DNA of 64,000 nt from Rhodococcus qingshengii JCM 15477 (GTDB lineage Bacteria > Actinomycetota > Actinomycetes > Mycobacteriales > Mycobacteriaceae), in the NCBI RefSeq assembly GCF_023221595.1, contig NZ_CP096567.1:372001-436000 (forward strand). Direction: 5' to 3'. How positions within the stretch are numbered: position 1 is the stretch's first letter; the number at the start of each line of letters is the position of its first letter. The notes under the pieces were generated by a model that made no database searches, was not told where the DNA came from, and saw only the letters and a list, made by a program, of their open reading frames with translations. A program made the position numbers and the translations under genes. Of the stretch, positions 1 to 64,000 are shown piece after piece.

Positions 1-1
1 T

Positions 2-118
2 GTGGCGATCCCGGTCACCGATGCCGTCGCGATCACCACGGTGCTGGCCTGGCCGGCAGGTAGTCGTTCCGCGGACATCGGGGCCCTGGCGCGATTGGCG
101 GCCGAGGTCGATAGGTAA
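2..118 (+). CDS. C-terminal end of a LysR-type regulator (partial)
   Basis: The window opens inside a reading frame that runs 38 codons to a TAA at 116-118. The residues (beginning VAIPVTDAV and ending ARLAAEVDR) resemble the end of the effector-binding domain of a LysR-type transcriptional regulator, a family that controls neighbouring catabolic genes. It converges on the oxidoreductase cluster that reads leftwards from 4.6 kb. Only the tail is visible, so the assignment rests on general resemblance and is tentative. Confidence 0.4.
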   Translation: MAIPVTDAVAITTVLAWPAGSRSADIGALARLAAEVDR

Positions 119-334
119 GAGGAACAGCCGGAACCAGCGTCGAGGTGCTGCGATAGCAGCTCTGTGCGCTGTCGGCATCCGACGAGAACAAGAATCAATC
201 ACGACCGCCAAATACACCCCCAAGCCGAAACGTATCGAAGTGAGCTAGCAACAACACATGTGGTACAGCCGCGTGGACTTGCGTTGCACTAGTGTGCTGG
301 TTCTGGAATCTTCGATATATATTGGCGAGGAGAC

Positions 335-433
335 GAGCATCTCTTCGGCGGTCTTGCGCCAGACGAAGGGTTTCGGGTCCTGGTTCCAGTTGTCGATCCA
401 GACATCTTTCTCCAGTGCCGCAACGCTTTTGCG
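335..433 (-). pseudogene. IS630-family transposase, C-terminal scrap
   Basis: A short stretch on the minus strand encodes IDNWNQDPKPFVWRKTAEEM, the typical C-terminal signature of IS630-family DDE transposases. The IS630 copy ending at 11933 has the equivalent INGWNPRAQPFIWTKTAEQI. No upstream catalytic D-D-E segment is present, so only the tail remains. It lies beside the broken ACT-domain gene and may mark the event that truncated that gene. The rest of 119-645 shows nothing else I recognise. Confidence 0.55.
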
Positions 434-645
434 GTCTTCGGCGCCGGTGAGGAACTCGCGCCAAAACTCGAACGACGCACTGTCGCCGACTGCGGTGACG
501 AGGACTTCGCGGGTCCGTCGATCGAGACGCCGTGGACGCATGGCTGAAATGATGAGCGCGTGTAGGGCTTTGTCGATCCGCTGTCGCCGCAACCGTTTCC
601 CATCGGCATGGGCAGGGGTCGGCAGGGCCGACTTGACCGGGCCCG

Positions 646-1164
646 TCAGCCGCCGACGCCGCCCGATGAACAACGGCACCTCTCGACCAGCTCCGGCCGG
701 TCAGACACCGAACGGCACCCGGACGGGCCAGCACAGCAAAGAGAGCCGCTCCGCAGCGGGGCGTTCGCGTCAGGAGCTACCTCATTCCGCGGCGCACTGC
801 CGCGTCGGCAATGCCGGGCAGAATCTAGGCCTATCGTACGGATTTTGACCACACCGACCAAGTTGTTCATTCGTTTAACCAGAAACTCTGCTTCTAGACG
901 CGGCGGTCGGTTACAGATGATCAACACACCTTGCTTAGGCTTGCCCGCCAACGACTTCCACGTAGACAAGTCCCGAAGTTCGACACCAAGGCGCCAAAAT
1001 ATGGTCGTAAGCCGGGGAATGACGCTGGCAGTATCCTCACAGTCAATTGAGTACATTTCAAGCCTATCGGTTGTCCCCATCGACCGAAGGTGCGCCAAGC
1101 CGCAGCTAGTTAGACTGACATGCGCGTCCCAAGAGACATCAGCTGGGATTGCTTTTCTAGACAT
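646..1164 (-). CDS. ACT-domain (IlvN-like) protein with a replaced 3' end
   Basis: The first 112 codons (1164 to about 829) look like a small ACT-domain subunit. EMYSIDCEDTASVIPRLTTI is followed by a basic strand and EFLVKRMNNLVGVVKIRTIG, which parallels the regulatory subunit of acetohydroxyacid synthase (the 'VKQLNKLVDVVKV' pattern). After that the frame runs on through low-complexity, Arg/Ser-rich residues unlike the family, so the natural stop is probably lost and the tail is rearranged DNA. The ATG overlaps the end of the upstream oxidoreductase gene by 8 nt, which suggests translational coupling and a role as a regulatory partner of that enzyme. Truncation next to an IS630 scrap is consistent with IS-mediated damage. 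The family call is moderately sure; function is inferred. Confidence 0.5.
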   Translation of the reverse strand: MSRKAIPADVSWDAHVSLTSCGLAHLRSMGTTDRLEMYSIDCEDTASVIPRLTTIFWRLGVELRDLSTWKSLAGKPKQGVLIICNRPPRLEAEFLVKRMNNLVGVVKIRTIGLDSARHCRRGSAPRNEVAPDANAPLRSGSLCCAGPSGCRSVSDRPELVERCRCSSGGVGG

Positions 1165-4100
1165 CTGAGTGCGATCTTCCGAGTTCGCGCAGGCGAGTCT
1201 TGTACAGCTCGATGTTGCCGAGCTTGATGTCTTCGTAACCGCGAACCACGTCCGGCAGTGCCGCGATCTCGACGGCGCGATCGTATCCGTCGGTTGCGAG
1301 CGTACGAGAGAGGTCAGCGATCATGGCCTCGTACTCGGCGAGCAGTTCACGCTCGACCTTGCGGACGTGCATGTAGCCGAAGGGGTCGAGCTTGGTACCG
1401 CGAAGCTTCTTACCCTTGGCCAAAACCTTCAGTGCAACATGCGACTTGGGCCCGAGACCGATCTTCTTCTTGCGGCCCATCACTCGGAGGATCGGGGGGT
1501 GGAGCTTGTAGGTCAGGTTCTCCCCGGCCGGCACCTGCGACTTGACGTCTTCGATGAAGGCAGGATCGACCAGCATGCGAGCAACTTCGTACTCGTCCTT
1601 GTACGCGGTGAACTTGAACAGGCCGCGGGCAACAGCCTCGCTGAAGTCGGTCCGCTCGGTTGCGGCACGTTCGGCGGTCCAGACTGCCTGAACCTGATCG
1701 ATGTAACGCTGGGCGATCTTGACGGACTGGAACTCGATGAGCTGCGCCGCACGCAGTTCCACCAGTCGCAGGGTTTCACCGGTGAAGGTGGTTCCGGCGA
1801 ACATGTGAGCCGGTGCGACCACGGGTTCGCGGACGGACTTGGCCGGCGTGGTGACGGCCGAGAACGCTGCGGTGTCGGCAATTGCTGCACGACCCCAACG
1901 GAATGCCGCGATGTTCGCGTCCACGGCAACGCCGTTGATGCCGATCGCTTCTTCGATGGCCTCGGCCGGCAGACGGAGTCCGCCGCTCTGGTAGGCCGCA
2001 CCGATCAGCAGGAAGTTGGCGGCTGCGGTGTTACCGAACAACTCCTGTGCCGCGGCGAGTGCGTCGAACGAACGCAGGGTGCGCGACACCTTGTCGAGAC
2101 GGGCGAGGAGTGACGTCTCCTCGGGGTAGCGAACAGCCTTGTCGTAGACCATGTCTCCGGTCGGCGTCTGCGACGTCGAGGCGATGGAGACCGTCTTCTC
2201 GGCGTTGCCGTAGTCGAGGTTCTTGTTGTCCGTCGCGGTCAGCAGGTCGAAGGCGACGATGCAATCGGCACTGCCCGGGGTGAGGCGGTTGGACGGCTCG
2301 AGCGCGCTGGAGCTGAAACGCAGGTGCGAGACAACCGGTCCGGCCTTCTGGCTCAGTCCGATCTGGTCAAGGCTCTCCACCTCGAGGCCGGCGCGCAGTG
2401 CAGCCGTTGCGAGCACCTGGTTGACGGTCACGATGCCGGTGCCGCCGATGCCCGCGAGGAAAACGTTCTGCGTGCTGGTGAGCGGTCCGAAATCGGGGTC
2501 TGCGACGACGGGCGGGACGGGACGTGCGGCCTTGGGAGCCTTCTTGCCCGGTACCAATTCGACGGTCACGAACGACGGGCAATCGCCGTCCATGCAGGTG
2601 TAATCGGTGTTGCAGGACGTCTGGTCGATCTTCGTCTTGCGGCCGTACTCGGTGTCCACGGGCTGGACCGAGAGGCAGTTCGACTTCACACCGCAGTCAC
2701 CGCAGCCTTCGCACACTGCCTCGTTGATGACGACGCGAGTGTTGCGAGTGGGCAGCGTGCCACGCTTGCGCTGGCGACGAGCGTCGGCCGCACAGTGCTG
2801 GTCGTAGATCAACACTGTGACGCCCTTGATCTCGCGAAGCTCCTTCTGGGCCTCGTCGAGGCGATCGCGGTGCCAGAGCTTGGTGCCCTTGGCCAGAGCG
2901 CGCTTGTTGTGACGCGAAGGCTCGTCGGCGCAGATGATGATCTGCTTGACGCCCTCGGTGGTCAGCTTGTGGCTGAGCTGAGCAACGGAGAGGGCACCTT
3001 CCGCGTCCTGTGCACCGGTCATCGCCACTACTTCGTTGTAGAGCAACTTGTAGGTGATGTTCACGCCTGCGGCGATGCATGCCTGGACAGCCAACTGACC
3101 GGAGTGGAAGAAGGTGCCGTCGCCGATGTTCTGGAACAGGTGAGGCACGTCGGTGAACGGTGCCTGCCCGATCCACTGGCTGCCCTCGCCGCCCATTTGC
3201 GTCAGGCCGGTGACAGCGCTGTCCTCACGGCCGGACATGGTGACGAGTGTGTGGCAACCGATTCCGCCGCCGCCGATGGAACCCTCGGGAATAGCGGTGG
3301 AACGGTTGTGGGGGCACCCGCTGCAGAAGTACGCGGTTCGCTTGGCGGAGAGCACGTTGAGCGACAGCGGGGCCGGGAGGGTGCGCTTGAGTTCGACGTG
3401 CGGCTTCAGTACGCGGCGCAACGGGGCGAGCAGCCGGCCTGCGGTCAGTTCACCACTGGCAGGCATGAGCAGACGGCCCTGGCCGTCACGCTTGCCGATG
3501 ATGCGAGGGGCATCGTCGGTGCCGTACAGGACTTCCCGGATCTGAGCTTCGATGAACGCGGTCTTGTCCTCGACCACGACGATCTGCTCGAGACCTTCGG
3601 CGAACTCCTTGATCTTCTCGCCCACGACGGGGTAGCACATTCCGATGCGAAGGAGACGGATCCCGGCGCGGTGCAGCGCGGCATCATCGACACCGAGGTC
3701 TGCCAGAGCTTGTCGGACGGAGTCGAAAGTTGTACCGGTGGCGGCGATACCGATCTTCGCACCGGAGGGGTTAACCTCGATCACATCAAGCTTGTTCACG
3801 GCGCCGTAGGCCTGCACCAGATCCCAACGTGGACCTACGAGATCGGCTTCAGCTGGAATGATCTTATCGGGAGACACATCCATCGGTCGTTGTTTGTAGA
3901 CGAAGGGCTTGCCCTCGAACTGCACCTCGGGCACCACGATGTCGAAATCGGCGATGCTGCCGTCGATCGTCCAGGCGCCGTCCGCCACGTCGGCAACGAT
4001 CTTCAGGGCCACAACACAACCGGACGCGCGTGAAAGTGCCACGGCGTGCATACCCATCGTGATGATCTCTTCGGCATTGCGCGGGAACAGAACCGGCACA

Positions 4101-4642
4101 CCCATCGCGGCAAGCGAGCGCTCACTGACGGCCGGAACCGTGGAGGACTTCGACGCCGGGTCGTCGCCCACCAGCAGGACTACGCCGCCCTTGGGGTTCA
4201 CGCCGTACATGTTGGCGTGGCGAATGGTGTCGGTAGCGCGGTCGACACCGGGCCCCTTGCCGTACCAGTAGCCAGTGACTCCATCGAACTTCGCGGTTCC
4301 CGCAGGTAAATCTGCCTGGCTACCCCACACCGCGGTGGCCGCAAGTTCCTCGTTGAAGCCAGGGATGAAGGTGATGTCGTGCTCGGCGAGAACCTTGGGC
4401 ATCCCGTGGAGCATCTTGTCGACGCCGCCGAGGGGGCTGCCCTGGTAACCGGAGACAAAGGTGGCGATCCGCTTGCCTGCGCGGACGTCGCGGACATGCT
4501 GTTCGACGAAGCCGCGAGCGATTGCCTGAACGCCGGTCAGCAACACCGGTCCCGATCCCGAACGGTACCGATCATCGAGATCGTAAGGCTTCGAGTCTGA
4601 TTCTGTCGATATCAGTGCAGTCATCGTGACCACGCGTCCCAT
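1157..4642 (-). CDS. Indolepyruvate/2-oxoacid ferredoxin oxidoreductase, fused subunits
   Basis: This is a large fused 2-oxoacid:ferredoxin oxidoreductase of the indolepyruvate type (about 1160 aa). Such enzymes oxidatively decarboxylate aryl- or branched 2-oxoacids to acyl-CoA in the cytoplasm. The N-terminal half carries the pyrimidine-binding and TPP-binding domains (FVSGYQGSPLGGVDKM near the start; VAALKIVADVADGAW-like core; GGEGSQWIGQAPF; CSGCPHNRSTAIPEGSIGGG). A Cys-rich segment CEGCGDCGVKSNCLSVQPVD then CNTDYTCMDGDCPSF sits mid-protein. The C-terminal third has the gamma-type domain (NVFLAGIGGTGIVTVNQVLA). The reading frame is open to 4696, but starts at 4642 or 4624 fit better because the first 18 residues are unlike the family; no start has a strong ribosome site. 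The acyl-CoA synthetase and enoyl-CoA hydratase genes upstream have the same orientation. Substrate not determinable. Confidence 0.85.
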   Translation of the reverse strand: MGRVVTMTALISTESDSKPYDLDDRYRSGSGPVLLTGVQAIARGFVEQHVRDVRAGKRIATFVSGYQGSPLGGVDKMLHGMPKVLAEHDITFIPGFNEELAATAVWGSQADLPAGTAKFDGVTGYWYGKGPGVDRATDTIRHANMYGVNPKGGVVLLVGDDPASKSSTVPAVSERSLAAMGVPVLFPRNAEEIITMGMHAVALSRASGCVVALKIVADVADGAWTIDGSIADFDIVVPEVQFEGKPFVYKQRPMDVSPDKIIPAEADLVGPRWDLVQAYGAVNKLDVIEVNPSGAKIGIAATGTTFDSVRQALADLGVDDAALHRAGIRLLRIGMCYPVVGEKIKEFAEGLEQIVVVEDKTAFIEAQIREVLYGTDDAPRIIGKRDGQGRLLMPASGELTAGRLLAPLRRVLKPHVELKRTLPAPLSLNVLSAKRTAYFCSGCPHNRSTAIPEGSIGGGGIGCHTLVTMSGREDSAVTGLTQMGGEGSQWIGQAPFTDVPHLFQNIGDGTFFHSGQLAVQACIAAGVNITYKLLYNEVVAMTGAQDAEGALSVAQLSHKLTTEGVKQIIICADEPSRHNKRALAKGTKLWHRDRLDEAQKELREIKGVTVLIYDQHCAADARRQRKRGTLPTRNTRVVINEAVCEGCGDCGVKSNCLSVQPVDTEYGRKTKIDQTSCNTDYTCMDGDCPSFVTVELVPGKKAPKAARPVPPVVADPDFGPLTSTQNVFLAGIGGTGIVTVNQVLATAALRAGLEVESLDQIGLSQKAGPVVSHLRFSSSALEPSNRLTPGSADCIVAFDLLTATDNKNLDYGNAEKTVSIASTSQTPTGDMVYDKAVRYPEETSLLARLDKVSRTLRSFDALAAAQELFGNTAAANFLLIGAAYQSGGLRLPAEAIEEAIGINGVAVDANIAAFRWGRAAIADTAAFSAVTTPAKSVREPVVAPAHMFAGTTFTGETLRLVELRAAQLIEFQSVKIAQRYIDQVQAVWTAERAATERTDFSEAVARGLFKFTAYKDEYEVARMLVDPAFIEDVKSQVPAGENLTYKLHPPILRVMGRKKKIGLGPKSHVALKVLAKGKKLRGTKLDPFGYMHVRKVERELLAEYEAMIADLSRTLATDGYDRAVEIAALPDVVRGYEDIKLGNIELYKTRLRELGRSHSDV

Positions 4643-4844
4643 CTCGTTGCGCCTGCGAATGCGATTAGTTGATATGGATTGAGAGTTGAATTTCATTCAA
4701 TAAAAGTAGAATATGATGATCATTTCGATCATATGATGGGGCTGCTCGTCCCGGTCGAATGGCGGAATTTTCTGTGACATTTCGCCAAGTGTCAAAGTTG
4801 AAGTTCCGGTACACCCCGATGTGGATAGTTTGATCCTGTTTCTT

Positions 4845-6404
4845 CTAGGCTTTTGCGGGAAGTGTAAATTCTTTTGTTTCTTTGTTGAATGGGTTCTCCT
4901 GCAACCTGAACTTCTCGACCTTTCCGGTTGGAGTCTTCGGCAAATCGGTAACGAACTCGATATAGCGAGGAACCTGAAACCTAGCCATCGTGGCATAGCA
5001 GAATTCCCAGACTTCTTTCTCTGTCAAAGCCGCCTCAGATTTTACGACGACAGATACCTTGACTTCTTCTTCGGTGAGGTCTGACTTTACTCCAAATGCG
5101 GCACAGTCCAGAACAGAAGGATGTTCTCGAATTCCTTCTTCCACCTCAAATGAAGAGATGTTTTCGCCTCGACGTCGAATACTTTCCTTCTTGCGGCCAA
5201 TAAAGAACACATTTCCGTCGACATCCATGCGCACCAAATCTCCACTGTGGAACCACATGTTCCGGAGGGCCGAGGTGCTTGCATCAGGATTTTCATAATA
5301 TCCGGAGAAGGTAGTCCACGGCACTTTGGGACGAATTAGCAGTTCCCCAGGCTCACCCGGTGCAACTTCTTGATCAAATTCATCCGCGACGATAATTTCG
5401 AATTCCTCTACGGCGCGTCCGCATGAACCTGGAATGCGGGGTTGCGAAAAATGCTGAGTTATCGGAATATTCGCCTCGACGGATCCATAGAGTTCGACAA
5501 CTGTCAACCCGAATCGTTTTTCGAACATATCGACAGATTCCGGAACCGGTACACCCCACGCCAGTCGCACCGGATTGTCTGCGTCGTTTGGCTTCGGTTC
5601 GGCCTTCGCCAAGATAGATAACGTCGCTCCCATGAAGTCGAAAACAGTGGCGCCTGCTTCGCGGATTTCGTCCCAGAATCGCGAAGCGCTAAATCGTTTA
5701 CTAATCGCAGCAGTCCCACCCACAAGGAGAGCGGGAACAGTTGTCAAAGCTGTGGCATCGGCGTGAAACAGTGGGAAAGGACAGTACAGGACGTCCGCTT
5801 CCGTTAAGCCGAAGTCTCGAATCGCGATCCGCGCCTGAGAGGTGAAGTAGCGATGCGAGAGCATACATGCCTTCGACCGCCCGGTCGTTCCCGAGGTATA
5901 GAGAAGGGCCGAGATGTCTGAGAACTTGACATCGACAGTGGGGGCTTTTCGATCAAGATAGAGATCGGAGAGCCAAAGGCCATTACCTTTCGCATCCTCG
6001 TTGCTGGCCACAACAACGGTGGCGTCGATACCTGCTTTGAACAATGCAGTAGTCAGGATTTCATAGAGATCCTCGTCAACCACGTAGACTTGTGCGTCAG
6101 CTAGGTTCACTGCGTGCTCGAGACTCAATCCCCTGAACTCGGTGTTGATGGGCACCCAGATTGCTCCGAGCCTGTTGGCAGAAAACCATGTGTGCTCGCA
6201 TGCCAATGAATTCCGCATGAACACGCTCACGCGATCGCCAGCGTTGATCCCGCAGATATCACTCAAACCTGCGGCCAGCCTGCCGACCTGGTCCTCAAAC
6301 TGCGAGAATGTGATGTCCTGTCCATCAATTTTGAGGAATACTCTGTTGGGCCAATGTTCGATTGCGTCGTTCAGTGCCGAATTCAAGGTCGTTTCGTCAT
6401 GCAT
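4845..6404 (-). CDS. AMP-forming acyl-CoA synthetase
   Basis: A 519-aa member of the ANL superfamily, which adenylates a carboxylic acid and transfers it to CoA. Visible motifs are the P-loop-like LLYTSGTTGRSKACMLSH, the A5-type region ELYGSVEANIP, the A7 motif SGDLVRMDVDGNVFFIGRKK, the hinge region RRRGENISSFEVEE and the C-terminal lysine motif PKTPTGKVEKF. Length is normal for the family. A ribosome site AGGTGA precedes the ATG. The set is closest in feel to crotonobetaine/carnitine- or aryl-CoA ligase-like enzymes, but the substrate cannot be read. It is the first of two related genes here: a decayed paralog of its C-terminus lies at 9.4-9.8 kb. Confidence 0.9.
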   Translation of the reverse strand: MHDETTLNSALNDAIEHWPNRVFLKIDGQDITFSQFEDQVGRLAAGLSDICGINAGDRVSVFMRNSLACEHTWFSANRLGAIWVPINTEFRGLSLEHAVNLADAQVYVVDEDLYEILTTALFKAGIDATVVVASNEDAKGNGLWLSDLYLDRKAPTVDVKFSDISALLYTSGTTGRSKACMLSHRYFTSQARIAIRDFGLTEADVLYCPFPLFHADATALTTVPALLVGGTAAISKRFSASRFWDEIREAGATVFDFMGATLSILAKAEPKPNDADNPVRLAWGVPVPESVDMFEKRFGLTVVELYGSVEANIPITQHFSQPRIPGSCGRAVEEFEIIVADEFDQEVAPGEPGELLIRPKVPWTTFSGYYENPDASTSALRNMWFHSGDLVRMDVDGNVFFIGRKKESIRRRGENISSFEVEEGIREHPSVLDCAAFGVKSDLTEEEVKVSVVVKSEAALTEKEVWEFCYATMARFQVPRYIEFVTDLPKTPTGKVEKFRLQENPFNKETKEFTLPAKA

Positions 6405-6448
6405 TTTTTCACCTCAGTTGGCTTGGTACCGAATAAATGTGCGGAATG

Positions 6449-7219
6449 CTATGGGGTGTGTGTCGTGCGTGTCCGATTCTGGAACGCAGAGAAGCTTTCT
6501 TTGGTCTCAATAGATGCAAAACAGTATGAGGCAAGTTCTACTTCTAGTTGGAGATAGGATTCTTGTTGCGGAACGAGTGCGAGTTCGATGGCCCGCTTTA
6601 CTCCAGTCTGCGACCGTCGCGGATGTCCTGCGAGTTCCGTGGCGATCTCCAAGGCCCGTGCCTTCGGATCTGCATTCAGTTCGGTATAGAGCCCGAGTGA
6701 CAAGCCCTCTTCTGGCTCAACCCACCGACCTGTCAACAGCAGTTCTTTGGCGCGAAGCAGTCCCACCATCAACGGCAGTCGTGCTGTGATTCCGCCAGTC
6801 GGAGCGTGTCCGATTACTGCCTCAGGGAATTTGAGCCGGGCTTGCGGGCCTCCGACGACAAAGTCGGCGGTGAGCGCGATTTCGGCGCCTCCACCAACAG
6901 CGTATCCGTGGACGGCGCTAACGACAGGGCACGGCGCTCCGGCCATCAATCTCGTCAAATCCTGCAGCTGATGGAACGCAACGCGCAACTCCTCAGCTGT
7001 TCCGGTTTGCGGGGCGAGAGTCTCATTCAAATCTTCGCCTGCACAAAATCCGCGACCCGCGCCTTGCACCACAATTGCACCGGCTGACTGCGAAGCACGT
7101 AACGCGTCGACCAGGTTTGTCAACAGGTCGGTATTCAACGCATTCAATGACTGAGGCCGATTGAGGGTAATTACTGCGACGTCTCCGACGTATTCCGTCA
7201 AAACTGTGCGTTCACTCAT
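6449..7219 (-). CDS. Enoyl-CoA hydratase/isomerase family protein
   Basis: A 256-aa crotonase-fold enzyme. It shows the N-terminal RPQSLNALN, the first oxyanion-hole segment GAGRGFCAGEDL, the second HGYAVGGGAEIAL, and the active-site region FPEAVIGHAPTGGIT. Family members hydrate, isomerise or hydrolyse enoyl-CoA thioesters. An AGGAG ribosome site lies 8 nt before the ATG. It is 44 bp upstream of the acyl-CoA synthetase and in the same direction, so the two are likely co-transcribed, with the oxidoreductase following. The family glutamate that would distinguish hydratase from other activities was not resolved, so the exact reaction is open. Confidence 0.88.
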   Translation of the reverse strand: MSERTVLTEYVGDVAVITLNRPQSLNALNTDLLTNLVDALRASQSAGAIVVQGAGRGFCAGEDLNETLAPQTGTAEELRVAFHQLQDLTRLMAGAPCPVVSAVHGYAVGGGAEIALTADFVVGGPQARLKFPEAVIGHAPTGGITARLPLMVGLLRAKELLLTGRWVEPEEGLSLGLYTELNADPKARALEIATELAGHPRRSQTGVKRAIELALVPQQESYLQLEVELASYCFASIETKESFSAFQNRTRTTHTP

Positions 7220-7379
7220 TGCATTTCTCCTCTATGTGTGGGGTGATACCTCAGCTGGGGTACCACGCCTTCACTACCAAGCGCTGTAAAGAGCAGTGTT
7301 TGATGGCAGCCCCGGGCTGAAGGAAATTGGCCAATCGTCCCTTTTGCCTCCGCCAACATCACTCACATCGACCCGCCCT

Positions 7380-7394
7380 AGTGGACTGACCAGT
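7380..7394. promoter_or_regulatory. Putative FadR/GntR-type operator (site 1)
   Basis: AGTGG-ACTGA-CCAGT is an imperfect dyad with the TGG-N5-CCA core seen at three other places in this window. FCD-type GntR regulators bind palindromes of this general form (TNGT-N3-ACNA). It lies 160 bp upstream of the enoyl-CoA hydratase start. Assignment is by comparison within the window. Confidence 0.4.
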
Positions 7395-7805
7395 AGAACA
7401 CCAGCTGTGTCGAGTGTTGTCAAGCCCACGCGCGCACAACAAGTCGTCGCAACCCATCGGAATCGGGGTGCCAAGTCCGCAAGGCCCGCCGGCTGGGTGG
7501 AGGTTCGAGAAGCGAAACATGGGTTCTGGTTTGCCGACCCATTGCACTCCAGCGCTTCTCGCCGCAGCCGTCATTCCCAAGTTTCAGTAAAGTCCTTGAT
7601 GGTGGCGGCATTTCGATCTCTCAAGCACGCAGATCGAGTCGCTAACCGTTGCGAACCGCAGGCCTATGCAAGGCCTCCGAGTCCCCCCGCAATGGCAAGC
7701 GGTCGGACGTCGATGTTGTGACAATCCGCTCGGTCCCACGCCTTTCTGGGAAAAATTCTTCGGCCGGTGGTTGACAGAGTGATGGTGATGTAGTTCACTT
7801 ACCGC

Positions 7806-7820
7806 ACTGGCTAGACCACT
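7806..7820. promoter_or_regulatory. Putative FadR/GntR-type operator (site 2)
   Basis: ACTGG-CTAGA-CCACT. The 13 bases TGGCTAGACCACT are identical to those at 14800-14812 upstream of the second MFS gene. The site is about 200 bp before the MHS permease start. The shared sequence suggests control by the GntR gene at 13.5-14.3 kb. Confidence 0.5.
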
Positions 7821-8023
7821 GAATTTTGGCCCATTCTTTCGGCACGGAGATCGACTTCCCTTGTAGGGTTACAAGGATTTTACGGAGCGATCGGTAAGCG
7901 AGTCACAATGCTGTCGCCCAATAGAAAATTACGGGACTGCTGAAGGGTGTGACGAATAGGCCGATCTCGATGTGACGAAAGGAACTGCAATCCATTGTAT
8001 TTTCAGAGACGACAAGGAAAGCT

Positions 8024-9322
8024 ATGAAACAGAATCAGGCACAGATGGCGCCGGTTGCTAACCGATCCACGATGAACAGGGTAGCTTTCGCGAGTTTTGT
8101 CGGTTCGGCGATCGAGTACTACGATTTTTACATCTACGGCGTAGCAGCCGCACTTGTATTCCCGCATGTTTTCTTTCCAAATCTCTCACCTACTGTTGCA
8201 ACGATCTCTTCATTCGCTACATTTGCGGTCGCATTCATCATTCGTCCCGTCGGTTCGGCTTTCTTTGGCCATTATGGAGATCGAATTGGAAGGAAAAAGA
8301 CTCTGATCGCAACTCTATTGATCATGGGATTGTCGACGGTTGCGATCGGTCTAATCCCTAGCGCTTCCTCGATCGGTGCAGCAGCACCGGTAATTCTCAT
8401 ATTCCTTCGTGCGCTCCAAGGATTTGCAGTGGGGGGCGAATGGTCGGGAGCGGCGCTACTTACAGCAGAGTATGCACCGGAACGAAAACGTGGCCTCTAT
8501 GGCATGTTCCCGCAGATAGGCGTCGGTACCGGACTTGTGCTGAGCAGCCTCGTTTTTCTCCTCGTCAGTCAAACTGTGGGAGAGGGGAACGATGCCTTTC
8601 TAACCTGGGCATGGCGACTTCCTTTCCTCTTCAGTATCGTCCTTGTTGCAATTGCGCTGTACATGCGCTTGAACATTGAAGAAACTCCGGTATTTCGCGA
8701 AAGTGCGGGTAACATCACAAAAAGTCCATTGAAGGAACTTCTCCGCACACAACTGAAGCAGACGATGCTCGCAGCAGGAGCCATGATGAGCGTTTTCACT
8801 TTCACCTTCATGGGCGGGACGTACCTGACCGGGTACGGGCGCACTGAACTTGGACACTCCTTTTCTTTGGTGCTCGTTTCGAATGTTGCGGGCGGGCTTG
8901 CCATGGTTGTCTTCTGCGCGCTATCGGCTGTTCTCTGCGATGTCTATGGCCGTCGGCGAGTCATTCTATGCGGATTTATGCTGGGGGTTCCATGGTCGTT
9001 CGCCGTGCTGCCAATTCTCGACACAGGATCGCCATTCCTATTTATCATTGGAATTGTCGGAACCTTTACCGTTCTCGGAATCTCGTATGGACCGATGGCC
9101 TCGTTCATACCTGAACTCTTCGCTACGAAGTACCGTTATACTGGAGCCGGACTTGCATACAATCTTGCGGGCGTAGTTGGTGGCGCCGTTCCCCCGGTTA
9201 TCGCCGGCGTCCTGCTGGCAGCCTTCGGCAGTTACGCCATTGCAATTCTGTTGGTCACGTTCGTTCTGATCAGTTTCCTCTGCACGTATGCACTACCCGA
9301 GACCAATGCCAAGCGTCTCTAG
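8024..9322 (+). CDS. MFS permease, metabolite:H+ symporter (MHS) type
   Basis: A 432-aa inner-membrane transporter with about 12 hydrophobic segments. The MHS-family hallmarks are present: FASFVGSAIEYYDFYIYGVA at the first helix, FIIRPVGSAFFGHYGDRIGR with the loop 2-3 motif, and GFAVGGEWSGAALLTAEYAP. Relatives import organic acids such as shikimate, 2-oxoglutarate or small carboxylates with protons. The start has a clear AAGGAA ribosome site 6 nt upstream. Placed next to acyl-CoA-forming enzymes, it is probably the uptake system for their acid substrate. Substrate is inference only. Base composition is somewhat lower in GC than the neighbouring regions. Confidence 0.9.
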   Translation: MKQNQAQMAPVANRSTMNRVAFASFVGSAIEYYDFYIYGVAAALVFPHVFFPNLSPTVATISSFATFAVAFIIRPVGSAFFGHYGDRIGRKKTLIATLLIMGLSTVAIGLIPSASSIGAAAPVILIFLRALQGFAVGGEWSGAALLTAEYAPERKRGLYGMFPQIGVGTGLVLSSLVFLLVSQTVGEGNDAFLTWAWRLPFLFSIVLVAIALYMRLNIEETPVFRESAGNITKSPLKELLRTQLKQTMLAAGAMMSVFTFTFMGGTYLTGYGRTELGHSFSLVLVSNVAGGLAMVVFCALSAVLCDVYGRRRVILCGFMLGVPWSFAVLPILDTGSPFLFIIGIVGTFTVLGISYGPMASFIPELFATKYRYTGAGLAYNLAGVVGGAVPPVIAGVLLAAFGSYAIAILLVTFVLISFLCTYALPETNAKRL

Positions 9323-9398
9323 ACGGTATGCAGATCGAGCTGTTGTGGGGATTCGCTTGCACGTTGCTGAGTAGATGAAACCTAGATTGGTAGTGCCA

Positions 9399-9822
9399 AC
9401 ATATGCAGGAGGCCACAGAGATCTACCAACGACGAGCGGGGGCTTGGATGGTCGCGCGCTCTCCGTCGTCGGCTGCAGAAAGAATTCGATCCGCAGCAGA
9501 GGGGAGAAGATATGGTCCTTCGAGGTTGAGGAGGCCATCCGCGAACATTCTGCAACCTTGGAATGCGCGTCATACGGCTTTCGATCGAATCTCATCGAGG
9601 GAGAAGTCAAAGTATCGGTAGTCGCCAAAGACGGATCGGAGCTGTCGGAGCGGGAACCGCGGAAATTCTGCTACACGACTATGGCGCATTTTCAAGTTCC
9701 CCGCGATGTCGAGCTCGGCCGTGAGCTGGCGAAGACCCGACCGGCAAGATTGAGAAAGCCCGCCTGCAGGAGCGCCCTTCAAACGAGGACACCGTCGAGT
9801 TCGAGCTCCCCGCCATCACTGA
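9399..9822 (+). pseudogene. Acyl-CoA synthetase C-terminus, decayed and frameshifted
   Basis: The translated segment SIRSRGEKIWSFEVEEAIRE, then FRSNLIEGEVKVSVVAKDGS and KFCYTTMAHFQVPRDVE, aligns with residues near the C-terminus of the intact acyl-CoA synthetase at 4.8-6.4 kb. The reading frame breaks around 9731-9745; one base off, the DNA continues as PTGKIEKARLQERPSNEDTV and EFELPA, matching the family's final lysine motif. No N-terminal two thirds remain. It is therefore a relic of a second synthetase gene whose body was deleted, lying between the permease and the dehalogenase gene. Confidence 0.8.
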
Positions 9823-9848
9823 CCCACCACCACCTTGGAAGAAGAACT

Positions 9849-10526
9849 ATGACAACGACGAAATGGCTCACCTTCGACTGCTACGGAACCCTGGTCGATT
9901 GGCGGTCCGGCATGACAGCAGCTCTTCGTAGTGTCGCAGGCAGCGATGCCGACCGGCTGCTCACGGAGTACCACCGCCACGAGCCGAATGTCCAGACCGA
10001 ACACCCGGAGTGGGCGTATCGCGTGGTACTCGCTGAAGGTCTCCGTCGAGCAGCTGAGCGATGCGAGATCGAACTTGATGAGGAACAATTGGACGTACTC
10101 GGCAGAACACTGCCGACTTGGCCGATGTTTCCCGACACCAACGAAGCGTTGAAGGCGTTGGAAGCCAGGGGTTACAGACTGGGCATACTCTCGAACGTGG
10201 ACCGCGAAATGCTGCTGCTCACATTGGAAAGCTTCGAAGTGGGAATCGATGAGATCGTGACCAGCTCGGACATCGGAAGTTACAAACCTGCTGCCCCTCA
10301 TTTCGAGACTTTTCGCGCCCGAACCGGCACGGACTGCACCACCTGGATTCATGTCGCATGCAGCTTGTTCCATGATGTAGAAGCCGCGGATAGCGCCGGC
10401 ATCAGATCGATATACATCAACCGCGAGAATACCGACTACCCGGCCGAACTTGTGGCAGCCGTAATGCCTGATCTCAAGAGACTCCCAGAGGTGGTGGAGG
10501 AACTGTTCGGCCAGGAGCCCAGCTAA
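9849..10526 (+). CDS. Haloacid dehalogenase-like hydrolase, type II-like
   Basis: A 225-aa HAD-superfamily protein. The nucleophile motif is FDCYGTLVDWRSG at the N-terminus, motif II is LSNVDREM, motif III has the lysine in DIGSYKPAAPHF, and the acidic motif is HDVEAADSAGI. The FDCYGTLVDW form is typical of L-2-haloacid dehalogenases and relatives, which hydrolyse the carbon-halogen bond of short 2-haloacids, although many members have other substrates. A GGAAGAAG ribosome site precedes the ATG. A FlK-like thioesterase gene is 4 kb away in the same cluster, which makes haloacetate-type chemistry a reasonable but unproven guess. Confidence 0.8.
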   Translation: MTTTKWLTFDCYGTLVDWRSGMTAALRSVAGSDADRLLTEYHRHEPNVQTEHPEWAYRVVLAEGLRRAAERCEIELDEEQLDVLGRTLPTWPMFPDTNEALKALEARGYRLGILSNVDREMLLLTLESFEVGIDEIVTSSDIGSYKPAAPHFETFRARTGTDCTTWIHVACSLFHDVEAADSAGIRSIYINRENTDYPAELVAAVMPDLKRLPEVVEELFGQEPS

Positions 10527-10579
10527 CGGAGCTCGATCGAAAGACCGCGGTTATTGTCTCAATCTGCAACATGATGCGG

Positions 10580-10602
10580 CCCTGGGCCGAACTGGTCCAG
10601 GG
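10580..10602 (+). terminator. Hairpin after the HAD gene
   Basis: CCCTGGGCC-GAACT-GGTCCAGGG can form a 9-bp stem (one G-T pair) with a 5-nt loop, 53 nt after the dehalogenase stop. There is no T-run behind it, which is common in actinobacteria. The rest of 10527-10828 holds nothing I recognise. Confidence 0.35.
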
Positions 10603-10828
10603 CTGCAGTGGCTGGTTCAGCTGGTTTGCAGGATTTGACTTGCACGGGTGCTGTCGCTTCGGGGCGCCCGCTACGCGTTCATAAATGCATGGATGAGCAA
10701 CTATGGGGTGCAAAAGGAATGCTCCATGTTCACCGTGAACTTTGAGGAGTGGGGCAATCTGCGATGGGCCTGACTTTTTCGAGCAGCTCGCGGAGGATTG
10801 CCTGTGGATTGCTTCCTTCCTGCATCTA

Positions 10829-11942
10829 GTGCGGCGTGGGATAAATAATTAGACGGTGTGGTTTGCGGTACTTGCTTGCATGCGAGTTGCGCCTTTGGTT
10901 TTACGGGACGGGGATCTCGGGCGTGTGACGGCGTTGATACGGTCCAGATCGGTGCGGGCCGGTATCGCGCAGCGGGCTCGGATCATCGTGCTCGCATCTG
11001 AGGGCGAATCGAACACACGGATCGCGGAATTGGTGGGCGTAACCCGACAGACTGTCATCACCTGGCGGGCACGCTACGACGAAGCCGGGATGAACGGGCT
11101 TGTCGACGAGCCGCGTTCGGGGTGTCCGCGCACGATCGATCACCGCCAGATCGTGTCGGAAACATTGATGCCGCCGCCGAAGAAGCTCGGCGTCACCCAT
11201 TGGAGTACACGTTTGCTGGCAGATCGATTGAAGATCAGCAACAACACCGTTGCCGATGCGTGGCGTGAGTGCGGTGTACAGCCTTGGCGCAGTGAGACAT
11301 TCAAGTTTTCCACCGATCCGGAGTTGGTTGCGAAGGTGACCGACATCGTCGGCTTGTACTTGGAGCCGCCGGAGAACGCGATCGCGGAAGTGCGTGGACG
11401 AGAAATCGCAGATCCAGGCATTGGATCGGACGGCTCCGACGTTGCCGATGCAGATCGGGATCCCCGAACGGCAAACTCATGACTACGTGCGCCACGGCAC
11501 GACCACCTTGTTCGCTGCGTTGGAGATCGCGACCGGAAAGGTGACCGGGATCTGCCGGCCCCGTCACCGTCACCAGGAGTTTCTGGTGTTCCTCAAGCAT
11601 GTGGCGCGGGCATATCCGGACCAGGAATTGCATCTGATCATGGACAACTACGCCACGCACAAGAAAGTCGAGGTCCGGGACTGGCTGGCGGCGAACCCGC
11701 GAATCTACGTCCATTTCACCCCGACCTCGGCATCGTGGATGAACCTCGCCGAAGTCTGGTTCGGCATTATCGAACGACAAGCCATCCACCGCGGCACCTT
11801 CCGAAATGTTCGCGAGCTCACCGCCAAAATTCGGGACTTCATCAACGGGTGGAACCCACGAGCGCAGCCGTTCATCTGGACAAAAACCGCCGAGCAGATA
11901 CTCGCGAAAGTCGACCGTCGAAAAACTTCATGAACACCGCAC
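10829..11942 (+). mobile_element. IS630-family insertion sequence, complete ends
   Basis: The element starts GTGCGGCGT and ends with the inverse of GTGCGGTGT. The terminal repeats stay partly alike for about 30 bp (both continue to a GACGGT). It is flanked by TA at 10827-10828 and 11943-11944, the target duplication expected for IS630/Tc1 elements. The length of 1114 bp is normal for the family. Confidence 0.75.
10880..11933 (+). pseudogene. IS630 transposase, in two frames
   Basis: The first frame (to 11482) encodes the N-terminal helix-turn-helix part (IAELVGVTRQTVITWRARYD). Near 11385-11400 the family sequence switches to a second frame that encodes VDEKSQIQALDRTAPTLPMQ, MDNYATHKK and SWMNLAEVWFGIIERQ, supplying the three DDE residues. 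The switch region has one base too many compared with a normal ENAIVLCVDEKS coding stretch. This is either a disabling frameshift or a site for ribosomal frameshifting; I see no classic slippery heptamer, so I favour a mutation. Confidence 0.75.
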
Positions 11943-12067
11943 TAGAACCGCAACATGGTTATGGGATGATCTACAAAATATGGCGTCGCCGAGCACGGTC
12001 TGTGTGGGCTTCCTGGCTGTGTGCAATGGATCAGCTCGTCTGGTGGAGCTTTCTTGCGAGGGTTCGT

Positions 12068-12408
12068 TTGAGGTTTCAGATTCATCTACCGCGACGTCGA
12101 CCGGCTGCGGGAGATCATGCGCGCACCGGCACGTCGTCAGCCACCGCAGATCGAAGTGGCGATGGGAATCAGTCTGATGTCGCTACTGCGGCAGTTCGAC
12201 GCCGCCTGCACAGCAGCTGGTACTGTGCCCGACCTTCAGTCTTCGGATCGAAGTCCGATGGCCTCGACGCGGTGATGTTGGCGAACATCGTGCGTATCGA
12301 TGCCGCGTTGGCCATTCGGGTCCCAGCCCACGCCCAGCAGGACGCGGTCTGGTCTCGGCAACGCTTCCAGAACTGTTTGCTGGTGATGCTCGGGTCTGAG
12401 CAGACGGT
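12068..12408 (+). pseudogene. IS110-family transposase fragments, out of order
   Basis: Two scraps lie in tandem. The first encodes RQPPQIEVAMGISLMSLLRQ then FDAACTAAG, which in intact actinobacterial IS110 proteins belongs to the middle or C-terminal part. The second (from about 12240) encodes KSDGLDAVMLANIVRIDAAL and AQQDAVWSRQRFQN, which belongs to the DEDD N-terminal domain. Their order is reversed relative to a real transposase, so this is rearranged debris. Nothing else is evident from 11945 to 12067. Confidence 0.55.
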
Positions 12409-12738
12409 CGGAAGGAGTTCGTCGCCCTCGCCCTCGCCCTCGCCGACGGCTACCGCGAATCGACTTCAGTCCTGGGTGGACCTGCTGCGCGACTGCCGCC
12501 GCCGAGGGATGTGGGCCCCGGTGTTGGTGGTCGGGGACGGCGCGCTGGGGGTCTCGGAAGGCGTTGAGGGAAGTGTTCCCCGAGACCCGGGAGCAGCGCT
12601 GTTGGTTCCCCAGGAAAGCCAATGTGCTTGCTGCGCTAACGAAGTCAGCCGACCGGGGTGCATTGGCTGCGATGAAGAAGTCCTACAACTCCGTGGATAT
12701 AGACAAGGCGGTCGCGACGATCGCCGACGACGCCGAGC
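12409..12738 (+). pseudogene. IS256-family transposase fragment with frameshifts
   Basis: Pieces in different frames match the intact IS256 transposase at 60.8-62.1 kb: GRKEFVALALALADGYREST, then SWVDLLRDCRRRGMWAPVLV with VGDGALG, then MREVFPETREQRCWF and KANVLAALTKSADRGALAAM. At least two frameshifts are needed to join them, and a short CCCTCG repeat occurs at the first. The catalytic N-terminal part is missing. A relic only. Confidence 0.7.
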
Positions 12739-12759
12739 CACCAGATTGGACTATTTCTC

Positions 12760-13090
12760 ACCGGAAGATCTCATCGAAACAGTTGTATGGATCGCAGGCG
12801 ACGACAATGTCTGCGGGGCAACGGATCTTGGGCTCCCGTGGCGCGGCACTACTGATCGCCTTGCTTGGCAACCACTCCCAGCAGTTGTTCTATATCCCGG
12901 GACGGATCGTGCACCGCGCGGCAGCCACCTACCGTGGCGACGGTAAGACCGACGCGAAAGATGCCCGGATCATCGCCGATCAAACACGGATGCGCACCAA
13001 CCTGCACGTACGTCCGCGGAGCGGACCAGATCAGTGTCGACCTACGCCTGACTGCTCACAGCCCGCCGCACCGACCGGGTCCGCGCGATC
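12760..13090 (+). pseudogene. IS110-family transposase N-terminal fragment
   Basis: The frame encodes GAALLIALLGNHSQQLFYIP, then GRIVHRAAATYRGDGKTDAK and DARIIADQTRMRTNLHVRP. This matches the N-terminal DEDD domain of actinobacterial IS110 transposases, in which KTDAKDA holds a catalytic acidic residue. The similarity fades after about 13020. It is a different IS110 subgroup from the scraps at 12.1-12.4 kb. Confidence 0.65.
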
Positions 13091-13459
13091 AGCGAATGTT
13101 TTCGATCGCCGATCGCCGATCGTCAATCGCCGCTCTCGTCGCCCATCATGCCAGGAAAACGCGTCTGTGATTGTCCGGCCGGGCATCGTGGTCCGGCCTT
13201 GTTGCTGCGGTATTGGCTAGACTCGCGCTACCTAAACCGACTTGAACCGGCGAATCACGTTGGCACGAGCGGAAAGAACACGACTCCGAAAAGTGGAATC
13301 CGGCAGCATCCCAACTGCACACAGGTCGGTCTGCCACATCCGAACATAGATTCGGAACACAAACATGATCGGTGAACCTCTCGGATCGCCGGCGACCTCT
13401 CGTACAAGATCGAGGCTAACGAGTAGCGATGATCGGATGGGGAAGGCCTTCAACCAGCC
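13091..13459. other. Unassigned stretch downstream of the GntR gene
   Basis: About 370 bp with no frame I can assign. It contains short CGATCGCCGATCG-type repeats around 13100-13125 and probably represents further IS debris. Confidence 0.3.
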
Positions 13460-14251
13460 TCAGCCTATCGGCCCGTATGCCGCAAATGCCTCCATCGGTG
13501 CTCTGCGGTCGTCTGGGATGAACCGGCCGTAATGCTCGATGATGTCCTTAAGTGCCATTCTGGCGGCATCAGCTCCATTGCCTTGTTCGATCTGTTCGAG
13601 AACCAATCCGTGCCGACGACAGCTGTCGATCATCATTTCTTCGACGTCGAAGGAGGCCTTGAGTTTGATTTCAATCAGGTTCATGACCACGCCGCACGCG
13701 ACATCGTTGCATACTTTCAGCAACCCGCTGTTCGCGGATTCAGCCACGGCTTGGTGAAATTTTACGTCCGCCGCAGAGAACGCTTCGTACCCTGATCTGA
13801 TTGCACTGGCAGCCTCGGAATGTGCCTTCTTCATATTCTCCAGCTGTTCGGCCGTGTGGGCCACCGCTGCGAGAAATGTGGCCGATCCTTCGATGGACAT
13901 GCGGAACTGAAGTAGATCCGCCAGGTCGAAGTGCTCGAGATGGACCATGGTGGTCAGCGACCGGTTCAAGGCAGTAGGTGAGAATTCCTGCACCACCGCA
14001 CCTCCCGTAGGGTCACCTTGGCGTGACTGGATCAGTCCGGAACTTTCCAATACCCGCAGAGCCTCACGAACTGTGGTACGGCTGACTGCGAACTCCGTCG
14101 TGAGCTCGCGTTCACTTGGGAGCCTGTGACCTGGCCGTAGCTCACCCCTCAGTATCGCGTCCTCGATCTGTTTGACAATGCTCTCGTATGCACGCACTCG
14201 TTTGGCCGGAGCGAACTGACGGCGTGGTTCCGTGGTGGGTTTCGCTGGCAC
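13460..14251 (-). CDS. GntR-family regulator, FadR/FCD subfamily
   Basis: A 263-aa DNA-binding repressor. The winged helix is at residues about 25-95 (GHRLPSERELTTEFAVSRTT followed by VREALRVLESSGLIQSRQGD). The C-terminal FCD ligand domain includes LLQFRMSIEGSATFLAA, a metal-ligand type KFHQAVAESANSGLL and RRHGLVLEQIEQGNGADAAR. FCD regulators usually sense an organic acid or acyl-CoA from the pathway they control. An AGTGG-N5-CCGCT dyad at 14274-14288, 23 bp upstream of its start, suggests autoregulation, and matching sites precede both MFS permeases of this region. Ligand unknown. Confidence 0.88.
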   Translation of the reverse strand: MPAKPTTEPRRQFAPAKRVRAYESIVKQIEDAILRGELRPGHRLPSERELTTEFAVSRTTVREALRVLESSGLIQSRQGDPTGGAVVQEFSPTALNRSLTTMVHLEHFDLADLLQFRMSIEGSATFLAAVAHTAEQLENMKKAHSEAASAIRSGYEAFSAADVKFHQAVAESANSGLLKVCNDVACGVVMNLIEIKLKASFDVEEMMIDSCRRHGLVLEQIEQGNGADAARMALKDIIEHYGRFIPDDRRAPMEAFAAYGPIG

Positions 14252-14273
14252 GAGTTTGGCTCCCTAGCGCGTA

Positions 14274-14288
14274 AGTGGTCGGACCGCT
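14274..14288. promoter_or_regulatory. Putative GntR operator (site 4, autoregulatory)
   Basis: AGTGGTCGGACCGCT is a 7+1+7 dyad with one mismatch, placed just upstream of the GntR start. It is the best-centred member of the TGG-N5-CC(A/G) site family in this region. Confidence 0.55.
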
Positions 14289-14314
14289 ATCACTCTACCC
14301 TCCGATAGTCGACA

Positions 14315-14692
14315 TCATCCGCCGTGCTGGGCGAGGCGGTCGGCGATCTTCTGCGCTTGAGCTACAGCTCTGCTGTGGGTCAGGGTCGCGCACACATTGT
14401 CACCATCGAAAACCTCGACGGTGAAGTGAAGGCGTCTGCCGTCGCGCTCGACGAGTGTCGCACGAGCTGTCAACGTTGCTCCTACCGCGCTGGGCAGCAA
14501 GTGCTCGATCGTAGCGGCGGTACCCACAGTGAGTTCTCCGTCTTGCAGCTCACCGGCAACGATGTTGTGGCATGCCACTTCCGCCAGGCCCAGCACGAAC
14601 GGCGTTGATGCCGCCTTGGGGAAGTCGGGTCCAAACATTGCTGCAGTGTCCACATCGCTGACGGTCTGCGATAACGATCCTGTTAACGACAT
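14315..14692 (-). CDS. FlK-like hotdog thioesterase
   Basis: A 125-aa hotdog-fold protein resembling fluoroacetyl-CoA thioesterase FlK. The residues that would form the Thr-Glu-His set are present: T in AASTPFVLG, E in GLAEVACHN and H in ATIEHLLPSAVG, followed by the family's ERDGRRLHFTVEVFDGD strand. FlK itself hydrolyses fluoroacetyl-CoA and protects the TCA cycle; most relatives are uncharacterised acyl-CoA thioesterases. The start at 14692 has a GGAGAA ribosome site; the longer open frame to 14947 lacks one and crosses the operator. It diverges from the MFS gene at 14901. Haloacetate detoxification is suggested by the nearby HAD dehalogenase but not shown. Confidence 0.75.
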   Translation of the reverse strand: MSLTGSLSQTVSDVDTAAMFGPDFPKAASTPFVLGLAEVACHNIVAGELQDGELTVGTAATIEHLLPSAVGATLTARATLVERDGRRLHFTVEVFDGDNVCATLTHSRAVAQAQKIADRLAQHGG

Positions 14693-14797
14693 GTGTTCTC
14701 CCTGTTGATGATCCAGCTCCCGGTAGGTGCGTCGGGTCACTGTTTTTTGAATTTTCCGAAACGACTTGTGCCGCCAGCCATAAAGCATACTATCCAT

Positions 14798-14812
14798 AGT
14801 GGCTAGACCACT
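14798..14812. promoter_or_regulatory. Putative GntR operator (site 3)
   Basis: AGTGG-CTAGA-CCACT, a perfect 5-bp-arm dyad that extends to TAGTGG/CCACTA. It lies between the divergent thioesterase and MFS genes and shares 13 identical bases with the site at 7806-7820. Confidence 0.6.
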
Positions 14813-14900
14813 AGTCGATTCGTTTACTGCCTGAAGCGCGGTTCCACCGATTGGCTTTGGCCGGCTCAGTGCGGCACCCATTCCTACGAGGAGATCTACT

Positions 14901-16292
14901 GTGAAGCTCCACCCTCTCGACGACGCACCGCTGTCCGGATTCCACAAACGCTTGGCGCTGTATGCGGCAGGTGGTCCATTCCTTGACGGTTACATCTTGA
15001 GCAGCATCGGGGTTGCGCTGGTCGCCGCTGGTCCCGAACTGGAACTATCGACTGTGATGAAAGGACTGATCGGCGCCGGCGCCCTGATCGGAATGCTCTT
15101 CGGGGGGGCGGTATCAGGCTTCCTTACCGACCGCTTCGGACGACAGGTGATGTTCACCCTCGACTTGGGACTGATAGCAGCAATTTCCGTGTCCCAGTTC
15201 TTCGTCACCGAAGGATGGATGCTGCTCGTTGCCCGACTGTTCCTCGGCGCCTGCGTGGCGGCCGATTACCCGATGGCATCATCCCTACTCACCGAATTCT
15301 CGCCCCGAAAATACCGAGGACAATTTCTCAGCGGACTCGTATGCATGTTCTTCATCGGCGCAGCGGCGGCGTACTTCGTCGGCGACGCCATGCTCAGGCA
15401 CCTGGGCGATGATGGCTGGCGCTGGTTCCTCGCCAGCGCCGCTGTTCCGGCGCTCACCCTGCTTCTTCTACGACTCGGAACCCCAGAGTCGCCGCGATGG
15501 CTGCTGAGCCGAGGGCGCGGGAGTGAAGCACAACAAGTACTCACCCGGGTATACGGGGCACATGTGACCGTGGCAGACATCGCCCAGGACGCGGGTCCCA
15601 CCAGCACGTGGCGTGACCTCCTGCGACGCGGCTACCTCGGACGTCTTGTCTACGTCGTGATCTTCTACACCTGTTCCAACATCCCAGTTTTCGCGATCTA
15701 CACCTTCGGACCCGAGATCCTCGGAGCGTTCGGCTTGGAATCCATATCCGACAACATCGGATCCGCTGTGCTCGAATTCCTGTTTCTCATCGGGGTAGTG
15801 ACAGCGTTGTTGGTCATCAACAAGACCGGACGCAGGCGAATGGTCATCTGGGGCTCGATCCTTGCCGGACTCGCCCTACTAGTTCTCGGTCTGGCTCCCG
15901 AGGCATCGCCCCTCGTAGTAGTTACCGCGTTCACATCTTTCGCGATCTTCAACGGCGGACCCCAGGTCCTGACATGGGTCTACCCCAACGAACTGTTTCC
16001 CACTGCCATCCGTGCGACCGCAGTGGGTATCGTGACGGCATTGACACGCGTCGGCTCAGCAGTAGGCGTCTTTCTCGTCCCCCTGTCGCTCGAGCACCTT
16101 GGAATTGGTGGCACGATGCTGATCGCTGCTGCGATCCTGATATTCGGCGGCGTGGTGTCCATCATCTGGGCCCCAGAGACCACTGGCTTATCCCTCGACG
16201 AAGCCAGCAGCATCGACAATGGAGCAGGCGGGCACCGGCCTGCTGCGCAGACCGGACAATCACCCCTGGCCGCAAAGTCCGATCGCTACTGA
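14901..16292 (+). CDS. MFS transporter, sugar-porter-like
   Basis: A 463-aa, 12-helix membrane transporter. It carries GFLTDRFGRQVMF in the loop 2-3 position, RLFLGACVAADYPM, the PESPRWLL motif after helix 6, NKTGRRRMVIWGS, and the C-terminal WVYPNELFPTAIRATAVG and PETTGLSLDEAS motifs of the sugar-porter branch. Related actinobacterial proteins often carry organic or aromatic acids rather than sugars. It starts at GTG 14901 behind a GAGGAG ribosome site. The GntR-type dyad at 14798-14812 is in its leader. Substrate unknown. Confidence 0.85.
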   Translation: MKLHPLDDAPLSGFHKRLALYAAGGPFLDGYILSSIGVALVAAGPELELSTVMKGLIGAGALIGMLFGGAVSGFLTDRFGRQVMFTLDLGLIAAISVSQFFVTEGWMLLVARLFLGACVAADYPMASSLLTEFSPRKYRGQFLSGLVCMFFIGAAAAYFVGDAMLRHLGDDGWRWFLASAAVPALTLLLLRLGTPESPRWLLSRGRGSEAQQVLTRVYGAHVTVADIAQDAGPTSTWRDLLRRGYLGRLVYVVIFYTCSNIPVFAIYTFGPEILGAFGLESISDNIGSAVLEFLFLIGVVTALLVINKTGRRRMVIWGSILAGLALLVLGLAPEASPLVVVTAFTSFAIFNGGPQVLTWVYPNELFPTAIRATAVGIVTALTRVGSAVGVFLVPLSLEHLGIGGTMLIAAAILIFGGVVSIIWAPETTGLSLDEASSIDNGAGGHRPAAQTGQSPLAAKSDRY

Positions 16293-16376
16293 CACCCCGT
16301 AACGTGTTCCCCGAACGCCAGAACACGTGGCATGTCTCGTCTCGAAACCGAGGCGAGCGATGTCGTGTCTCCAACA

Positions 16377-16731
16377 AACGGGGACACGATGCGACCGGTC
16401 GTGGCAGTGGGAACTCCCGCAACGGCACGCGGGCGAAGGTGGTGTTCACCGAGATCGGACCGGTGCAGATCGAGGTACCTAGGGTCAACGATTCCTTGTC
16501 CGCGCCGCAGATCGTCAAGAACCGTCAACGACGCTTGACCGGTATCGACGAGATCGTATTGTCCCTCACGGCAATGGGGTTGACGACCGGAGAAGTATCT
16601 GCACATTTTCAGGACGTGTACGGGGCAACGGTCTTGAAAGACATCATTTCCTGGATCACCGACAAAGTCGTCGGAGAAGTGATCCAGTGGCAGAACCGGT
16701 CACTCGATCGGGGGCGGACTCCACTAGTCGT
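16377..16731 (+). pseudogene. IS256-family transposase N-terminal fragment
   Basis: The frame encodes GNSRNGTRAKVVFTEIGPVQ, then IEVPRVNDSLSAPQIVKNRQ, RRLTGIDEIVLSLTAMGLTT and GEVSAHFQDVYGATVLKDII. This is the N-terminal domain of a mutator-type (IS256) transposase. It ends abruptly before the first catalytic aspartate and adjoins IS30 debris. Confidence 0.75.
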
Positions 16732-16799
16732 GGCGAATCGTCGGGTCATTATGCGGGGTCACCATCGTCGCATGGCCTGAGCTGGATTGAAGTCGTTCG

Positions 16800-17204
16800 G
16801 GCATAGCCTCGGACGATCGTTGAGTCAGGTGGCAACCTCGTCGAGCTGGTCTTGGGTCCAGTAACCAGGTCGGTTCCCTTCGGAAAATGTTTCTGCAGAA
16901 GGCTATTCATGTTCTCGTTCGATCCCCGTTGTCACGGCGAATGTGGATCCGCGAAGTAGATCTTCACTCCTGTGGCGGCTGCGATGCATTCGTGTTGGAA
17001 TATCTCATTGCCCTGGTTCCAGGTCAGCGACCGTCGCAGTACGACAGGCGTCAGCGTGACGCGTGCGATGAGAGCGTCCCCGACGATCTGGGCGGAGTGT
17101 CCACGACGGATCGCGACCAGGATGGTCAATCGCATCTTGTGATCGACGAGAATCGCGATGGTGTTGTCAAGTTCTTTGGGATGCAGCAGTTTTCGGGCGC
17201 ACAC
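16800..17204 (-). pseudogene. IS30-family transposase C-terminal relic
   Basis: Minus-strand residues ELDNTIAILVDHKMRLTILV, then VVLRRSLTWNQGNEIFQHEC and GVKIYFADPHSP match the catalytic core of IS30 transposases (the D of LTWDQG and the YFADPHSPWQRG region). The sequence then continues in another frame as FPKGTDLVTG and LDEVAT-LNDRPR. The frameshifts and missing N-terminus mark it as dead. Confidence 0.7.
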
Positions 17205-17269
17205 GGAGCAGTCGGTCAGGCCCTAAGGGGCAGTTCGGTGACCTGATCCCACACCCAGAGTCGTCATGT

Positions 17270-17916
17270 CGGTGCGGTGATCGGTGGCGGTCACACCGGT
17301 GTCTCGGTGGGTGGAAGTGCGGGGAGATGCGCCTGAAAGCGGCCAGAAACCGTTGCGCTGCACCGACAGAGAGGAACCCTTTCATGGCGCGTTCGCGTTG
17401 CCGGGTCGGTTGATGGGAGTTCTCGCACCGATTGTTGAAGTATTTGTTCTGCCGGTGCTCGACCGTCGACATAGTGGTCCGGTGCGTGACCTGGTAGCTG
17501 GGGAGTTTGTTGGTGACCAGCATCCGCGGCGGGTGACTCTGGTGTTTGAGGAGTATGCGGAAGAACCTGGGTGCAGCCTTCCCATCCCGCTTGTCCTGAG
17601 TCAATACGTCGGGCACGTTTCCGTGCTGATCGACAGCCCGCCACCGATATTTTCGGACTCCGCCGATCTTGATGAAGACTTCGTCGAGGTGCCACCTGTC
17701 ACCAGGTCGGGGTGTCTGCCGCCGCAGTCGGCGGGCGTATTCGGGCCCGAACCGGGTGCACCAGGTACGGATCGTTTCGTAAGTCACCTCGACCCCACGG
17801 TCGGCCATGAGTAACTCGATGTCCCGGAACGAGAGGGTGAATCGGTGGTGCAGCCACACGCAGTGCGCGATGATCTCCCGCGGAAACCGGAACCCTTTGT
17901 ATGTCGACGACACCAC
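17270..17916 (-). pseudogene. IS6-family transposase with damaged active site and tail
   Basis: The frame encodes an IS6/IS26-type transposase: [40 protein letters not shown], the first acidic residue in WHLDEVFIKIGG, and the ENSHQPTRQRERAMKGF segment. The position expected to be the second catalytic Asp (VTDKLPSY in relatives) reads VTNKLPSY here. The C-terminal end is shifted: the expected ...WVWDQVTELP tail is in a different frame from the body. Both changes argue that it is inactive. Confidence 0.75.
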
Positions 17917-17949
17917 CAGATCATCCCAGATCCCGCGATCTCAACAACT

Positions 17950-18046
17950 TGACAGTGCCCTCAAGGACCGTTACTTCCAGGCGGATGTCCCGTCCGACGA
18001 GAAGCTGATCCGCGAGGGCATCGAGGGTCAGGTTCCCTATCGCGGA
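17950..18046 (+). pseudogene. IMP dehydrogenase (GuaB) fragment
   Basis: A 32-codon stretch reads [18 protein letters not shown] then [13 protein letters not shown]. This is the flap and adjacent segment of inosine-5'-monophosphate dehydrogenase (compare the KDRYFQ...KLVPEGIEGRVPFRGP pattern of actinobacterial GuaB). Nothing before or after it in any frame continues the protein. It looks like a host-gene scrap trapped between IS relics. Confidence 0.6.
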
Positions 18047-18106
18047 CCTCGAGTCGAGCGGGCTGCTGAGCACCGACAAGTGGCGTACCAACGCCCGAAG
18101 ACTTGA

Positions 18107-18650
18107 TCGACACCGTGATCGGCGCAGTCACACCGGAGCGCACCTCACCAGTGACGAAATGTCCTGCCCGCCCGTGGGCACCCCTCGAATGAGGATTGGG
18201 CGCCAGAGTGATGTTCTCGAGCGCGTGACTCGTTCTGAGCTCACTGACGATATCGCTGGCAAAGCTCTCGACGACGATTCAATATTGGGACCTGGACGTG
18301 GAGGGTGTGCAGTACGAGTGCGAGACCAGTACAGACAACCTTGAACGCATAGAGCACGGTCGAGTTCTCGTGGCCACGCCTGTTCAAATCACGCGGAGCC
18401 GGTAGCCGCAAAAGCGGGTCGGCACACCCACCGCCGCAGACACACCCACCATCCGCTGGCCCCAACCCGATCAGGCGATGGGCACAAGTAAACGGATGAA
18501 CTCGGCAGTCGTAGTCGCGCGCCCGCCGGCATCATCGACGCCTTCCACACGCAGCACTAGTAGCCGTGCATGCACTGGCCAGCGTCGAGCACACGTCGTT
18601 GCCCCTCAGCACCCGGCCGGGCCTGATACGCCCCGAAACTTCCGCAGCGC
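18107..18650. other. Unassigned stretch
   Basis: About 540 bp without a frame I can recognise on either strand. It lies between the GuaB scrap and the SnoaL-like gene and may be further rearranged DNA. Confidence 0.3.
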
Positions 18651-19055
18651 TCAGGGCGCGTATGCCGCAGCTGTCGCAGCAGTGTCCTCGAAAAGGTGCA
18701 TACGCGTAATCTTTCCATCCGTCACGGTCAGCCGCAGGGCGACATCGGTGTGGAAGGGTCGGCCGGTGGGAACTGCGACATGGTCAAAGCTGCCGAAGAT
18801 GACTGCGTTCTCGCCCTCCGCGACGACAGCCTCGGCCGAGACGACGCTCTTGCCGGGTTCGACTGCAGCCCAGAGGGATCGAAAATACTCCGGCACTTCG
18901 CTGTTGCGTGTCCGCCTGCCCACCCACGATGCCACATCCGGGTTTCCGGGAACGAACCAGTCGATCTTGTCGGCGAAGAGCTCGCCCAGGCCTTCGGCGT
19001 CCTGTGCGCCGAGACGCTGCAGGAAGGCGGTGACGGCCTCTGCGGTGGTGTTCAT
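18651..19055 (-). CDS. SnoaL-like/NTF2-fold small protein
   Basis: A 134-aa single-domain protein of the SnoaL-like (NTF2 fold) type. It opens with TAEAVTAFLQRLGAQDAEGL, continues with LFADKIDWFVPGNPDV and EYFRSLWAAVEPGKS, and ends with RLTVTDGKITRMHLFEDT. Family members form cone-shaped barrels used as isomerases, hydrolases or ligand binders, and many are uncharacterised. The start at 19055 has an AAAGGG ribosome site. It is transcribed away from a TetR gene 101 bp off, so it is likely the target of that repressor. No catalytic residue can be named. Confidence 0.8.
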   Translation of the reverse strand: MNTTAEAVTAFLQRLGAQDAEGLGELFADKIDWFVPGNPDVASWVGRRTRNSEVPEYFRSLWAAVEPGKSVVSAEAVVAEGENAVIFGSFDHVAVPTGRPFHTDVALRLTVTDGKITRMHLFEDTAATAAAYAP

Positions 19056-19098
19056 GAGTGCCCTTTCTCGAGCTGCTGGTGGTGTGGGATCGCTACTT

Positions 19099-19150
19099 CT
19101 GTAGTGATCGATACAAAACGGTATCACATCTGTAGTGATCGTTATACAAT
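19099..19150. promoter_or_regulatory. Putative TetR operator: two direct repeats with a dyad
   Basis: CTGTAGTGATCG occurs twice, at 19099-19110 and 19130-19141, each followed by an ATACAA-type stretch. The first copy overlaps a perfect dyad GATAC-AAAACG-GTATC (19110-19125). The repeats fill the gap between the divergent SnoaL-like and TetR genes. Confidence 0.55.
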
Positions 19151-19156
19151 CGGTGA

Positions 19157-19696
19157 ATGGGCCGACCACGAAGCTTCGATAGAGGCGTCGCCCTGGATAC
19201 GGCGATGCGCCTGTTCTGGGAGCGCGGATACGAACAGACCTCGATCAGCGATCTCACCCGGGAGCTCGAGATTTCGGCGCCGAGTCTGTACGCGGCGTTC
19301 GGGGACAAGCGAACACTGTTCGAGGAGGCAGTAGCGCGTTACGAAGCCAGTCCGAAGTCGGTGACCACAGCCGGGCTCGCCGGGACGAATGCACGCGAGG
19401 TGCTCAAAGCGATGTTCGACCGCGCGTCGGAGGAGTATCCGAGCGCGGCGCATCCGCGTGGATGTCTGGTCAACACCGAGCCCGGGTTGAGCGTGAACCG
19501 CACCCAGAACCGCGAGATCACAGCCGCACGGCTGCGAGAAGTGGCCGCGGACCGCGAGGCTGTCCCCGACGCGGAGACGCTGGCGGCGTTCACCCATGTT
19601 CTGCTCGTCGGCTTGTCGTCCTACGCCCGCGACGGCGCCGACGAACAGCAACTGCGCCGCGTGACTGAACTCGCCTTACGCGTAACTGGGCCATGA
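19157..19696 (+). CDS. TetR-family regulator
   Basis: A 179-aa TetR repressor. The N-terminal helix-turn-helix reads ALDTAMRLFWERGYEQTSIS then DLTRELEISAPSLYAAFGDK, followed by the usual RTLFEEAVARY. The C-terminal ligand domain includes HPRGCLVNTEPGLS, as in the TetR group often found with oxidoreductases or small detoxification proteins. It diverges from the SnoaL-like gene and presumably represses it and itself through the repeats in between. Ligand unknown. Confidence 0.88.
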   Translation: MGRPRSFDRGVALDTAMRLFWERGYEQTSISDLTRELEISAPSLYAAFGDKRTLFEEAVARYEASPKSVTTAGLAGTNAREVLKAMFDRASEEYPSAAHPRGCLVNTEPGLSVNRTQNREITAARLREVAADREAVPDAETLAAFTHVLLVGLSSYARDGADEQQLRRVTELALRVTGP

Positions 19697-19758
19697 ACTG
19701 GCCGCCATCGAAGTGGCACTGTCACGTTGTTGAACGCGGCAAACTGGGAGAATGTGGC

Positions 19759-19926
19759 GTGACCACCCCGATCCTGTCGTACAAAGGTCACCGCTACCCG
19801 GTCGAGATGATCAACCACTGCGTGTGGCTCTACGTCCGGTTCCCGCTCAGTCTCCGTGAAAGTCGAGGAGATGATGCTCCAACGCGGTGTCGTGGTGAGT
19901 TACGAGACGATCCAAAAGGTGGTGTG
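19759..19926 (+). pseudogene. IS6-family transposase N-terminal scrap
   Basis: The frame encodes SYKGHRYPVEMINHCVWLYV then RFPLSL. In the next frame it continues with EEMMLQRGVVVSYETIQKVV. This is the start of an IS6-family transposase with a single frameshift. It is cut off at 19926 by the left end of the IS3 element. Confidence 0.65.
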
Positions 19927-19952
19927 TGAATCGCACCGGCGAGTCCGGAGAC

Positions 19953-20264
19953 TTACTGATTTGAGAACTCCGCAATTCGCGTAGTTCTGTGTTCACCGTA
20001 GTAGAACGCCTCGAGTTCGGCAGGAGGCACATCCCCACAATGCTCGTAGAGTCGCCGGTGGTTGAACCAGTCCACCCACTCCAACGTCGCGATCTCCACA
20101 TGCTCGACCGTTCGCCACGGCCCACGAGGTTTGATCAACTCGGTCTTGTACAACCCGTTGATCGTCTCGGCGAGAGCATTGTCGTAACTCGACCCAGTCG
20201 CCCCGATCGAGGCATCGATACCCACCTCAATGAGCCTGTCGGTGAACGCAATTGACGTATACTG
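19953..20264 (-). pseudogene. IS3 orfB, C-terminal part
   Basis: Encodes QYTSIAFTDRLIEVGIDASI, then SSYDNALAETINGLYKTELI and EHVEIATLEWVDWFNHRRLY. This is the end of an IS3 rve-type transposase, including the final glutamate of its DDE set (ALAETI). The preceding part of the protein (ending HSDRGTQ) lies 1.4 kb away at 21717, on the far side of the first IS30 element. The two halves join perfectly at the duplicated CTG. Confidence 0.85.
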
Positions 20265-21716
20265 GGCGTATTCAACCCGTCGTCGCAACAGTGTGTAGTT
20301 GTGCAGATCGTAGCTGTTCTTCGAACACTTCCGCGGGGGTGCGCCAATCAAGGATCCCTCGCGGGCGGTTGTTGATCACGTTCGCCACTGCAGCGATCTC
20401 CGCGGAACTCCATCGGGAAAGGTCGGTCCCCTTCGGAAAGTACTGGCGCAGCAAACCATTGAGATGCTCATTGCTGCCTCGCTGCCACGGACTCTTGGCA
20501 TCAGCGAAATATACTGGGACACCTGTCTGTTCGGTGAAGAGAGCGTGAGCTGAGAGTTCCTTGCCTCGATCCCATGTCAAAGACCGCCGGAGGGTTTTCG
20601 GTAGAGGGGTGACGGCCTTGGCCAGAGCGTCCTTCATGGTCAAGGCGCCGTAACCGGCCAGTGCTGGGCCGTTTTTCCTCGGGGAAATCACCCCGTATCC
20701 TTTCTGGCGAGGGAGATGGACGAGCATCGCATAGCGGGAGGTGCGCTCGATCAATGTAGCTACCGCGGAACGCTTGAGCCCGATGATTAAGTCGCCCTCC
20801 CAGTGGCCGGCGAGTTTACGATCAGCGACCTCTTTCGGGCGTTTGGCCAGCACGGTATCCGCAGTGACATGAGCCCACGTTTGCTGACGTGCACGCGATC
20901 TGGGCATTCTTTTGGTCCTGCCTCGCCGTAGATGCCAGGATTGCATTCGCTCCAACCCGCCACGGCTTTCGATGTAAAGTGCCTGATAAATCGCCTCGGC
21001 CGAGATTCTCATCGATTCGTCATCGGGGAAATCCAGCGGCAGCCGTTTCGAGATCTGCTCGGGACTCCACCCCGTCACCCACGCCCGATCTCCGCGATGG
21101 GGCTTGTTCTTCCCATCCCAAGACGGACCGTCTGGACCTACGACTTTCCCTGCGGTGGTGTGGACCTCACCGCTGAGCCTGTCCTGCACGTACTCACGCA
21201 ATCGACCGTTGGTGACCATTTTGGCGACTCTGGGCCTGCGAGCACGCCGCTCGGCGTGCCATTGAGCTGTCGATGCTTTGTACTCGAGTCGGTAGGTCCG
21301 CGTTGACGCGTTCCGGCGCAGTTCCCGCGAGATCGTCGACGGGCTGCGATGAAGTCGGCGAGCAATTTCTCGGACGCCTTCGCCTTGCGCACGCCACAGG
21401 GCGATGTCCTCACGCTCGGACGACGAGATGTACCGAACAGAAACATTCGGGGACAGTTGCGGATTCACCCCACCAGCATGCTTGAATCAACGATGAGCGA
21501 CCGGCTCTGACACTCCGGCAGCGATCCCCGCGTCAACGGTTTTCGCTCCACCCGCGATCGCGATCCAGAAGCGAACACGGTCTTGCCGCCACGCTATTGT
21601 CGGTCGCCCTGGCGAAGCGATCTGTCCTCGATACTCCCGGACTCGCTTCTGCTTCTCGACGACCCTCATCGAACACCTCTATCGGGTAGGTGTTGCGACG
21701 ATGGGTTGAATACGCC
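20265..21716 (-). mobile_element. IS30-family element A inserted in IS3 orfB
   Basis: The 26-bp terminal inverted repeats start GGCGTATTCAACCC and end TCGTCGCAACA (20265-20290 and 21691-21716, one mismatch). The direct repeat CTG flanks the element at 20262-20264 and 21717-21719. Length is 1452 bp. Deleting the element and one CTG restores the IS3 reading frame HSDRGTQYTSIAF. Confidence 0.9.
20272..21669 (-). pseudogene. IS30 transposase A, interrupted by one stop codon
   Basis: The full frame runs from ATG 21669. The N-terminal part (MRVVEKQKRVREYRGQIASP to VSEPVAHR) is followed by a TGA at 21487-21489 where relatives have Trp, then continues in the same frame as FKHAGGVNPQLSP and the complete IS30 core: REIARRLHRSPSTISRELRR (helix-turn-helix), WEGDLIIGLKRSAVATLIER, LRRSLTWDRGKELS and YFADAKSPWQRGSNEHLNGL. 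A 398-aa product could still start at GTG 21468, which keeps the catalytic DDE and one HTH, so some activity cannot be excluded. Confidence 0.85.
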
Positions 21717-22313
21717 CTGAGTTCCTCTGTCCGAGTGCATGATTGTGCCGACCACATCACCGCCGCGAGCAGCTACAGTCATGTCCAAGGCTTCGATGAC
21801 CAGTTCGGTACGCATGTGATCCGCAATCGACCATCCCAGAACCCTTTTCGAGTGCTCGTCCTTGATCGCACACAGGTACATGTCATTTGCGCCGCAGGTC
21901 AGATAGGTGATGTCGGAGGTCCATACCGCATCGAGTCGTCCCTGATCGAACTTGCGCCGCACTAAGTCCTCCGGAAAGGAAGCAAACGGGTCGACTACGG
22001 TGGTGCGGACCTTGAACGTCCGGGGGCTGATCCCGACTATGCCAAGCGATCGCATGATCTTCGCGACCGTCTTCTCGGTGATCACCTCGGCGCGATCGTT
22101 GAGCTCAGCGGTGATTCTCGGTGCCCCGTAGACGCCTTTCGACTCCTGGTGGATCGTGAGGATCTTTCGTTCCAGATCAGCTCTTCGCTTCTGTCGTTCT
22201 TCCAATCGGGTTGTCACACTGCGACCTTGATGTTTGTAGAAACCGGAGGTCGATACTTCGAGCAGGCGTGCCATCCGATGAATTGCGGAGTTCGCGCACT
22301 CCGTGGCCATCAA
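21717..22313 (-). pseudogene. IS3 orfB, N-terminal part
   Basis: Encodes ANSAIHRMARLLEVSTSGFY, then GVYGAPRITAELNDRAEVIT, the first catalytic Asp in VWTSDITYLTCGANDMYLCA and the second in GTIMHSDRGTQ. The frame is cut at that glutamine by IS30 element A. The start is ATG 22310 (or TTG 22313); in intact IS3 elements this frame is reached from orfA by ribosomal frameshifting. Confidence 0.85.
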
Positions 22314-22356
22314 CGCGTAGAGTTCTACTTTTGTTGATTGGCTGCGAAGTACGCGG

Positions 22357-23574
22357 ACTTACAATCAAAGGGTCAGTGCAACAGTGCAGTTGAAGGACGG
22401 TGTGAGTGTCGAAGATCGGCCGGCCAGGGATGTCGGATGAGAAGAAGGCGGAGTTGTGGCGCCGGTGGCGGGCTGGAGAGTCGATCAGCGTCATCTCTCG
22501 TGCGTTGCGAAAGCCGCCGGGCTCGGTGTTTACGGTACTGAAGTATCACGGCGGCATCGCACCCGAACCGCATACGGTGCGTTCCGGCCATTTGACTCCT
22601 GTTGAGCGCGAGGCAATTTCGCGGTCGATCGTTTCGGGCGATTCCGTGCGCTCGATGGCCTCAGCTCTCGGCCGGGTGCCCTCGACGATAAGCCGGGAAA
22701 TCAACAGGAACGGTGGACGGCACGCCTACCGAGCTGCGGCCGCACAGGAACGTGCAGGCACGCATGCTAAACGACCCAAGCCATGCTTGCTGCAACGACG
22801 ACCAGCGCTGCGCGAGAAGGTGGTATCGATGCTCGAAGACGAGTGGTCGCCGGAGCAGATCGTCGGACACCTCAGACGCCACCACAGCGGCGACGACGAG
22901 TTGGCGATCAGCCACGAGACGATCTACCGCTCGATCTACACCACGCGGTGGGGTGTTATTCCTCAAAAGCTGTGCAAACGCCTACGAACACGACGACCGA
23001 TCCGAAAGAACAAGCGACACACTGTCAAAGGACAATGGAGGTCGCAGATCATCGATGCTCGCCCGATCGAGGGTCGGCCCGCCAGCGCCGAAGATCGTAG
23101 CGTAACCGGCCACCTGGAAGGAGATCTGGTGATCGGTTCGAAGAACAGCCAGGTTGCCACCCTGGTGGATCGCAAGGCCCGCTACCTGACGATCGTGGCG
23201 ACACCCACCCGGCACACCATATCGGTGGTGCCCGCACTGGTGCGGGAATATGCACGGATGAATCCGGCATTGCGTCGGAGTTTGACCTGGGATCGTGGGA
23301 TGGAATTGGCCGATCACAAGCTGCTCAGTGCCGCAACGGGTATCGAGATGTTCTTCGCAGCACCACGCAGTCCCTGGCAGCGAGGAACGAATGAGAACAC
23401 CAATAAGCTTTTACGCCAATATCTTCCGAAAGGAATGTATCTCGGGGATCTGAGTCAGGCAGACCTCGATGCCATCGCGGCCAAGCTGAACAACCGGCCA
23501 CGGAAGTGCCTCGGGTTCCGAACACCTGCGGAGTTCATGGCGGACGAGAGTGTTGCGTTGACAGGTTGAATTTA
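22357..23574 (+). mobile_element. IS30-family element B inserted in IS3 orfA
   Basis: The ends are imperfect inverted repeats: the left has ACAATCAAAGGGTCAGTGCA and the right, read inwards, AAATTCAACCTGTCAACGCA. CGG is repeated at 22354-22356 and 23575-23577. Removing 1218 bp plus one CGG restores the orfA C-terminus (KEAAAYFAANQQK then stop). The end position is less certain than for element A by a base or two. Confidence 0.75.
22406..23569 (+). CDS. IS30-family transposase B, apparently intact
   Basis: A 387-aa transposase of a different IS30 subgroup from element A. It has an N-terminal helix-turn-helix region (MSDEKKAELWRRWRAGESIS), a second HTH (SMASALGRVPSTISREINRN), and the DDE core: HLEGDLVIGSKNSQVATLVD, ALRRSLTWDRGMELADHK and SPWQRGTNENTNKLLRQYLP. 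The C-terminal LNNRPRKCLGFRTPAEFM is typical. It is transcribed opposite to the IS3 genes it interrupts. No frameshift or stop is seen, so it could be active. Confidence 0.92.
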   Translation: MSKIGRPGMSDEKKAELWRRWRAGESISVISRALRKPPGSVFTVLKYHGGIAPEPHTVRSGHLTPVEREAISRSIVSGDSVRSMASALGRVPSTISREINRNGGRHAYRAAAAQERAGTHAKRPKPCLLQRRPALREKVVSMLEDEWSPEQIVGHLRRHHSGDDELAISHETIYRSIYTTRWGVIPQKLCKRLRTRRPIRKNKRHTVKGQWRSQIIDARPIEGRPASAEDRSVTGHLEGDLVIGSKNSQVATLVDRKARYLTIVATPTRHTISVVPALVREYARMNPALRRSLTWDRGMELADHKLLSAATGIEMFFAAPRSPWQRGTNENTNKLLRQYLPKGMYLGDLSQADLDAIAAKLNNRPRKCLGFRTPAEFMADESVALTG

Positions 23575-23839
23575 CGGCGGCTTCTTTCAGAAACTCGTTT
23601 TCCATCCGTAGCCTGCGGATTTCTGACTCCATCTCCGCCACACGTGCCGCCTCCGCAGGGGTCGTCGCGGTCGCGGGGTCGGGATTCTCCTCGCGCCACG
23701 CTTTGACCCAGTTACCGAGCGTGCCCGGATTGATCTCCAGGTCCCGGGCGACAGCGGCGAATGAATGTCCCAGTCCGACAACCATGTGCACCGCTTCCGC
23801 CTTGAACTGCGGGCTGAACTGACGACGCTTCTCGGTCAT
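23575..23839 (-). pseudogene. IS3 orfA, interrupted near its end
   Basis: Encodes the helix-turn-helix protein MTEKRRQFSPQFKAEAVHMV to EFLKEAA, including AAVARDLEINPGTLGNWVKA and a C-terminal leucine-zipper-like stretch (RVAEMESEIRRLRMENEFLK). IS30 element B separates it from its last codons at 22356-22325. As it stands the frame runs on into the IS30 end. Confidence 0.85.
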
Positions 23840-24083
23840 GTACAGATCCTCTCTCATCCCGAGATTCACTGTCCAAGATCATTGGTACACCCCGCCTCCC
23901 GAAAACAGCCGCGAAGCAGGACAAACCCGCGCACAGTGGAGAGATGAGTCCCGCCGCGGGAAAGCCGGTGCCGCCGATGCTCGCCACGCTCGGCAATCCA
24001 CCCACGGGGGAGCGCTGGCGTATTAACTGAACTAACGAATCGCATTATTGCAGGTCAGGGTGTGTGCTGATACTTTCCTCAGT

Positions 24084-25367
24084 ATGTGCAGCGAGATGCG
24101 CCGGGCTGATCTTGCAGGGCTGGTCGTTCCCGACGTGGGGCGGCTGATTTCGACAGGTTCCGAAGCAGAGCCCTACCGGTTACTCGATGCGTCGGGTGAG
24201 GTAATCGGCGCTGCGACACTATTTTTCGAGGAACTTCACGCGTGTGACCGATCGTCGGCGACGATCCGATCGTACGGGCATGACTTGTTGCGGTGGTGGA
24301 GATTTCTCGCAGCGGTCGACGTGGGATGGGAGAGAGCCAGTCCCGCGGAGGGCCGTGATTTTGCGCGTTGGATGAAGATTGCGGATAAACCCAGGCGTGA
24401 ACATTGGCGGAGGCGGGGCGAAAAAGTCTCCGGCACAACACCTGTAGGGGGCAATGCGGCCAAGAGTGGTCATTGGGTGGTCAACGAGGTCACCGGCAAG
24501 CCGCGGCAGGGACAGAAATTCTCCCCGGCCACTCGAGCGCACGCGGAAACGGTGTTGCGGGCGTTCTACGATTTTCAGATGAGCATCGGTGCTGGGCCGG
24601 TCGTCAATCCGTTCCCGGTGGATCGCTCGCCCCGCGCTTTTCGGTCGAACGCGCATCACGATCCGCAGGATCCGTTTCGTAACGAGCGGAAGGGGCGATA
24701 CAGACCCAAGGTTCCGAAACGGATACCCAAGCGCATTCCCGATGATCGTTTCAACGAACTATTCGCGGCGTTGTCGTCTAACCGAGATCGGGCAATGTTG
24801 GCCTTCTGGGTTTCGACCGGCGCCCGCGCCGACGAGCTCCTGTCGATGTCCCAGAAGAGTGCGGACCCGGGCCAGCAATTGATCACCGTAATAAGGAAGG
24901 GGACCCGGGAGGTCCAACAGTTGCCGGCGTCGCCAGATGCATTCGTGTGGTTGCGGATCTATCAAGAAGAGGCCTGGGGAAAGGATGCCCCTCACGGCTG
25001 CGATCATCCCTTGTGGATGACGTTGCGCAGGCCGTGGCGGCAGCTGTCGTATTCGGGAGCGCGCGCGATGTTCTCACGGGCGCAGTCGATGTTGGGATCC
25101 AATTGGACCATTCACGACCTGCGCCACACCGCAGCCTTTCGGATGACGAGCGATCCTGACATGCCGTTGTCCGATGTGCAATGGATCCTGGGCCACGCGC
25201 ACCTGACAACCACTCAGCTGTATCTGACCCCGAGCCGCGACGAAGTTTTCGCGCACGTACGAGCCCACCATGCTCGGTACACCGGCAACACCCAATCGCT
25301 GCACGCACCGCCAGCGCCGGGCTACAACCCGGCAGTGTTGGACGTACTTTTCGGAGGTCGACGCTGA
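24084..25367 (+). CDS. Tyrosine recombinase A (Tn554 TnpA-like)
   Basis: A site-specific recombinase of about 430 aa. The N-terminal core-binding domain (HACDRSSATIRSYGHDLLRW) is typical of phage-type integrases. The catalytic domain shows Arg in STGARADELLSM, Lys in VIRKGTREVQQLP, His-x-x-Arg in IHDLRHTAAFRM, and the second His and nucleophile Tyr in ILGHAHLTTTQLYL. The frame is open from 24048; ATG 24084 is chosen, but 24096 is also possible. Its TGA overlaps the ATG of the next recombinase (TGATG), so the two are co-translated. Such pairs move circular or transposon DNA and act together in Tn554-like elements. Confidence 0.88.
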   Translation: MCSEMRRADLAGLVVPDVGRLISTGSEAEPYRLLDASGEVIGAATLFFEELHACDRSSATIRSYGHDLLRWWRFLAAVDVGWERASPAEGRDFARWMKIADKPRREHWRRRGEKVSGTTPVGGNAAKSGHWVVNEVTGKPRQGQKFSPATRAHAETVLRAFYDFQMSIGAGPVVNPFPVDRSPRAFRSNAHHDPQDPFRNERKGRYRPKVPKRIPKRIPDDRFNELFAALSSNRDRAMLAFWVSTGARADELLSMSQKSADPGQQLITVIRKGTREVQQLPASPDAFVWLRIYQEEAWGKDAPHGCDHPLWMTLRRPWRQLSYSGARAMFSRAQSMLGSNWTIHDLRHTAAFRMTSDPDMPLSDVQWILGHAHLTTTQLYLTPSRDEVFAHVRAHHARYTGNTQSLHAPPAPGYNPAVLDVLFGGRR

Positions 25368-27844
25368 TGGTTTCTGCACGTGTCTCCAAAGCGCCTGCCA
25401 GTTGGAGCCTGAACGTCGATGCCCGCGAAGGTGCGAATCGCAGTGTCATCGACACACTCCTCGATCGGTATCCACCGCGTGTGGTGCCATCGTCGTGGAA
25501 GACGACTGAACTCGGCCGAGCGGCCGCACTGAAGCGGGTGGAAGCACTCATGATCCGGGCTCCGGGTAGCGAGAACTTTCAGCGCGATGCTGTCCGAGGT
25601 GCGGGGATGCTTCTGCGGTGGCTGAATTCGTTTCCAGGAAAGAGCTGGCAAGGCCGCTGGAACGGCAGTTGCGTCGCCGAACACGGTCTCGGATGGGTTT
25701 CGATACCGGAAACGTGGATGGACGAACAGGGAGTGCAATCGGTTCGGCCCACAGTCCTGACGCATGCCCTGATCGGATTGTTCGTCGCGGATCTGATTCG
25801 CCCCGATTTACGTTTCGTGGTCCAACTGCACCGGTCGCACTACTGGCGCGACTGGGCGGCAATCAGCCGAGATCCGAGAGGATTCGAACGACTGGAGGCC
25901 GCGGCCGGTGCAGAGACTGCCCAAGCAATGCAAGGTCGAACTGCACGATGGCAGATCTCCATGTTGATCCTGTCCAAAGGCGGCGGCCTATCCGACATCA
26001 CCGTCGGCGACTGCGTCGAACTTCGCCAGGCGGAGCTCGCCGTATGTTCGAGAGGTAAAACGCGCTACCTCTTCTACAAACTTCTCCACGACATCGGGAT
26101 CTTCCCACCAGACGCGCCACCGACTTTACGATTCGTCACGGTGTACCGAGGACAGAGCACCGTCGCAGAACTCGTCGATCGCTTCGACATCGCAAACGCC
26201 GACGTCCGGAATCTCCTCGTGGACTATCTGTCCGAACGTCACCCTTCGCTGGATTACACGACGCTCGACAATCTCTCACGACATTTGGCGCTGCATTTCT
26301 GGAAAAACCTGGAGACCACCCATCCCGGAATCAACTCGCTGCAACTCGACCGCGGCGTAGCCCAGGCATGGAAAGAACGCATGCATTGGAAGGTCAGCCG
26401 CCGCCGACTCCCCGACGGAACGTACGCCGAGACCCGTAGTCCACGAATGAACTACACCGACATGCTGACAGCTGTGCGCGCGTTCTATCTCGACCTGGCG
26501 GCGTGGGCAGCACTCGACCCCGCACGGTGGGCGAGGTGGGTAGTGCCGTGCCCGATCGGCCCAGGAGAGACGAGCGCGAAGAAAATCGGACGCCGACGCA
26601 AAGCACGCATGGATCAGCGCACACGAGAGCGACTACCTCGACTGCCAGAACTGGTGCGTATCGCAGAACAACGAGCCCATGACGCCAGGATGCTCCTCGA
26701 GGCCGCTGTTGCAGCATCGCCGGGCTCCAAATTCACCGTCCTCGGCAAGACCTACACCAAGTCGGACCCATGGTTGAAAGCAAGCGCTGACGGCATTCCG
26801 GTCATCTACGACTCCGAGGGACGAACCATCCGGCTCCGAGAAGCCGAGAACCGAGCATTCTGGGCTCTGGCAACTGTGGAAGTCCTGCGACACACAGGCG
26901 TTCGAATCGAAGAGATGCTCGAAATCAGCCATCACAGCATCACCCAATATCGATTACCCGCCACCGGAGAGCTCATCCCGCTACTGCAGATAGCACCCTC
27001 GAAGACAGACGAGGAACGCCTACTTGTGGTCAGCCCGGACCTCGCCGACATGCTGTCGACAATCGTGTCCCGAATACGCGGCGCGGACGGAGGAGTACCG
27101 CTTGTGCCTCTTTACGACCGGAACGAACGTATCTGGGTGGCCCCGGCCCCACTCTTGTTCCAATGGAAATGCGGTGGTCACCACCGCGCGGTATCTGCAG
27201 GTTTGATCCGCAATGCACTGACCGAACTCATCGATGCGGCAGGAGTGAAGGACGCAGCAGGCGAACCGCTGTACTTCCAGCCCCATGATCTGCGCCGAAT
27301 CTTCGCTACCGACGCCATCATGAACGGCATGCCTCCGCATATCGCTCAAGTTCTGTTGGGGCACAAGGACATCAACACAACCATGGGATACAAAGCCATC
27401 TACCCGGAGGAAGCGATCAACGGTCACCGCGCCTTCATCTCGCGCCGACGTGCCCTCCGCCCGAGCGAGGAGTACCGCACCCCGACAGATACCGAATGGG
27501 ATGAGTTTCTCGGACACTTCGAGCGCCGCAAACTCGCCCTCGGCGAATGCGGCCGCGCCTACGGCACCAGCTGCCAGCATGAACACAGTTGCATCCGGTG
27601 CCCTGTATTGCGTGTTGATCCCGCACAACGTTTCCGGCTCGTCGAGATACGCGACAACCTTGCTGCCCGAATTGCCGAGGCGGACAGCGAAGGCTGGATC
27701 GGTGAAGCAGAAGGTCTCCGCGTGAGCCTCGTGGCTACCGAGGAAAAGCTCGATCAGATCGATCGACGGGCCCGTCGTGCCGTTCAACTCAACATGCCCA
27801 GCTTCCCGGACATCGTCGCGCACATCGTCCAACCTCCTGCATGA
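25367..27844 (+). CDS. Tyrosine recombinase B, large (Tn554 TnpB-like)
   Basis: An 825-aa recombinase. The catalytic residues are in the C-terminal third: Arg in RHTGVRIEEMLEIS, His-x-x-Arg in PHDLRRIFATDAI, and His with Tyr in LLGHKDINTTMGYKAIYPEE. The last 100 residues contain a Cys/His cluster (CGRAYGTSCQHEHSCIRCPV then LRVDP), a feature I associate with the TnpB-type partner of Tn554-like systems. The long N-terminal half (FQRDAVRGAGMLLRWLNSFP and onward) is an extended arm/core-binding region. The chosen start overlaps the stop of recombinase A; a longer frame from 25181 would run inside the first gene. No third small TnpC-like gene follows. Confidence 0.85.
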   Translation: MVSARVSKAPASWSLNVDAREGANRSVIDTLLDRYPPRVVPSSWKTTELGRAAALKRVEALMIRAPGSENFQRDAVRGAGMLLRWLNSFPGKSWQGRWNGSCVAEHGLGWVSIPETWMDEQGVQSVRPTVLTHALIGLFVADLIRPDLRFVVQLHRSHYWRDWAAISRDPRGFERLEAAAGAETAQAMQGRTARWQISMLILSKGGGLSDITVGDCVELRQAELAVCSRGKTRYLFYKLLHDIGIFPPDAPPTLRFVTVYRGQSTVAELVDRFDIANADVRNLLVDYLSERHPSLDYTTLDNLSRHLALHFWKNLETTHPGINSLQLDRGVAQAWKERMHWKVSRRRLPDGTYAETRSPRMNYTDMLTAVRAFYLDLAAWAALDPARWARWVVPCPIGPGETSAKKIGRRRKARMDQRTRERLPRLPELVRIAEQRAHDARMLLEAAVAASPGSKFTVLGKTYTKSDPWLKASADGIPVIYDSEGRTIRLREAENRAFWALATVEVLRHTGVRIEEMLEISHHSITQYRLPATGELIPLLQIAPSKTDEERLLVVSPDLADMLSTIVSRIRGADGGVPLVPLYDRNERIWVAPAPLLFQWKCGGHHRAVSAGLIRNALTELIDAAGVKDAAGEPLYFQPHDLRRIFATDAIMNGMPPHIAQVLLGHKDINTTMGYKAIYPEEAINGHRAFISRRRALRPSEEYRTPTDTEWDEFLGHFERRKLALGECGRAYGTSCQHEHSCIRCPVLRVDPAQRFRLVEIRDNLAARIAEADSEGWIGEAEGLRVSLVATEEKLDQIDRRARRAVQLNMPSFPDIVAHIVQPPA

Positions 27845-27951
27845 CGAGCATGAACCTGATTGGGGTGAGCGTGCCGGATCGGGAACCTTCCGTGCCGGGT
27901 GCAGCAGCCGGTAGACGGATGGCAGGTGGTAGCGACCGAGAATTTCCGGTA

Positions 27952-27983
27952 GGCACTCTACTCTCTTGTGAGGGTAGAGTGCC
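27952..27983. promoter_or_regulatory. MerR-type operator A, before SulP gene 1
   Basis: CTCTAC-N12-GTAGAG with the arms extended to GGCACTCTAC/GTAGAGTGCC. The whole 32 bp can pair as a 14-bp stem with loop TTGT, so it also looks like a terminator for the recombinase genes. The same spacing and arms recur at 30969, 32255 and 34138, which favours an operator. It lies about 130 bp before the SulP start. Confidence 0.6.
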
Positions 27984-28110
27984 TCTGTGTTTGTGCGCTG
28001 CCGAGCGCGGTGGTGTGCACAGGTAAATCCGATTCGTAGGCGCTTGCAGCCTCGAAAATTACGTATTGATTCCGCGCTCGAACGTGGGCGGAGTCGGATG
28101 GAGCAATGTG

Positions 28111-29652
28111 ATGGCCCAGAACACGGGCGGTACGGCCCCGCAGGTGCGAGAGGCGGGGGAGGCGGGTACGTCTGTGCGTGCGGCGTTGCGTTCACCTCGC
28201 CGGCTCAAGATCGAGGTCCTTGCCGGACTGGTCGTCGCGCTCGCGTTGATCCCCGAGGCAATTTCTTTTTCCATCATCGCCGGGGTCGATCCGCGGATCG
28301 GGCTGTTCGCCTCGTTCACGATGGCGGTCACCATCTCGATCGTCGGGGGCCGCCCGGCGATGATTTCCGCTGCTACCGGTGCGATAGCGCTTGTCATTGC
28401 GCCGGTTGCGCGTGAGTACGGGATGGATTACTTCATCGCCACTGTCATCCTGGCCGGCATTTTCCAAGTGGTGCTCAGTGTTCTCGGTGTCGCCAAGTTG
28501 ATGCGTTTCATCCCGCGCAGCGTGATGGTCGGGTTCGTCAACGCGTTGGCGATCTTGATCTTCACTTCGCAGCTGCCGCATCTGATCGGTGTGCCGGCTT
28601 TGGTGTATCCGATGGTCGGAGTCGGTTTGTTGGTGATGATTTTCCTGCCGCGGTTGACCTCGGTGGTGCCGGCGCCGCTGGTGGCGATCGTGCTGTTGAC
28701 TGCGGCGACGGTGGTGTTTGCGTTGAACGTTCCCGATGTCGGGGACGAGGGCGAATTGCCGTCGAGCTTGCCGTCGTTGTTCTTTCCTGATGTGCCTTGG
28801 AATATGGAGACGCTGACGATCATTGCGCCGTATGCGCTGGCGATGGCGCTGGTCGGCCTCCTCGAATCGTTGATGACGGCGAAGTTGGTCGACGACATCA
28901 CCGACACTCACTCGAACAAGACTCGCGAAGGGTGGGGGCAGGGTGTGGCGAACCTGGTCACCGGGTTCTTCGGTGGCATGGGCGGTTGCGCGATGATCGG
29001 GCAGACGATGATCAACGTGAAGGTCTCCGGTGCCCGCACGCGCATCTCGACGTTCCTGGCCGGTGTGTTCTTGTTGATTCTCGTCGTCGGGCTCGGTGAC
29101 GTCGTCGCGTTGATCCCGATGGGCGCTCTGGTTGCGGTGATGATCATGGTGTCCGTCGGAACCATGGATTGGCACAGTATCGATCCGCGCACTCTGAAGC
29201 TGATGCCCAAGAGTGAGACGTTGGTGATGGTGGTGACGGTCGCTGCGACTGTGGGTACTCACAATTTGGCGATCGGCGTGATCTTGGGTGTGTTGACGGC
29301 GATGGTGATGTTCGCCCGCCGCGTCGCGCATCTGACGAATGTGGAGAAGGTGTCCGAAGCGGACACCAACGAGGACGGCCTGGTCGATACCCGCGTCTAT
29401 CGGGTGACCGGGGAGCTGTTCTTCGCTTCGAGCAACGATCTGGTCTATCAGTTCGACTACGTCGACGATCCGGCGAACGTGATCATCGACCTCACCGGTG
29501 CCGACATCTGGGATGCCTCGACGGTCGCCACTCTCGATGCCATTCAGCACAAGTACGAAGCGAAGGGAAAGCACGTCGAGATCATCGGTCTCGACGGCGC
29601 CAGCCTCGAGCGGTTGGATCGGCTCTCCGGCAAGCTCGGCGGCGGTCACTGA
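28111..29652 (+). CDS. SulP-family anion transporter 1 with STAS domain
   Basis: A membrane permease of about 513 aa. It opens with [20 protein letters not shown], then [20 protein letters not shown] and [20 protein letters not shown], all SulP signatures. Around ten to twelve hydrophobic segments follow, then a short cytoplasmic STAS domain ([35 protein letters not shown]). SulP proteins carry sulfate, bicarbonate or other anions. A GGAG sequence precedes the ATG at 28111; the frame is open to a TTG at 28066. Its 3' segment is nearly identical in DNA to that of the second SulP gene. MerR-type operator A is upstream. Confidence 0.9.
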
Positions 29653-29683
29653 CGTCAGCTCATCCTCACCGAAGGGGCCGTTT

Positions 29684-29707
29684 CTTCACCTGCTCACACG
29701 GGTGAAG
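29684..29707. terminator. Possible bidirectional hairpin between convergent genes
   Basis: CTTCACC-N10-GGTGAAG, a 7-bp stem that spans the end of the GT87 gene and follows the SulP stop by 32 bp. It could end transcription from either side. Weak without a T-run. Confidence 0.3.
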
Positions 29708-30926
29708 GAACGGCTTCTTCCACATCCTGACGGGATGCGGGAGCAGGGGCTGCATCGGAGCCGGTGCGGTCCCGGGTCGCAGCGACACGCACCGCGCACA
29801 CGAAGAGGACGAGCGCTGTCAGGAGTTGGGCGTTTCCGATCACCTGCTGCGCAAGTTCACCAGCCCATCCCCCCGGGAACGTCCATCTCAGGACGAAATA
29901 GGGGCCGATGGCGAAAATTGTGACGGCAACGGCGATGAGGGGCCTCCACGATCGGTACTGCGGCGCCACCCCGAGGGGGATCAGCATGATGACGTACACC
30001 CAGTGGTGAGTGACCGCGATCGGTGCCGCGAGCAGCGACGCCAGCGCGACGACCCCGAGGGCGAGGACAGGTTCCCCGCTGCGCGTGAAGCGGTGCCCTG
30101 CGTAGGCTGCGGCGGCGATGATCATGGCGACGATCAGCAGCCAGATCGCATCTTTGAGCATGCCCTGGGCGCCGAGTCGGGCCAACAGTCCGGTGACGGC
30201 TTGGTTGCGGAAGAACTCGTGCGCACCGCCGCGGTCACTGCGGAAGAATTCCGTCGCCCAGAACCACACCGAATCCTTGGGCAGAAATACGAAACCGATA
30301 CCGACGGTGACCAAGAATGCGCCGAGGGCGCGGGCGATCGAGGGTAGGTCTCGCCGCACGAGCAGGACGAGCCCGAAGGCAGCGGGAGTGATCTTGATGG
30401 CCGCGGCAATTCCGATGCCGATTCCTCTGAATCTGCGGGGCAGGGCGCCGCAGCAATCGGCGACGACCAACGCCATCAACGCGATGTTGACCTGCCCGAA
30501 CCCGAGGTTCGAGCGCACCGGCTCGAGGACCAGCGCCACACCAGTCAGCGCCGCAGCCACAAGAGATGGCCGCGGTATCGACAATTGGCGCAGGACGACT
30601 TTCAGGATCCACCACACCAGCGCGATATTGATCGATGTCCATATCACCTGCAGGACAACGGGATCACTCCACGCCATCGGCGCGAAAATTATCGCCGCGA
30701 ACGGCGAGTAGATGAACCGGAACCCGGACGAGCTCGGAAAATCTTCCGAATACAGCGGCAACCCTGATGTGAAAGCCAGTCCTGCGTCACGGAAGACGGA
30801 CAGATCCATCAAATATCCGTTGACTGCGATGATCGAGTACGCGGCGACCACCGCAATCGAGAATGCGGTACCCATGGCAATGGTGACAGGTGCCCAGCGG
30901 GGTGACGTCAGCGATGGAACAGGCAA
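29694..30926 (-). CDS. GT87-type mannosyltransferase-like membrane protein
   Basis: A 410-aa integral membrane protein of the GT-C type, family GT87 (DUF2029). Features are the N-terminal loop acidic residue in YLMDLSVFRDAGLAFTSGLP, the IYSPFAAIIFAPMAW helix start, and NLGFGQVNIALMALVVADCC, which are shared with mycobacterial polyprenol-phosphate-mannose-dependent alpha-mannosyltransferases. About ten hydrophobic segments are visible. Such enzymes extend phosphatidylinositol mannosides, lipomannan or arabinogalactan on the outer face of the membrane. A MerR-type operator lies 43 bp upstream (30969-30996), oriented so that its middle matches the site before the acyltransferase operon. Confidence 0.78.
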   Translation of the reverse strand: MPVPSLTSPRWAPVTIAMGTAFSIAVVAAYSIIAVNGYLMDLSVFRDAGLAFTSGLPLYSEDFPSSSGFRFIYSPFAAIIFAPMAWSDPVVLQVIWTSINIALVWWILKVVLRQLSIPRPSLVAAALTGVALVLEPVRSNLGFGQVNIALMALVVADCCGALPRRFRGIGIGIAAAIKITPAAFGLVLLVRRDLPSIARALGAFLVTVGIGFVFLPKDSVWFWATEFFRSDRGGAHEFFRNQAVTGLLARLGAQGMLKDAIWLLIVAMIIAAAAYAGHRFTRSGEPVLALGVVALASLLAAPIAVTHHWVYVIMLIPLGVAPQYRSWRPLIAVAVTIFAIGPYFVLRWTFPGGWAGELAQQVIGNAQLLTALVLFVCAVRVAATRDRTGSDAAPAPASRQDVEEAVPSPV

Positions 30927-30968
30927 CGAACTGTCTCCTCGGATTTTCGCCGATCAACTCAGGACGGC

Positions 30969-30996
30969 AACTCTACCCGTACGTTACAGTAGAGTT
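30969..30996. promoter_or_regulatory. MerR-type operator B, before GT87
   Basis: AACTCTAC-N12-GTAGAGTT with perfect 8-bp arms. Read on the minus strand its centre is CTGTAACGTA, identical to that of operator D before the acyltransferase gene. It is 43 bp from the GT87 start and 133 bp from the MerR start. Confidence 0.7.
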
Positions 30997-31128
30997 TGGT
31001 GGCTCGCACCTCGCGTTCGGTCCGGCAGGTCTGGTCCGATGCGGGTGCTCGCTAGAGTGGTCACCGAGCGCGGGCGCAAACATCTGCCCGTCATTCAAGG
31101 CCGGGTAGATGGATGTGGAGGTGCACCG

Positions 31129-31554
31129 ATGGGTGACGACGACGGCATGCATATGCAGATTGGGCAGGTCGCGCACCGCACCGAGTTGTCCATCCGCACC
31201 GTGCGGCATTACGACGACGTCGGATTGGTCGTTCCCTCGGAGAGAAGCGTCGGCGGTTTCCGTCTCTACACCGAAGCCGATGTCGAACGCCTACTGGTTA
31301 TTCGGCGTATGAAGCCACTCGGATTCACCCTGGCCGAAATGAAAGGCCTACTCGATGCGCTCGACGTCGTCAACGACGACTCGGCTACCGAGAAAGAGCG
31401 CTCCGAGGCGGAGGACTTCATCAACGAATGCCACGGCAAGGCTTCGGAGAGCTGCACCACGCTTCGGCGGCAATTGGCGTACGCCGAGGAACTGACCGAA
31501 CTGCTCGCAGCGCGAAGCGCGACTTCGGGTTCATCGTCGCCGGCATCTCTCTGA
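31129..31554 (+). CDS. MerR-family transcriptional regulator
   Basis: A 141-aa MerR protein. The N-terminal winged helix reads QIGQVAHRTELSIRTVRHYD, then DVGLVVPSERSVGGFRLYTE and ADVERLLVIRRMKPLGFTLA EMKGLLDAL. A dimerisation coiled coil follows (KERSEAEDFINECHGKASES then CTTLRRQLAYAEELTELLAA). The C-terminus is short, so the ligand domain is minimal; two Cys residues are present but not in a metal-binding pattern I recognise. GGAGG lies 7 nt before the ATG. MerR proteins bind dyads placed in over-long promoter spacers and switch them on. Four such dyads around this gene make it the probable regulator of the SulP, GT87 and acyltransferase genes. Confidence 0.88.
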   Translation: MGDDDGMHMQIGQVAHRTELSIRTVRHYDDVGLVVPSERSVGGFRLYTEADVERLLVIRRMKPLGFTLAEMKGLLDALDVVNDDSATEKERSEAEDFINECHGKASESCTTLRRQLAYAEELTELLAARSATSGSSSPASL

Positions 31555-31704
31555 TCCGGGAGCGCGCCGGCGGAGTAGGCCCCGTCCCAGGGCGGGTCGA
31601 GGCTCTCCGTCCAGATATTCGGATTGCCTCCGGTCTGTGAACTATTATTGCGCACTTGATATTCCGGCGATTCGACACGGCTGAATTGCGGTGACAGGCG
31701 AGCG

Positions 31705-32115
31705 CTAGGCGCCGGTAGCTCCTGTCGAACCGTGGGGAACGCTCCAGAATCTCGCCTCGTCGATGGTGACCTCGATCAGCGCCGCCCCGGTGGTTCCGCG
31801 GGGGAGCCACGGGGCAAGCATGCTGTGCCAGTGCTCGGCCACACTGTTGTAGTTGGTGGTGAAATCCGCAGTACCAGTGAGGGATACGGAACTGTTCGCC
31901 GATGTGAACGATATGTTGACCGCCGATCTCGCGGCGATGTGGGAGATGATGCGCGAGTTCGTCGGAGCAAGGAAGAACAAAGTTCCGCCGAAATCGCCCA
32001 CGCGCAAGGCCATCGGCCTGCTGATCAACCGGTTCTGATCGTCGACGGTCGTGACCATCACCGTGTCCAGTGTGCGCAACAGTGCGTGAAGTTTCTCCAC
32101 ATTCTCCGCCGCCAT
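31705..32115 (-). CDS. Pyridoxamine 5'-phosphate oxidase-like flavin-binding protein
   Basis: A 136-aa split-barrel protein of the general-stress-protein-26 type. It reads KLHALLRTLDTVMVTTVDDQ, then LISRPMALRVGDFGGTLFFL, HIAARSAVNISFTSAN and SVSLTGTADFTTN, and ends with RFWSVP. Relatives bind FMN or F420 and reduce or protect small molecules, with many uncharacterised. It is convergent with the MerR gene and divergent from the second SulP gene; operator C lies about 140 bp upstream and could act on both. No substrate can be proposed. Confidence 0.78.
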   Translation of the reverse strand: MAAENVEKLHALLRTLDTVMVTTVDDQNRLISRPMALRVGDFGGTLFFLAPTNSRIISHIAARSAVNISFTSANSSVSLTGTADFTTNYNSVAEHWHSMLAPWLPRGTTGAALIEVTIDEARFWSVPHGSTGATGA

Positions 32116-32254
32116 CGTTGTCCCCTTCGGTCACGGTCATGCGCAGCAGCTGCGCCCAGTACTGCAAGAACGTGGATGCGGGTTACCCACATGCCCCGAT
32201 CTTTCTTCACGGCACGGTGGGGCGCGTCACACTATTTTGCCTATCCGGTAACCA

Positions 32255-32282
32255 AACTCTACCATTCCGTAAGAGTAGGGTT
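32255..32282. promoter_or_regulatory. MerR-type operator C, before SulP gene 2
   Basis: AACTCTAC-N12-GTAGGGTT, one mismatch between arms. It lies in the roughly 300-bp gap between the flavin-binding gene and SulP gene 2, 140 bp before the SulP start. The rest of that gap shows nothing coding. Confidence 0.6.
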
Positions 32283-32421
32283 CGCCGTTCTCGGTCAACC
32301 CCGTCGCCTGTCCAGGCGGCCGCGGCCAGGAGATTCCCAGGTTTGCCGCACGCATCCCCGGCGCACGACGCGCCACCCCAGCCGAGTAGGAACTCTCCTG
32401 CTCACACGTGAACGGAGCATC

Positions 32422-33960
32422 GTGGCAGCACATGCCTCACCACCCTCGACCATTCGGGACGCACAGATGACCGCACCGACGGTCATGAGCGCCTTGCGAT
32501 CACCGCGACTACTCAAAACCGAGGTCCTCGCCGGATTGGTCGTTGCCCTCGCCTTGATTCCCGAGGCGATCGCGTTCTCCATCATCGCCGGCGTAGACCC
32601 CCGTGTGGGGCTGTTCGCATCCTTCGTCATGGCCGTCTCCATCGCATTCCTCGGAGGCCGCCCGGCAATGATCTCCGCCGCTACCGGTGCGATAGCCCTG
32701 GTCATTGCGCCGGTTGCACGTGAATACGGACTGGATTACTTCATCGCCACCGTCATCCTGGCCGGCATCTTTCAGATCGCCTTCGGTGTCCTCGGTGTTG
32801 CCAAGTTGATGCGTTTCATCCCGCGCAGCGTGATGATCGGTTTCGTCAACGCACTGGCGATCTTGATCTTCACCTCCCAATTCCCACACCTGATCGGTGT
32901 CCCCGCCATGGTGTATCCGATGGTCGGAGTCGGATTGCTGGTGATGATCCTGCTCCCCAAACTCACCACCGCAGTACCGGCACCACTGGTGGCGATCGTG
33001 CTGCTGACCGCGGCGACGGTGGTCTTCGCGTTGAACGTCCCCGACGTCGGGGACGAGGGCGAATTGCCGTCGAGCCTGCCGTCGCTGTTCTTTCCTGATG
33101 TGCCGCTCACCGTCGACACCTTCACCATCATCGCTCCCTACGCGCTGGCGATGGCGCTGGTCGGCCTCCTCGAATCGCTGATGACGGCGAAGTTGGTCGA
33201 CGACATCACCGACACGCACTCGAACAAGACCCGCGAAGGGTGGGCGCAGGGAGTATCGAACGTCCTGACCGGATTCTTCGGTGGCATGGGTGGTTGCGCG
33301 ATGGTCGGCCAGACCATGATCAACGTCAAAGCATCCGGCGCCCGCACCCGCATCTCGACGTTCCTGGCCGGAGTGTTCTTGCTGATCCTCGTCGTCGGAC
33401 TCGGTGACGTCGTCGCCTTGATCCCGATGGCCGCGCTCGCAGCGGTGATGATCATGGTCTCCGTCGGAACCATGGACTGGCACAGTGTGCACCCGAAGAC
33501 CCTGCGCCGCATGCCGCGTAGCGAAACCCTCGTCATGGCCGCCACCGTGATCGTCACCGTCACCACACACAACCTCGCCTACGGCGTGATCGTCGGTGTG
33601 CTGACGGCGATGGTGATGTTCGCCCGCCGCGTCGCGCATCTGACGAATGTGGAGAAGGTGTCCGAAGCGGACACCAACGAGGACGGACTCGTCGATACCC
33701 GCGTCTATCGGGTGACCGGGGAGCTGTTCTTCGCTTCGAGCAACGATCTGGTCTATCAGTTCGACTACGTCGACGATCCGGCGAACGTGATCATCGACCT
33801 CACCGGTGCCGACATCTGGGATGCCTCGACGGTCGCCACTCTCGATGCCATTCAGCACAAGTACGAAGCGAAGGGAAAGCACGTCGAGATCATCGGTCTC
33901 GACGGCGCCAGCCTCGAGCGTCACCGAGGGCTCAGCGGCACCCTCACTTCATCGCATTGA
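32422..33960 (+). CDS. SulP-family anion transporter 2 with STAS domain
   Basis: A close paralog of SulP gene 1. It shows the same motifs ([80 protein letters not shown]) and the same STAS domain. GTG 32422 is chosen because GGAG lies 5 nt upstream; ATG 32467 is an alternative. The N-terminal two thirds differ from gene 1 at many synonymous sites, but about 310 nt near the 3' end are almost unchanged, which suggests gene conversion. The final residues differ ([13 protein letters not shown]). Operator C is upstream. Confidence 0.9.
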
Positions 33961-34137
33961 GATGGGTGGACGCCGTCTGCGCTCGGTTATCACCTAATTG
34001 TGCTGTAGCGCAACGAATTATGGTGGTACTTCACGTCTGGTTCTCGCCGTGTTGTCGAGAAACCGGAACTCGCCACCCGGCGGGCCCCCGTTCGCGGCGG
34101 TCGGTGAAATGGCACCAGGACGCTCCGGACCCTCGAT

Positions 34138-34165
34138 AAACCTACTGTAACGTAAGAGTAAAGTT
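34138..34165. promoter_or_regulatory. MerR-type operator D, before the acyltransferase operon
   Basis: AAACCTAC-N12-GTAAAGTT, the least symmetrical of the four sites but with the same 12-bp spacing and the CTGTAACGTAAGA centre related to sites B and C. It is 73 bp before the GTG of the acyltransferase gene. The 277-bp gap 33961-34237 holds no gene. Confidence 0.55.
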
Positions 34166-34237
34166 GTGGCGGGTGTTCGACCGCCGCCAAGTCCATGAGA
34201 GTCACGTCCGCCCAACACCATCGAGGAGAAAGATCCG

Positions 34238-35287
34238 GTGCACCGAATCAACGACGGAACCATCGAACCGAAATCGGGCGATACGGCAGCGCACACAGGG
34301 CGGGTGGACTGGGTCGACCTGGCGAAAGGGATCAGCATCGCGTTGGTCGTCCTCCTGCACAGCACCAACTTTCTCGTCACCCGCGGGTTGGCCGCAGGGA
34401 TCTGGAACGACATCAACGCTGTTGCGGAACCGATTCGGATGCCCTTGTTCTTCCTCACCGCCGGCCTCTTCGCACACAAAGTGACATCACTGCCGTGGGC
34501 AACGGTGATCCGGCGGCGAGTCCTGCCTCTGGCATACCTCTACCTCATGTGGACGGTTCTGCGCTTCGTGTTCTTCAGCGCCTTTCCGGCCACCGCAGGA
34601 ACCGACGAAACCTCGAGCCCACTGAACTTGATCACTGCGCTGGTCGTACCGACCAGCGGGTTGTGGTTCCTCTACGCACTCGCGGTGTACACGGTGCTCA
34701 CGAAAGCACTCGGCGGAATCGACTATCGAGTCCAACTGCTCGGTGCGATCGCGTTGGCCTTCACCGCTCCCAGCATCGGAGGCGTCGACTGGACCTGGGG
34801 AAACATGATGGAACTCTTCCTCTTCTTCCTCGCCGGAGCGCACCTGCAACAGATGATCCGCGCCGCCGCCGCATCGACGACGATGACACGTCTCGCGCTC
34901 TCCGGCACCGCATTCGCGCTCGCGTACGCCCTGCACGTCAATGGGTACATCACCTCGGTCGGCGCCGCGACGATCACCCTGAGCGCCTTGGGTCTGTTCG
35001 TCGGCATCACTCTCACATCGCAACTGCAGGCACTGCGGATATTCGCCCCCTTCAGAAAGCTCGGAACACTCACCTTGCCGGTGTACCTCATGCACGAAGT
35101 ACTTCTCGGCATCATCGTGGTCGCCGCTGTTCACGCAGGCTTCGATTTCACCCGTAACGCGCTGTTGGTGTTCGGCCCCCTCCTGGTAGCCACCGTTGCA
35201 GTCGGTGGATCCCTGGCGATTCACGCAGCGCTGACCTCCGCCGGACAACGATGGCTCTTCGTCATGCCGCGCCGGAGCACCTCATGA
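34238..35287 (+). CDS. Membrane acyltransferase, family 3
   Basis: A 349-aa polytopic membrane protein of the acyltransferase-3 (OafA/NodX-like) family. The N-terminal VDWVDLAKGISIALVVLLHS contains the family Asp and His, followed by a PLFFLTAGLFAHK helix and a late TLPVYLMHEVLLGIIVV motif. About ten hydrophobic segments are visible. These enzymes transfer acetyl or other acyl groups to sugars or lipids at the membrane. GTG at 34238 follows a GAGGAG ribosome site. It heads an operon with a GtrA-like gene and a small membrane protein, and operator D lies in its leader. Confidence 0.85.
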   Translation: MHRINDGTIEPKSGDTAAHTGRVDWVDLAKGISIALVVLLHSTNFLVTRGLAAGIWNDINAVAEPIRMPLFFLTAGLFAHKVTSLPWATVIRRRVLPLAYLYLMWTVLRFVFFSAFPATAGTDETSSPLNLITALVVPTSGLWFLYALAVYTVLTKALGGIDYRVQLLGAIALAFTAPSIGGVDWTWGNMMELFLFFLAGAHLQQMIRAAAASTTMTRLALSGTAFALAYALHVNGYITSVGAATITLSALGLFVGITLTSQLQALRIFAPFRKLGTLTLPVYLMHEVLLGIIVVAAVHAGFDFTRNALLVFGPLLVATVAVGGSLAIHAALTSAGQRWLFVMPRRSTS

Positions 35288-35336
35288 CACCTTCGTCGTA
35301 CATGTTCCCCCAGCCCCCACGCCGGAAAGCGCAAAC

Positions 35337-35888
35337 GTGACCTCGGCACTGACCATCCTCTCCCAAGCCCTCGTGTACGCCCTGCCGCAGCGCTGGATCG
35401 CGAGGCTTCTGCGCTACCCCGAAGCCGTGAAATTCCTCCTGATCGCAACAGCGGGCACCATGGCCACGACGACACTGTTTTCGATCCTGAAATGGACGGC
35501 GCTCACAGACAATCCGGTCACAGCGCACATGCTCGCCGCACTGATCTCCGCCGTGTACGCATACATCCTGTGCCTGGCATGGTCGTTCGCCGACATCGAT
35601 CATGCAAGCGGAGGACGCTGGGCAGCAACCTTTTTCGCCCTCATGGCAGTCTCCATCACTCTCGGTGCCATTCCCCTCTGGATTGCCCGATACCACCTGG
35701 AATTGAGGGAACCCCACGTGCATGCCCTCACTGAAACCGCAAGCGATTTCGTCGCGAGCACCGTGGTCGGTGCCTTTCTCTCGACGTGGTTCCTCTGGCA
35801 CGCGTGGCAGCGAGTTCGCTCGACTTCGGCCGCGGACTTCGACGCCGCTGCCGTCCCGGCGACGGAGAGGCTCGACCCACCGGCCTGA
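35337..35888 (+). CDS. GtrA-like membrane protein
   Basis: A 183-aa protein with four hydrophobic segments. RYPEAVKFLLIATAGTMATT and ALISAVYAYILCLAWSFADI fit the GtrA-like family, thought to flip polyprenyl-phosphate-linked sugars or assist glycosyltransferases. It starts at GTG 35337, 49 bp after the acyltransferase stop and in the same direction. With GT87 and the acyltransferase it suggests envelope polysaccharide or lipoglycan modification. Similarity to GtrA is moderate, so other small four-helix families are possible. Confidence 0.65.
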   Translation: MTSALTILSQALVYALPQRWIARLLRYPEAVKFLLIATAGTMATTTLFSILKWTALTDNPVTAHMLAALISAVYAYILCLAWSFADIDHASGGRWAATFFALMAVSITLGAIPLWIARYHLELREPHVHALTETASDFVASTVVGAFLSTWFLWHAWQRVRSTSAADFDAAAVPATERLDPPA

Positions 35889-35947
35889 CCACCCATCCGC
35901 CACCTCACCGGAAACCACTCCAGGTGTGAACTCATGAAAGTGACGGC

Positions 35948-36088
35948 ATGACCATCACATCCGATGCATCGACCCGCCTCCACGCACTCAGCGAATGGAT
36001 CAACGACCATCCCACCGCCACGTTCGTGGTTTTGTTCGTCCTTGCCGTACTGCTGGTAGTCCTCGCAGTATGGGCAATCTTTCGCTGA
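35948..36088 (+). CDS. Small single-pass membrane protein (46 aa)
   Basis: The ATG at 35948 opens a 46-codon frame: MTITSDASTRLHALSEWIND, then a hydrophobic helix HPTATFVVLFVLAVLLVVLA and VWAIFR. It is the last gene of the acyltransferase/GtrA operon, 59 bp after GtrA. The clean charged head plus one membrane helix is typical of genuine small membrane proteins. No family recognised. Confidence 0.5.
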   Translation: MTITSDASTRLHALSEWINDHPTATFVVLFVLAVLLVVLAVWAIFR

Positions 36089-36153
36089 ATCACCTCAGCT
36101 GGCCCCGCAGCCCAGGGGTTCGTCGAGCGTAGATGCCGGCACTGCAGTTGTAA

Positions 36154-36801
36154 TCAGGTGGCAGGCTCGGTGATCGTTGCTGGTGGAACCGCGAAGAGGC
36201 GATCGAGGTGGTAGGTGATTACTTCGGTGGCTCGATCTATGGAGCGCTGACCGACCAGGATGCTCGTGCCCAGACCGTTGACCAGTGCCACCAGGCGTGC
36301 AGCCTCAATCGCCGCGTCACAGTCGACAAGTTCGTCGGCATCCGCCGAGCGTTGCAGTGCTTCGGTGAGTTGGCGCTCCAGTCGGTCGATGCCGCTGATG
36401 GACGGATGCCGTGCAACCTGAGTATTGGTCATCGCGAGAACCGCGTAGGACATCCACACCAGATGAAACATGCTGCTGGGTTCGTCGGTTGGCAACGCTT
36501 CGGCCGCGAACGCATCGATGATCGATCGTGGTGGCGGAGGACTCGGAAGATCGGCCAGTCGTTGTGCCCATCGCTCCTGGCTACTTTGTTCCAGATGTTG
36601 GAGAGCGCCGACCAGGAGCTCCTCTTTGCTGGTGAAGTAGTACTGCACCAACCGCAGCGACACACCGGCTTCGGCGGCGACGGATCTCATTGTTACCGCA
36701 TGCAGACCGTCTCGATTGGCGGCACGAACAAGCGCCTCGGCAATTTCTGCACGGCGCCGGGTGGGGTCGGGTCTGCGTGGCACCGTGAAATCTCCCTGCA
36801 T
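36154..36801 (-). CDS. TetR-family regulator of the adjacent efflux pump
   Basis: A 215-aa repressor. The HTH region is RRAEIAEALVRAANRDGLHA, then VTMRSVAAEAGVSLRLVQYY and FTSKEELLVGALQHLEQ. ATG 36801 is chosen: the frame is open to 36966, but a longer protein would place the operator at 36933-36967 inside the coding region. It diverges from a DHA2-type MFS gene, the usual arrangement for a drug-responsive repressor and its pump. A weaker copy of the operator half (GATACGTCTGTACC, 36835-36848) sits just upstream of this start. Confidence 0.85.
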   Translation of the reverse strand: MQGDFTVPRRPDPTRRRAEIAEALVRAANRDGLHAVTMRSVAAEAGVSLRLVQYYFTSKEELLVGALQHLEQSSQERWAQRLADLPSPPPPRSIIDAFAAEALPTDEPSSMFHLVWMSYAVLAMTNTQVARHPSISGIDRLERQLTEALQRSADADELVDCDAAIEAARLVALVNGLGTSILVGQRSIDRATEVITYHLDRLFAVPPATITEPAT

Positions 36802-36932
36802 GTGTCGAACCGATCCTGGTACAGCCGTAGATGATACGTCTGTACCGCTTGTCTTGTGCTCGGAAACTGTGGCTCCGCGAGGGCTCCCTGTGTCGGAGGT
36901 AGAGCCGGAACTCGACATCTGCAAAAACTCAC

Positions 36933-36967
36933 CTTGGTACGTTTGTATAAGATACAGATGTACCAAG
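36933..36967. promoter_or_regulatory. TetR operator, long dyad
   Basis: CTTGGTAC at 36933 pairs with GTACCAAG ending at 36967, and inside them TGTAT-AAG-ATACA continues the symmetry (16-bp arms, two mismatches). It lies 16 bp before the MFS start, where a bound repressor would block the promoter. Confidence 0.7.
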
Positions 36968-36983
36968 TTTTGGGGAGTGGCCT

Positions 36984-38405
36984 ATGCCTCGAAGTCCGAT
37001 GAACACCACGCTCGTCGAGGAAAACCGACATCGCTCCGCGAGCATCGCACTCGCAGTGGTGTGTGCCGCGCAGTTCATGGTTGTTCTTGATATCTCGGTG
37101 GTGAATGTTGCTCTGCCGTCCATCCGCGAGAGTCTTGGGTTCGACGCTGGCGGATTGGCATGGGTAGTGAATGCCTACGCATTGACCTTTGCGGGCTTCC
37201 TGCTGCTCGGTGGCCGTCTGGCGGATCTTCTGGGGCGCCGACGGGTCTTTTTGATCGGCTTGGCAGTGTTTTCCGGAGCAAGCCTCGCCGGTGGCCTCGT
37301 AAATTCGGCGTCTCTTCTCGTCGTGGCCAGGGCGGTTCAAGGCTTGGGTGCTGCGATCCTCGCGCCAGCGACGCTAACTGTTTTGACCGCCACTTTCCCC
37401 GAAGGCCCTCGTCGCACTCGTGCACTGGCCACTTGGACGGCGGTGGGCATCGCAGGCGGTACAGCAGGAAATTTGGTGGGAGGTATCCTCACCGAATATC
37501 TGACATGGCGGTCGACGCTGCTGATCAATGTGCCGATCGGGATGGCTGCAGTGCTGCTGGCTGTTCGCTATATTGCCGCTGATCGTCCCTCTGGGCCGCG
37601 TCCACGACTGGACTTCGCTGGAGCAGTCTTGGCGACAGCAGGTCTCGGATCCTTGGCTTACGGTATCGCCCAGGCTGCAGATGATGGTTGGTCGGCAAAC
37701 TCGACCATCTCTGGCATTGCGATTGGCGTATCGCTCCTGATCGCCTTCGTCGTCGTCGAAAAATGGGTGACATCGTCACCTCTGATACCGCTGCATATCT
37801 TTCGGAACAGGGCAGTCTCCATCGGCAATGTGATCATGCTGCTGGCTGGAGCATGCCTGAACCCGATGTGGTACTTCCTGACTCTGTCCATGCAGAATGT
37901 TCTCGGCTACAGCCCCGTACAAACAGGTCTGGCCTTTCTGCCTCATACCATTGTCGCGATAGCTATCGGGGTGGGGCTGACTCCCTGGATGATGGGCAGA
38001 ATTGACGGCCGCTTTCTCATTGCATCCGGATCGATCGTGGCTGCTGCAGGATTCTGGGTACAAGCCCAACTCGATACCGACAGCGGTTATGTGCAGGGAA
38101 TCCTTCTGCCCGCCATCATCTTCAGCGTCGGGAGTGGAATACTGAACACTCCCATCACTGCTGCTGTCACCTCAGGGATCCCCGCCGCCGACGCGGGTGC
38201 TGCCTCAGGGCTGATGAATACCACCAAACAGATCGGTGGCGCGCTCGGGCTCTCCGTCCTGGTCACTTATGCAGCTACGAGCAGTCTCGACAAGGACGAC
38301 CTCCTGGCCTCGTACAACGGTGCGTTCTACGCCATTGCGGCAATCATGATCGTGACGGCACTCTGTGCGCTGGCCTTACCGGCGCACAGGGACCACGCAG
38401 AATGA
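36984..38405 (+). CDS. MFS multidrug exporter, DHA2 (14-helix) type
   Basis: A 473-aa exporter. Features are AQFMVVLDISVVNVALPSIR at helix 1, the loop motif GGRLADLLGRRRVFLIG, VARAVQGLGAAILAPATLTV and the motif C-like AVGIAGGTAGNLVGGIL, all of the EmrB/QacA branch. About 14 hydrophobic segments are visible. The ATG at 36984 has a GGGGAG site 7 nt upstream. It is controlled in all likelihood by the divergent TetR gene. Drug range unknown. Confidence 0.9.
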   Translation: MPRSPMNTTLVEENRHRSASIALAVVCAAQFMVVLDISVVNVALPSIRESLGFDAGGLAWVVNAYALTFAGFLLLGGRLADLLGRRRVFLIGLAVFSGASLAGGLVNSASLLVVARAVQGLGAAILAPATLTVLTATFPEGPRRTRALATWTAVGIAGGTAGNLVGGILTEYLTWRSTLLINVPIGMAAVLLAVRYIAADRPSGPRPRLDFAGAVLATAGLGSLAYGIAQAADDGWSANSTISGIAIGVSLLIAFVVVEKWVTSSPLIPLHIFRNRAVSIGNVIMLLAGACLNPMWYFLTLSMQNVLGYSPVQTGLAFLPHTIVAIAIGVGLTPWMMGRIDGRFLIASGSIVAAAGFWVQAQLDTDSGYVQGILLPAIIFSVGSGILNTPITAAVTSGIPAADAGAASGLMNTTKQIGGALGLSVLVTYAATSSLDKDDLLASYNGAFYAIAAIMIVTALCALALPAHRDHAE

Positions 38406-38710
38406 AACCTCTACCCCGCCAAAGATATACAGCTGAGGTCGAGAACTGATCGCGTGCTGTCCGGTTTTGTGAGATATGACGTGCTGGCCTTGGGAGGCAC
38501 CGTCACCAGTCTCGGCAAATTTGTTATCTGCCTCTCCTCCTGGCATCCGCCCAAGTCGCTGAGCGACTAGGGCCGAACTCTCACCGCTACGACTGCGGTG
38601 AAACCCCGCGAAAACTCCGCCCATTGGGCGCCCTCGACAGATGAGCCGAGCAGATATAGAAAAAATTCCCCAGTTCGACCAGGCGTCGCTACGCACTAGT
38701 TCAGATAAGG
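38406..38710. other. Unassigned gap before the ligase relic
   Basis: About 300 bp with no recognised gene. The N-terminal codons expected for the ligase gene could not be found here in any frame. Confidence 0.3.
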
Positions 38711-39610
38711 GCCTTCGAATCGAAATGGGATGGCCAAAGAGCAATAGCAACAACAGGTTCCGTGCATCCGATGCTCTGGTCGCGCAACGGTAACAACATC
38801 AGCGCATCATTCCCCGAGATCGTCGATGCACTCCGCTCGGTGCTCGAACACCGAGAAACCGTCCTCGACGGGGAAATCGTCGCCCTCGGACCGGACGGTG
38901 TGCCGTCCTTCTCCCTGTTGCAACGCCGGATGCACGTGCTCAGACCCACCGCACAGCTCCGCAACGAGGCCGTGACCTCGTATTACGTGTTCGACGTCCT
39001 CGACATCGACGGCACATCAACCAGCGATCTGCCCTATCTCGAGCGCCGCGAGGCGCTCGCCAATCTCAGTCTCGAACACCCGCGCATCAAAGTCCCACCG
39101 CACTGGCTCAACGTCGACGGACCGACCATGCTCGAGGTGGCGCGCAAACACCATCTGGAAGGTATCGTGGCCAAGAACATCTCCTCGATCTATCAGTCCG
39201 GCAAGCGATCTCGCGACTGGATCAAAACGCCTCTGAGAGCTAATTGTGAGGCCGTAGTGTGCGGCTTCCTCCCCGGCTCGGGAGGTGCGGCAGGAGGAGT
39301 CGGATCGTTGATCCTCGGCGCTCACGACGATTCAAGGGTCCTCAGATATATCGGAAACGTTGGTACGGGTCTGACCGATCGACAGCGGCGCGAACTACGA
39401 GACAAGCTCGTCGAACTCCATCAGCCGATCAGCCCGTTCACTATCGAGCCGCCGCGAGCGGTCACCCGCAATGCATCCTGGTCGAGGCCGATCCTTGTCT
39501 GCGACGTGGAATACCGCGAGTACACCGGTGGCAGCCTTCGGCACCCATCCTTTCGAGGGCTGCGCAACGACAAGACCGCCGATGAGGTCAACGTACCGGG
39601 TCGTCACTGA
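38711..39610 (+). pseudogene. ATP-dependent DNA ligase (LigD-like), 5' end missing
   Basis: The frame contains the nucleotidyltransferase core of an ATP-dependent ligase. The motif I lysine is in ESKWDGQRAIATTGS (38717-38761), upstream of the first possible start GTG 38762. Then come VLDGEIVALGPDGVPSFSLL (motif III/IIIa), LEGIVAKNISSIYQSGKRSR (motif IV) and WIKTPLRANCEAVVCGF (motif V), and an OB domain ending RHPSFRGLRNDKTADE. The frame carries no ATG, GTG or TTG between a stop at 38657 and motif I. A protein starting at 38762 would lack the adenylated lysine. It is therefore probably a truncated NHEJ-type ligase gene, unless a frameshift upstream joins it to an earlier start. Confidence 0.7.
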
Positions 39611-39703
39611 GTCACTGCAACAGTGCAAATCAGAAAGATTCGCTGATGGACAATTTGGTGGTTGTATTGGAGCCCGTTTCCGCAGCCTAAGTAAACGACG
39701 GGA

Positions 39704-39781
39704 TCATCTACGAGCCAGGATGTACCAAACCAGAATGGCCAGGAGGGATGCCAGCGAGCAATACGCGAGGAAGCCTCCCAT
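39704..39781 (-). CDS. Possible 25-aa membrane peptide
   Basis: ATG at 39781 opens MGGFLAYCSLASLLAILVWY followed by ILARR and a stop. It is one hydrophobic helix with a basic tail. It follows the 56-aa frame below by 16 bp. Listed because of the helix pattern; no family is known and it may not be expressed. Confidence 0.25.
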   Translation of the reverse strand: MGGFLAYCSLASLLAILVWYILARR

Positions 39782-39797
39782 ATCAATCCAGGTGCGT

Positions 39798-39968
39798 TCA
39801 CCGAAGGGTCCTGGGCTTTATCAGCGAAACCTGGACTTCACGACTGCTGCGTCGGGCGAGGTGGATCCACCACACAGCAACATTGCCCACGCTCCATCCC
39901 AGCAGTAGCCACCGAAGCGCCCTGTTGGCTTTGTCGACTGAAGTTCGGTCCTCACTGCGTTGGCGCAT
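39798..39968 (-). CDS. Possible 56-aa membrane protein
   Basis: Frame from ATG 39968: a charged head (MRQRSEDRTSVDKANRALRW), a hydrophobic segment LLLGWSVGNVAVWWIHLARR, and a basic tail ending KPRTLR. Unrecognised. Upstream, 39969-40255 holds nothing I can assign. Confidence 0.3.
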   Translation of the reverse strand: MRQRSEDRTSVDKANRALRWLLLGWSVGNVAVWWIHLARRSSREVQVSLIKPRTLR

Positions 39969-40255
39969 GATTTAGTCTCCATCGTCGGCCGGAATACAGC
40001 ACCTTTCGAATACTGCACATCCGCCAGTCGACCTCCCCGGCCGCCACTGATCGCCACCGGATATGACGAAGCCGCCGGCCCCGAAAAGGGTGTCCAGCGG
40101 CTTCACAGGGTCGGTGCCCGTCTTGCGCCTCTCGGCAAGTGGCCGCTCGAAGCGGCATTTCTGGGGTGGTACCCGGGGCAAAGAACCGAACACCGACAGC
40201 CTCTACAACGAGACGATGCGCGAACTTATTCCGCGCTGCTGACCAGCAAAGAAGG

Positions 40256-40483
40256 TCATTTTCGGGTGATGATCGAGCGCAGTACGAAACGGAAGACAAC
40301 CGCGGTGCCGGCTCCGACCACAACGCCGGCCACCACTTCGGCAAGGAGAACCCCGACCGTGACACCGAGGACTGTGGCGGACGCGACCGCCAACGCGACA
40401 TCGGCAGGTGCCGGCCGGGGACCGTTGATCGCACAACCCCTTTCCCTGCTTGTGATGTATTTGCTGAGATCATCACACGCCAT
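40256..40483 (-). CDS. Possible 75-aa membrane protein
   Basis: Frame from ATG 40483: a polar N-terminus MACDDLSKYITSRERGCAIN then two hydrophobic stretches (ADVALAVASATVLGVTVGVL and VVAGVVVGAGTAVVFRFVLR). It diverges from the SRAP gene. There is no clear ribosome site. Unrecognised family. Confidence 0.35.
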   Translation of the reverse strand: MACDDLSKYITSRERGCAINGPRPAPADVALAVASATVLGVTVGVLLAEVVAGVVVGAGTAVVFRFVLRSIITRK

Positions 40484-40548
40484 GCGAGCGTGGAAGTAGG
40501 ACCCACGCTGTTCAATGGGATAGGAACCGACTACGAGGAGGTCAGGCC

Positions 40549-41271
40549 ATGTGCGGGCGCTACGCCAACCGAAGCTCAGGTAAGGAATTGCAGTCGTTTT
40601 TCGACACGATGCAGACTGTCGGCGACGAACTGCCCCCGTCGTACAACGTCGCACCCACTCAGCCCGTCCGCGTGATCCTCGAACGAACCCCACGCGAGGA
40701 ACCCGGCGCCGAGCCCCAGCGCCAGCTCAGGACGGTCAAATGGGGCTTGCTCCCTGCTTGGTCAAAAGACCGGAAGATGGCGTCCAAGCTGATCAACGCC
40801 CGCAGTGAAAGCGTCACGGAGAAGCCCTCATTCAGAAGTAGTGCTTCCAAAAGGCGTGCCATCATCCCGGCCACGGGATACTACGAGTGGATGAAAAGTG
40901 AAGCAGGGTCGAAGGTTCCCTATTTTCTTCACGGCGAGGACGACATTCTCGCGATGGCCGGGCTCTACGAGTTGTGGCCCGATCCTGAACTGCCCGAAGA
41001 TGATCCGAACAAGTGGGTATGGACCTGCACAGTCTTGACTCGGCCAGCCTCAGATTCCTTGGGACACATACACGACAGGTCCCCGCTGATTCTGCCTGAA
41101 TCGTTCTGGGAACACTGGCTCGATCCGAATCTCACCGACAAAGGTGAAGTCCAGGCCATGATCAACTCCGTTCCGGAGTCGCACCTCGAACCGTACGAAG
41201 TCTCGACCGCGGTGAACTCTCCGAGGAATAACGATCCGAGTTTGCTGGAGCCGATCGCTGGACCGGCGTAA
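40549..41271 (+). CDS. SRAP (HMCES/YedK-like) protein
   Basis: A 240-aa SOS-response-associated peptidase-domain protein. The family forms a thiazolidine crosslink between Cys2 and abasic sites in single-stranded DNA. Cys2 is present (MCGRYANR), with the Asn of SYNVAPTQP, the KWGLLPAW segment, INARSESV, the Glu of PATGYYEW and the His of GHIHDRSPLIL. It sits 28 bp before the SOS box of imuA', so it lies in a DNA-damage neighbourhood. The catalytic set looks complete. Confidence 0.92.
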   Translation: MCGRYANRSSGKELQSFFDTMQTVGDELPPSYNVAPTQPVRVILERTPREEPGAEPQRQLRTVKWGLLPAWSKDRKMASKLINARSESVTEKPSFRSSASKRRAIIPATGYYEWMKSEAGSKVPYFLHGEDDILAMAGLYELWPDPELPEDDPNKWVWTCTVLTRPASDSLGHIHDRSPLILPESFWEHWLDPNLTDKGEVQAMINSVPESHLEPYEVSTAVNSPRNNDPSLLEPIAGPA

Positions 41272-41299
41272 AACCCAACCGCTCCCGACTCTGTTTTTA

Positions 41300-41315
41300 T
41301 CGAACCTGTGTTCGA
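41300..41315. promoter_or_regulatory. LexA (SOS) box
   Basis: TCGAAC-CTGT-GTTCGA is a perfect match to the mycobacterial/rhodococcal LexA box TCGAAC-N4-GTTCGA, 51 bp before the imuA' start. Confidence 0.9.
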
Positions 41316-41365
41316 GTATCCTGGTGGGCGGGAAGTGCGTGCGGATCCAGGAAAGCGGGGCGACG

Positions 41366-42169
41366 ATGAACCAAAAGCCCCACTCGTCAGCAACAACAGT
41401 GCTGACCAAGGCGGAAAAGCTCGAACAGCTACGCCGCAAGATGGCCTCGATCCCTGCCCGCGCGGACGGCACCGAACCAGCTACTCCGTCGGTGATGCTC
41501 AAACCCGTAGGCGAGCGTGAGCCAACTCCGATCGTGGCCACCGCGCAATCGACTCTCCGGATGCTTCCCGTTCCGGAGCCGATCGGTGATCTGCTCCCAC
41601 GCGGGGGGTTGGCACGAGGGACCGTCGTCAGTGTCGACGGCGCAGCCTCGGTCCTGATCGGCCTACTCGCCACCGTCACCGCTGCCGGTGGGCACGTGGC
41701 GGTGATCGGAATGCCCGGTCTCGGACTTCTCGCCTTCCACGAGCAAGGGGGCGACTTGGCGAAGGTCGCGCTCGTGCCGCAGCCCAAGGATGCTGGAATC
41801 GACTGCGCCGCAATTCTGTTGGAGGGTTTCGACGTGGTTGTCCTGGGCCTCTCTGGTGGCGCTGTAACGCCCTCTCGCGGAAGGGCTGTGGCCGCGCGTG
41901 CGAGGAGTAAGGGATCGCTGTTGATTGTCACTGAAGGGCAATGGGACGGTCCGGATCTGCGGATCTCGTCGCGGGTGGCCGGATACACAGGACTCACGGC
42001 GGGGAGAGGGCGTGTGACAGGGGTTCGGCTCGACGTCGCGGCCGTCGGCAAAGGATTTCAACAACGCACCGGCAGCCTGGAGATCCGGGACGAGAGCGGA
42101 CAGCTCCGCTGGGCGACCGTCGACGACACCGCCCTCGCATCGACACCGCCATTGAGGGCTGCACAGTGA
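41366..42169 (+). CDS. imuA': ImuA'-type SOS mutasome protein
   Basis: A 267-aa RecA-fold-like protein matching actinobacterial ImuA': LTKAEKLEQLRRKMASIPAR at the N-terminus, PEPIGDLLPRGGLARGTVVS as the start of the core, VIGMPGLGLLAFHEQGGDLA, and the tail RVAGYTGLTAGRGRVTGVRL. In mycobacteria ImuA' works with ImuB and DnaE2 in damage-induced mutagenesis. The upstream LexA box supports induction by DNA damage. The start at 41366 follows a GCGGGGCGAC stretch. Unusually, imuB does not follow, and no dnaE2 is in the window. Confidence 0.82.
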   Translation: MNQKPHSSATTVLTKAEKLEQLRRKMASIPARADGTEPATPSVMLKPVGEREPTPIVATAQSTLRMLPVPEPIGDLLPRGGLARGTVVSVDGAASVLIGLLATVTAAGGHVAVIGMPGLGLLAFHEQGGDLAKVALVPQPKDAGIDCAAILLEGFDVVVLGLSGGAVTPSRGRAVAARARSKGSLLIVTEGQWDGPDLRISSRVAGYTGLTAGRGRVTGVRLDVAAVGKGFQQRTGSLEIRDESGQLRWATVDDTALASTPPLRAAQ

Positions 42170-42426
42170 TCAACACTGACCACTGGACCGAACGCTGGCC
42201 CGATCACCCCGTGATCAGGACATTCGACGAGCCGAGGGCAGTGAAAGTCGACATCGGCCGCGCGCTCCCGCTCGGGCGTGGGGGAGCATCACGCGCCGAT
42301 CACGTGAGCATGCGGGTGAAAACGTCCGCGCTGTACATGTCCGGATACCTGGACGGAATTTTGAGGTACTGGGCGGGAAAATGCACGATGGCCAATGGTT
42401 GGCTTGTAGACAGACTTTGCGGTTGA
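42166..42426 (+). CDS. Unknown ORF overlapping the imuA' stop
   Basis: GTG at 42166 overlaps the imuA' TGA in a GTGA arrangement and opens an 86-codon frame (VINTDHWTERWPDHPVIRTF to NGWLVDRLCG). It does not look like ImuB, which would be expected there, nor like any family I know. The coupling supports expression; the content does not. It may be the junction of a rearrangement that removed imuB. The remaining 80 bp up to the flavoprotein stop are empty. Confidence 0.3.
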   Translation: MINTDHWTERWPDHPVIRTFDEPRAVKVDIGRALPLGRGGASRADHVSMRVKTSALYMSGYLDGILRYWAGKCTMANGWLVDRLCG

Positions 42427-42507
42427 CCATTGACCACATCTGCAAATGTGGGTGGGTGAAGCTTTGAGGAGACGAGACTTTCGGTAGACGATGCCATCAC
42501 GTCGGTT

Positions 42508-43548
42508 TCAGACTCCGAGAGTCCGGACGACATGGTGTGCATCGCGGCCCACCCCACGTAGGGACGCGGACGAGAGGCTTCGTTGCCATTCCAGTCCCAC
42601 GTACCCGAGCCCGGGGTGGGTGGTGGACAGACCTTTCTTGTGGCGGGGACGGCCGGTGTCGGTGAGTGCCCCTAGTTCTGTGAGGTAGTCCAGGTTGGGG
42701 GTGTATCCGGTGGCGAGGATGACCGCGTCGACGGTTGTTGTGGTGCCGCCGGGCCAGAAGGCTTGGTTTCCTTCGAGTTTGGTGAACATGGCGCGGCGTT
42801 GCGGTGCGTCGGCGGTGAGCGCGGCGCGGTAGCGGCCGGTGTCGAACACCGGCGACGTCGGTGGCCGCGAGAGGAGATGCCCGATCGGGAGGGTGTCGAT
42901 TCCGGTGTACTTGAACCAGAAATGCATGTCGCGACGTAGAGGGCGTTGCGGCGCGAATGTCACGGGTTTTCGGCTGGCCAGGATCACATCGGCTGTTTCG
43001 GCGAGCTCGGCAGCGATCTGTACTGCCGAGTTCCCGGCTCCGACGACGATGACGTTCTGCCCCGTGTAGGTGGTGGGTTCGCGGTAGTCGGCGGCGTGCA
43101 CAACAGTCCCGGTGAAGGCATCGAGCCCCTTCAGTGCGGGAATGTGGGGAGTGCCGAATCCTCCTGTGGCGGCAATGATTCGAGGGGCAGTGAAGATGGA
43201 TCCGCTGTCGGTCCGGACGGTGAACTGGCCCTCGCTGGTGGTGACCGTGTCGGCTCGCTCGTTGACGTGGAAATCCACATCGAGAGTCTTCGCGTAACGC
43301 CGGAGATAGTCGACGACTTCGTCGCGGCCGGGATAGCGGTCACCGTCGCCGCCGAACGGTAAACCGGGGAGGGAGCTGTACTTTGCTGGTGAAAACAAAG
43401 TGAGGCTGTCGTAGTACTGCGGCCAGGATCCGACAGGTTCGCTACCAGCTTCGACGATTGCGGTGTCGAGCCGCTGGCGGCGCAGATGATGCGCTGCGGC
43501 CAAGCCGGACTGACCGCCCCCGACGACGATCGCGTCGTAGTGCGTCAT
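42508..43548 (-). CDS. arsO: ArsO-type flavin monooxygenase
   Basis: A 346-aa FAD- and NAD(P)H-binding monooxygenase. It begins with VVGGGQSGLAAAHHLRRQRL (FAD Rossmann) and has VIVVGAGNSAVQIAAELAET (NADPH Rossmann), then ILATGYTPNLDYL. The middle segment YYDSLTLFSPAKYSSLPGLP is characteristic of the ArsO-like proteins found in actinobacterial ars clusters; their reaction is not settled. It is the last of three minus-strand genes (flavoprotein, MFS, ArsO) that diverge from an ArsR-type regulator. The name rests on this resemblance and context. Confidence 0.75.
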   Translation of the reverse strand: MTHYDAIVVGGGQSGLAAAHHLRRQRLDTAIVEAGSEPVGSWPQYYDSLTLFSPAKYSSLPGLPFGGDGDRYPGRDEVVDYLRRYAKTLDVDFHVNERADTVTTSEGQFTVRTDSGSIFTAPRIIAATGGFGTPHIPALKGLDAFTGTVVHAADYREPTTYTGQNVIVVGAGNSAVQIAAELAETADVILASRKPVTFAPQRPLRRDMHFWFKYTGIDTLPIGHLLSRPPTSPVFDTGRYRAALTADAPQRRAMFTKLEGNQAFWPGGTTTTVDAVILATGYTPNLDYLTELGALTDTGRPRHKKGLSTTHPGLGYVGLEWQRSLSSASLRGVGRDAHHVVRTLGV

Positions 43549-43564
43549 GAGAGTTCTCTTTCGG

Positions 43565-44800
43565 TCAGGAAGTGATCGGAATCGTTGTGATGGTGCGGAG
43601 GGCGGGGATGGTTGCTGCGCTGATCACCGCGCCGACCAGGGCGATCGCTCCAAGGACGAGGTAGGCGTGGGCGTAAGTACCGGTCCAGGTGGAAAGCACG
43701 GCGCCGGCCCACGGCGCCAAGGCCATGACGATGACGATCGGCGCGGACATCAGCCCGTTGAGGCGCCCGTAGTGTTCACCGCCCCAGCGGTCGGTGATGG
43801 CGGTGGCCTGTATCAACGTGAAGATGCCGCGGACCAGTCCGGCGCCGACGGCGATGCCGATCAACGCCGCCGCCGAGCTCGCCAGACCTAACCACGCGGT
43901 GCTCAGGGCGGCAACGACGATGACCGATACCGTGCGTACGCGGACACTGGTTTTCGCTGCGAGCGGTAGGTAGAAGATGCGGCCGATGACCTGACCGGCG
44001 CCGCCCAATCCGAGAGTGAGTGCGGCGAGGCTGGGACTGAAACCGCGTTCGATCAGCAGCGGTACGAGGTTGAAGACGCCGGCGGATGCGGCGAAGGCAG
44101 CTGCAGCGAGGGCGACGAGCAGAGCAAGAAATGGGATGCTGCGGGAGGTGCGGTGATAGTCGCCGGGCTGCGCATGGGGTAGCCGGTCGGGGTTGGGCCA
44201 TCCGCCACGCAAACCCCAGATATGTCCGGGGATGGTGATCACAGCCAGTATGACCGCGAGGATCAGGTAGGTTGTGCGCCAATCGAATCGATCGGCCAGA
44301 GCGACAGACAGCGGCGCGAAGACGGTACTGGCCAGACCCGCGGCGAGGGTGAGAATCATCAGTGCTTTGACGTAGTTGTCGCCGTACCAGCGAGTCAGTG
44401 CGGCGAATGCCGGTGGATACAGCACCGCGCCCATCGCGATTCCGGCGAACACCCAACCCGCGAAAAACAGTGGGAGGGTGTGAGCTGTCGCGATGACCAC
44501 CAGTGCGGGTACAGCGAGTACAGATCCTGTGGTCATGACCCAGCGGGGCCCGTGGCGATCGAGGATCCGTCCCACCGGTATGCCGACGGCGGCGGCGGCG
44601 AGTTGGCTGACCGAGAACGCCGCCACGATCACAGCGCTCGACCATCCGGTATCGCGGGAAATGGCTACCGACAGAACGGGAAACGCGTAGTACAGAATCC
44701 CCCAGCTGGTGATTTCGGTCAGACACAGCGCCACCAGGACCCGCCGCAGCCCCGACGGATCGAGGCTGACGGGGCGAGGCGGATCTTCGATGGTCGTCAT
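43565..44800 (-). CDS. MFS exporter in the arsenic-type cluster
   Basis: A 411-aa, 12-helix transporter of the OFA/monocarboxylate-like branch. It reads LTEITSWGILYYAFPVLSVA, GIPVGRILDRHGPRWVMTTG and AGIAMGAVLYPPAFAALTRW. Its ATG follows the upstream flavoprotein stop by 10 bp and its stop precedes arsO by 16 bp, so the three form one operon. MFS exporters in ars clusters pump out arsenicals or their conjugates; here the cargo could be an organoarsenical, given the GNAT-fused regulator. Cargo is inference. Confidence 0.82.
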   Translation of the reverse strand: MTTIEDPPRPVSLDPSGLRRVLVALCLTEITSWGILYYAFPVLSVAISRDTGWSSAVIVAAFSVSQLAAAAVGIPVGRILDRHGPRWVMTTGSVLAVPALVVIATAHTLPLFFAGWVFAGIAMGAVLYPPAFAALTRWYGDNYVKALMILTLAAGLASTVFAPLSVALADRFDWRTTYLILAVILAVITIPGHIWGLRGGWPNPDRLPHAQPGDYHRTSRSIPFLALLVALAAAAFAASAGVFNLVPLLIERGFSPSLAALTLGLGGAGQVIGRIFYLPLAAKTSVRVRTVSVIVVAALSTAWLGLASSAAALIGIAVGAGLVRGIFTLIQATAITDRWGGEHYGRLNGLMSAPIVIVMALAPWAGAVLSTWTGTYAHAYLVLGAIALVGAVISAATIPALRTITTIPITS

Positions 44801-44810
44801 CGGCTGTGCC

Positions 44811-46166
44811 CTATCCGCAGGAGTTGGAACTGCCGGAGGGACTGGACAGCGAGATCAGCTCCGGAGCAGGTGCGGCGCAGCAGCCACCCTCGGATTCCGC
44901 GGTATCGGGTTCGTCGAAAACACCAGCGCCGCCGCAGACTCCGGTTTCCGGGAGGATCAACTCCACCCGGGCGGCGGCCTCGTGATCGCCGGCGAGTTCG
45001 GCGGCGATGCTGCGTACCTGCTCGTACCCGGTCATCGCCAGGAACGTCGGCGCGCGGCCGTAGCTCTTCATCCCCGCCAGGTACATACCCGGTTCGGGAT
45101 GGCGAAGTTCTTTCGCGCCGTGCGGATAGACCGTGCCGCAGGAGTGGACGTTCGGGTCGATCAGAGGCGCCAACTGTGTCGGGGCCTGCAGCACGGGGTC
45201 GAGGCCGAGTCGGATTTCCGACAGCCACGACAAGTCGGGGCGGAATCCGGTCAAGGTGACGACGTTGTCGACGTTCTCGATCCGGGTGCCGGCATCGGAG
45301 ACCAGTGCGAGCTGACCATTGTCGGCGGATTCGACGGCGGCGGTGCGGAAACCGGTGACCACGGTGAGAAGTCCGTCGTCGACAGCCTTCTTCGCGCGGA
45401 GTCCGAGTGCGCCGCGAGCGGGCAGCTCGTCCGACTCACCGCCGCCGAACGCGGAACCGATAGCCCCGCGGCGAACAGCCCACGTGATGCGCGTACCGGG
45501 GGCTTGCTTTTCGAGTCCGGCTAGCGCGACGATGGCAGTCAGTGCGGAATGGCCGCTGCCTGCGATGACGGTGTGTTTCCCGGCGAACTGGGCACGGATC
45601 GCCTCGTCGTCGAGGTCGGGCACACGGTAGGTGATCGCGGCAGCGGCAGCCCTCTCGCCGAGGGCGGGCAGTCCTTCCCCGCCGAGCGGGTTCGGGGTGC
45701 CCCAGGTGCCGGAAGCATCGACGACGGCCTGGGCGAAGACGCGGTCCTCGCTGCCGTCGGCGCGGCGCAGGTGGATGGAGAGAGGTTCGGTATCGCGGCC
45801 GGCGTCGACGACCAGGTCGCGGCCACGTCGGGCGACGCCGATCACCTCGGTGTCGAACTGCACCGCATCACCGAGGGCGGCGGCGAGGGGTTCGAGGTAG
45901 AGCTGACGCCACTGCTGTCCGGTCGGGTACGCATCTACGTCGGGAGCGCTCCACCCGTTCTGCTCGAGCAGACACTGCGCGGCGGGATCGACGAGTTCGG
46001 ACCAGCGGGAGAAGAGCCGGACGTGATTCCATTCGGCGATCGCCGTACCGGCGACGGCGCCTCGCTCAAGCACCAGCGGCGTGAGTCCTCGTTCGCGCAG
46101 TTGCGCGGCGGCGGCGAGGCCGATCGGTCCAGCTCCGATCACGACAACGGGTAGTTCGGTCATCAC
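44811..46166 (-). CDS. FAD/NAD(P)-dependent oxidoreductase with a cysteine tail
   Basis: A 451-aa flavoprotein. It has VVIGAGPIGLAAAAQLRERG (FAD binding), AVVDASGTWGTPNPLGGEG, VIAGSGHSALTAIVALAGLE (NAD(P) binding) and VVTLTGFRPDLSWLSEIRLG. The last 45 residues carry cysteines (GVCGGAGVFDE, EGGCCAAPAPEL, final SNSCG), which could bind As(III) or another soft metal. It is the first gene of the operon and diverges from the ArsR-GNAT gene across a dyad-rich gap. The reaction is unknown; relatives occur in actinobacterial arsenic clusters. Confidence 0.8.
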   Translation of the reverse strand: MMTELPVVVIGAGPIGLAAAAQLRERGLTPLVLERGAVAGTAIAEWNHVRLFSRWSELVDPAAQCLLEQNGWSAPDVDAYPTGQQWRQLYLEPLAAALGDAVQFDTEVIGVARRGRDLVVDAGRDTEPLSIHLRRADGSEDRVFAQAVVDASGTWGTPNPLGGEGLPALGERAAAAAITYRVPDLDDEAIRAQFAGKHTVIAGSGHSALTAIVALAGLEKQAPGTRITWAVRRGAIGSAFGGGESDELPARGALGLRAKKAVDDGLLTVVTGFRTAAVESADNGQLALVSDAGTRIENVDNVVTLTGFRPDLSWLSEIRLGLDPVLQAPTQLAPLIDPNVHSCGTVYPHGAKELRHPEPGMYLAGMKSYGRAPTFLAMTGYEQVRSIAAELAGDHEAAARVELILPETGVCGGAGVFDEPDTAESEGGCCAAPAPELISLSSPSGSSNSCG

Positions 46167-46210
46167 AAATTCCTTTCATCGACAATGATCGATCTTTAAT
46201 TCGAACTGTA

Positions 46211-46252
46211 TCGATATCAGTCGATGAATGCAACCATCGACGAAGGTCGATA
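46211..46252. promoter_or_regulatory. ArsR-type operator dyads
   Basis: TCGATATCAGTCGATG faces CATCGACGAAGGTCGATA across 8 bp. The arms share TCGAY...TCGATG in inverse orientation. The site lies between the divergent flavoprotein and ArsR-GNAT genes, ending 10 bp before the ATG at 46263, and further TCGA-type half-sites occur at 46178-46205. Confidence 0.6.
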
Positions 46253-46262
46253 TAGTGTGTGC

Positions 46263-47144
46263 ATGACATCGCTGCAGACCCCGACGGTGCGCGTCGGCGA
46301 TTCGGACCCAGGTGCGGTCGACTCGAATGTGCTCGAGCAAGCTGACGCCGACACCTACGCGCAGTGGTTCGCGTGCCTGGCCGAACCGATGCGGGTGCGG
46401 CTGCTGCACCGCGTCGCGAGCGCTGCTGGCGGCATCACGATCGGGGCTCTCGCCGAGGCGTTGGGGATCGGGCAGCCCACGGTCTCCCACCATGTACGTA
46501 AGCTCGCCGATGTGGGATTCGTCAGCCTGCGCAAAGAGGGGACCAGCACCGTTGTCGCGATGAATCCGACGTGCTGCGTCGCGTTGCCGCAGGCCGCCGA
46601 CATCGTGATGGGAGTTCTCGCGCCGCGGCCGTGCTGCCCGAGCGATCTTCCTGACGATGTCGCCGTCCGGGTCATGTCCGATGACGACTGGGACGCCGTT
46701 CTGCGGATCTACGGCGAAGGGATCGCCACGCGCAACGCCACTTTCACCACCGAAGTCCCCAGCCGGGAGTATCTCGATGCGCAGTGGCTGCCGAATCATC
46801 GCTGGGTCGCCACCATCGACGATGTCGTCGTCGGCTGGGCTGCCCTGAGTTCGACCTCCGGGCGGGACTGCTACCGCGGAGTCGCCGAAAATTCCGTCTA
46901 TGTCGCCGACGGGATGCGCGGGCGAGGTGTCGGAAAAGCGTTGCTACGCAAGCAAGTCATGGCAGCGGACGCGGATGGGCTCTGGACCCTGCAGACGTCG
47001 ATCTTCCCTGAAAATCGCGCCTCCGTCTCCCTGCATCACTCGGCAGGGTTCCGCACCATCGGGATCCGCGAGAAGATCGCCCAACTCGACGGGATCTGGC
47101 GCGACACAGTCCTGCTCGAACGCCGAACGGCAGCGGATTCCTGA
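46263..47144 (+). CDS. ArsR regulator fused to a GNAT acetyltransferase (ArsN1-like)
   Basis: A 293-aa two-domain protein. Residues about 30-125 are an ArsR winged helix (AQWFACLAEPMRVRLLHRVA, ALGIGQPTVSHHVRKLADVG). It ends in two Cys pairs (NPTCCVALP and APRPCCPSD) that could form an As(III) or Sb(III) sensor site. Residues about 135-290 are a GNAT domain of the phosphinothricin/arsinothricin acetyltransferase kind: VRVMSDDDWDAVLRIYGEGI, AENSVYVADGMRGRGVGKAL and FPENRASVSLHHSAGF. ArsN1 acetylates the antibiotic arsinothricin. The fusion would couple sensing with detoxification. The start at 46263 is preferred because the operator occupies the sequence before it. Confidence 0.85.
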   Translation: MTSLQTPTVRVGDSDPGAVDSNVLEQADADTYAQWFACLAEPMRVRLLHRVASAAGGITIGALAEALGIGQPTVSHHVRKLADVGFVSLRKEGTSTVVAMNPTCCVALPQAADIVMGVLAPRPCCPSDLPDDVAVRVMSDDDWDAVLRIYGEGIATRNATFTTEVPSREYLDAQWLPNHRWVATIDDVVVGWAALSSTSGRDCYRGVAENSVYVADGMRGRGVGKALLRKQVMAADADGLWTLQTSIFPENRASVSLHHSAGFRTIGIREKIAQLDGIWRDTVLLERRTAADS

Positions 47145-47587
47145 TTTTCTGAACCGCCAATCGAAGCATTTTTCGGCAATCGATCCGCCATATGTGATCA
47201 GCAACTCGAAGCAACCCCTTAGCTCGAGTGCAGAGTGAATCTGCTGAGACGTGATTCCCGCTGTAACTGGCAAATTATTCGTGGGCTGGTGTCACGTCCT
47301 CCTGCAGTGAGTTCTTGAGGGCTCGGGATCAGCGGCTTCACAGCAGAGCGGTCACCGTCGGGGATGTACGTGCAGACGAACTGGAGCGGGTGAAACTGAA
47401 AGTCTTCGCGAGTCGCCGATCGGAGTGTGCAACGCCGCCTGCATCTACATGCCGGTTGAGTATCACATCTGCTGCTCTCGCTTGCCTGTCACTCGGCTGC
47501 CCGGTAGCTCGATTGGGCAGGACTGTGCAGATTGTTGCTGAAAAGCGGTCGGTCCATGCCAGGGGTGCGGAGGTCGAGCGAGGACGG
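47145..47587. other. Gap between ars and copper blocks
   Basis: About 440 bp between convergent genes. No frame on either strand resembles a known protein, and no IS end was recognised. Confidence 0.35.
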
Positions 47588-48304
47588 CTAGACCACGGGT
47601 TGCGCGGCGTCCTTGTCGAGAATTCCGTCTCTCTCCCACGGCCACGTCATCAGAGCCCAGATGATGAATACGATTGTCATCCCAGAAAACAGATACACCG
47701 GCCACGGACCCATCAGGTCCAGCAGCGATGCGGTGGAAGGTTTGGCGTTGAGAAAGCCGTAATTGGTATCGGCGATGCGATTGAAGATGAAAGTGACTAT
47801 CGCCCATGTCAGCGTGACCAGTACCGCGAAGCGGTAGCTGCGCCATGTAGGTCGCATTCTCCGGCCCCACGTGAGATAGATCGCGGCCCAGACGACAAAC
47901 AGGTGAATCGCCCAGAAGGCAAGAAACTCGTAACCGGGGAAGTCGGGCCCGGCCAGAGCCGGTGAAATCAACGCCTGCGTACTCAATACAAGCCCCCAGT
48001 AGTAGGTGAGGGCGAACGGCCAATGTCGGTGCGACCACAATGCGTAGATCGCGGACACTGTCGCGAGATCGGTGAGTTGTAAGGGTACGGATCCTCCTAG
48101 CGTGGGTGAGGACAGCGAGTAGAGCACCGCCGAGCCGTATATCACCGCCAGTATTCCGCCGAGGGCGCGGCTGAGGTGGCGAGCTTGCGCTTCGGTCTGT
48201 CTACGTCCCGCCCAGATCAGAAACACCGAACCCGCGACAAACAGAGCGATGGCTGCCCAATGCGATGGGCCGTACGCCGAGAACTCGGGTTGTGCAGAAT
48301 ACAC
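47588..48304 (-). CDS. TIGR02206/YwaF-type membrane protein
   Basis: A 238-aa membrane protein with about seven hydrophobic segments. EFSAYGPSHWAAIALFVAGS and VPLQLTDLATVSAIYALW, then ALTYYWGLVLSTQALISPAL are characteristic of the YwaF (TIGR02206) family, whose function is unknown. GTG 48304 or GTG 48313 may start it; both lie near a GAGGAA sequence. It is the last gene of the multicopper oxidase/ZIP/Rieske operon, 80-90 bp after the Rieske stop. Confidence 0.78.
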   Translation of the reverse strand: MYSAQPEFSAYGPSHWAAIALFVAGSVFLIWAGRRQTEAQARHLSRALGGILAVIYGSAVLYSLSSPTLGGSVPLQLTDLATVSAIYALWSHRHWPFALTYYWGLVLSTQALISPALAGPDFPGYEFLAFWAIHLFVVWAAIYLTWGRRMRPTWRSYRFAVLVTLTWAIVTFIFNRIADTNYGFLNAKPSTASLLDLMGPWPVYLFSGMTIVFIIWALMTWPWERDGILDKDAAQPVV

Positions 48305-48393
48305 ATCTCTCACTTCCTCAGCGCCGCCGAACGCACTGTTCCATAACAACCTTCGCAGATAGCTGTCCCAGTTCGGAAGTGCCGTTCTCCGGC

Positions 48394-48813
48394 TTAGTTG
48401 ACGATGATCGTGTCCGCGGTGCGAGAAAGGGCGTAGCTGTGCAGTGGCTTCTGAGCAGGTCGTTGCACGACCGAGCCATCGACGATGGAGTATCGGCTGC
48501 CATGACATGGGCAGTTGATCGTTCCATCGCTGACCTCGGAGACTACGCATCCCTGGTGGGTACATACCGCAGAGAAGGCTTGGAACACGCCTTCCTGCGG
48601 CTGGGTGATCACGACTTGCTCGTCCGCCAGAATGACTCCGCCGCCGACAGGAACCGCTGATATCGGAACCTCGGCACTGCCCAGGGTTACGCCGGGTGCA
48701 TTGCTGTTGTTCTGGGTGCTACATCCGGCAACGGCGAGACAAGTTGTCGCGCAGGCTGTGAGGAGGACCGTTCTGCGCCCGACCTTGATGTCGGATGGAT
48801 CGATCGTGCTCAT
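48394..48813 (-). CDS. Rieske [2Fe-2S] lipoprotein
   Basis: A 139-aa exported Rieske protein. The N-terminus has a twin-Arg-type start (VGRRTVLLTACATTCLAVAG) ending in a lipobox-like AVAGC. The cluster ligands are CTHQGCVVSE and CPCHGSRYSIVDGSVVQRPA. It is probably a membrane-anchored extracytoplasmic electron carrier. Its ATG overlaps the ZIP stop (ATGA). A partner oxidase is encoded two genes upstream (multicopper oxidase). The LspA encoded at 51.4-51.9 kb could process its lipobox. Confidence 0.9.
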   Translation of the reverse strand: MSTIDPSDIKVGRRTVLLTACATTCLAVAGCSTQNNSNAPGVTLGSAEVPISAVPVGGGVILADEQVVITQPQEGVFQAFSAVCTHQGCVVSEVSDGTINCPCHGSRYSIVDGSVVQRPAQKPLHSYALSRTADTIIVN

Positions 48814-50072
48814 GCGGGGACCACCAAACCAGTGAGAAACATCAGGAGTATTCCGACACCGACGCCGACGAGAACCATCGGATCCAGATCCGAGCGGCCT
48901 TGTGTGCGCAAGGACGGTGCAATTTGGATGACGACCTGGATGATTGCGCCGACCCCGACTCCGAGCAGCAACGCAGATACTTCACGGTTGTCGACGCCCG
49001 CCCCGATAACAGCACCGAGAATTGCCGGCGCACCCGCGATCAATCCCAACCCCAACAAGGTCAACAGGGGGGTACGTCGCCGAGCCAACGGTGCGATGAT
49101 CGCGAGTCCCTCTGTTGTGTTGTGCAGGGTGAATCCGATAACGAGGAACGCGCCGAGCGCAAGCTCACCTACCGCATACGCGGATCCGATCGCGAGGCCT
49201 TCTCCGAGATTGTGCAATCCGATGCCGATGGAAATCATCAGTGCCAGTCTGAGTTCGGATGCACCTGTCGTACCGGCTGGGCGTCTTCCGCGTAGGTAGC
49301 GGTCGATGCACGTGAGCGTCAGGAAGGCGATCGCCGCGCCGAGAACGACGAGAGTGCCGCCGCCGAAGGCTCCGCTCGAGGCTGCTGCCAGCTTGAACCC
49401 CTCGCTCGTGCCGTCGAAGATCAAAAAGGCGAGCAGACCGACCGTGACGGCCAGCACGAATCTGACTGCCCTGACGCCGGCGCCCCGCATCACAGGTAGC
49501 AAGAGCATCCCGAGCAGGACCGGGATGACTCCGACGTATGTGCCCAATAGAGCCATCAAGCCGAAGAACGCCACTCCCGGGACGGGAGTTGCTACGGCAG
49601 CGGGAATTTCGTGTTCGATGACCAACCCTGTGGAGGTGAGCATCGAGACGAGGTACGGCTGTCCGGTGATCCACGGGTAGTCGAGGGTGATCGTCTGGGA
49701 CTCGAGTCTGCCGATGGGATCTGCAGCGCCTACCAAATCGACGAATGTGTCGTTCACGGCAACTTGCGCGACGGTCACCGCGTCGGGGCCGGTGTTGCGT
49801 AGCGTCAACGTGATTCGGCCTGGTTCGAGGGCCGTTCGTTCGACGGAGATGTTCTCGATCGGTGGGCCGGTGCGTTCGGGGAGGCTTTGTCCGGCGAGCA
49901 TTGCCAGCGCAGTCAGGGCGATGACGATGATCGCGAGTACTGCGGCGCCTCGGAGCCAAAGGCCGGTGCGAGATGCGCCTGTTTGATCGGACTCTGTATG
50001 CGCGGAACCCGCAGTGTCAAAGGAATTCTCATGAGTGCTCGTAGGAGAGGGAGGATCTGGGGTGCCGGTCAT
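48810..50072 (-). CDS. ZIP-family metal transporter with an extra N-terminal domain
   Basis: A 420-aa membrane protein. The C-terminal 280 residues have the ZIP helices with the metal-binding motifs GLHNLGEGLAIGSAYAVG and GFTLHNTTEGLAII. ZIP proteins move Zn, Fe or other divalent ions into the cytoplasm. The N-terminal 150 residues are unusual: a membrane helix (LRGAAVLAIIVIALTALAML) followed by a beta-rich extracytoplasmic segment (RITLTLRNTGPDAVTVAQVA and YPWITGQPYLVSML) that might bind metal. The ATG overlaps the oxidase stop (ATGA). Context suggests copper or iron handling. Confidence 0.82.
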   Translation of the reverse strand: MTGTPDPPSPTSTHENSFDTAGSAHTESDQTGASRTGLWLRGAAVLAIIVIALTALAMLAGQSLPERTGPPIENISVERTALEPGRITLTLRNTGPDAVTVAQVAVNDTFVDLVGAADPIGRLESQTITLDYPWITGQPYLVSMLTSTGLVIEHEIPAAVATPVPGVAFFGLMALLGTYVGVIPVLLGMLLLPVMRGAGVRAVRFVLAVTVGLLAFLIFDGTSEGFKLAAASSGAFGGGTLVVLGAAIAFLTLTCIDRYLRGRRPAGTTGASELRLALMISIGIGLHNLGEGLAIGSAYAVGELALGAFLVIGFTLHNTTEGLAIIAPLARRRTPLLTLLGLGLIAGAPAILGAVIGAGVDNREVSALLLGVGVGAIIQVVIQIAPSLRTQGRSDLDPMVLVGVGVGILLMFLTGLVVPA

Positions 50073-51130
50073 TCGGTCACCTCGAAGAATCCCATCCAGC
50101 CCAGATCGGCGAATTCGGTCTTGTGGGCGTGGAACATGTACTTGCCCAGGTAGGGAAAGCGCAGTTCGCATATTCCGCGCTGACCTTGGGCCTGGATGAT
50201 CGTGTCCGTGAATTCGCTGGACTCGAGCCGAGTCCCGGTCGGGTAGTAGTCGAAGAAGTTCCCGTGCACGTGGAAGCTGTTGATCGGATCGTATTCGAGG
50301 ACGTTGACCAGGTAGATGCGAACCAGCTCGCCTCGTTTCACCTGTACCGGTTCGTGCATGTGATGGAACGGGATGCCGTTGACCGCGTAGAGCTGGTTTC
50401 CTTGCCCGTCGAATGTGGTGTTGTAGCCGTGCATCACCATCACCATTTCGTCAGCCGCCGGGCGCCCCTGAGCTGGATCGACGATGAATGTGCCGTACAT
50501 GCCGCGGGCGATGTGCTCTGCCAGTGGATTGACGTGGCAGTGATAGAGATGCAATCCGAAAGGGGTTGCATCGAATTCGTAAGTGAATGATTCGCCCGGC
50601 TCGATGATGCCCCGACCTACCCCGGGAATTCCGTCCATGTCAGCGGGATGGATTCCGTGAAAGTGCATCGTGTGTGGGTGCGCGGAGCCGTTGACGAACT
50701 TCACTCGGAGCCGGTCTCCCTCACTGCATCTCAAGGCGGGACCTGGAATGCGGGAGTTGAAGGTCCACGCGGGAAAATAGACTCCGGGTGCTACCTCGAT
50801 CTCTTCGTCGGCTGCGAAGATCTCCCACTCGCGTAGCGTTCGACCGTCAGGCAATTCGGAGGTCGTCCCGTAGTCGAAGTCACGCAGCATTGCCGTGGGA
50901 TGAAACCCGTTGGCAGTGTGGTTCACCTGCTGACCGGCCCGAAAGGTCGCGCCGCTCGTGCCGCCGTGACGGACTCCGCCGTCTCCGTCAGGTGCGGCGG
51001 TACTCGGGTTGGTGTTTCCGGGATGCTCGGTAGGCGATGCGCCCGCAACTCTTCCTGCGTTCATCATGAGTCCGGCTGATCCGGCGAGCGCCCCACCGAT
51101 CAACAATTGTCGCCGCGACGGTGCGCTCAT
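50069..51130 (-). CDS. Multicopper oxidase, two-domain, Tat-exported
   Basis: A 353-aa oxidase. The N-terminus MSAPSRRQLLIGGALAGSAG is a twin-arginine-type signal. Copper ligands are visible in HPHTMHFHGIHPADM, HLYHCHVNPLAEHIARGMYG, NSFHVHGNFFDYY and YMFHAHKTEFADLG. The type 1 Cys-His pattern (HCH then H and M) is in the first domain, and the second domain has HAH, as in two-domain laccase or nitrite-reductase-like enzymes. Such enzymes oxidise Cu(I), Fe(II), Mn(II) or phenols. It heads the operon with ZIP, Rieske and YwaF genes. The gap 51131-51376 upstream is empty. Confidence 0.9.
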   Translation of the reverse strand: MSAPSRRQLLIGGALAGSAGLMMNAGRVAGASPTEHPGNTNPSTAAPDGDGGVRHGGTSGATFRAGQQVNHTANGFHPTAMLRDFDYGTTSELPDGRTLREWEIFAADEEIEVAPGVYFPAWTFNSRIPGPALRCSEGDRLRVKFVNGSAHPHTMHFHGIHPADMDGIPGVGRGIIEPGESFTYEFDATPFGLHLYHCHVNPLAEHIARGMYGTFIVDPAQGRPAADEMVMVMHGYNTTFDGQGNQLYAVNGIPFHHMHEPVQVKRGELVRIYLVNVLEYDPINSFHVHGNFFDYYPTGTRLESSEFTDTIIQAQGQRGICELRFPYLGKYMFHAHKTEFADLGWMGFFEVTE

Positions 51131-51376
51131 GGCCACCCGACCGAAGCATCGACATTCCTGGCAGTCACGAGAGTCACACCTCAAAGTTTGTCATGCCGAA
51201 CTTTATTTTCATAGCCCCCAAACTATCCGAACGCATTCGACCGAAAACAGGCGGACCACGCGAATTTTCGACGAGTGGGGGCGTCGTGGTTTCGCCACCT
51301 CGAACCGCAGAAGTTCGCAGAGATGGACTGCTTCCCTGCTGACAGCGCTCCGGCTCCCTCCTCGCTCCGAGTCAGG

Positions 51377-51904
51377 TCACACGGATTGCGGACGCTGAAT
51401 CTCACGTTCGGACCCGCGCGAGGATTCGACCAGCAGCGACACGACGACCAGGATGAATCCACAGGTGAGGTAGGTATCGGCAAGATTGAAGGTGGGCCAC
51501 CAGCCGGTGTGGAAGTAGTCGGTGACCTTCCCGTCGAGGGCTCGGTCGACCACGTTGGAGGCAGCTCCGGCGACAATCAGAGCGAAACCGATCACAGCCA
51601 CCCCACGACTTTGCGGGACACTCCGCCAGGCGTATACGGCGATTCCCATGGTGGCGAGAGCGGTAAAGGCGATGATGACGGCACTCGGCAGCTGATTACC
51701 CAGACTGAAGGCGACACCACTGTTGTATGCCAGCCTCAAACTGACGACGCCCAGATCCATCTCGTTGACCCCGGACAGGTGCTTCCGCGCAACGGGCTCA
51801 ATCGTCAGGGCGACGACGACCGAAATCAGCGCCGTCGTAGCGAAGAGAATTCGTCTCTTGTGATGGGCGGATTTGTCGTTCGTGGTCACCTCGTTGGTAC
51901 TCAC
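51377..51904 (-). CDS. lspA: Lipoprotein signal peptidase (accessory copy)
   Basis: A 175-aa aspartic membrane protease that removes signal peptides from prolipoproteins. Four hydrophobic segments are present. Family motifs are SLRLAYNSGVAFSLGNQLPS, NVVDRALDGKVTDYF (first catalytic Asp) and FNLADTYLTCGFI (second). GTG 51904 overlaps the CDF stop (GTGA) and has GGAG 8 nt upstream. Pairing with a cation exporter is common in heavy-metal resistance cassettes. It is likely a second copy, since housekeeping lspA is normally elsewhere. Confidence 0.88.
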   Translation of the reverse strand: MSTNEVTTNDKSAHHKRRILFATTALISVVVALTIEPVARKHLSGVNEMDLGVVSLRLAYNSGVAFSLGNQLPSAVIIAFTALATMGIAVYAWRSVPQSRGVAVIGFALIVAGAASNVVDRALDGKVTDYFHTGWWPTFNLADTYLTCGFILVVVSLLVESSRGSEREIQRPQSV

Positions 51905-52818
51905 CACGGAAGCTCCTGGCAACGCCCGTCACCCGCGGCGGGTTCTACCTGCAGGGTCGCGTGAACGAGATTGAACTGGGTGGCCAACAGATCCTGGGCA
52001 GCAGCGAGAACCTTGGTCGGATCGGACTCCTCGTCGATCGTCAGATGCGCCGACGCAACTTCCATGCCCGATGTGAGCGTCCAGATGTGAAGGTCGTGGG
52101 CGTCCTTGACCCCGGGGATCCCCTGCAAGGCTTGCGTCACCTCGGTGATGCTCACGCCGGCGGGGGCGTGCTGGAGCAGGATCCGCAGGGCATGGCGGCC
52201 GAGATTGTAGGCACGCGGTAGGACGAACAAGCCGATCGCAACACCGATCACCGGATCCGCGTACCGCCATCCGAAGATCAGTGTGACCAATCCGCTGATC
52301 AGGACTCCAACGGACCCGAGCATGTCAGCCATGACCTCGAGATAGGCGCCCCGGACGTTGATGCTTTCCTTCGCCCCGCTGCGAAGGAGCAAGAATGCCG
52401 CGATGTTCATCACGAGGCCGACGACAGCGACAATGCTCACCGGGAGTCCAGGGACCTCAGGCGGATCGGAAAGTCGACCGAGAGCTTCGTAGAGAACCCA
52501 TCCGGCGACACCGAACAGGAGTAGGGCATTGAACAAGGCAGCGAACACCTCCGCCCGGTACATACCGAACGTGCGATCCGGGCGCGATCGCGCTCTTTGC
52601 GCAAGCAAGATAGCGGTCAATGCCATGAGGATGCCGAACACATCGGTGAAGACGTGTGCGGAGTCGGAGAGCAGGGCGAGCGATGACGTGGACAACCCCA
52701 CGATGACTTGCGTGACGAACGTGACCAGACCGAGCCCGACGGCTATCCATAATTTGCGGACATGTTTACCCGATGCACTCGCAGCTTGTTCCGCAACGCC
52801 GTGCCCATGGCCGTGACC
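51901..52818 (-). CDS. Cation diffusion facilitator (Zn/Cd-type exporter)
   Basis: A 305-aa CDF exporter. It opens with a His-rich MGHGHGHGVAEQAA, and has the site-A style helices LALLSDSAHVFTDVFGILMA (D..H..D) and RGAYLEVMADMLGSVGVLIS (H/E..D variant), followed by the cytoplasmic domain KDAHDLHIWTLTSGMEVASA. The ATG at 52818 is used because it starts the His-rich head. It is coupled to lspA. The BlaI-type dyad at 52923-52937 is 105 bp upstream, between this gene and the copD-ctaG gene, and could act on both. Confidence 0.9.
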   Translation of the reverse strand, partial: GHGHGHGVAEQAASASGKHVRKLWIAVGLGLVTFVTQVIVGLSTSSLALLSDSAHVFTDVFGILMALTAILLAQRARSRPDRTFGMYRAEVFAALFNALLLFGVAGWVLYEALGRLSDPPEVPGLPVSIVAVVGLVMNIAAFLLLRSGAKESINVRGAYLEVMADMLGSVGVLISGLVTLIFGWRYADPVIGVAIGLFVLPRAYNLGRHALRILLQHAPAGVSITEVTQALQGIPGVKDAHDLHIWTLTSGMEVASAHLTIDEESDPTKVLAAAQDLLATQFNLVHATLQVEPAAGDGRCQELPW

Positions 52819-52922
52819 CATCTCGATATGCCCTTCTCGCCTATGACTGGAGCGTCGTATTCTCATATGCGCATATTTGCCAACGAGAGAGTTTCAGTAA
52901 ACCCTGGCTGAAGCACCCATGC

Positions 52923-52937
52923 AACTATCCGTCATAG
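52923..52937. promoter_or_regulatory. BlaI-type operator 1
   Basis: ACTAT-CCGTC-ATAGT, a perfect 5-bp-arm dyad between the CDF and copD-ctaG genes. It has the same arms and spacing as four other sites in the next 10 kb. Confidence 0.6.
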
Positions 52938-53000
52938 TATTTTGGTCCGGAGCGCCGATCGCGCGGGCGAGATCCACAATGCTGAGAGGTCCACCCGCAA

Positions 53001-54932
53001 ATGATCGAAACCGAACCGTCCGGCGCCGATACCCTCGTCGTCGGACGACCCATACGGAAAGTATTGGGATGGGGTGTCATAGCTGCAATCACTGCGGCGG
53101 CATTGGCGCGCGCATCAACTTCCGAGGCGCTGCGATTGCTCGGACTTCCAGATCCGGGGCCCTTGACGATTTACGGACTCCCGGCGGTGATGGCGTTCGG
53201 CGAGGTTGCCGCCGTGATGACCGTAGGCAGTCTACTTTTGGCTGCCGTTCTCGTTCCGCCTCAAGCCTCAGGTGTACTCGATGTCGACGGATATCTGGCG
53301 CTACGAACCGCAAGCGTCGCCGCCGCTATCTGGGCGGTATGCGCGGCGCTGCTCGTTCCACTCACCCTCTCGGACAGTTCAGGCCAACCTCTCTCCGTCG
53401 TGTTCGCCGATCCAGGGCTGTTCGCTCGCGCGATTTCGGACATCGATGTCACAACTGCATGGGCATGGACCGCAGGGCTCGCACTCGTGCTCGCGATTGC
53501 GTGTCGTCTGACCCTGCGATATTCGTGGACACCGTTACTTCTCGCATTCGCTTTGTTCAGCCTGCTCCCCAGGGCATTGTCGGGTCACTCCTCTTCGGGT
53601 GGATCCCACGACATCGCCACGAACAGTTTGGTTCTGCATATCCTCGCGGCGTCGATTTGGATGGGAGGAATAGCGGCTCTCGTGTTGCATGCCCGCAGAA
53701 AGGGGAGCTATCTCGACTTCGCCGCGCGCCGCTTCTCGGCCGTGGCACTCATGGCGTTCGTCGTCATAGCGATCAGCGGTGTGGTCAACGCTGCCGTGCG
53801 GGTGCCGCTCACCGCGGTGTGGAGTAGCACCTACGGTGTCTTGATTCTTGCCAAAGTCGCCGCCTTGGTCCTCACCGGACTGGCAGGTTGGCGCCAACGG
53901 AAAATCGCGATCGCCGAACTGACGAAGGATCCTAGCGACGGTCGCACCTTCATTCGTCTGGCAGTGGTGGAGTCGGTGGTTCTCGCAGTAACCGTCGGTA
54001 TCGCCGTCGCCCTGGGCCGCACGCCGCCCCCGGCGCCCACGGAGCGACAGGATCCGAGCAGAGTCGAGGAGGTGCTCGGGTATGCGCTCGATGGCGTACC
54101 GACTGCGGGCCGCTTGCTCGTCGACTGGCGATTCGATCTCATTTTCGGAACTCTCGCCGTGGTGTTGGCTGCGTGCTACGTCGTCGGCGTTTTTCGCCTC
54201 CGACAGCAGGGCGTGCAGTGGTCGACGTTCCGATCGGTCAGCTGGGCTCTGGGGTGCCTGGTGTTGCTTGTCGCAACATCATCGGGAGTGGGTAGGTATG
54301 CACCTGCAGTGATGAGTATGCATATGGCGGCAACGTCCGCCGTGGCGGTCCTTGCTCCACTCTGTCTGGTCCTGGGCGCCCCGTTCACGCTGTTCAGGCT
54401 CTCCGTTCGGCGATCGTCCGGAGATGCGCCGGGGCTGAGGGAATGGGCGCAAAGCGTGTACAGAGGCTCCTGGTTCCGATTCATGTCCCAGCCCTATGTG
54501 ATTGCTGTGATTTTCGCCGGAGCCCTGCCTCTCCTTTACCTGGGAGGGATGTACAGCGCTGTCGCCGGCTCGCACGTCCCCCACCTGGTGATCAACGGAA
54601 TCCTGCTGATCTGCGGTTTCATGTTCTTCTGGGTCATGGTCGGCGTCGATCCCTTGCCGAGACGAGCGAGCGCCGCGATCAGGACGGCCCTGCTCCTTGC
54701 GGCGTTCTTGGCCTACGGGGGCCTCGCAGCAGCACTGATCACCACTGACGCGGTGATTGCCGATCAGTACTTCACATCGTTGCAGCGCGGCTGGCTCGAC
54801 GACCTCGCACGAGATCAACGGTTCGGTGCCGGACTGATACTCGCGATCGGAGCAATACCCCTGGCAATCGCGACAGGGCTTCTCCTCAACGCGTGCTGCT
54901 CGCCGAGATGTCATCGCGCGGCAGATGAGTAG
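53001..54932 (+). CDS. CopD-CtaG fusion membrane protein
   Basis: A 643-aa protein with many membrane helices. The first half is CopD-like: LVLHILAASIWMGGIAALVL, FAARRFSAVALMAFVVIAIS and YGVLILAKVAALVLTGLAGW. The second half is of the CtaG/Caa3 type: AVMSMHMAATSAVAVLAPLC, LGAPFTLFRLSVRRSSGD and HVPHLVINGILLICGFMFFW. This fused form is known in mycobacteria and relatives and is linked to copper uptake or delivery to cytochrome oxidase. The upstream BlaI-type site and nearby ctaD fit such a role. Confidence 0.88.
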   Translation: MIETEPSGADTLVVGRPIRKVLGWGVIAAITAAALARASTSEALRLLGLPDPGPLTIYGLPAVMAFGEVAAVMTVGSLLLAAVLVPPQASGVLDVDGYLALRTASVAAAIWAVCAALLVPLTLSDSSGQPLSVVFADPGLFARAISDIDVTTAWAWTAGLALVLAIACRLTLRYSWTPLLLAFALFSLLPRALSGHSSSGGSHDIATNSLVLHILAASIWMGGIAALVLHARRKGSYLDFAARRFSAVALMAFVVIAISGVVNAAVRVPLTAVWSSTYGVLILAKVAALVLTGLAGWRQRKIAIAELTKDPSDGRTFIRLAVVESVVLAVTVGIAVALGRTPPPAPTERQDPSRVEEVLGYALDGVPTAGRLLVDWRFDLIFGTLAVVLAACYVVGVFRLRQQGVQWSTFRSVSWALGCLVLLVATSSGVGRYAPAVMSMHMAATSAVAVLAPLCLVLGAPFTLFRLSVRRSSGDAPGLREWAQSVYRGSWFRFMSQPYVIAVIFAGALPLLYLGGMYSAVAGSHVPHLVINGILLICGFMFFWVMVGVDPLPRRASAAIRTALLLAAFLAYGGLAAALITTDAVIADQYFTSLQRGWLDDLARDQRFGAGLILAIGAIPLAIATGLLLNACCSPRCHRAADE

Positions 54933-54997
54933 GAGAAGGTGCATTTGCAGCGGGGCGTCTCGTCGAGATTCTGAATTTTGTCAACGCTCGCCCAAAA

Positions 54998-55012
54998 ACT
55001 ATGCGAAATAGT
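54998..55012. promoter_or_regulatory. BlaI-type operator 2
   Basis: ACTAT-GCGAA-ATAGT, 30 bp before the M23 peptidase GTG. The run AAAAACTATGC before it is repeated at operator 3, and CAAAAACTA is shared. Confidence 0.65.
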
Positions 55013-55041
55013 AGTACGCTGTCTGGGACCGTCACCATTCT

Positions 55042-55950
55042 GTGACCTTCCGCGACGCAAGGAATGCGATCTTGGCCCGACACCGCAAGCCCGACACCGA
55101 CGATCTCGACTGCCCACTTCGGGAAAGTAGCTTTTTCGACACGCCACGCAGCGATCGCGACCTGCCAGTCGACACGATGTACATCTCCACCGCATCTGCA
55201 GTCGACCGTGAATCCGTCGCTGCAAGCGTTCAGGCGCGACGCGGCGGCGCTCATCGCCGACAGTCCCGCAATCGTCCTGGTGGACGGGCTTTGGTTCTCT
55301 CTGTCGCCACCGGCGCTTTGCTTGCCGCCGGCACATCCGCCTCACATGCATCGACAGGGAGCGTCAGTGTTCCCGTCGAGCTCGACCAGCAACCGTTGGC
55401 ACCTCTCGAGCAGGCGCTGGCATCGGCTCCGGAAATTCTCCAGGTTCCCAAACTGGCCGAGCTGGGGAGGCTGGCCGAACAGTTGGCTCGAGGCACCGAA
55501 CGCGACACCGATCGCGCTTCGAGAGAGGCAGCTGCACGCCAACCGCTGACGATGGCTCCTGTCAGCGGAACATTGACGTCGAACTACGGACCGCGTTGGG
55601 GGTCGACTCATTACGGGTTGGACATTGCCAATGAGATCGGTACACCTATCGTGTCCGTCACCGACGGCACGGTACTCGAGTCCGGACCTGCGTCCGGTTT
55701 CGGACTGTGGGTCCGTATCCTGCAGGATGACGGGACAATCGGGGTCTTCGGACACATCAACGAGACTCTGGTAACCGCGGGTCAAAAGGTGCGTGCCGGA
55801 GAATTGATTGCGACGGTAGGAAACAGGGGACAATCAACAGGGCCACATCTGCATTACGAGGTGTGGCAGGCAGACGGCCAGAAGGTCGATCCCATGGCAT
55901 GGTTGGACGCGCGTGGGGTACAGATCCAGCCTCCGGCCGTCAGTGACTGA
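55042..55950 (+). CDS. M23-family peptidase, secreted
   Basis: A 302-aa cell-wall metallopeptidase of the LytM type. The zinc ligands are HYGLDIANEIGTP (H..D) and STGPHLHYEVWQADG (HxH). It has a basic N-terminus, a hydrophobic export segment RALVLSVATGALLAAGTSAS and a spacer before the C-terminal catalytic domain. GTG 55042 is used; ATG 55177 is an alternative. M23 enzymes cleave peptidoglycan peptides. It stands first in a run with the BlaI and M56 genes, so the regulator pair may be co-transcribed with it. Confidence 0.88.
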   Translation: MTFRDARNAILARHRKPDTDDLDCPLRESSFFDTPRSDRDLPVDTMYISTASAVDRESVAASVQARRGGAHRRQSRNRPGGRALVLSVATGALLAAGTSASHASTGSVSVPVELDQQPLAPLEQALASAPEILQVPKLAELGRLAEQLARGTERDTDRASREAAARQPLTMAPVSGTLTSNYGPRWGSTHYGLDIANEIGTPIVSVTDGTVLESGPASGFGLWVRILQDDGTIGVFGHINETLVTAGQKVRAGELIATVGNRGQSTGPHLHYEVWQADGQKVDPMAWLDARGVQIQPPAVSD

Positions 55951-55982
55951 CGCAATCGACGATTTCCGAAGGGGGAAGGAAG

Positions 55983-56342
55983 ATGAAGAGACTCGGCGGG
56001 CTCGAATCCGAAGTGATGGATCTCCTGTGGGATGCAGAAGAGCCGCAGTCTGTGCGGGATCTGGTCGACCGCTTCGAGGGCGGCGCCCCGAAGGCATACA
56101 CCACGATCTTGACCGTCGTGACGCACCTTCACGAAAAAGGGTGGGTGCAGAGGGAAAAACGAAGCCGCGCATACATCTATTCGCCATCGCGTAGCCGCGA
56201 TGAAGCGACCTCACTGGCCATGCGCGAATTACTCGACAACAGCAATGACTCTGTTTCAGCGCTTCTGCACTTCGCGCAAAACGTCTCCGATGACGAATAC
56301 GAGGCACTGCGGCGAGCACTGGATCACGGCAAGGTTCGGTAG
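55983..56342 (+). CDS. BlaI/MecI/CopY-type repressor
   Basis: A 119-aa winged-helix repressor. MKRLGGLESEVMDLLWDAEE, then APKAYTTILTVVTHLHEKGW and VQREKRSRAYIYSPSRS are typical. BlaI-type proteins bind dyads of the TACTA/TAGTA kind and are released when a membrane protease cleaves them or, in CopY-like cases, by copper. No CxC metal site is present, so protease-linked release via the next gene is more likely. Five dyads of the expected class lie before nearby genes. Confidence 0.9.
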   Translation: MKRLGGLESEVMDLLWDAEEPQSVRDLVDRFEGGAPKAYTTILTVVTHLHEKGWVQREKRSRAYIYSPSRSRDEATSLAMRELLDNSNDSVSALLHFAQNVSDDEYEALRRALDHGKVR

Positions 56343-57293
56343 ATGACTCTCGCCGCAGTCCTCCTTCTCGGGGCCGTGCTCATCGGAGCGTTCATGCCCA
56401 AGGTTTTGCGGCGTTTCGAATCGACCACTCTGGCTCCTGCAGCGATTCTCGCGGCATGGATCGGCAGCATCGTGGGTCTGGGATTCCTTGCCGTATCGGC
56501 AGTAGTGATCCTTCTGTGGCCGAGCCATGCACCAGCGGAAGGGCTCTCCGAGGCCCTTGTGCGATGCTTCACTGCCTTCCAACACGCGATGGCCCCCTGG
56601 ATCGGGGAAGCGCTCGCTGTCGGCGGAGTTGCGGTTACCGCGCTCATCGCCGTTCGCAGCTTGTTCTTGGCTCATCGGCAACATAAGGGCCGAGCCAAGG
56701 TCCGCGACTACCACCGTGATGTCGTATCGATCATCGCCCGCGCAGATCCGGCATCGGATGACGTTCTCTGGCTTGATCATCCGATGCCGATGGCCTACAG
56801 CGTCGCTGGACGGCCGGGATTCGTCGTAGCGACCAAAGGTCTCTCCGATTGCTTGACTGCATCCGAGCGTGAAGCGGTGATCGCCCACGAGCGGGCACAC
56901 TTGCGAGGTCACCATCACCGAATCATCAATGTGTGTGAAGTCTTCGCGAAGGCGCTGCCGGTGATCCCGCTGTTCAAAGCGGCTCCCGCTGCGGTGCGGC
57001 GGCTGGTCGAGCTCGCTGCCGATGATCGGGCCGCACAGGCCACCAGCCCCGATGCCGTCAGGTCGGCGTTGCGCGTGGTGGCGACGTCGCCGCTACCTCA
57101 GCCGGTGTGGACTCTCGGGCTCGGTGACGACGAGATCTCGGTGCGCTTGGTCAGGCTGCAGACGGATTCCCGGATTCGCGGCACCAAACTGGTCTGCATC
57201 TCTGCTGCGATGCTCCCGATGATCGTTCCCGTCATCGCCGCGTTGACCACCATGGTCGTCTTCTCTGCGTCCGCTCATGCCCTCGTGACCTGA
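56343..57293 (+). CDS. M56-family membrane metallopeptidase (BlaR1-like)
   Basis: A 316-aa membrane zinc protease. Its HExxH motif is in EREAVIAHERAHLRGHHHRI, and the third ligand region is LVELAADDRAAQ. There are two hydrophobic segments before and one after the catalytic domain, and no penicillin-binding sensor domain. It starts right after the BlaI stop (TAG then ATG), so the two form the classic pair in which the protease inactivates the repressor. The signal is unknown; the target genes point to copper or redox stress. Confidence 0.88.
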   Translation: MTLAAVLLLGAVLIGAFMPKVLRRFESTTLAPAAILAAWIGSIVGLGFLAVSAVVILLWPSHAPAEGLSEALVRCFTAFQHAMAPWIGEALAVGGVAVTALIAVRSLFLAHRQHKGRAKVRDYHRDVVSIIARADPASDDVLWLDHPMPMAYSVAGRPGFVVATKGLSDCLTASEREAVIAHERAHLRGHHHRIINVCEVFAKALPVIPLFKAAPAAVRRLVELAADDRAAQATSPDAVRSALRVVATSPLPQPVWTLGLGDDEISVRLVRLQTDSRIRGTKLVCISAAMLPMIVPVIAALTTMVVFSASAHALVT

Positions 57294-57336
57294 CGGCAGT
57301 CGGAAAGGGTGGCCGAGGCGCCACCCGGACCCAAAA

Positions 57337-57351
57337 ACTATGCAACGTAGT
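57337..57351. promoter_or_regulatory. BlaI-type operator 3
   Basis: ACTAT-GCAAC-GTAGT, one mismatch, 60 bp before the ctaD ATG. The preceding bases (CAAAAACTATGC) match operator 2. Confidence 0.65.
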
Positions 57352-57410
57352 ATTTGGGTTATGCTTCTGTCGCACACTCTATTTGCGTCTCGACAGGAAG
57401 CGGGCTGACT

Positions 57411-59168
57411 ATGACCGCAATTGCATCACCCCCGATCCCCGCCCGGCCGTACCCCGCGCGACGGGCGCCGAAGGGATCGGTGCTGCGGAACCTTGTGACG
57501 ACGACCGATCACAAGACGCTCGGCTTGATGTATTTGGTGACTTCGTTCGCGTTCTTCCTCATCGGCGGGCTCATGGCGCTGATCATGCGCAGCGAACTGG
57601 CGATTCCGGGCATGCAATTCCTGTCGAACGAGCAGTACAACCAACTCTTCACCATGCACGGCACGATCATGCTGCTGCTGTACGCGACGCCGGTGGTGTT
57701 CGGATTCGCCAATTTCGTTCTCCCCCTGCAGATCGGTGCGCCGGATGTCGCCTTCCCGCGACTGAACGCGTTCAGCTACTGGCTCTACCTTTTCGGTGCT
57801 CTCATCGCTACGGGCGGGTTCGTCACTCCCGGAGGTGCCGCAGATTTCGGCTGGACGGCCTACACGCCTCTGAGTTCGGCAGTCAGCTCACCTGGGGTCG
57901 GTGCGGATCTGTGGATTGTGGGGCTTCTCGTCTCCGGTCTCGGCACGATTCTCGGCGCGGTCAACATGATCACCACCATTGTCTGCTTACGCGCTCCCGG
58001 TATGACGATGTTCCGCATGCCGATCTTCACGTGGAACATCTTCATCACCTCTGTCTTGATTCTGTTGGCCTTCCCGCTGTTGACCGCCGCACTCTTCGCA
58101 CTGCTTTACGACCGTCGCCTCGGTGGCAACATCTTCGACCCCGCGAATGGCGGAGTCCTGCTGTGGCAGCACCTGTTCTGGTTCTTCGGCCACCCCGAGG
58201 TCTACATCATCGCGCTGCCCTTCTTCGGTATCGTCTCGGAGATATTTCCGGTCTTCAGCCGCAAACCGATCTTCGGCTACAGCGGCCTGGTCTACGCGAC
58301 GCTCGGTATCGCGGCGCTGTCGATCGCAGTGTGGGCGCATCACATGTACGCGACGGGCGCGGTTCTCCTGCCGTACTTCTCGTTCATGACGTTCCTGATC
58401 GCCGTGCCGACGGGTGTGAAGATCTTCAACTGGATCGGCACGATGTGGAAGGGACACCTGACGTTCGAGTCACCGATGCTGTTCTCTCTCGGATTCTTGA
58501 TCACCTTCCTCTTCGGTGGTCTGTCCGGTGTGCTGCTGGCGAGCCCTCCGCTGGATTTTCAGGTCACGGATACTTACTTCGTGGTCGCCCACTTCCACTA
58601 CGTGGTTTTCGGTACGGTCGTGTTCGCGACGTACGCCGGTATCTACTTCTGGTTCCCGAAGATGACCGGTCGCATGATGGACGAGCGCCTTGGCAAGTGG
58701 CACTTTTGGACCACGTTCGTCGGCTTTCACATGACGTTCCTCGTTCAGCACTGGCTCGGTGCCGAGGGTATGCCGCGTCGTTACGCCGACTACCTACCCG
58801 CGGACGGGTTCACCACACTCAATACAGTCTCGACCATCGGTTCCTTCATTCTCGGAGCCTCCACTCTCCCGTTCATCTGGAACGTCTTCAAGAGCTACCG
58901 ATTCGGCGAAGTGGTCACTGTCGACGATCCGTGGGGCTACGGAAACTCGCTGGAGTGGGCAACGACCTGCCCGCCGCCGCGTCACAACTTCACCGAGTTG
59001 CCGCGCATCCGCAGCGAGCGTCCGGCCTTCGAGTTGCATTACCCGCACATGGTTGCTCGGATGCGAGCAGAAGCACACGTCGGGGCCGGTCACCGGCCGG
59101 AGACGAGTTCATCAGAATCGGAGAAGGTACTTACCGCATCCACGTCCGATGATGACGAGAAGAATTAG
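57411..59168 (+). CDS. ctaD: Cytochrome c oxidase subunit I, aa3 type
   Basis: A 585-aa heme-copper oxidase subunit I. Metal-site motifs are [20 protein letters not shown] (heme a His), [18 protein letters not shown] (CuB His with cross-linked Tyr), [11 protein letters not shown] (two CuB His) and [20 protein letters not shown] (heme a3 and a His). ATG 57411 is preferred to the longer frame from 57354, which crosses the operator region. Subunits II and III are not next to it, so it must use partners encoded elsewhere. A BlaI-type operator suggests it is a conditionally expressed extra copy. Confidence 0.93.
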
Positions 59169-59196
59169 CTCGGCGGCCATACCGATGGGAAAGTCA

Positions 59197-59733
59197 ATGT
59201 CAACACGAACAATGCCGGTGGTCATCGTCCCGGCAACAGATACCGCTGCCGCCCTACTCACGGACTGGTTGATTCGAGACGTACTGCCGACCGCTCTCGA
59301 CGGCGGCGTGGCGAACCATGCTGGTGCCCGGTTGCGGACTTTGCCACCGGTATCTCGTCGCCACATCCGGCACCCCCGCAAACTTCGGGTTCACACCCGT
59401 CGAGTCAGCGAAGTAATCGCCGCAATCGAGAATCATCTCCAGACCGGAGCGGATTTCGTTGACGCAGAGCGGACCTTCATGCGTTCCACCACTGTCCTTC
59501 CAGACCCCGTGCTGAACGCCGCGGCCAGTATCAGTGGCGCAGTGATGGATATCGGGAGTTCCGCGGCGGCATTGGCGAATCGTGCCCTCCTTCTCGTTCC
59601 GACGACAATCGAGTCGTCGGAAGCGGCGCTCTCGACGCAATCGAGGGTAACCGAATCCTATTACGCCCTCCTTGCGCGGCTGTGGCACAGAGATTTTCAC
59701 GCGAGTATCGTGATTCCGCAGACCGAACCCTGA
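59197..59733 (+). CDS. Hypothetical protein (178 aa)
   Basis: A frame starting STRTMPVVIVPATDTAAALL that follows ctaD by 28 bp and is probably co-transcribed with it. ATG 59185 or 59197 may start it; GGGAAAG lies just before the latter. It contains an even spread of charged residues, no membrane helix of full length and no motif I recognise. A middle segment HLQTGADFVDAERTFMRSTT and an Ala/Ser-rich helix AASISGAVMDIGSSAAALAN are the main features. Confidence 0.5.
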   Translation: MSTRTMPVVIVPATDTAAALLTDWLIRDVLPTALDGGVANHAGARLRTLPPVSRRHIRHPRKLRVHTRRVSEVIAAIENHLQTGADFVDAERTFMRSTTVLPDPVLNAAASISGAVMDIGSSAAALANRALLLVPTTIESSEAALSTQSRVTESYYALLARLWHRDFHASIVIPQTEP

Positions 59734-59739
59734 GCGCTC

Positions 59740-59782
59740 CTCGCTTCGGTGTGCTGTCACGAGGGGGGCACACCGAAGCGAG
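59740..59782. terminator. Strong bidirectional terminator hairpin
   Basis: CTCGCTTCGGTGTGC pairs perfectly with GCACACCGAAGCGAG (15-bp stem, 13-nt loop). It lies just after the hypothetical gene and before the end of the convergent small gene, where it can stop both transcripts. Confidence 0.75.
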
Positions 59783-59864
59783 ATTATTCGCGCTCTCGAC
59801 GCCGATTCTCAGTCGTACGGCGTGGAGACCAACGAGCAATCAGGCGGCAAGGCAAAGAGAGTCG

Positions 59865-60056
59865 CTACTTCTTCGGAGGAATCGCTCTCTTTGCCGCAAG
59901 CGCAGCCCTCCGGATCTGGCTGGTCAGTTTTCCACCGGTCTTGGCTTCGGCAGACGCGGCGGTTTTGTCGATCGCGTTTTCGATCTTGTCTGCGTTCTTC
60001 GAGGCAGCCTCCTTGCCCTTGTCGACTAGCGCTTTCGCTGCACCCATGAATTTCAT
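59865..60056 (-). CDS. MT0933-like antitoxin-type small protein
   Basis: A 63-aa Lys/Ala-rich helical protein: KFMGAAKALVDKGKEAASKN, ADKIENAIDKTAASAEAKTG, GKLTSQIRRAALAAKRAIPP. It resembles the actinobacterial MT0933-type 'antitoxin' family (pattern ...KNADKVDxAIDKAG...KTGGKYSDKI). Despite the name, many members lack a known toxin; none is visible next to this one. A BlaI-type dyad is 59 bp upstream, so it belongs to the same putative regulon. Confidence 0.75.
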   Translation of the reverse strand: MKFMGAAKALVDKGKEAASKNADKIENAIDKTAASAEAKTGGKLTSQIRRAALAAKRAIPPKK

Positions 60057-60114
60057 ATTCGTCTCCTTCTCCTGGCCTCATCGCCCTCTACTCGGGAGGG
60101 TTGCGGATCTAAAA

Positions 60115-60129
60115 ACTAAGATCCATAGT
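60115..60129. promoter_or_regulatory. BlaI-type operator 4
   Basis: ACTAA-GATCC-ATAGT, one mismatch, preceded by AAAA like operators 2 and 3. It lies 59 bp upstream of the small antitoxin-like gene. Confidence 0.5.
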
Positions 60130-60204
60130 AGTTGAGTTGAAGGTTGACTGATCGTGCAACAGTTGGCCGAGTGCGACGGCGTTGGCAGATTTTCGTGGGA
60201 CTCG

Positions 60205-60768
60205 TCAGACCAGTGTCGACCAGTAGTCCCAGAATGCGCTGAGAATCATGCTCGCGACGGACACGATCCAGATAGTAAGCACGAGAGTGTGTTTCTCGGT
60301 GCCGACGGTCACGATTCGCGAGGAGGTCGACGCGCTACGAGCACCTAGATGCAAAATGGCATACCAGAGGGCTGTCATCGTCACCACCCACACGACCATG
60401 CAGTATGGGCACAGTGCCTGGATTCTGTACAGGCTTTGGAAAATCAGCCAGTGAACCAGCACCGCTCCGGTGAGCAAGCCGATGACGATACAGCGCCAAT
60501 ACCACTGAGGTAGTGCCTTTGCGGCGGTGAGGGTCACGATTCCCGTGGTCAGTAGGACGGTGAACCCGACTATACCGAGGATCGAATTCGGGAAACCGAA
60601 GATCGAGGCTTGTGGAGAACTCATCACCGATCCACAACTGAGGACGGGGTTGATGCTGCAGGACGGGCGATATGAGGGATCCGCGAGAAGCTGAAACTTC
60701 TCGATAGTCAGTATCAGAGACGCCGCCAAGCCGAGAGCGCCTGCTGCAGTGAGAAGAGATATTGTCAA
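60205..60768 (-). CDS. VKOR-family membrane thiol oxidoreductase, 5' end altered
   Basis: A 187-aa four-to-five-helix membrane protein of the bacterial vitamin K epoxide reductase type, which reoxidises DsbA-like proteins using quinones. The catalytic cysteines are in CSINPVLSCGSVMSSPQASI and IQALCPYCMVVWVVTM. Homologs usually have some more residues before the first helix. Here only TTG 60768 is available, 20 nt after the transposase stop and within the end of the IS256 element, so the original start was probably removed by the insertion. Whether it is still translated is uncertain. Confidence 0.8.
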   Translation of the reverse strand: MTISLLTAAGALGLAASLILTIEKFQLLADPSYRPSCSINPVLSCGSVMSSPQASIFGFPNSILGIVGFTVLLTTGIVTLTAAKALPQWYWRCIVIGLLTGAVLVHWLIFQSLYRIQALCPYCMVVWVVTMTALWYAILHLGARSASTSSRIVTVGTEKHTLVLTIWIVSVASMILSAFWDYWSTLV

Positions 60769-60788
60769 GACCTGTGGATGAGGGTGTT

Positions 60789-62093
60789 TCAGGCGACCTC
60801 CGTTTCGCTTGATTCGTCGGGCTCAGCGGGTGAGATGTCGATGGGTCGTTCGAGCAGCTTGCCTTTGTGGAACACCGCGCCGGCACGGACCAGCGCGACC
60901 AGATGGGGGGCGTTGACCGCCCGCCAGCGGGCTTGTGCGGCGTCGATCAGCTTGTAGGCCATGGCAATCCCCGCTGCGCGTGACCCAGGGCCCTTGGTGA
61001 CCTTGGTTCGCAACCGCACGGTCGCAAACGTCGATTCGATCGGATTCGTAGTGCGCAAGTGGATCCAGTGCTCGGCCGGGTACCGGTAGAACTCCAGGAG
61101 CACGTCGGCGTCGTCGACGATCTTGGCGACCGCCTTGGGGTACTTCGCGCCGTAATCTACCTCGAAGGCCTTGATCGCGACCTGGGCCTTGTCGATGTCC
61201 TCGGCGTTGTAGATTTCCCGCATCGCCGCGGTCGCACCTGGATGAGCCGACTTGGGCAGCGCAGCAAGCACATTGGCCTGCTTGTGAAACCAGCAGCGCT
61301 GTTCACGGGTATCCGGAAACACCTCCCGCAGTGCCTTCCAGAACCCCAGCGCCCCATCACCGACGGCCAGCACCGGGGCGGTCATCCCGCGGCGTCGGCA
61401 TGAGCGCAGCAGATCAGCCCACGACTCTGTGGACTCCCGGAACCCATCGGTGAGCGCGACGAGCTCCTTGCGGCCGTCGGCGCGGACGCCGATCATCACG
61501 AGCAAGCACAGCTTCTCCTGCTCCAGGCGGACCTTGAGATGGATGCCGTCGACCCATAGGTACACGAAATCGGTGCCCGAGAGATCCCGGTCGGCGAAGG
61601 CCTTCGCCTCGTCCTGCCATTGCGCGGTCAGCCGGGTGATCGTCGAGGCCGACAGCCCGGCACCAGTGCCGAGGAACTGCTCCAACGCCGCACCGAAGTC
61701 GCCGCTGGACAGCCCGTGCAGGTACAGCAGCGGCAACACCTCGGTCATCTGCGGGGACTTGCGTGACCACGCCGGCAGGATCGCCGAGGAAAACCGTTGC
61801 CGTTCACCGGTCTCGGCGTCGACACGGCGGTCGTTGACCCGCGGTGCGGTCACCGTCACCGCCCCCGCCGCGGTGAGCACGTCACGCTCGTGGTGATAGC
61901 CGTTGCGGACCACCAGCCGCCGGCCGTGCTCATCGAGATGCTCGGCGAACTGCTCGATGTATGCGGCGACTTCGGCGGCCAACGCCGCCGCGAGCATCTG
62001 CCGGGCACCGTCGCGAACGATCTCGTCAAGCAACGACCGACCAACACCGCTGTCGTCGTTGGAGGATTGCTGATCCTGAACTACCGTGAGCAT
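60789..62093 (-). CDS. IS256-family transposase, intact
   Basis: A 434-aa mutator-type DDE transposase. Regions are the N-terminal RNGYHHERDVLTAAGAVTVT with PRVNDRRVD, the first Asp in FVYLWVDGIHLKVRLEQEKL, the second in APVLAVGDGALGFWKALREV, the CWFHKQANVLAALPKSAHPG motif, and the Glu region TTNPIESTFATVRLRTKVTK. Length is normal and no frameshift is visible. Two decayed IS256 relics exist at 12.4 and 16.4 kb. Its transcription runs into the VKOR gene. Confidence 0.93.
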   Translation of the reverse strand: MLTVVQDQQSSNDDSGVGRSLLDEIVRDGARQMLAAALAAEVAAYIEQFAEHLDEHGRRLVVRNGYHHERDVLTAAGAVTVTAPRVNDRRVDAETGERQRFSSAILPAWSRKSPQMTEVLPLLYLHGLSSGDFGAALEQFLGTGAGLSASTITRLTAQWQDEAKAFADRDLSGTDFVYLWVDGIHLKVRLEQEKLCLLVMIGVRADGRKELVALTDGFRESTESWADLLRSCRRRGMTAPVLAVGDGALGFWKALREVFPDTREQRCWFHKQANVLAALPKSAHPGATAAMREIYNAEDIDKAQVAIKAFEVDYGAKYPKAVAKIVDDADVLLEFYRYPAEHWIHLRTTNPIESTFATVRLRTKVTKGPGSRAAGIAMAYKLIDAAQARWRAVNAPHLVALVRAGAVFHKGKLLERPIDISPAEPDESSETEVA

Positions 62094-62178
62094 GGGCGTA
62101 CCTTCCCGAACCAGCGCGCCAACGCCGGTCCTGATCAGAGCTGATGGAATTTCAGATCATTCCCGGGAAGGTGCGCCC
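62094..62178. repeat. Long dyad in the IS256 leader
   Basis: GGGCGTACCTTCCCG (62094-62108) pairs with CGGGAAGGTGCGCCC (62164-62178), 14 of 15 positions, across 55 bp. It lies directly before the transposase start and may protect against read-through transcription by hiding the start. Confidence 0.55.
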
Positions 62179-62330
62179 ACTCACGCCGCCTCGCCGAGAA
62201 CCATCCACAGGTTCTGATCATTGCTCAGTGAGAATCCATCCGACGACATAGGGGGAGCACACTTTCGGGGCCGAGTCGACAGTCGGAGGTATACCAGTGT
62301 CGACGTGGGCACCGCGTGCTCCCGTTGATG

Positions 62331-62987
62331 TCATTGGGCCAGCGCTGCGTCGATGCGAGCGGTGAGATCGTCATATGTCGGCATGGACGGCAACTGGACG
62401 CCGTTGAGGAACAGCGTCGGTGTGCCCTGCACGCCCAGGTCGATACCTTCGTTGAAGTCCCCTTCGACACGCTCTGCGACTGCGGGATCATTCATATCTG
62501 CTTCGAAGGTCGCCATGTCGAGTCCCAGATCCTGGGCGAACGTACGGAAGAGGGCTACTTGAGATTCGGACGACTCGCCCCACTGGGTCTGCGTGTCGTA
62601 CATTCGCTGGTACATCTCCACGAACTTCCCTTGCCTGGACGACGCTTCGACGACTCGCGCCGCGAGTCGACTGTTCGTGTGACTGGGAATGGGGAAGTAC
62701 CGTACACCGAACGTGATGCGGTCAGCGTACTCAGCACGTATCCGCTCCATCGTCGGATACATCGCCAGGCATGCCTCGCACTCGAAGTCGAGGAATTCGA
62801 CCAGAACGACATCGTTGTCCGGCGCAGAGGAAAGTAGATGCGTGTCGTCGCGAAGAACCGATGCGTCCGAAGCGCTGGCGCTGTTTGTCTCCCTCCCGCT
62901 GCGGTTGCCGAGCAACAGCGCGCCGAGGACGACAGCGAAGACAGCTATCAGGGCTATCGAGAATTTCGCGTTGGTGGTCAACTTCAT
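62331..62987 (-). CDS. DsbA-like thiol-disulfide oxidoreductase, membrane-anchored
   Basis: A 218-aa thioredoxin-fold protein with an N-terminal membrane anchor (FSIALIAVFAVVLGALLLGN). The active site is LDFECEACLAMYP (CxxC as CEAC), and the cis-Pro loop is GVQGTPTLFLNGVQLPS. It introduces disulfides into exported proteins. ATG 62987 follows GGCGGATCC. VKOR, its natural electron partner, lies downstream in the same direction but is now separated by the IS256 element. BlaI-type operator 5 lies 67 bp upstream. Confidence 0.9.
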   Translation of the reverse strand: MKLTTNAKFSIALIAVFAVVLGALLLGNRSGRETNSASASDASVLRDDTHLLSSAPDNDVVLVEFLDFECEACLAMYPTMERIRAEYADRITFGVRYFPIPSHTNSRLAARVVEASSRQGKFVEMYQRMYDTQTQWGESSESQVALFRTFAQDLGLDMATFEADMNDPAVAERVEGDFNEGIDLGVQGTPTLFLNGVQLPSMPTYDDLTARIDAALAQ

Positions 62988-63053
62988 GGATCCGCCTACC
63001 TGGTCGGTGTTCGTCGATGCGTGCAACCTTCCGGCCACCACACAGCCCTGAAT

Positions 63054-63068
63054 ACTATGCAACATAGT
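63054..63068. promoter_or_regulatory. BlaI-type operator 5 (best match)
   Basis: ACTAT-GCAAC-ATAGT; the symmetry extends to TACTATG-CAA-CATAGTA, perfect. It lies between the divergent dsbA-like and copC genes (67 and 91 bp from their starts). Confidence 0.75.
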
Positions 63069-63158
63069 AGTCGGAGGTATTGTCTCAGCGAAGTGCGGTG
63101 TGCATCGATCGCCGGACTCCGCACCTCGATGGTGTGAGCCGAGTAGGAGGAACAGATT

Positions 63159-63713
63159 TTGAGGCGTGCAATGGTTGTGCTGCTGGTGGCTGCGGGGTGT
63201 GCGCTCATAAGCGCAGGCACCGCGCAAGCACACAGTGCACTGGTCGGATCGACTCCATCCGCCGACGCAGTTCTCGACACTGCGCCGAGTTCGGTGGAAT
63301 TGGTTTTCAATCAGGAGATTCAGACGAGTTTCGCGAACGTGACCGTCAGTGCGGCCGACGGGACGCAGGTCGGAGCCGGGGAGCCGTCGGTGCAGGGAGA
63401 GCGCGTTTCTCTCGTGACGACCGGTCAGATGTCGTCTGGCACTTACACCGTTGGTTACCGGGTGATCTCTGAGGACGGACACCCGATCACGGGGTCGTAC
63501 TCCTTCACCTTGAACGCGGCGAAGAACAATGCGGCGCCGCTTCCCGGAGGTGCAACACCTCCGGCAACTGTTGCGCCGTCGGCGGCGACCGCCGATGCCG
63601 ACTCCGACGACGGATCCCCACTGTTGTTGCCGATTCTCGGTGGCGCAGTGGCAATCCTGTTCGTGATCGGGATGGTCATCGTTCTCCGCGGAGACAAGCG
63701 CTCGAAGCGCTGA
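63159..63713 (+). CDS. copC: CopC-domain copper-binding protein, membrane-anchored
   Basis: A 184-aa exported protein. The signal peptide ends AGTAQAHSALVGSTPSADA, which places His as the first mature residue, the N-terminal Cu(II) ligand of CopC. The second ligand region is RVISEDGHPITGSYSFTL (D..H). A Pro/Ala/Asp spacer and a C-terminal membrane helix (LLLPILGGAVAILFVIGMVI) anchor it. Start TTG 63159 fits the GGAGGAAC ribosome site 8 nt upstream. It is followed by a CtaG-type gene, consistent with copper handling for the oxidase. Confidence 0.9.
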   Translation: MRRAMVVLLVAAGCALISAGTAQAHSALVGSTPSADAVLDTAPSSVELVFNQEIQTSFANVTVSAADGTQVGAGEPSVQGERVSLVTTGQMSSGTYTVGYRVISEDGHPITGSYSFTLNAAKNNAAPLPGGATPPATVAPSAATADADSDDGSPLLLPILGGAVAILFVIGMVIVLRGDKRSKR

Positions 63714-63755
63714 GATGTTACAACACAGTACGAGCGGGGAGGGACCACGTAGGTG

Positions 63756-64000
63756 ATGGACTGGATACGTTTACCCGAGGCCGTGCCTTCGTTCGGAGCA
63801 ATGGTGGGGTGGGCGCCGCAGCCGCTCCCGGTCCTACCACTGATCGGAGTCCTACTGGCAGCGTGGTATGGCTGGGGTGTCTACCGGGTGACGTCTTCCG
63901 GTCGGGTGTGGCCGTGGACGAGGACGGCCAGCTTCCTCTTCGGCTGTATATTGCTGATCCTGGTCACGGGGCTCGCCGTCGAGGGCTACGGGTACGAACT
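63756..64000 (+). CDS. CtaG/Caa3-type cytochrome oxidase assembly protein (5' part)
   Basis: The frame runs off the window. The first 81 residues include MDWIRLPEAVPSFGAMVGWA, PLPVLPLIGVLLAAWYGWGV and ASFLFGCILLILVTGLAVEG, matching the start of a CtaG/Caa3-type membrane protein. GTG 63753 is an alternative start. A degenerate BlaI-type dyad (ATGTT-ACAAC-ACAGT, 63715-63729) lies in the gap after copC. Full assignment needs the missing sequence. Confidence 0.7.
   Translation, partial: MDWIRLPEAVPSFGAMVGWAPQPLPVLPLIGVLLAAWYGWGVYRVTSSGRVWPWTRTASFLFGCILLILVTGLAVEGYGYE

Follow-up and report, generated by a model that had tools for sequence, protein, structure and literature searches.

The window, the whole 64,000-nucleotide stretch of Rhodococcus qingshengii JCM 15477 analyzed here, contains genes for two SulP-type transporters interspersed with envelope-related genes and a merR gene, and similar inverted repeats precede several of them. 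We asked whether these genes form a single regulon and whether the encoded MerR protein is its regulator. Sequence comparison established the site, its co-occurrence with MerR, its overlap with promoter-like elements, and the recurrence of the gene set; on this basis, one small MerR-type regulator probably controls 2 anion transporters along with surface sugar- and acyl-transferase genes.

Genes and putative operators of the locus

The contig carrying the locus is plasmid-like and of Rhodococcus, and plasmid pREL1 carries a copy of the window module. The pREL1 annotation was used for the start of SulP1, set by analogy, and for the 46-aa protein (WP_003944648.1); the same annotation would place the GT87 start at about 30875. 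Pfam searches confirmed the gene names given in the original prediction for all genes except the 46-aa open reading frame, which had no match in Pfam. SulP1 and SulP2 are paralogues, and identity along the pair showed that their 3' ends are nearly identical.

Table 1. Genes and putative operator sites of the locus (window coordinates)
Feature	Position	Strand	Basis or remark
Operator site 1 (putative), ACTCTACTCTCTTGTGAGGGTAGAGT	27955..27980	+	26-bp pattern match upstream of SulP1
SulP1, SulP/SLC26-type anion transporter with STAS domain	28111..29652	+	PF00916, PF01740
GT87 glycosyltransferase	29694..30926	-	PF09594
Operator site 2 (putative)	30970..30995		GT87(-)/merR(+) intergenic; aligned with three other rhodococci
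MerR-family regulator, 141 aa	31129..31554	+	PF13411, PF00376, PF09278
Pyridoxamine 5'-phosphate oxidase-like (PNPOx-like) protein	31705..32115	-	PF16242, PF01243; divergent from SulP2 across site 3
Operator site 3 (putative)	32256..32281		Between PNPOx-like gene(-) and SulP2(+)
SulP2	32467..33960	+	PF00916, PF01740
Operator site 4 (putative), AACCTACTGTAACGTAAGAGTAAAGT	34139..34164	+	Upstream of acyltransferase; weakest of the four
Acyltransferase-3 membrane protein	34238..35287	+	PF01757
GtrA-like membrane protein	35337..35888	+	PF04138
46-aa small protein with hydrophobic stretch	35948..36088	+	Open reading frame

The 4 dyads were identified as imperfect copies of a single 26-bp palindrome, ACTCTACCCTNACGTNAGGGTAGAGT, which is longer than classic MerR dyads of about 20-22 bp, a point against the MerR reading. 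The arms described in the original prediction stood, but the 12 bp between them are not a neutral spacer, being the conserved center of the palindrome and part of the operator. Relative to ACTCTAC-N12-GTAGAGT, the 26-bp cores of sites 1, 2, 3, and 4 have 0, 0, 1, and 3 mismatches, respectively, and with up to 3 mismatches allowed the window holds 5 matches where 1.05 would be expected; the fifth (22298, 3 mismatches) looks like chance. A -10-like TAGAGT lies at 27975-27980 within site 1, both arms of site 2 read outward as TAGAGT, and site 4 holds TAAAGT at 34159-34164. The proposed placement of sites before SulP1, GT87, SulP2, and the acyltransferase gene was borne out, except that merR shares site 2 and the PNPOx-like gene shares site 3; site 4 faces the acyltransferase unit and no other.

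Rarity of the site in the genome

We searched the whole 7.5-Mb genome with the full 26-bp pattern, center included, which was composed after the sites of relatives had been seen, and at up to 3 mismatches found exactly 5 sites, with none for the control. The fifth precedes a chromosomal sulP gene followed by a MerR paralogue. With at most 1 mismatch to the arms, only 4 sites were found genome-wide, comprising three window sites and C1:1228617. The four dyads with common arms are therefore real and rare, and the weakest, site 4, which has 3 mismatches to the 26-bp pattern, holds too, given 5 sites against 0 in the control.

The chance that the dyads are a coincidental or repeat-derived pattern is practically nil: the arms alone at 3 mismatches do match 112 places, an uninformative count given 181 for the reversed control, whereas the full-pattern genome scan, the retention of the site across families and orders, and its co-occurrence with MerR refute such an origin. 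Recent promoter duplication was also considered as the source of the dyads and rejected; in 13 comparisons between different upstream regions of the window, the best alignment fell at the dyad in 10 and elsewhere in 3, with similar scores.

Co-occurrence of the site with MerR across actinobacteria

Among 151 genomes, our own included, the site was present in 38 and the reversed control in none. Of the 38 site-bearing genomes, 37 have a MerR orthologue, as do 14 of the remaining 113 (p=1.8e-22 by Fisher's test, with no correction for relatedness), and 46 of the 48 sites are no more than 4 kb from merR. These 14 genomes lacked the site at the threshold of the genome survey, although two of them, which probably correspond to L144 and L122, have weaker sites. 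In 80 named MerR loci (the best 80 of 587), SulP was found in 77 and the site (PWM>=20) in 69, with no control match; 11 loci, five of them mycobacterial, fell below this score. A PWM built from this genome's five sites alone recovered 70 of the 80 loci at >=20, against 1 reversed and 0 permuted control matches.

Plasmid stretches carried SulP and MerR in 20 of 22 cases, 16 of these 20 with the site; the other 4, all from Corynebacterium, have a related palindrome instead. This palindrome, CAACCCT-N11-AGGGTTG, was read by eye from L124 and L227 and then met in L250 and L251. With 1 mismatch allowed, these four loci gave 5 matches and the reversed control none, but the 80 named loci (1.49 Mb) likewise gave 5. 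The order is sulP then merR in most Mycobacteriales seen, and the genes form a divergent pair in Streptomyces. As judged from these comparisons, SulP-MerR is a widespread actinobacterial module found on plasmids and chromosomes, and the conservation on which the original prediction depended was found: the site is kept before orthologues in several actinobacterial orders and tracks merR.

The operator might instead belong to sulP and be bound by another, unlinked regulator, with merR a mere neighbor. The commonest gene behind the site is indeed sulP, and in L216 and in L229, a Kocuria plasmid, MerR occurs with no SulP and merR has no site ahead of it. However, the site can be retained by merR with no SulP in the stretch (L042, L238, L211, and L218), and in the genomes with SulP and no MerR orthologue at E<=1e-22 (G007 and G048), the sites (L056 and L052) differ from the consensus at 5 and 6 positions. 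No site occurs at the SulP gene of L123, whose stretch has no annotated MerR, and genome by genome the site goes with merR, so that on this comparative evidence an unlinked regulator appears very unlikely.

Promoter architecture

We examined 43 sulP-directed sites for -35 elements, the Streptomyces promoters having been left out after their lack of TTG was seen. TTG occurred at the offset giving a 19-bp spacer in 12 of the 43, whereas at 39 other offsets the count averaged 0.38 and never exceeded 3; by its position this enrichment is a MerR-like feature. The right arm holds TAnnnT in 40 of the 43 sites, a count partly built in by the PWM selection of the sites. Alternatively, MerR may simply repress by covering the -10 element, the MerR-type spacer mechanism playing no part, a possibility of some weight that we nevertheless doubt. 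The -10-like hexamer in the right arm would suit it, as would the promoters of Streptomyces, whose sites have no TTG at the -35 position, and of the window, whose own sites have none at 19-bp spacing and only poor -35 hexamers. Against it, TTG is enriched exactly at the 19-bp spacing, a feature for which a plain repressor site would have no use.

Site 2 may act chiefly for GT87 and less for merR, since another TAGAGT, some 58 bp farther downstream, is conserved in 3 of the 4 rhodococci aligned.

Envelope genes and other genes behind the site

GT87 adjoins SulP-MerR in Rhodococcus, Hoyosella, and Corynebacterium, and does so in all 4 plasmid records with a GT87 relative (E<=1e-40). Outside the window, genes for GT87 or the acyltransferase were identified beside SulP-MerR in L041, L143, L174, L044/L177 (Hoyosella), C. 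glutamicum plasmids, Pseudonocardia, and Auraticoccus, and thus both GT87 and acyltransferase-3 genes recur with the pair in other genera. Acyltransferase-3 genes with an upstream site were found in the window, Pseudonocardia, and Auraticoccus. No site at PWM>=16 lies directly upstream of GT87 in L044/L177, L143, L250, and L251 or of the acyltransferase-3 gene in L041 and L044/L177, and the GtrA and PNPOx genes had no relative at E<=1e-12 among 133 loci, which did not include the pREL1 copy. In other lineages, the genes behind the site include RF3, RNase J, a UvrD-type helicase, and NhaA.

The true targets could be sulP and merR only, with GT87, the acyltransferase, GtrA, and PNPOx merely lying near plasmid-borne sites and uncoupled from the regulator. 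In most relatives the site accompanies just sulP and merR, and GT87 and acyltransferase-3 neighbors also occur where a stretch of about 4 kb has no site at PWM>=14 (L091, L099, and L103-L107). We consider so narrow a regulon unlikely, however, since site 4 points at the acyltransferase unit alone, GT87 stands next to SulP-MerR in every one of the plasmid records above, and the Pseudonocardia and Auraticoccus acyltransferase-3 genes also have an upstream site. The broader regulon of the original prediction (SulP, GT87, acyltransferase-3, and GtrA under one MerR) is thus largely supported by site rarity and conservation, although it omitted the PNPOx-like gene and the chromosomal sulP-merR copy.

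The window GT87 resembles the mannosyltransferase PimE, matching the PDB mannosyltransferase 9dm5 (E=1.5e-18) and, below the family cut-off, NCBIfam PRK13375 (PimE). The acyltransferase matches MdoC of the OpgC/MdoC type weakly (E=3.8e-5, far under the family cut-off) and had no solved relative at E<=1; it may be comparable to SucT-type acyltransferases. Excerpts of one paper served as background to the comparison with PimE, OpgC/MdoC, and SucT (PMC10503756).

Relation to known MerR regulators and SulP transporters

The N-terminal MerR winged helix-turn-helix is present in the window protein (PF13411, E=1.7e-18; PF00376 and PF09278, all over cut-off), and no Pfam ligand domain was found in its 141 aa. 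It fell below every NCBIfam cut-off listed (CueR, 68.3 bits versus 147.4). With CueR/ZntR/CadR-type activators it shares the helix-turn-helix family and a short C-terminus, and the TTG enrichment outside Streptomyces suggests that in its relatives the operator may likewise lie within an over-long promoter spacer; its gene is linked to its predicted targets by neighborhood, as in the MerR family. Those activators, however, target metal pumps, whereas the putative target here is an SLC26-type transporter, and the 26-bp palindrome is unlike their operators. Membership in this metal-sensor group was not upheld: there was no equivalog-level match, and the cysteines are missing in many orthologues. 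CueR-like metal sensing by a Cys pair was accordingly rejected as a family trait, many orthologues having no such pair near the C-terminus.

Fluoride sensing was considered as well, but none of the 4 loci with crcB and usp in the stretch examined (L050, L119, L174, and L223) has a MerR site before either gene. A scan covering two of them, L119 and L223, identified fluoride riboswitches in both. The presence of crcB and usp near MerR loci may reflect a stress-island association.

Both SulPs have the SLC26 membrane domain and C-terminal STAS domain (PF00916 and PF01740 over cut-off) and fell below the cut-offs of TIGR00815, DauA, and BicA. By far their closest solved structure is SLC26Dg, 5da0 (both about 1e-145; SulP1, E=2.1e-145), a fumarate transporter of Deinococcus geothermalis that, in the excerpted text, was assayed with fumarate (PMC6497670). 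Given the likeness of the Rhodococcus SulPs to this transporter, the label "sulfate permease" is unsafe.

A MerR and SulP gene pair on Arthrobacter plasmids pA8H1 and pA40H2 is described as the "SLP" module, with sulfate uptake assigned, in an excerpt that names the two genes and gives no operator, regulon, or envelope link (PMC6305408). The window locus fits this plasmid module, with merR and sulP close together, also in the pREL1 copy, and we identified a full consensus palindrome between merR and sulP in pA8H1 (L226). Among excerpts of four papers, only that one has the pair, which is absent from those of PMC1180825, PMC13414329, and PMC4531530. The original statement that no described system joins these genes thus needs amending, as the SulP-MerR pair is in print, while it holds for the regulon: the literature searched on the pair yielded no operator or regulon.

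A model of the regulon and its meaning

We infer direct binding and activation rather than repression: in each transcription unit, a dimer of the 141-aa MerR would bind the 26-bp palindrome over the core promoter and control the unit in the MerR manner, across an over-long -35/-10 spacer of about 19 bp. The ancestral regulon would have been an autoregulated sulP and merR, which on the erythropolis-group plasmid would have grown to take in SulP1, SulP2, GT87, merR, the PNPOx-like gene, and the acyltransferase/GtrA/46-aa unit. The signal probably reflects either the anion transported or ion/pH stress; on its arrival, more SLC26-type transporter would be made, and at the same time surface glycans would be altered via the PimE-like transferase, the GtrA-like protein, and the acyltransferase. 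We regard this explanation as a whole, from MerR binding and MerR-type control to regulon growth on a plasmid and the coupling of transport to surface glycans, as quite probable; "envelope remodelling tied to anion uptake", as originally proposed, is a guess at its purpose.

A bolder and rather doubtful extension is that this MerR founds an anion-/pH-responsive class, whose regulator-operator-SLC26 core would reside on Actinomycetota plasmids and chromosomes, repeatedly capturing extra genes (surface-glycan transferases, acyltransferases, NhaA, RF3, RNase J, and a UvrD/HelD-like helicase) via one 26-bp site, this plasmid coupling dicarboxylate/bicarbonate traffic to surface-glycan acylation.

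A sequence-defined putative operator is now available for a widespread SulP and MerR pair that is uncharacterized as far as the literature searched shows, and for many genomes and plasmids of actinobacteria it allows targets to be listed with nothing but the sequence. The predicted tie between an SLC26-type transporter, usually annotated as a sulfate permease, and envelope-glycan genes makes it possible, in non-pathogenic laboratory rhodococci, to test directly the substrate of the transporter and the signal of the regulator.

Gene content and the palindromic site

Pfam searches bore out the gene families named in the original prediction, with two SulP (both with STAS domains), GT87, MerR, acyltransferase-3 (AT3), and GtrA genes, and also confirmed a PNPOx-like and a TetR gene. 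One inverted repeat was identified in four copies in the window, which had been described as dyads with common arms around a 12-bp spacer. The arms, ACTCTAC-N12-GTAGAGT, were exact in two copies, with 1 mismatch in one and 3 in another, but the middle of the dyad proved to be conserved as well on comparison with relatives and is not a mere spacer, the whole site being the 26-bp palindrome ACTCTACCCTNACGTNAGGGTAGAGT. Genome-wide, arms with at most 1 mismatch occurred in only 4 places, three in the window plus C1:1228617. At 3 mismatches, the arms alone were insufficient, because the reversed control gave more genome matches (181) than the real pattern (112). The 26-bp pattern with ≤3 mismatches matched exactly five sites in the 7.5-Mb genome, the four of the window and one chromosomal, with 0 control matches, so that the motif is not common genome-wide, an outcome in favour of the original prediction. 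The GT87/merR intergenic region contains site 2, and site 3 separates the PNPOx-like gene from SulP2; therefore, the four sites could serve up to six transcription units.

Locations of features in the window and in compared plasmid stretches
Feature	Location	Observation
Two tyrosine recombinase/integrase genes	window 24048-27844	Adjoin left side of the SulP-GtrA module
SulP1	window 28111-29652	67-90% (roughly) DNA identity to SulP2 per 100 bases over most of its length
merR	window 31129..31554 (+)	
SulP2	window 32467-33960	98-100% identity to SulP1 over ~300 bases near 3' end; longest identical run 230
TTGGTAC...GTACCAA	window ~36925-36970	Separate inverted repeat, divergent TetR/MFS gap right of module
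Ms_AS-8	window 62130-62201	Rfam match, actinobacterial sRNA
sulP-merR gap	L228:5725-5976	Two adjacent palindrome-like stretches upstream of merR (Gordonia rubripertincta plasmid)
Fluoride riboswitches	L223:6623-6709; L119:3125-3215	Beside crcB-usp clusters adjoining SulP-MerR (Gordonia, Rhodococcus plasmids)

The near-identical 3' stretch of the SulP genes is likely a gene-conversion or recombination tract. The TTGGTAC repeat is possibly a TetR operator, and TetR and MFS genes adjoin SulP-MerR on three further plasmids.

Association of the site with MerR

Among 151 genomes, including the window's own, the site (relaxed pattern, ≤3 mismatches) was identified in 38, with a control match in 0. 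MerR orthologues were taken at E ≤ 1e-22, a cut-off falling in the gap between listed matches at 4e-23 and 3e-17, and were found in 51 genomes: 37 of the 38 with a site vs 14 of the 113 others (Fisher p = 1.8e-22, genomes counted as independent). In the 38th, G061, the merR beside the site is apparently frame-shifted. Nearly all sites (46/48) lay no farther than 4 kb from merR; only G090:C1:6650492 and G020:C5:76075 did not. The chromosome of the window's strain encodes sulP then merR (68-70% identical), with a site before sulP. Where merR had no SulP in the stretch, the site was kept at four loci (L042, L238, L211, and L218) and not kept in L216 and the Kocuria plasmid L229. Two genomes with SulP and without a MerR orthologue had sites 5 and 6 mismatches off consensus (L056 and L052). 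From these comparisons, we infer that the site belongs to MerR.

A scan with the MerR alignment gave 587 confirmed stretches; among the best 80 of these, 77 had SulP and 69 had a site at PWM ≥20, with 0 hits for column-permuted and reversed controls in the 1.49 Mb of these loci. A PWM from this genome's five sites alone recovered 70 of the best 80 of 587 at ≥20 (reversed control 1 hit, permuted 0). The site also preceded orthologues elsewhere, in favour of the original prediction, at promoters of sulP-then-merR pairs in most Mycobacteriales and of divergent sulP/merR in Streptomyces. Of 22 plasmid stretches chosen by hand from listings, 20 had SulP and MerR and 16 of these 20 the site; the remaining 4, all Corynebacterium, had CAACCCT-N11-AGGGTTG in its place. 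The palindrome-like pair in L228 is perhaps a double site.

Promoter architecture

Ten related chromosomal sulP promoters showed conservation from the dyad through to the start codon and drift in the DNA upstream. Among 43 distinct sulP-directed sites, Streptomyces left out, 12 had TTG at positions -4 to -2 relative to the dyad (39 other offsets: mean 0.38, maximum 3), and 40 had TAnnnT, the mycobacterial -10 form, inside the right arm, partly owing to PWM selection. These positions place a -35-like element 19 bp from a -10-like element, which is MerR-promoter spacing. At the window's own sites the -10-like part is kept but the -35 hexamers are poor, and TTG is absent at Streptomyces sites; activation by MerR would therefore be only the likelier candidate, with plain repression as the alternative.

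Envelope genes and other cargo

Two further loci, L041 of G020 and L143 of Rhodococcus sp. KRD197, had the SulP-GT87-merR order, and L174 of Rhodococcoides fascians NBRC 12155 had GT87-merR with the first SulP missing; the palindrome in the GT87/merR gap was kept in L041 and L174 and degraded in L143 (PWM 12). Hoyosella (L044/L177, one contig) had AT3, GT87, SulP, and MerR together. A GT87 relative (E ≤ 1e-40) adjoined SulP-MerR in 4/4 plasmid records having one, two of them from C. glutamicum (~44% identity; one with two SulP-MerR pairs). The site was directly upstream of AT3 in the window, a Pseudonocardia plasmid (L121, with an RmlC-type epimerase alongside bearing its own site), and Auraticoccus (L183). 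GT87 directly adjoined AT3 in 7 of 30 GT87 stretches (L091, L099, and L103-L107), with no site within their roughly 4 kb; therefore, the two probably function together even without MerR.

The predicted joining of SulP to envelope genes thus recurred as an association, but envelope genes are not the exclusive cargo: the site also preceded RF3, translation release factor 3 (L043, L233, and L234), RNase J (L143) and NhaA (L179 and L180), one site serving SulP as well in both cases, and, as a weak site (PWM 21.9), a UvrD/HelD-like helicase (L232). The regulon is therefore described equally well as a general stress regulon capturing varied cargo or as one for the envelope.

Plasmid setting

The window covers positions 372001-436000 of contig C5. 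Its 8-kb module shares 99.4% identity with part of pREL1, a linear plasmid of R. erythropolis PR4, and with a plasmid of R. qingshengii. The right flank also matched pREL1 (98.4%), and the left flank only from 23895 onward, where two adjacent integrase genes lie; given these matches, the window contig is most likely a plasmid of the pREL1 group. Three other rhodococcal plasmids matched the integrases at 95-96%, the match ending at ~27.8 kb, short of the module, which suggests a cargo boundary.

Transporter and significance

The closest solved relative of both SulPs was SLC26Dg, which has been assayed with fumarate (PMC6497670). Neither SulP reached the NCBIfam cut-offs for sulfate permease, DauA, or BicA, and sulfate should not be assumed as the substrate. 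Transport of a compound resembling fumarate or succinate would form an attractive hypothetical link with the acyltransferase, possibly one of the succinyl type. The MerR-SulP pair on Arthrobacter plasmids has been called the SLP module (PMC6305408). The Arthrobacter SLP plasmid pA8H1 has a full consensus site between merR and sulP. A partial, open-access literature search found no description of an operator or regulon for the pair. The MerR-linked regulon is real, compact, and conserved, with a wider reach than originally predicted. Its appeal lies in its breadth, its SLC26-type target, and the repeated pairing with envelope genes.
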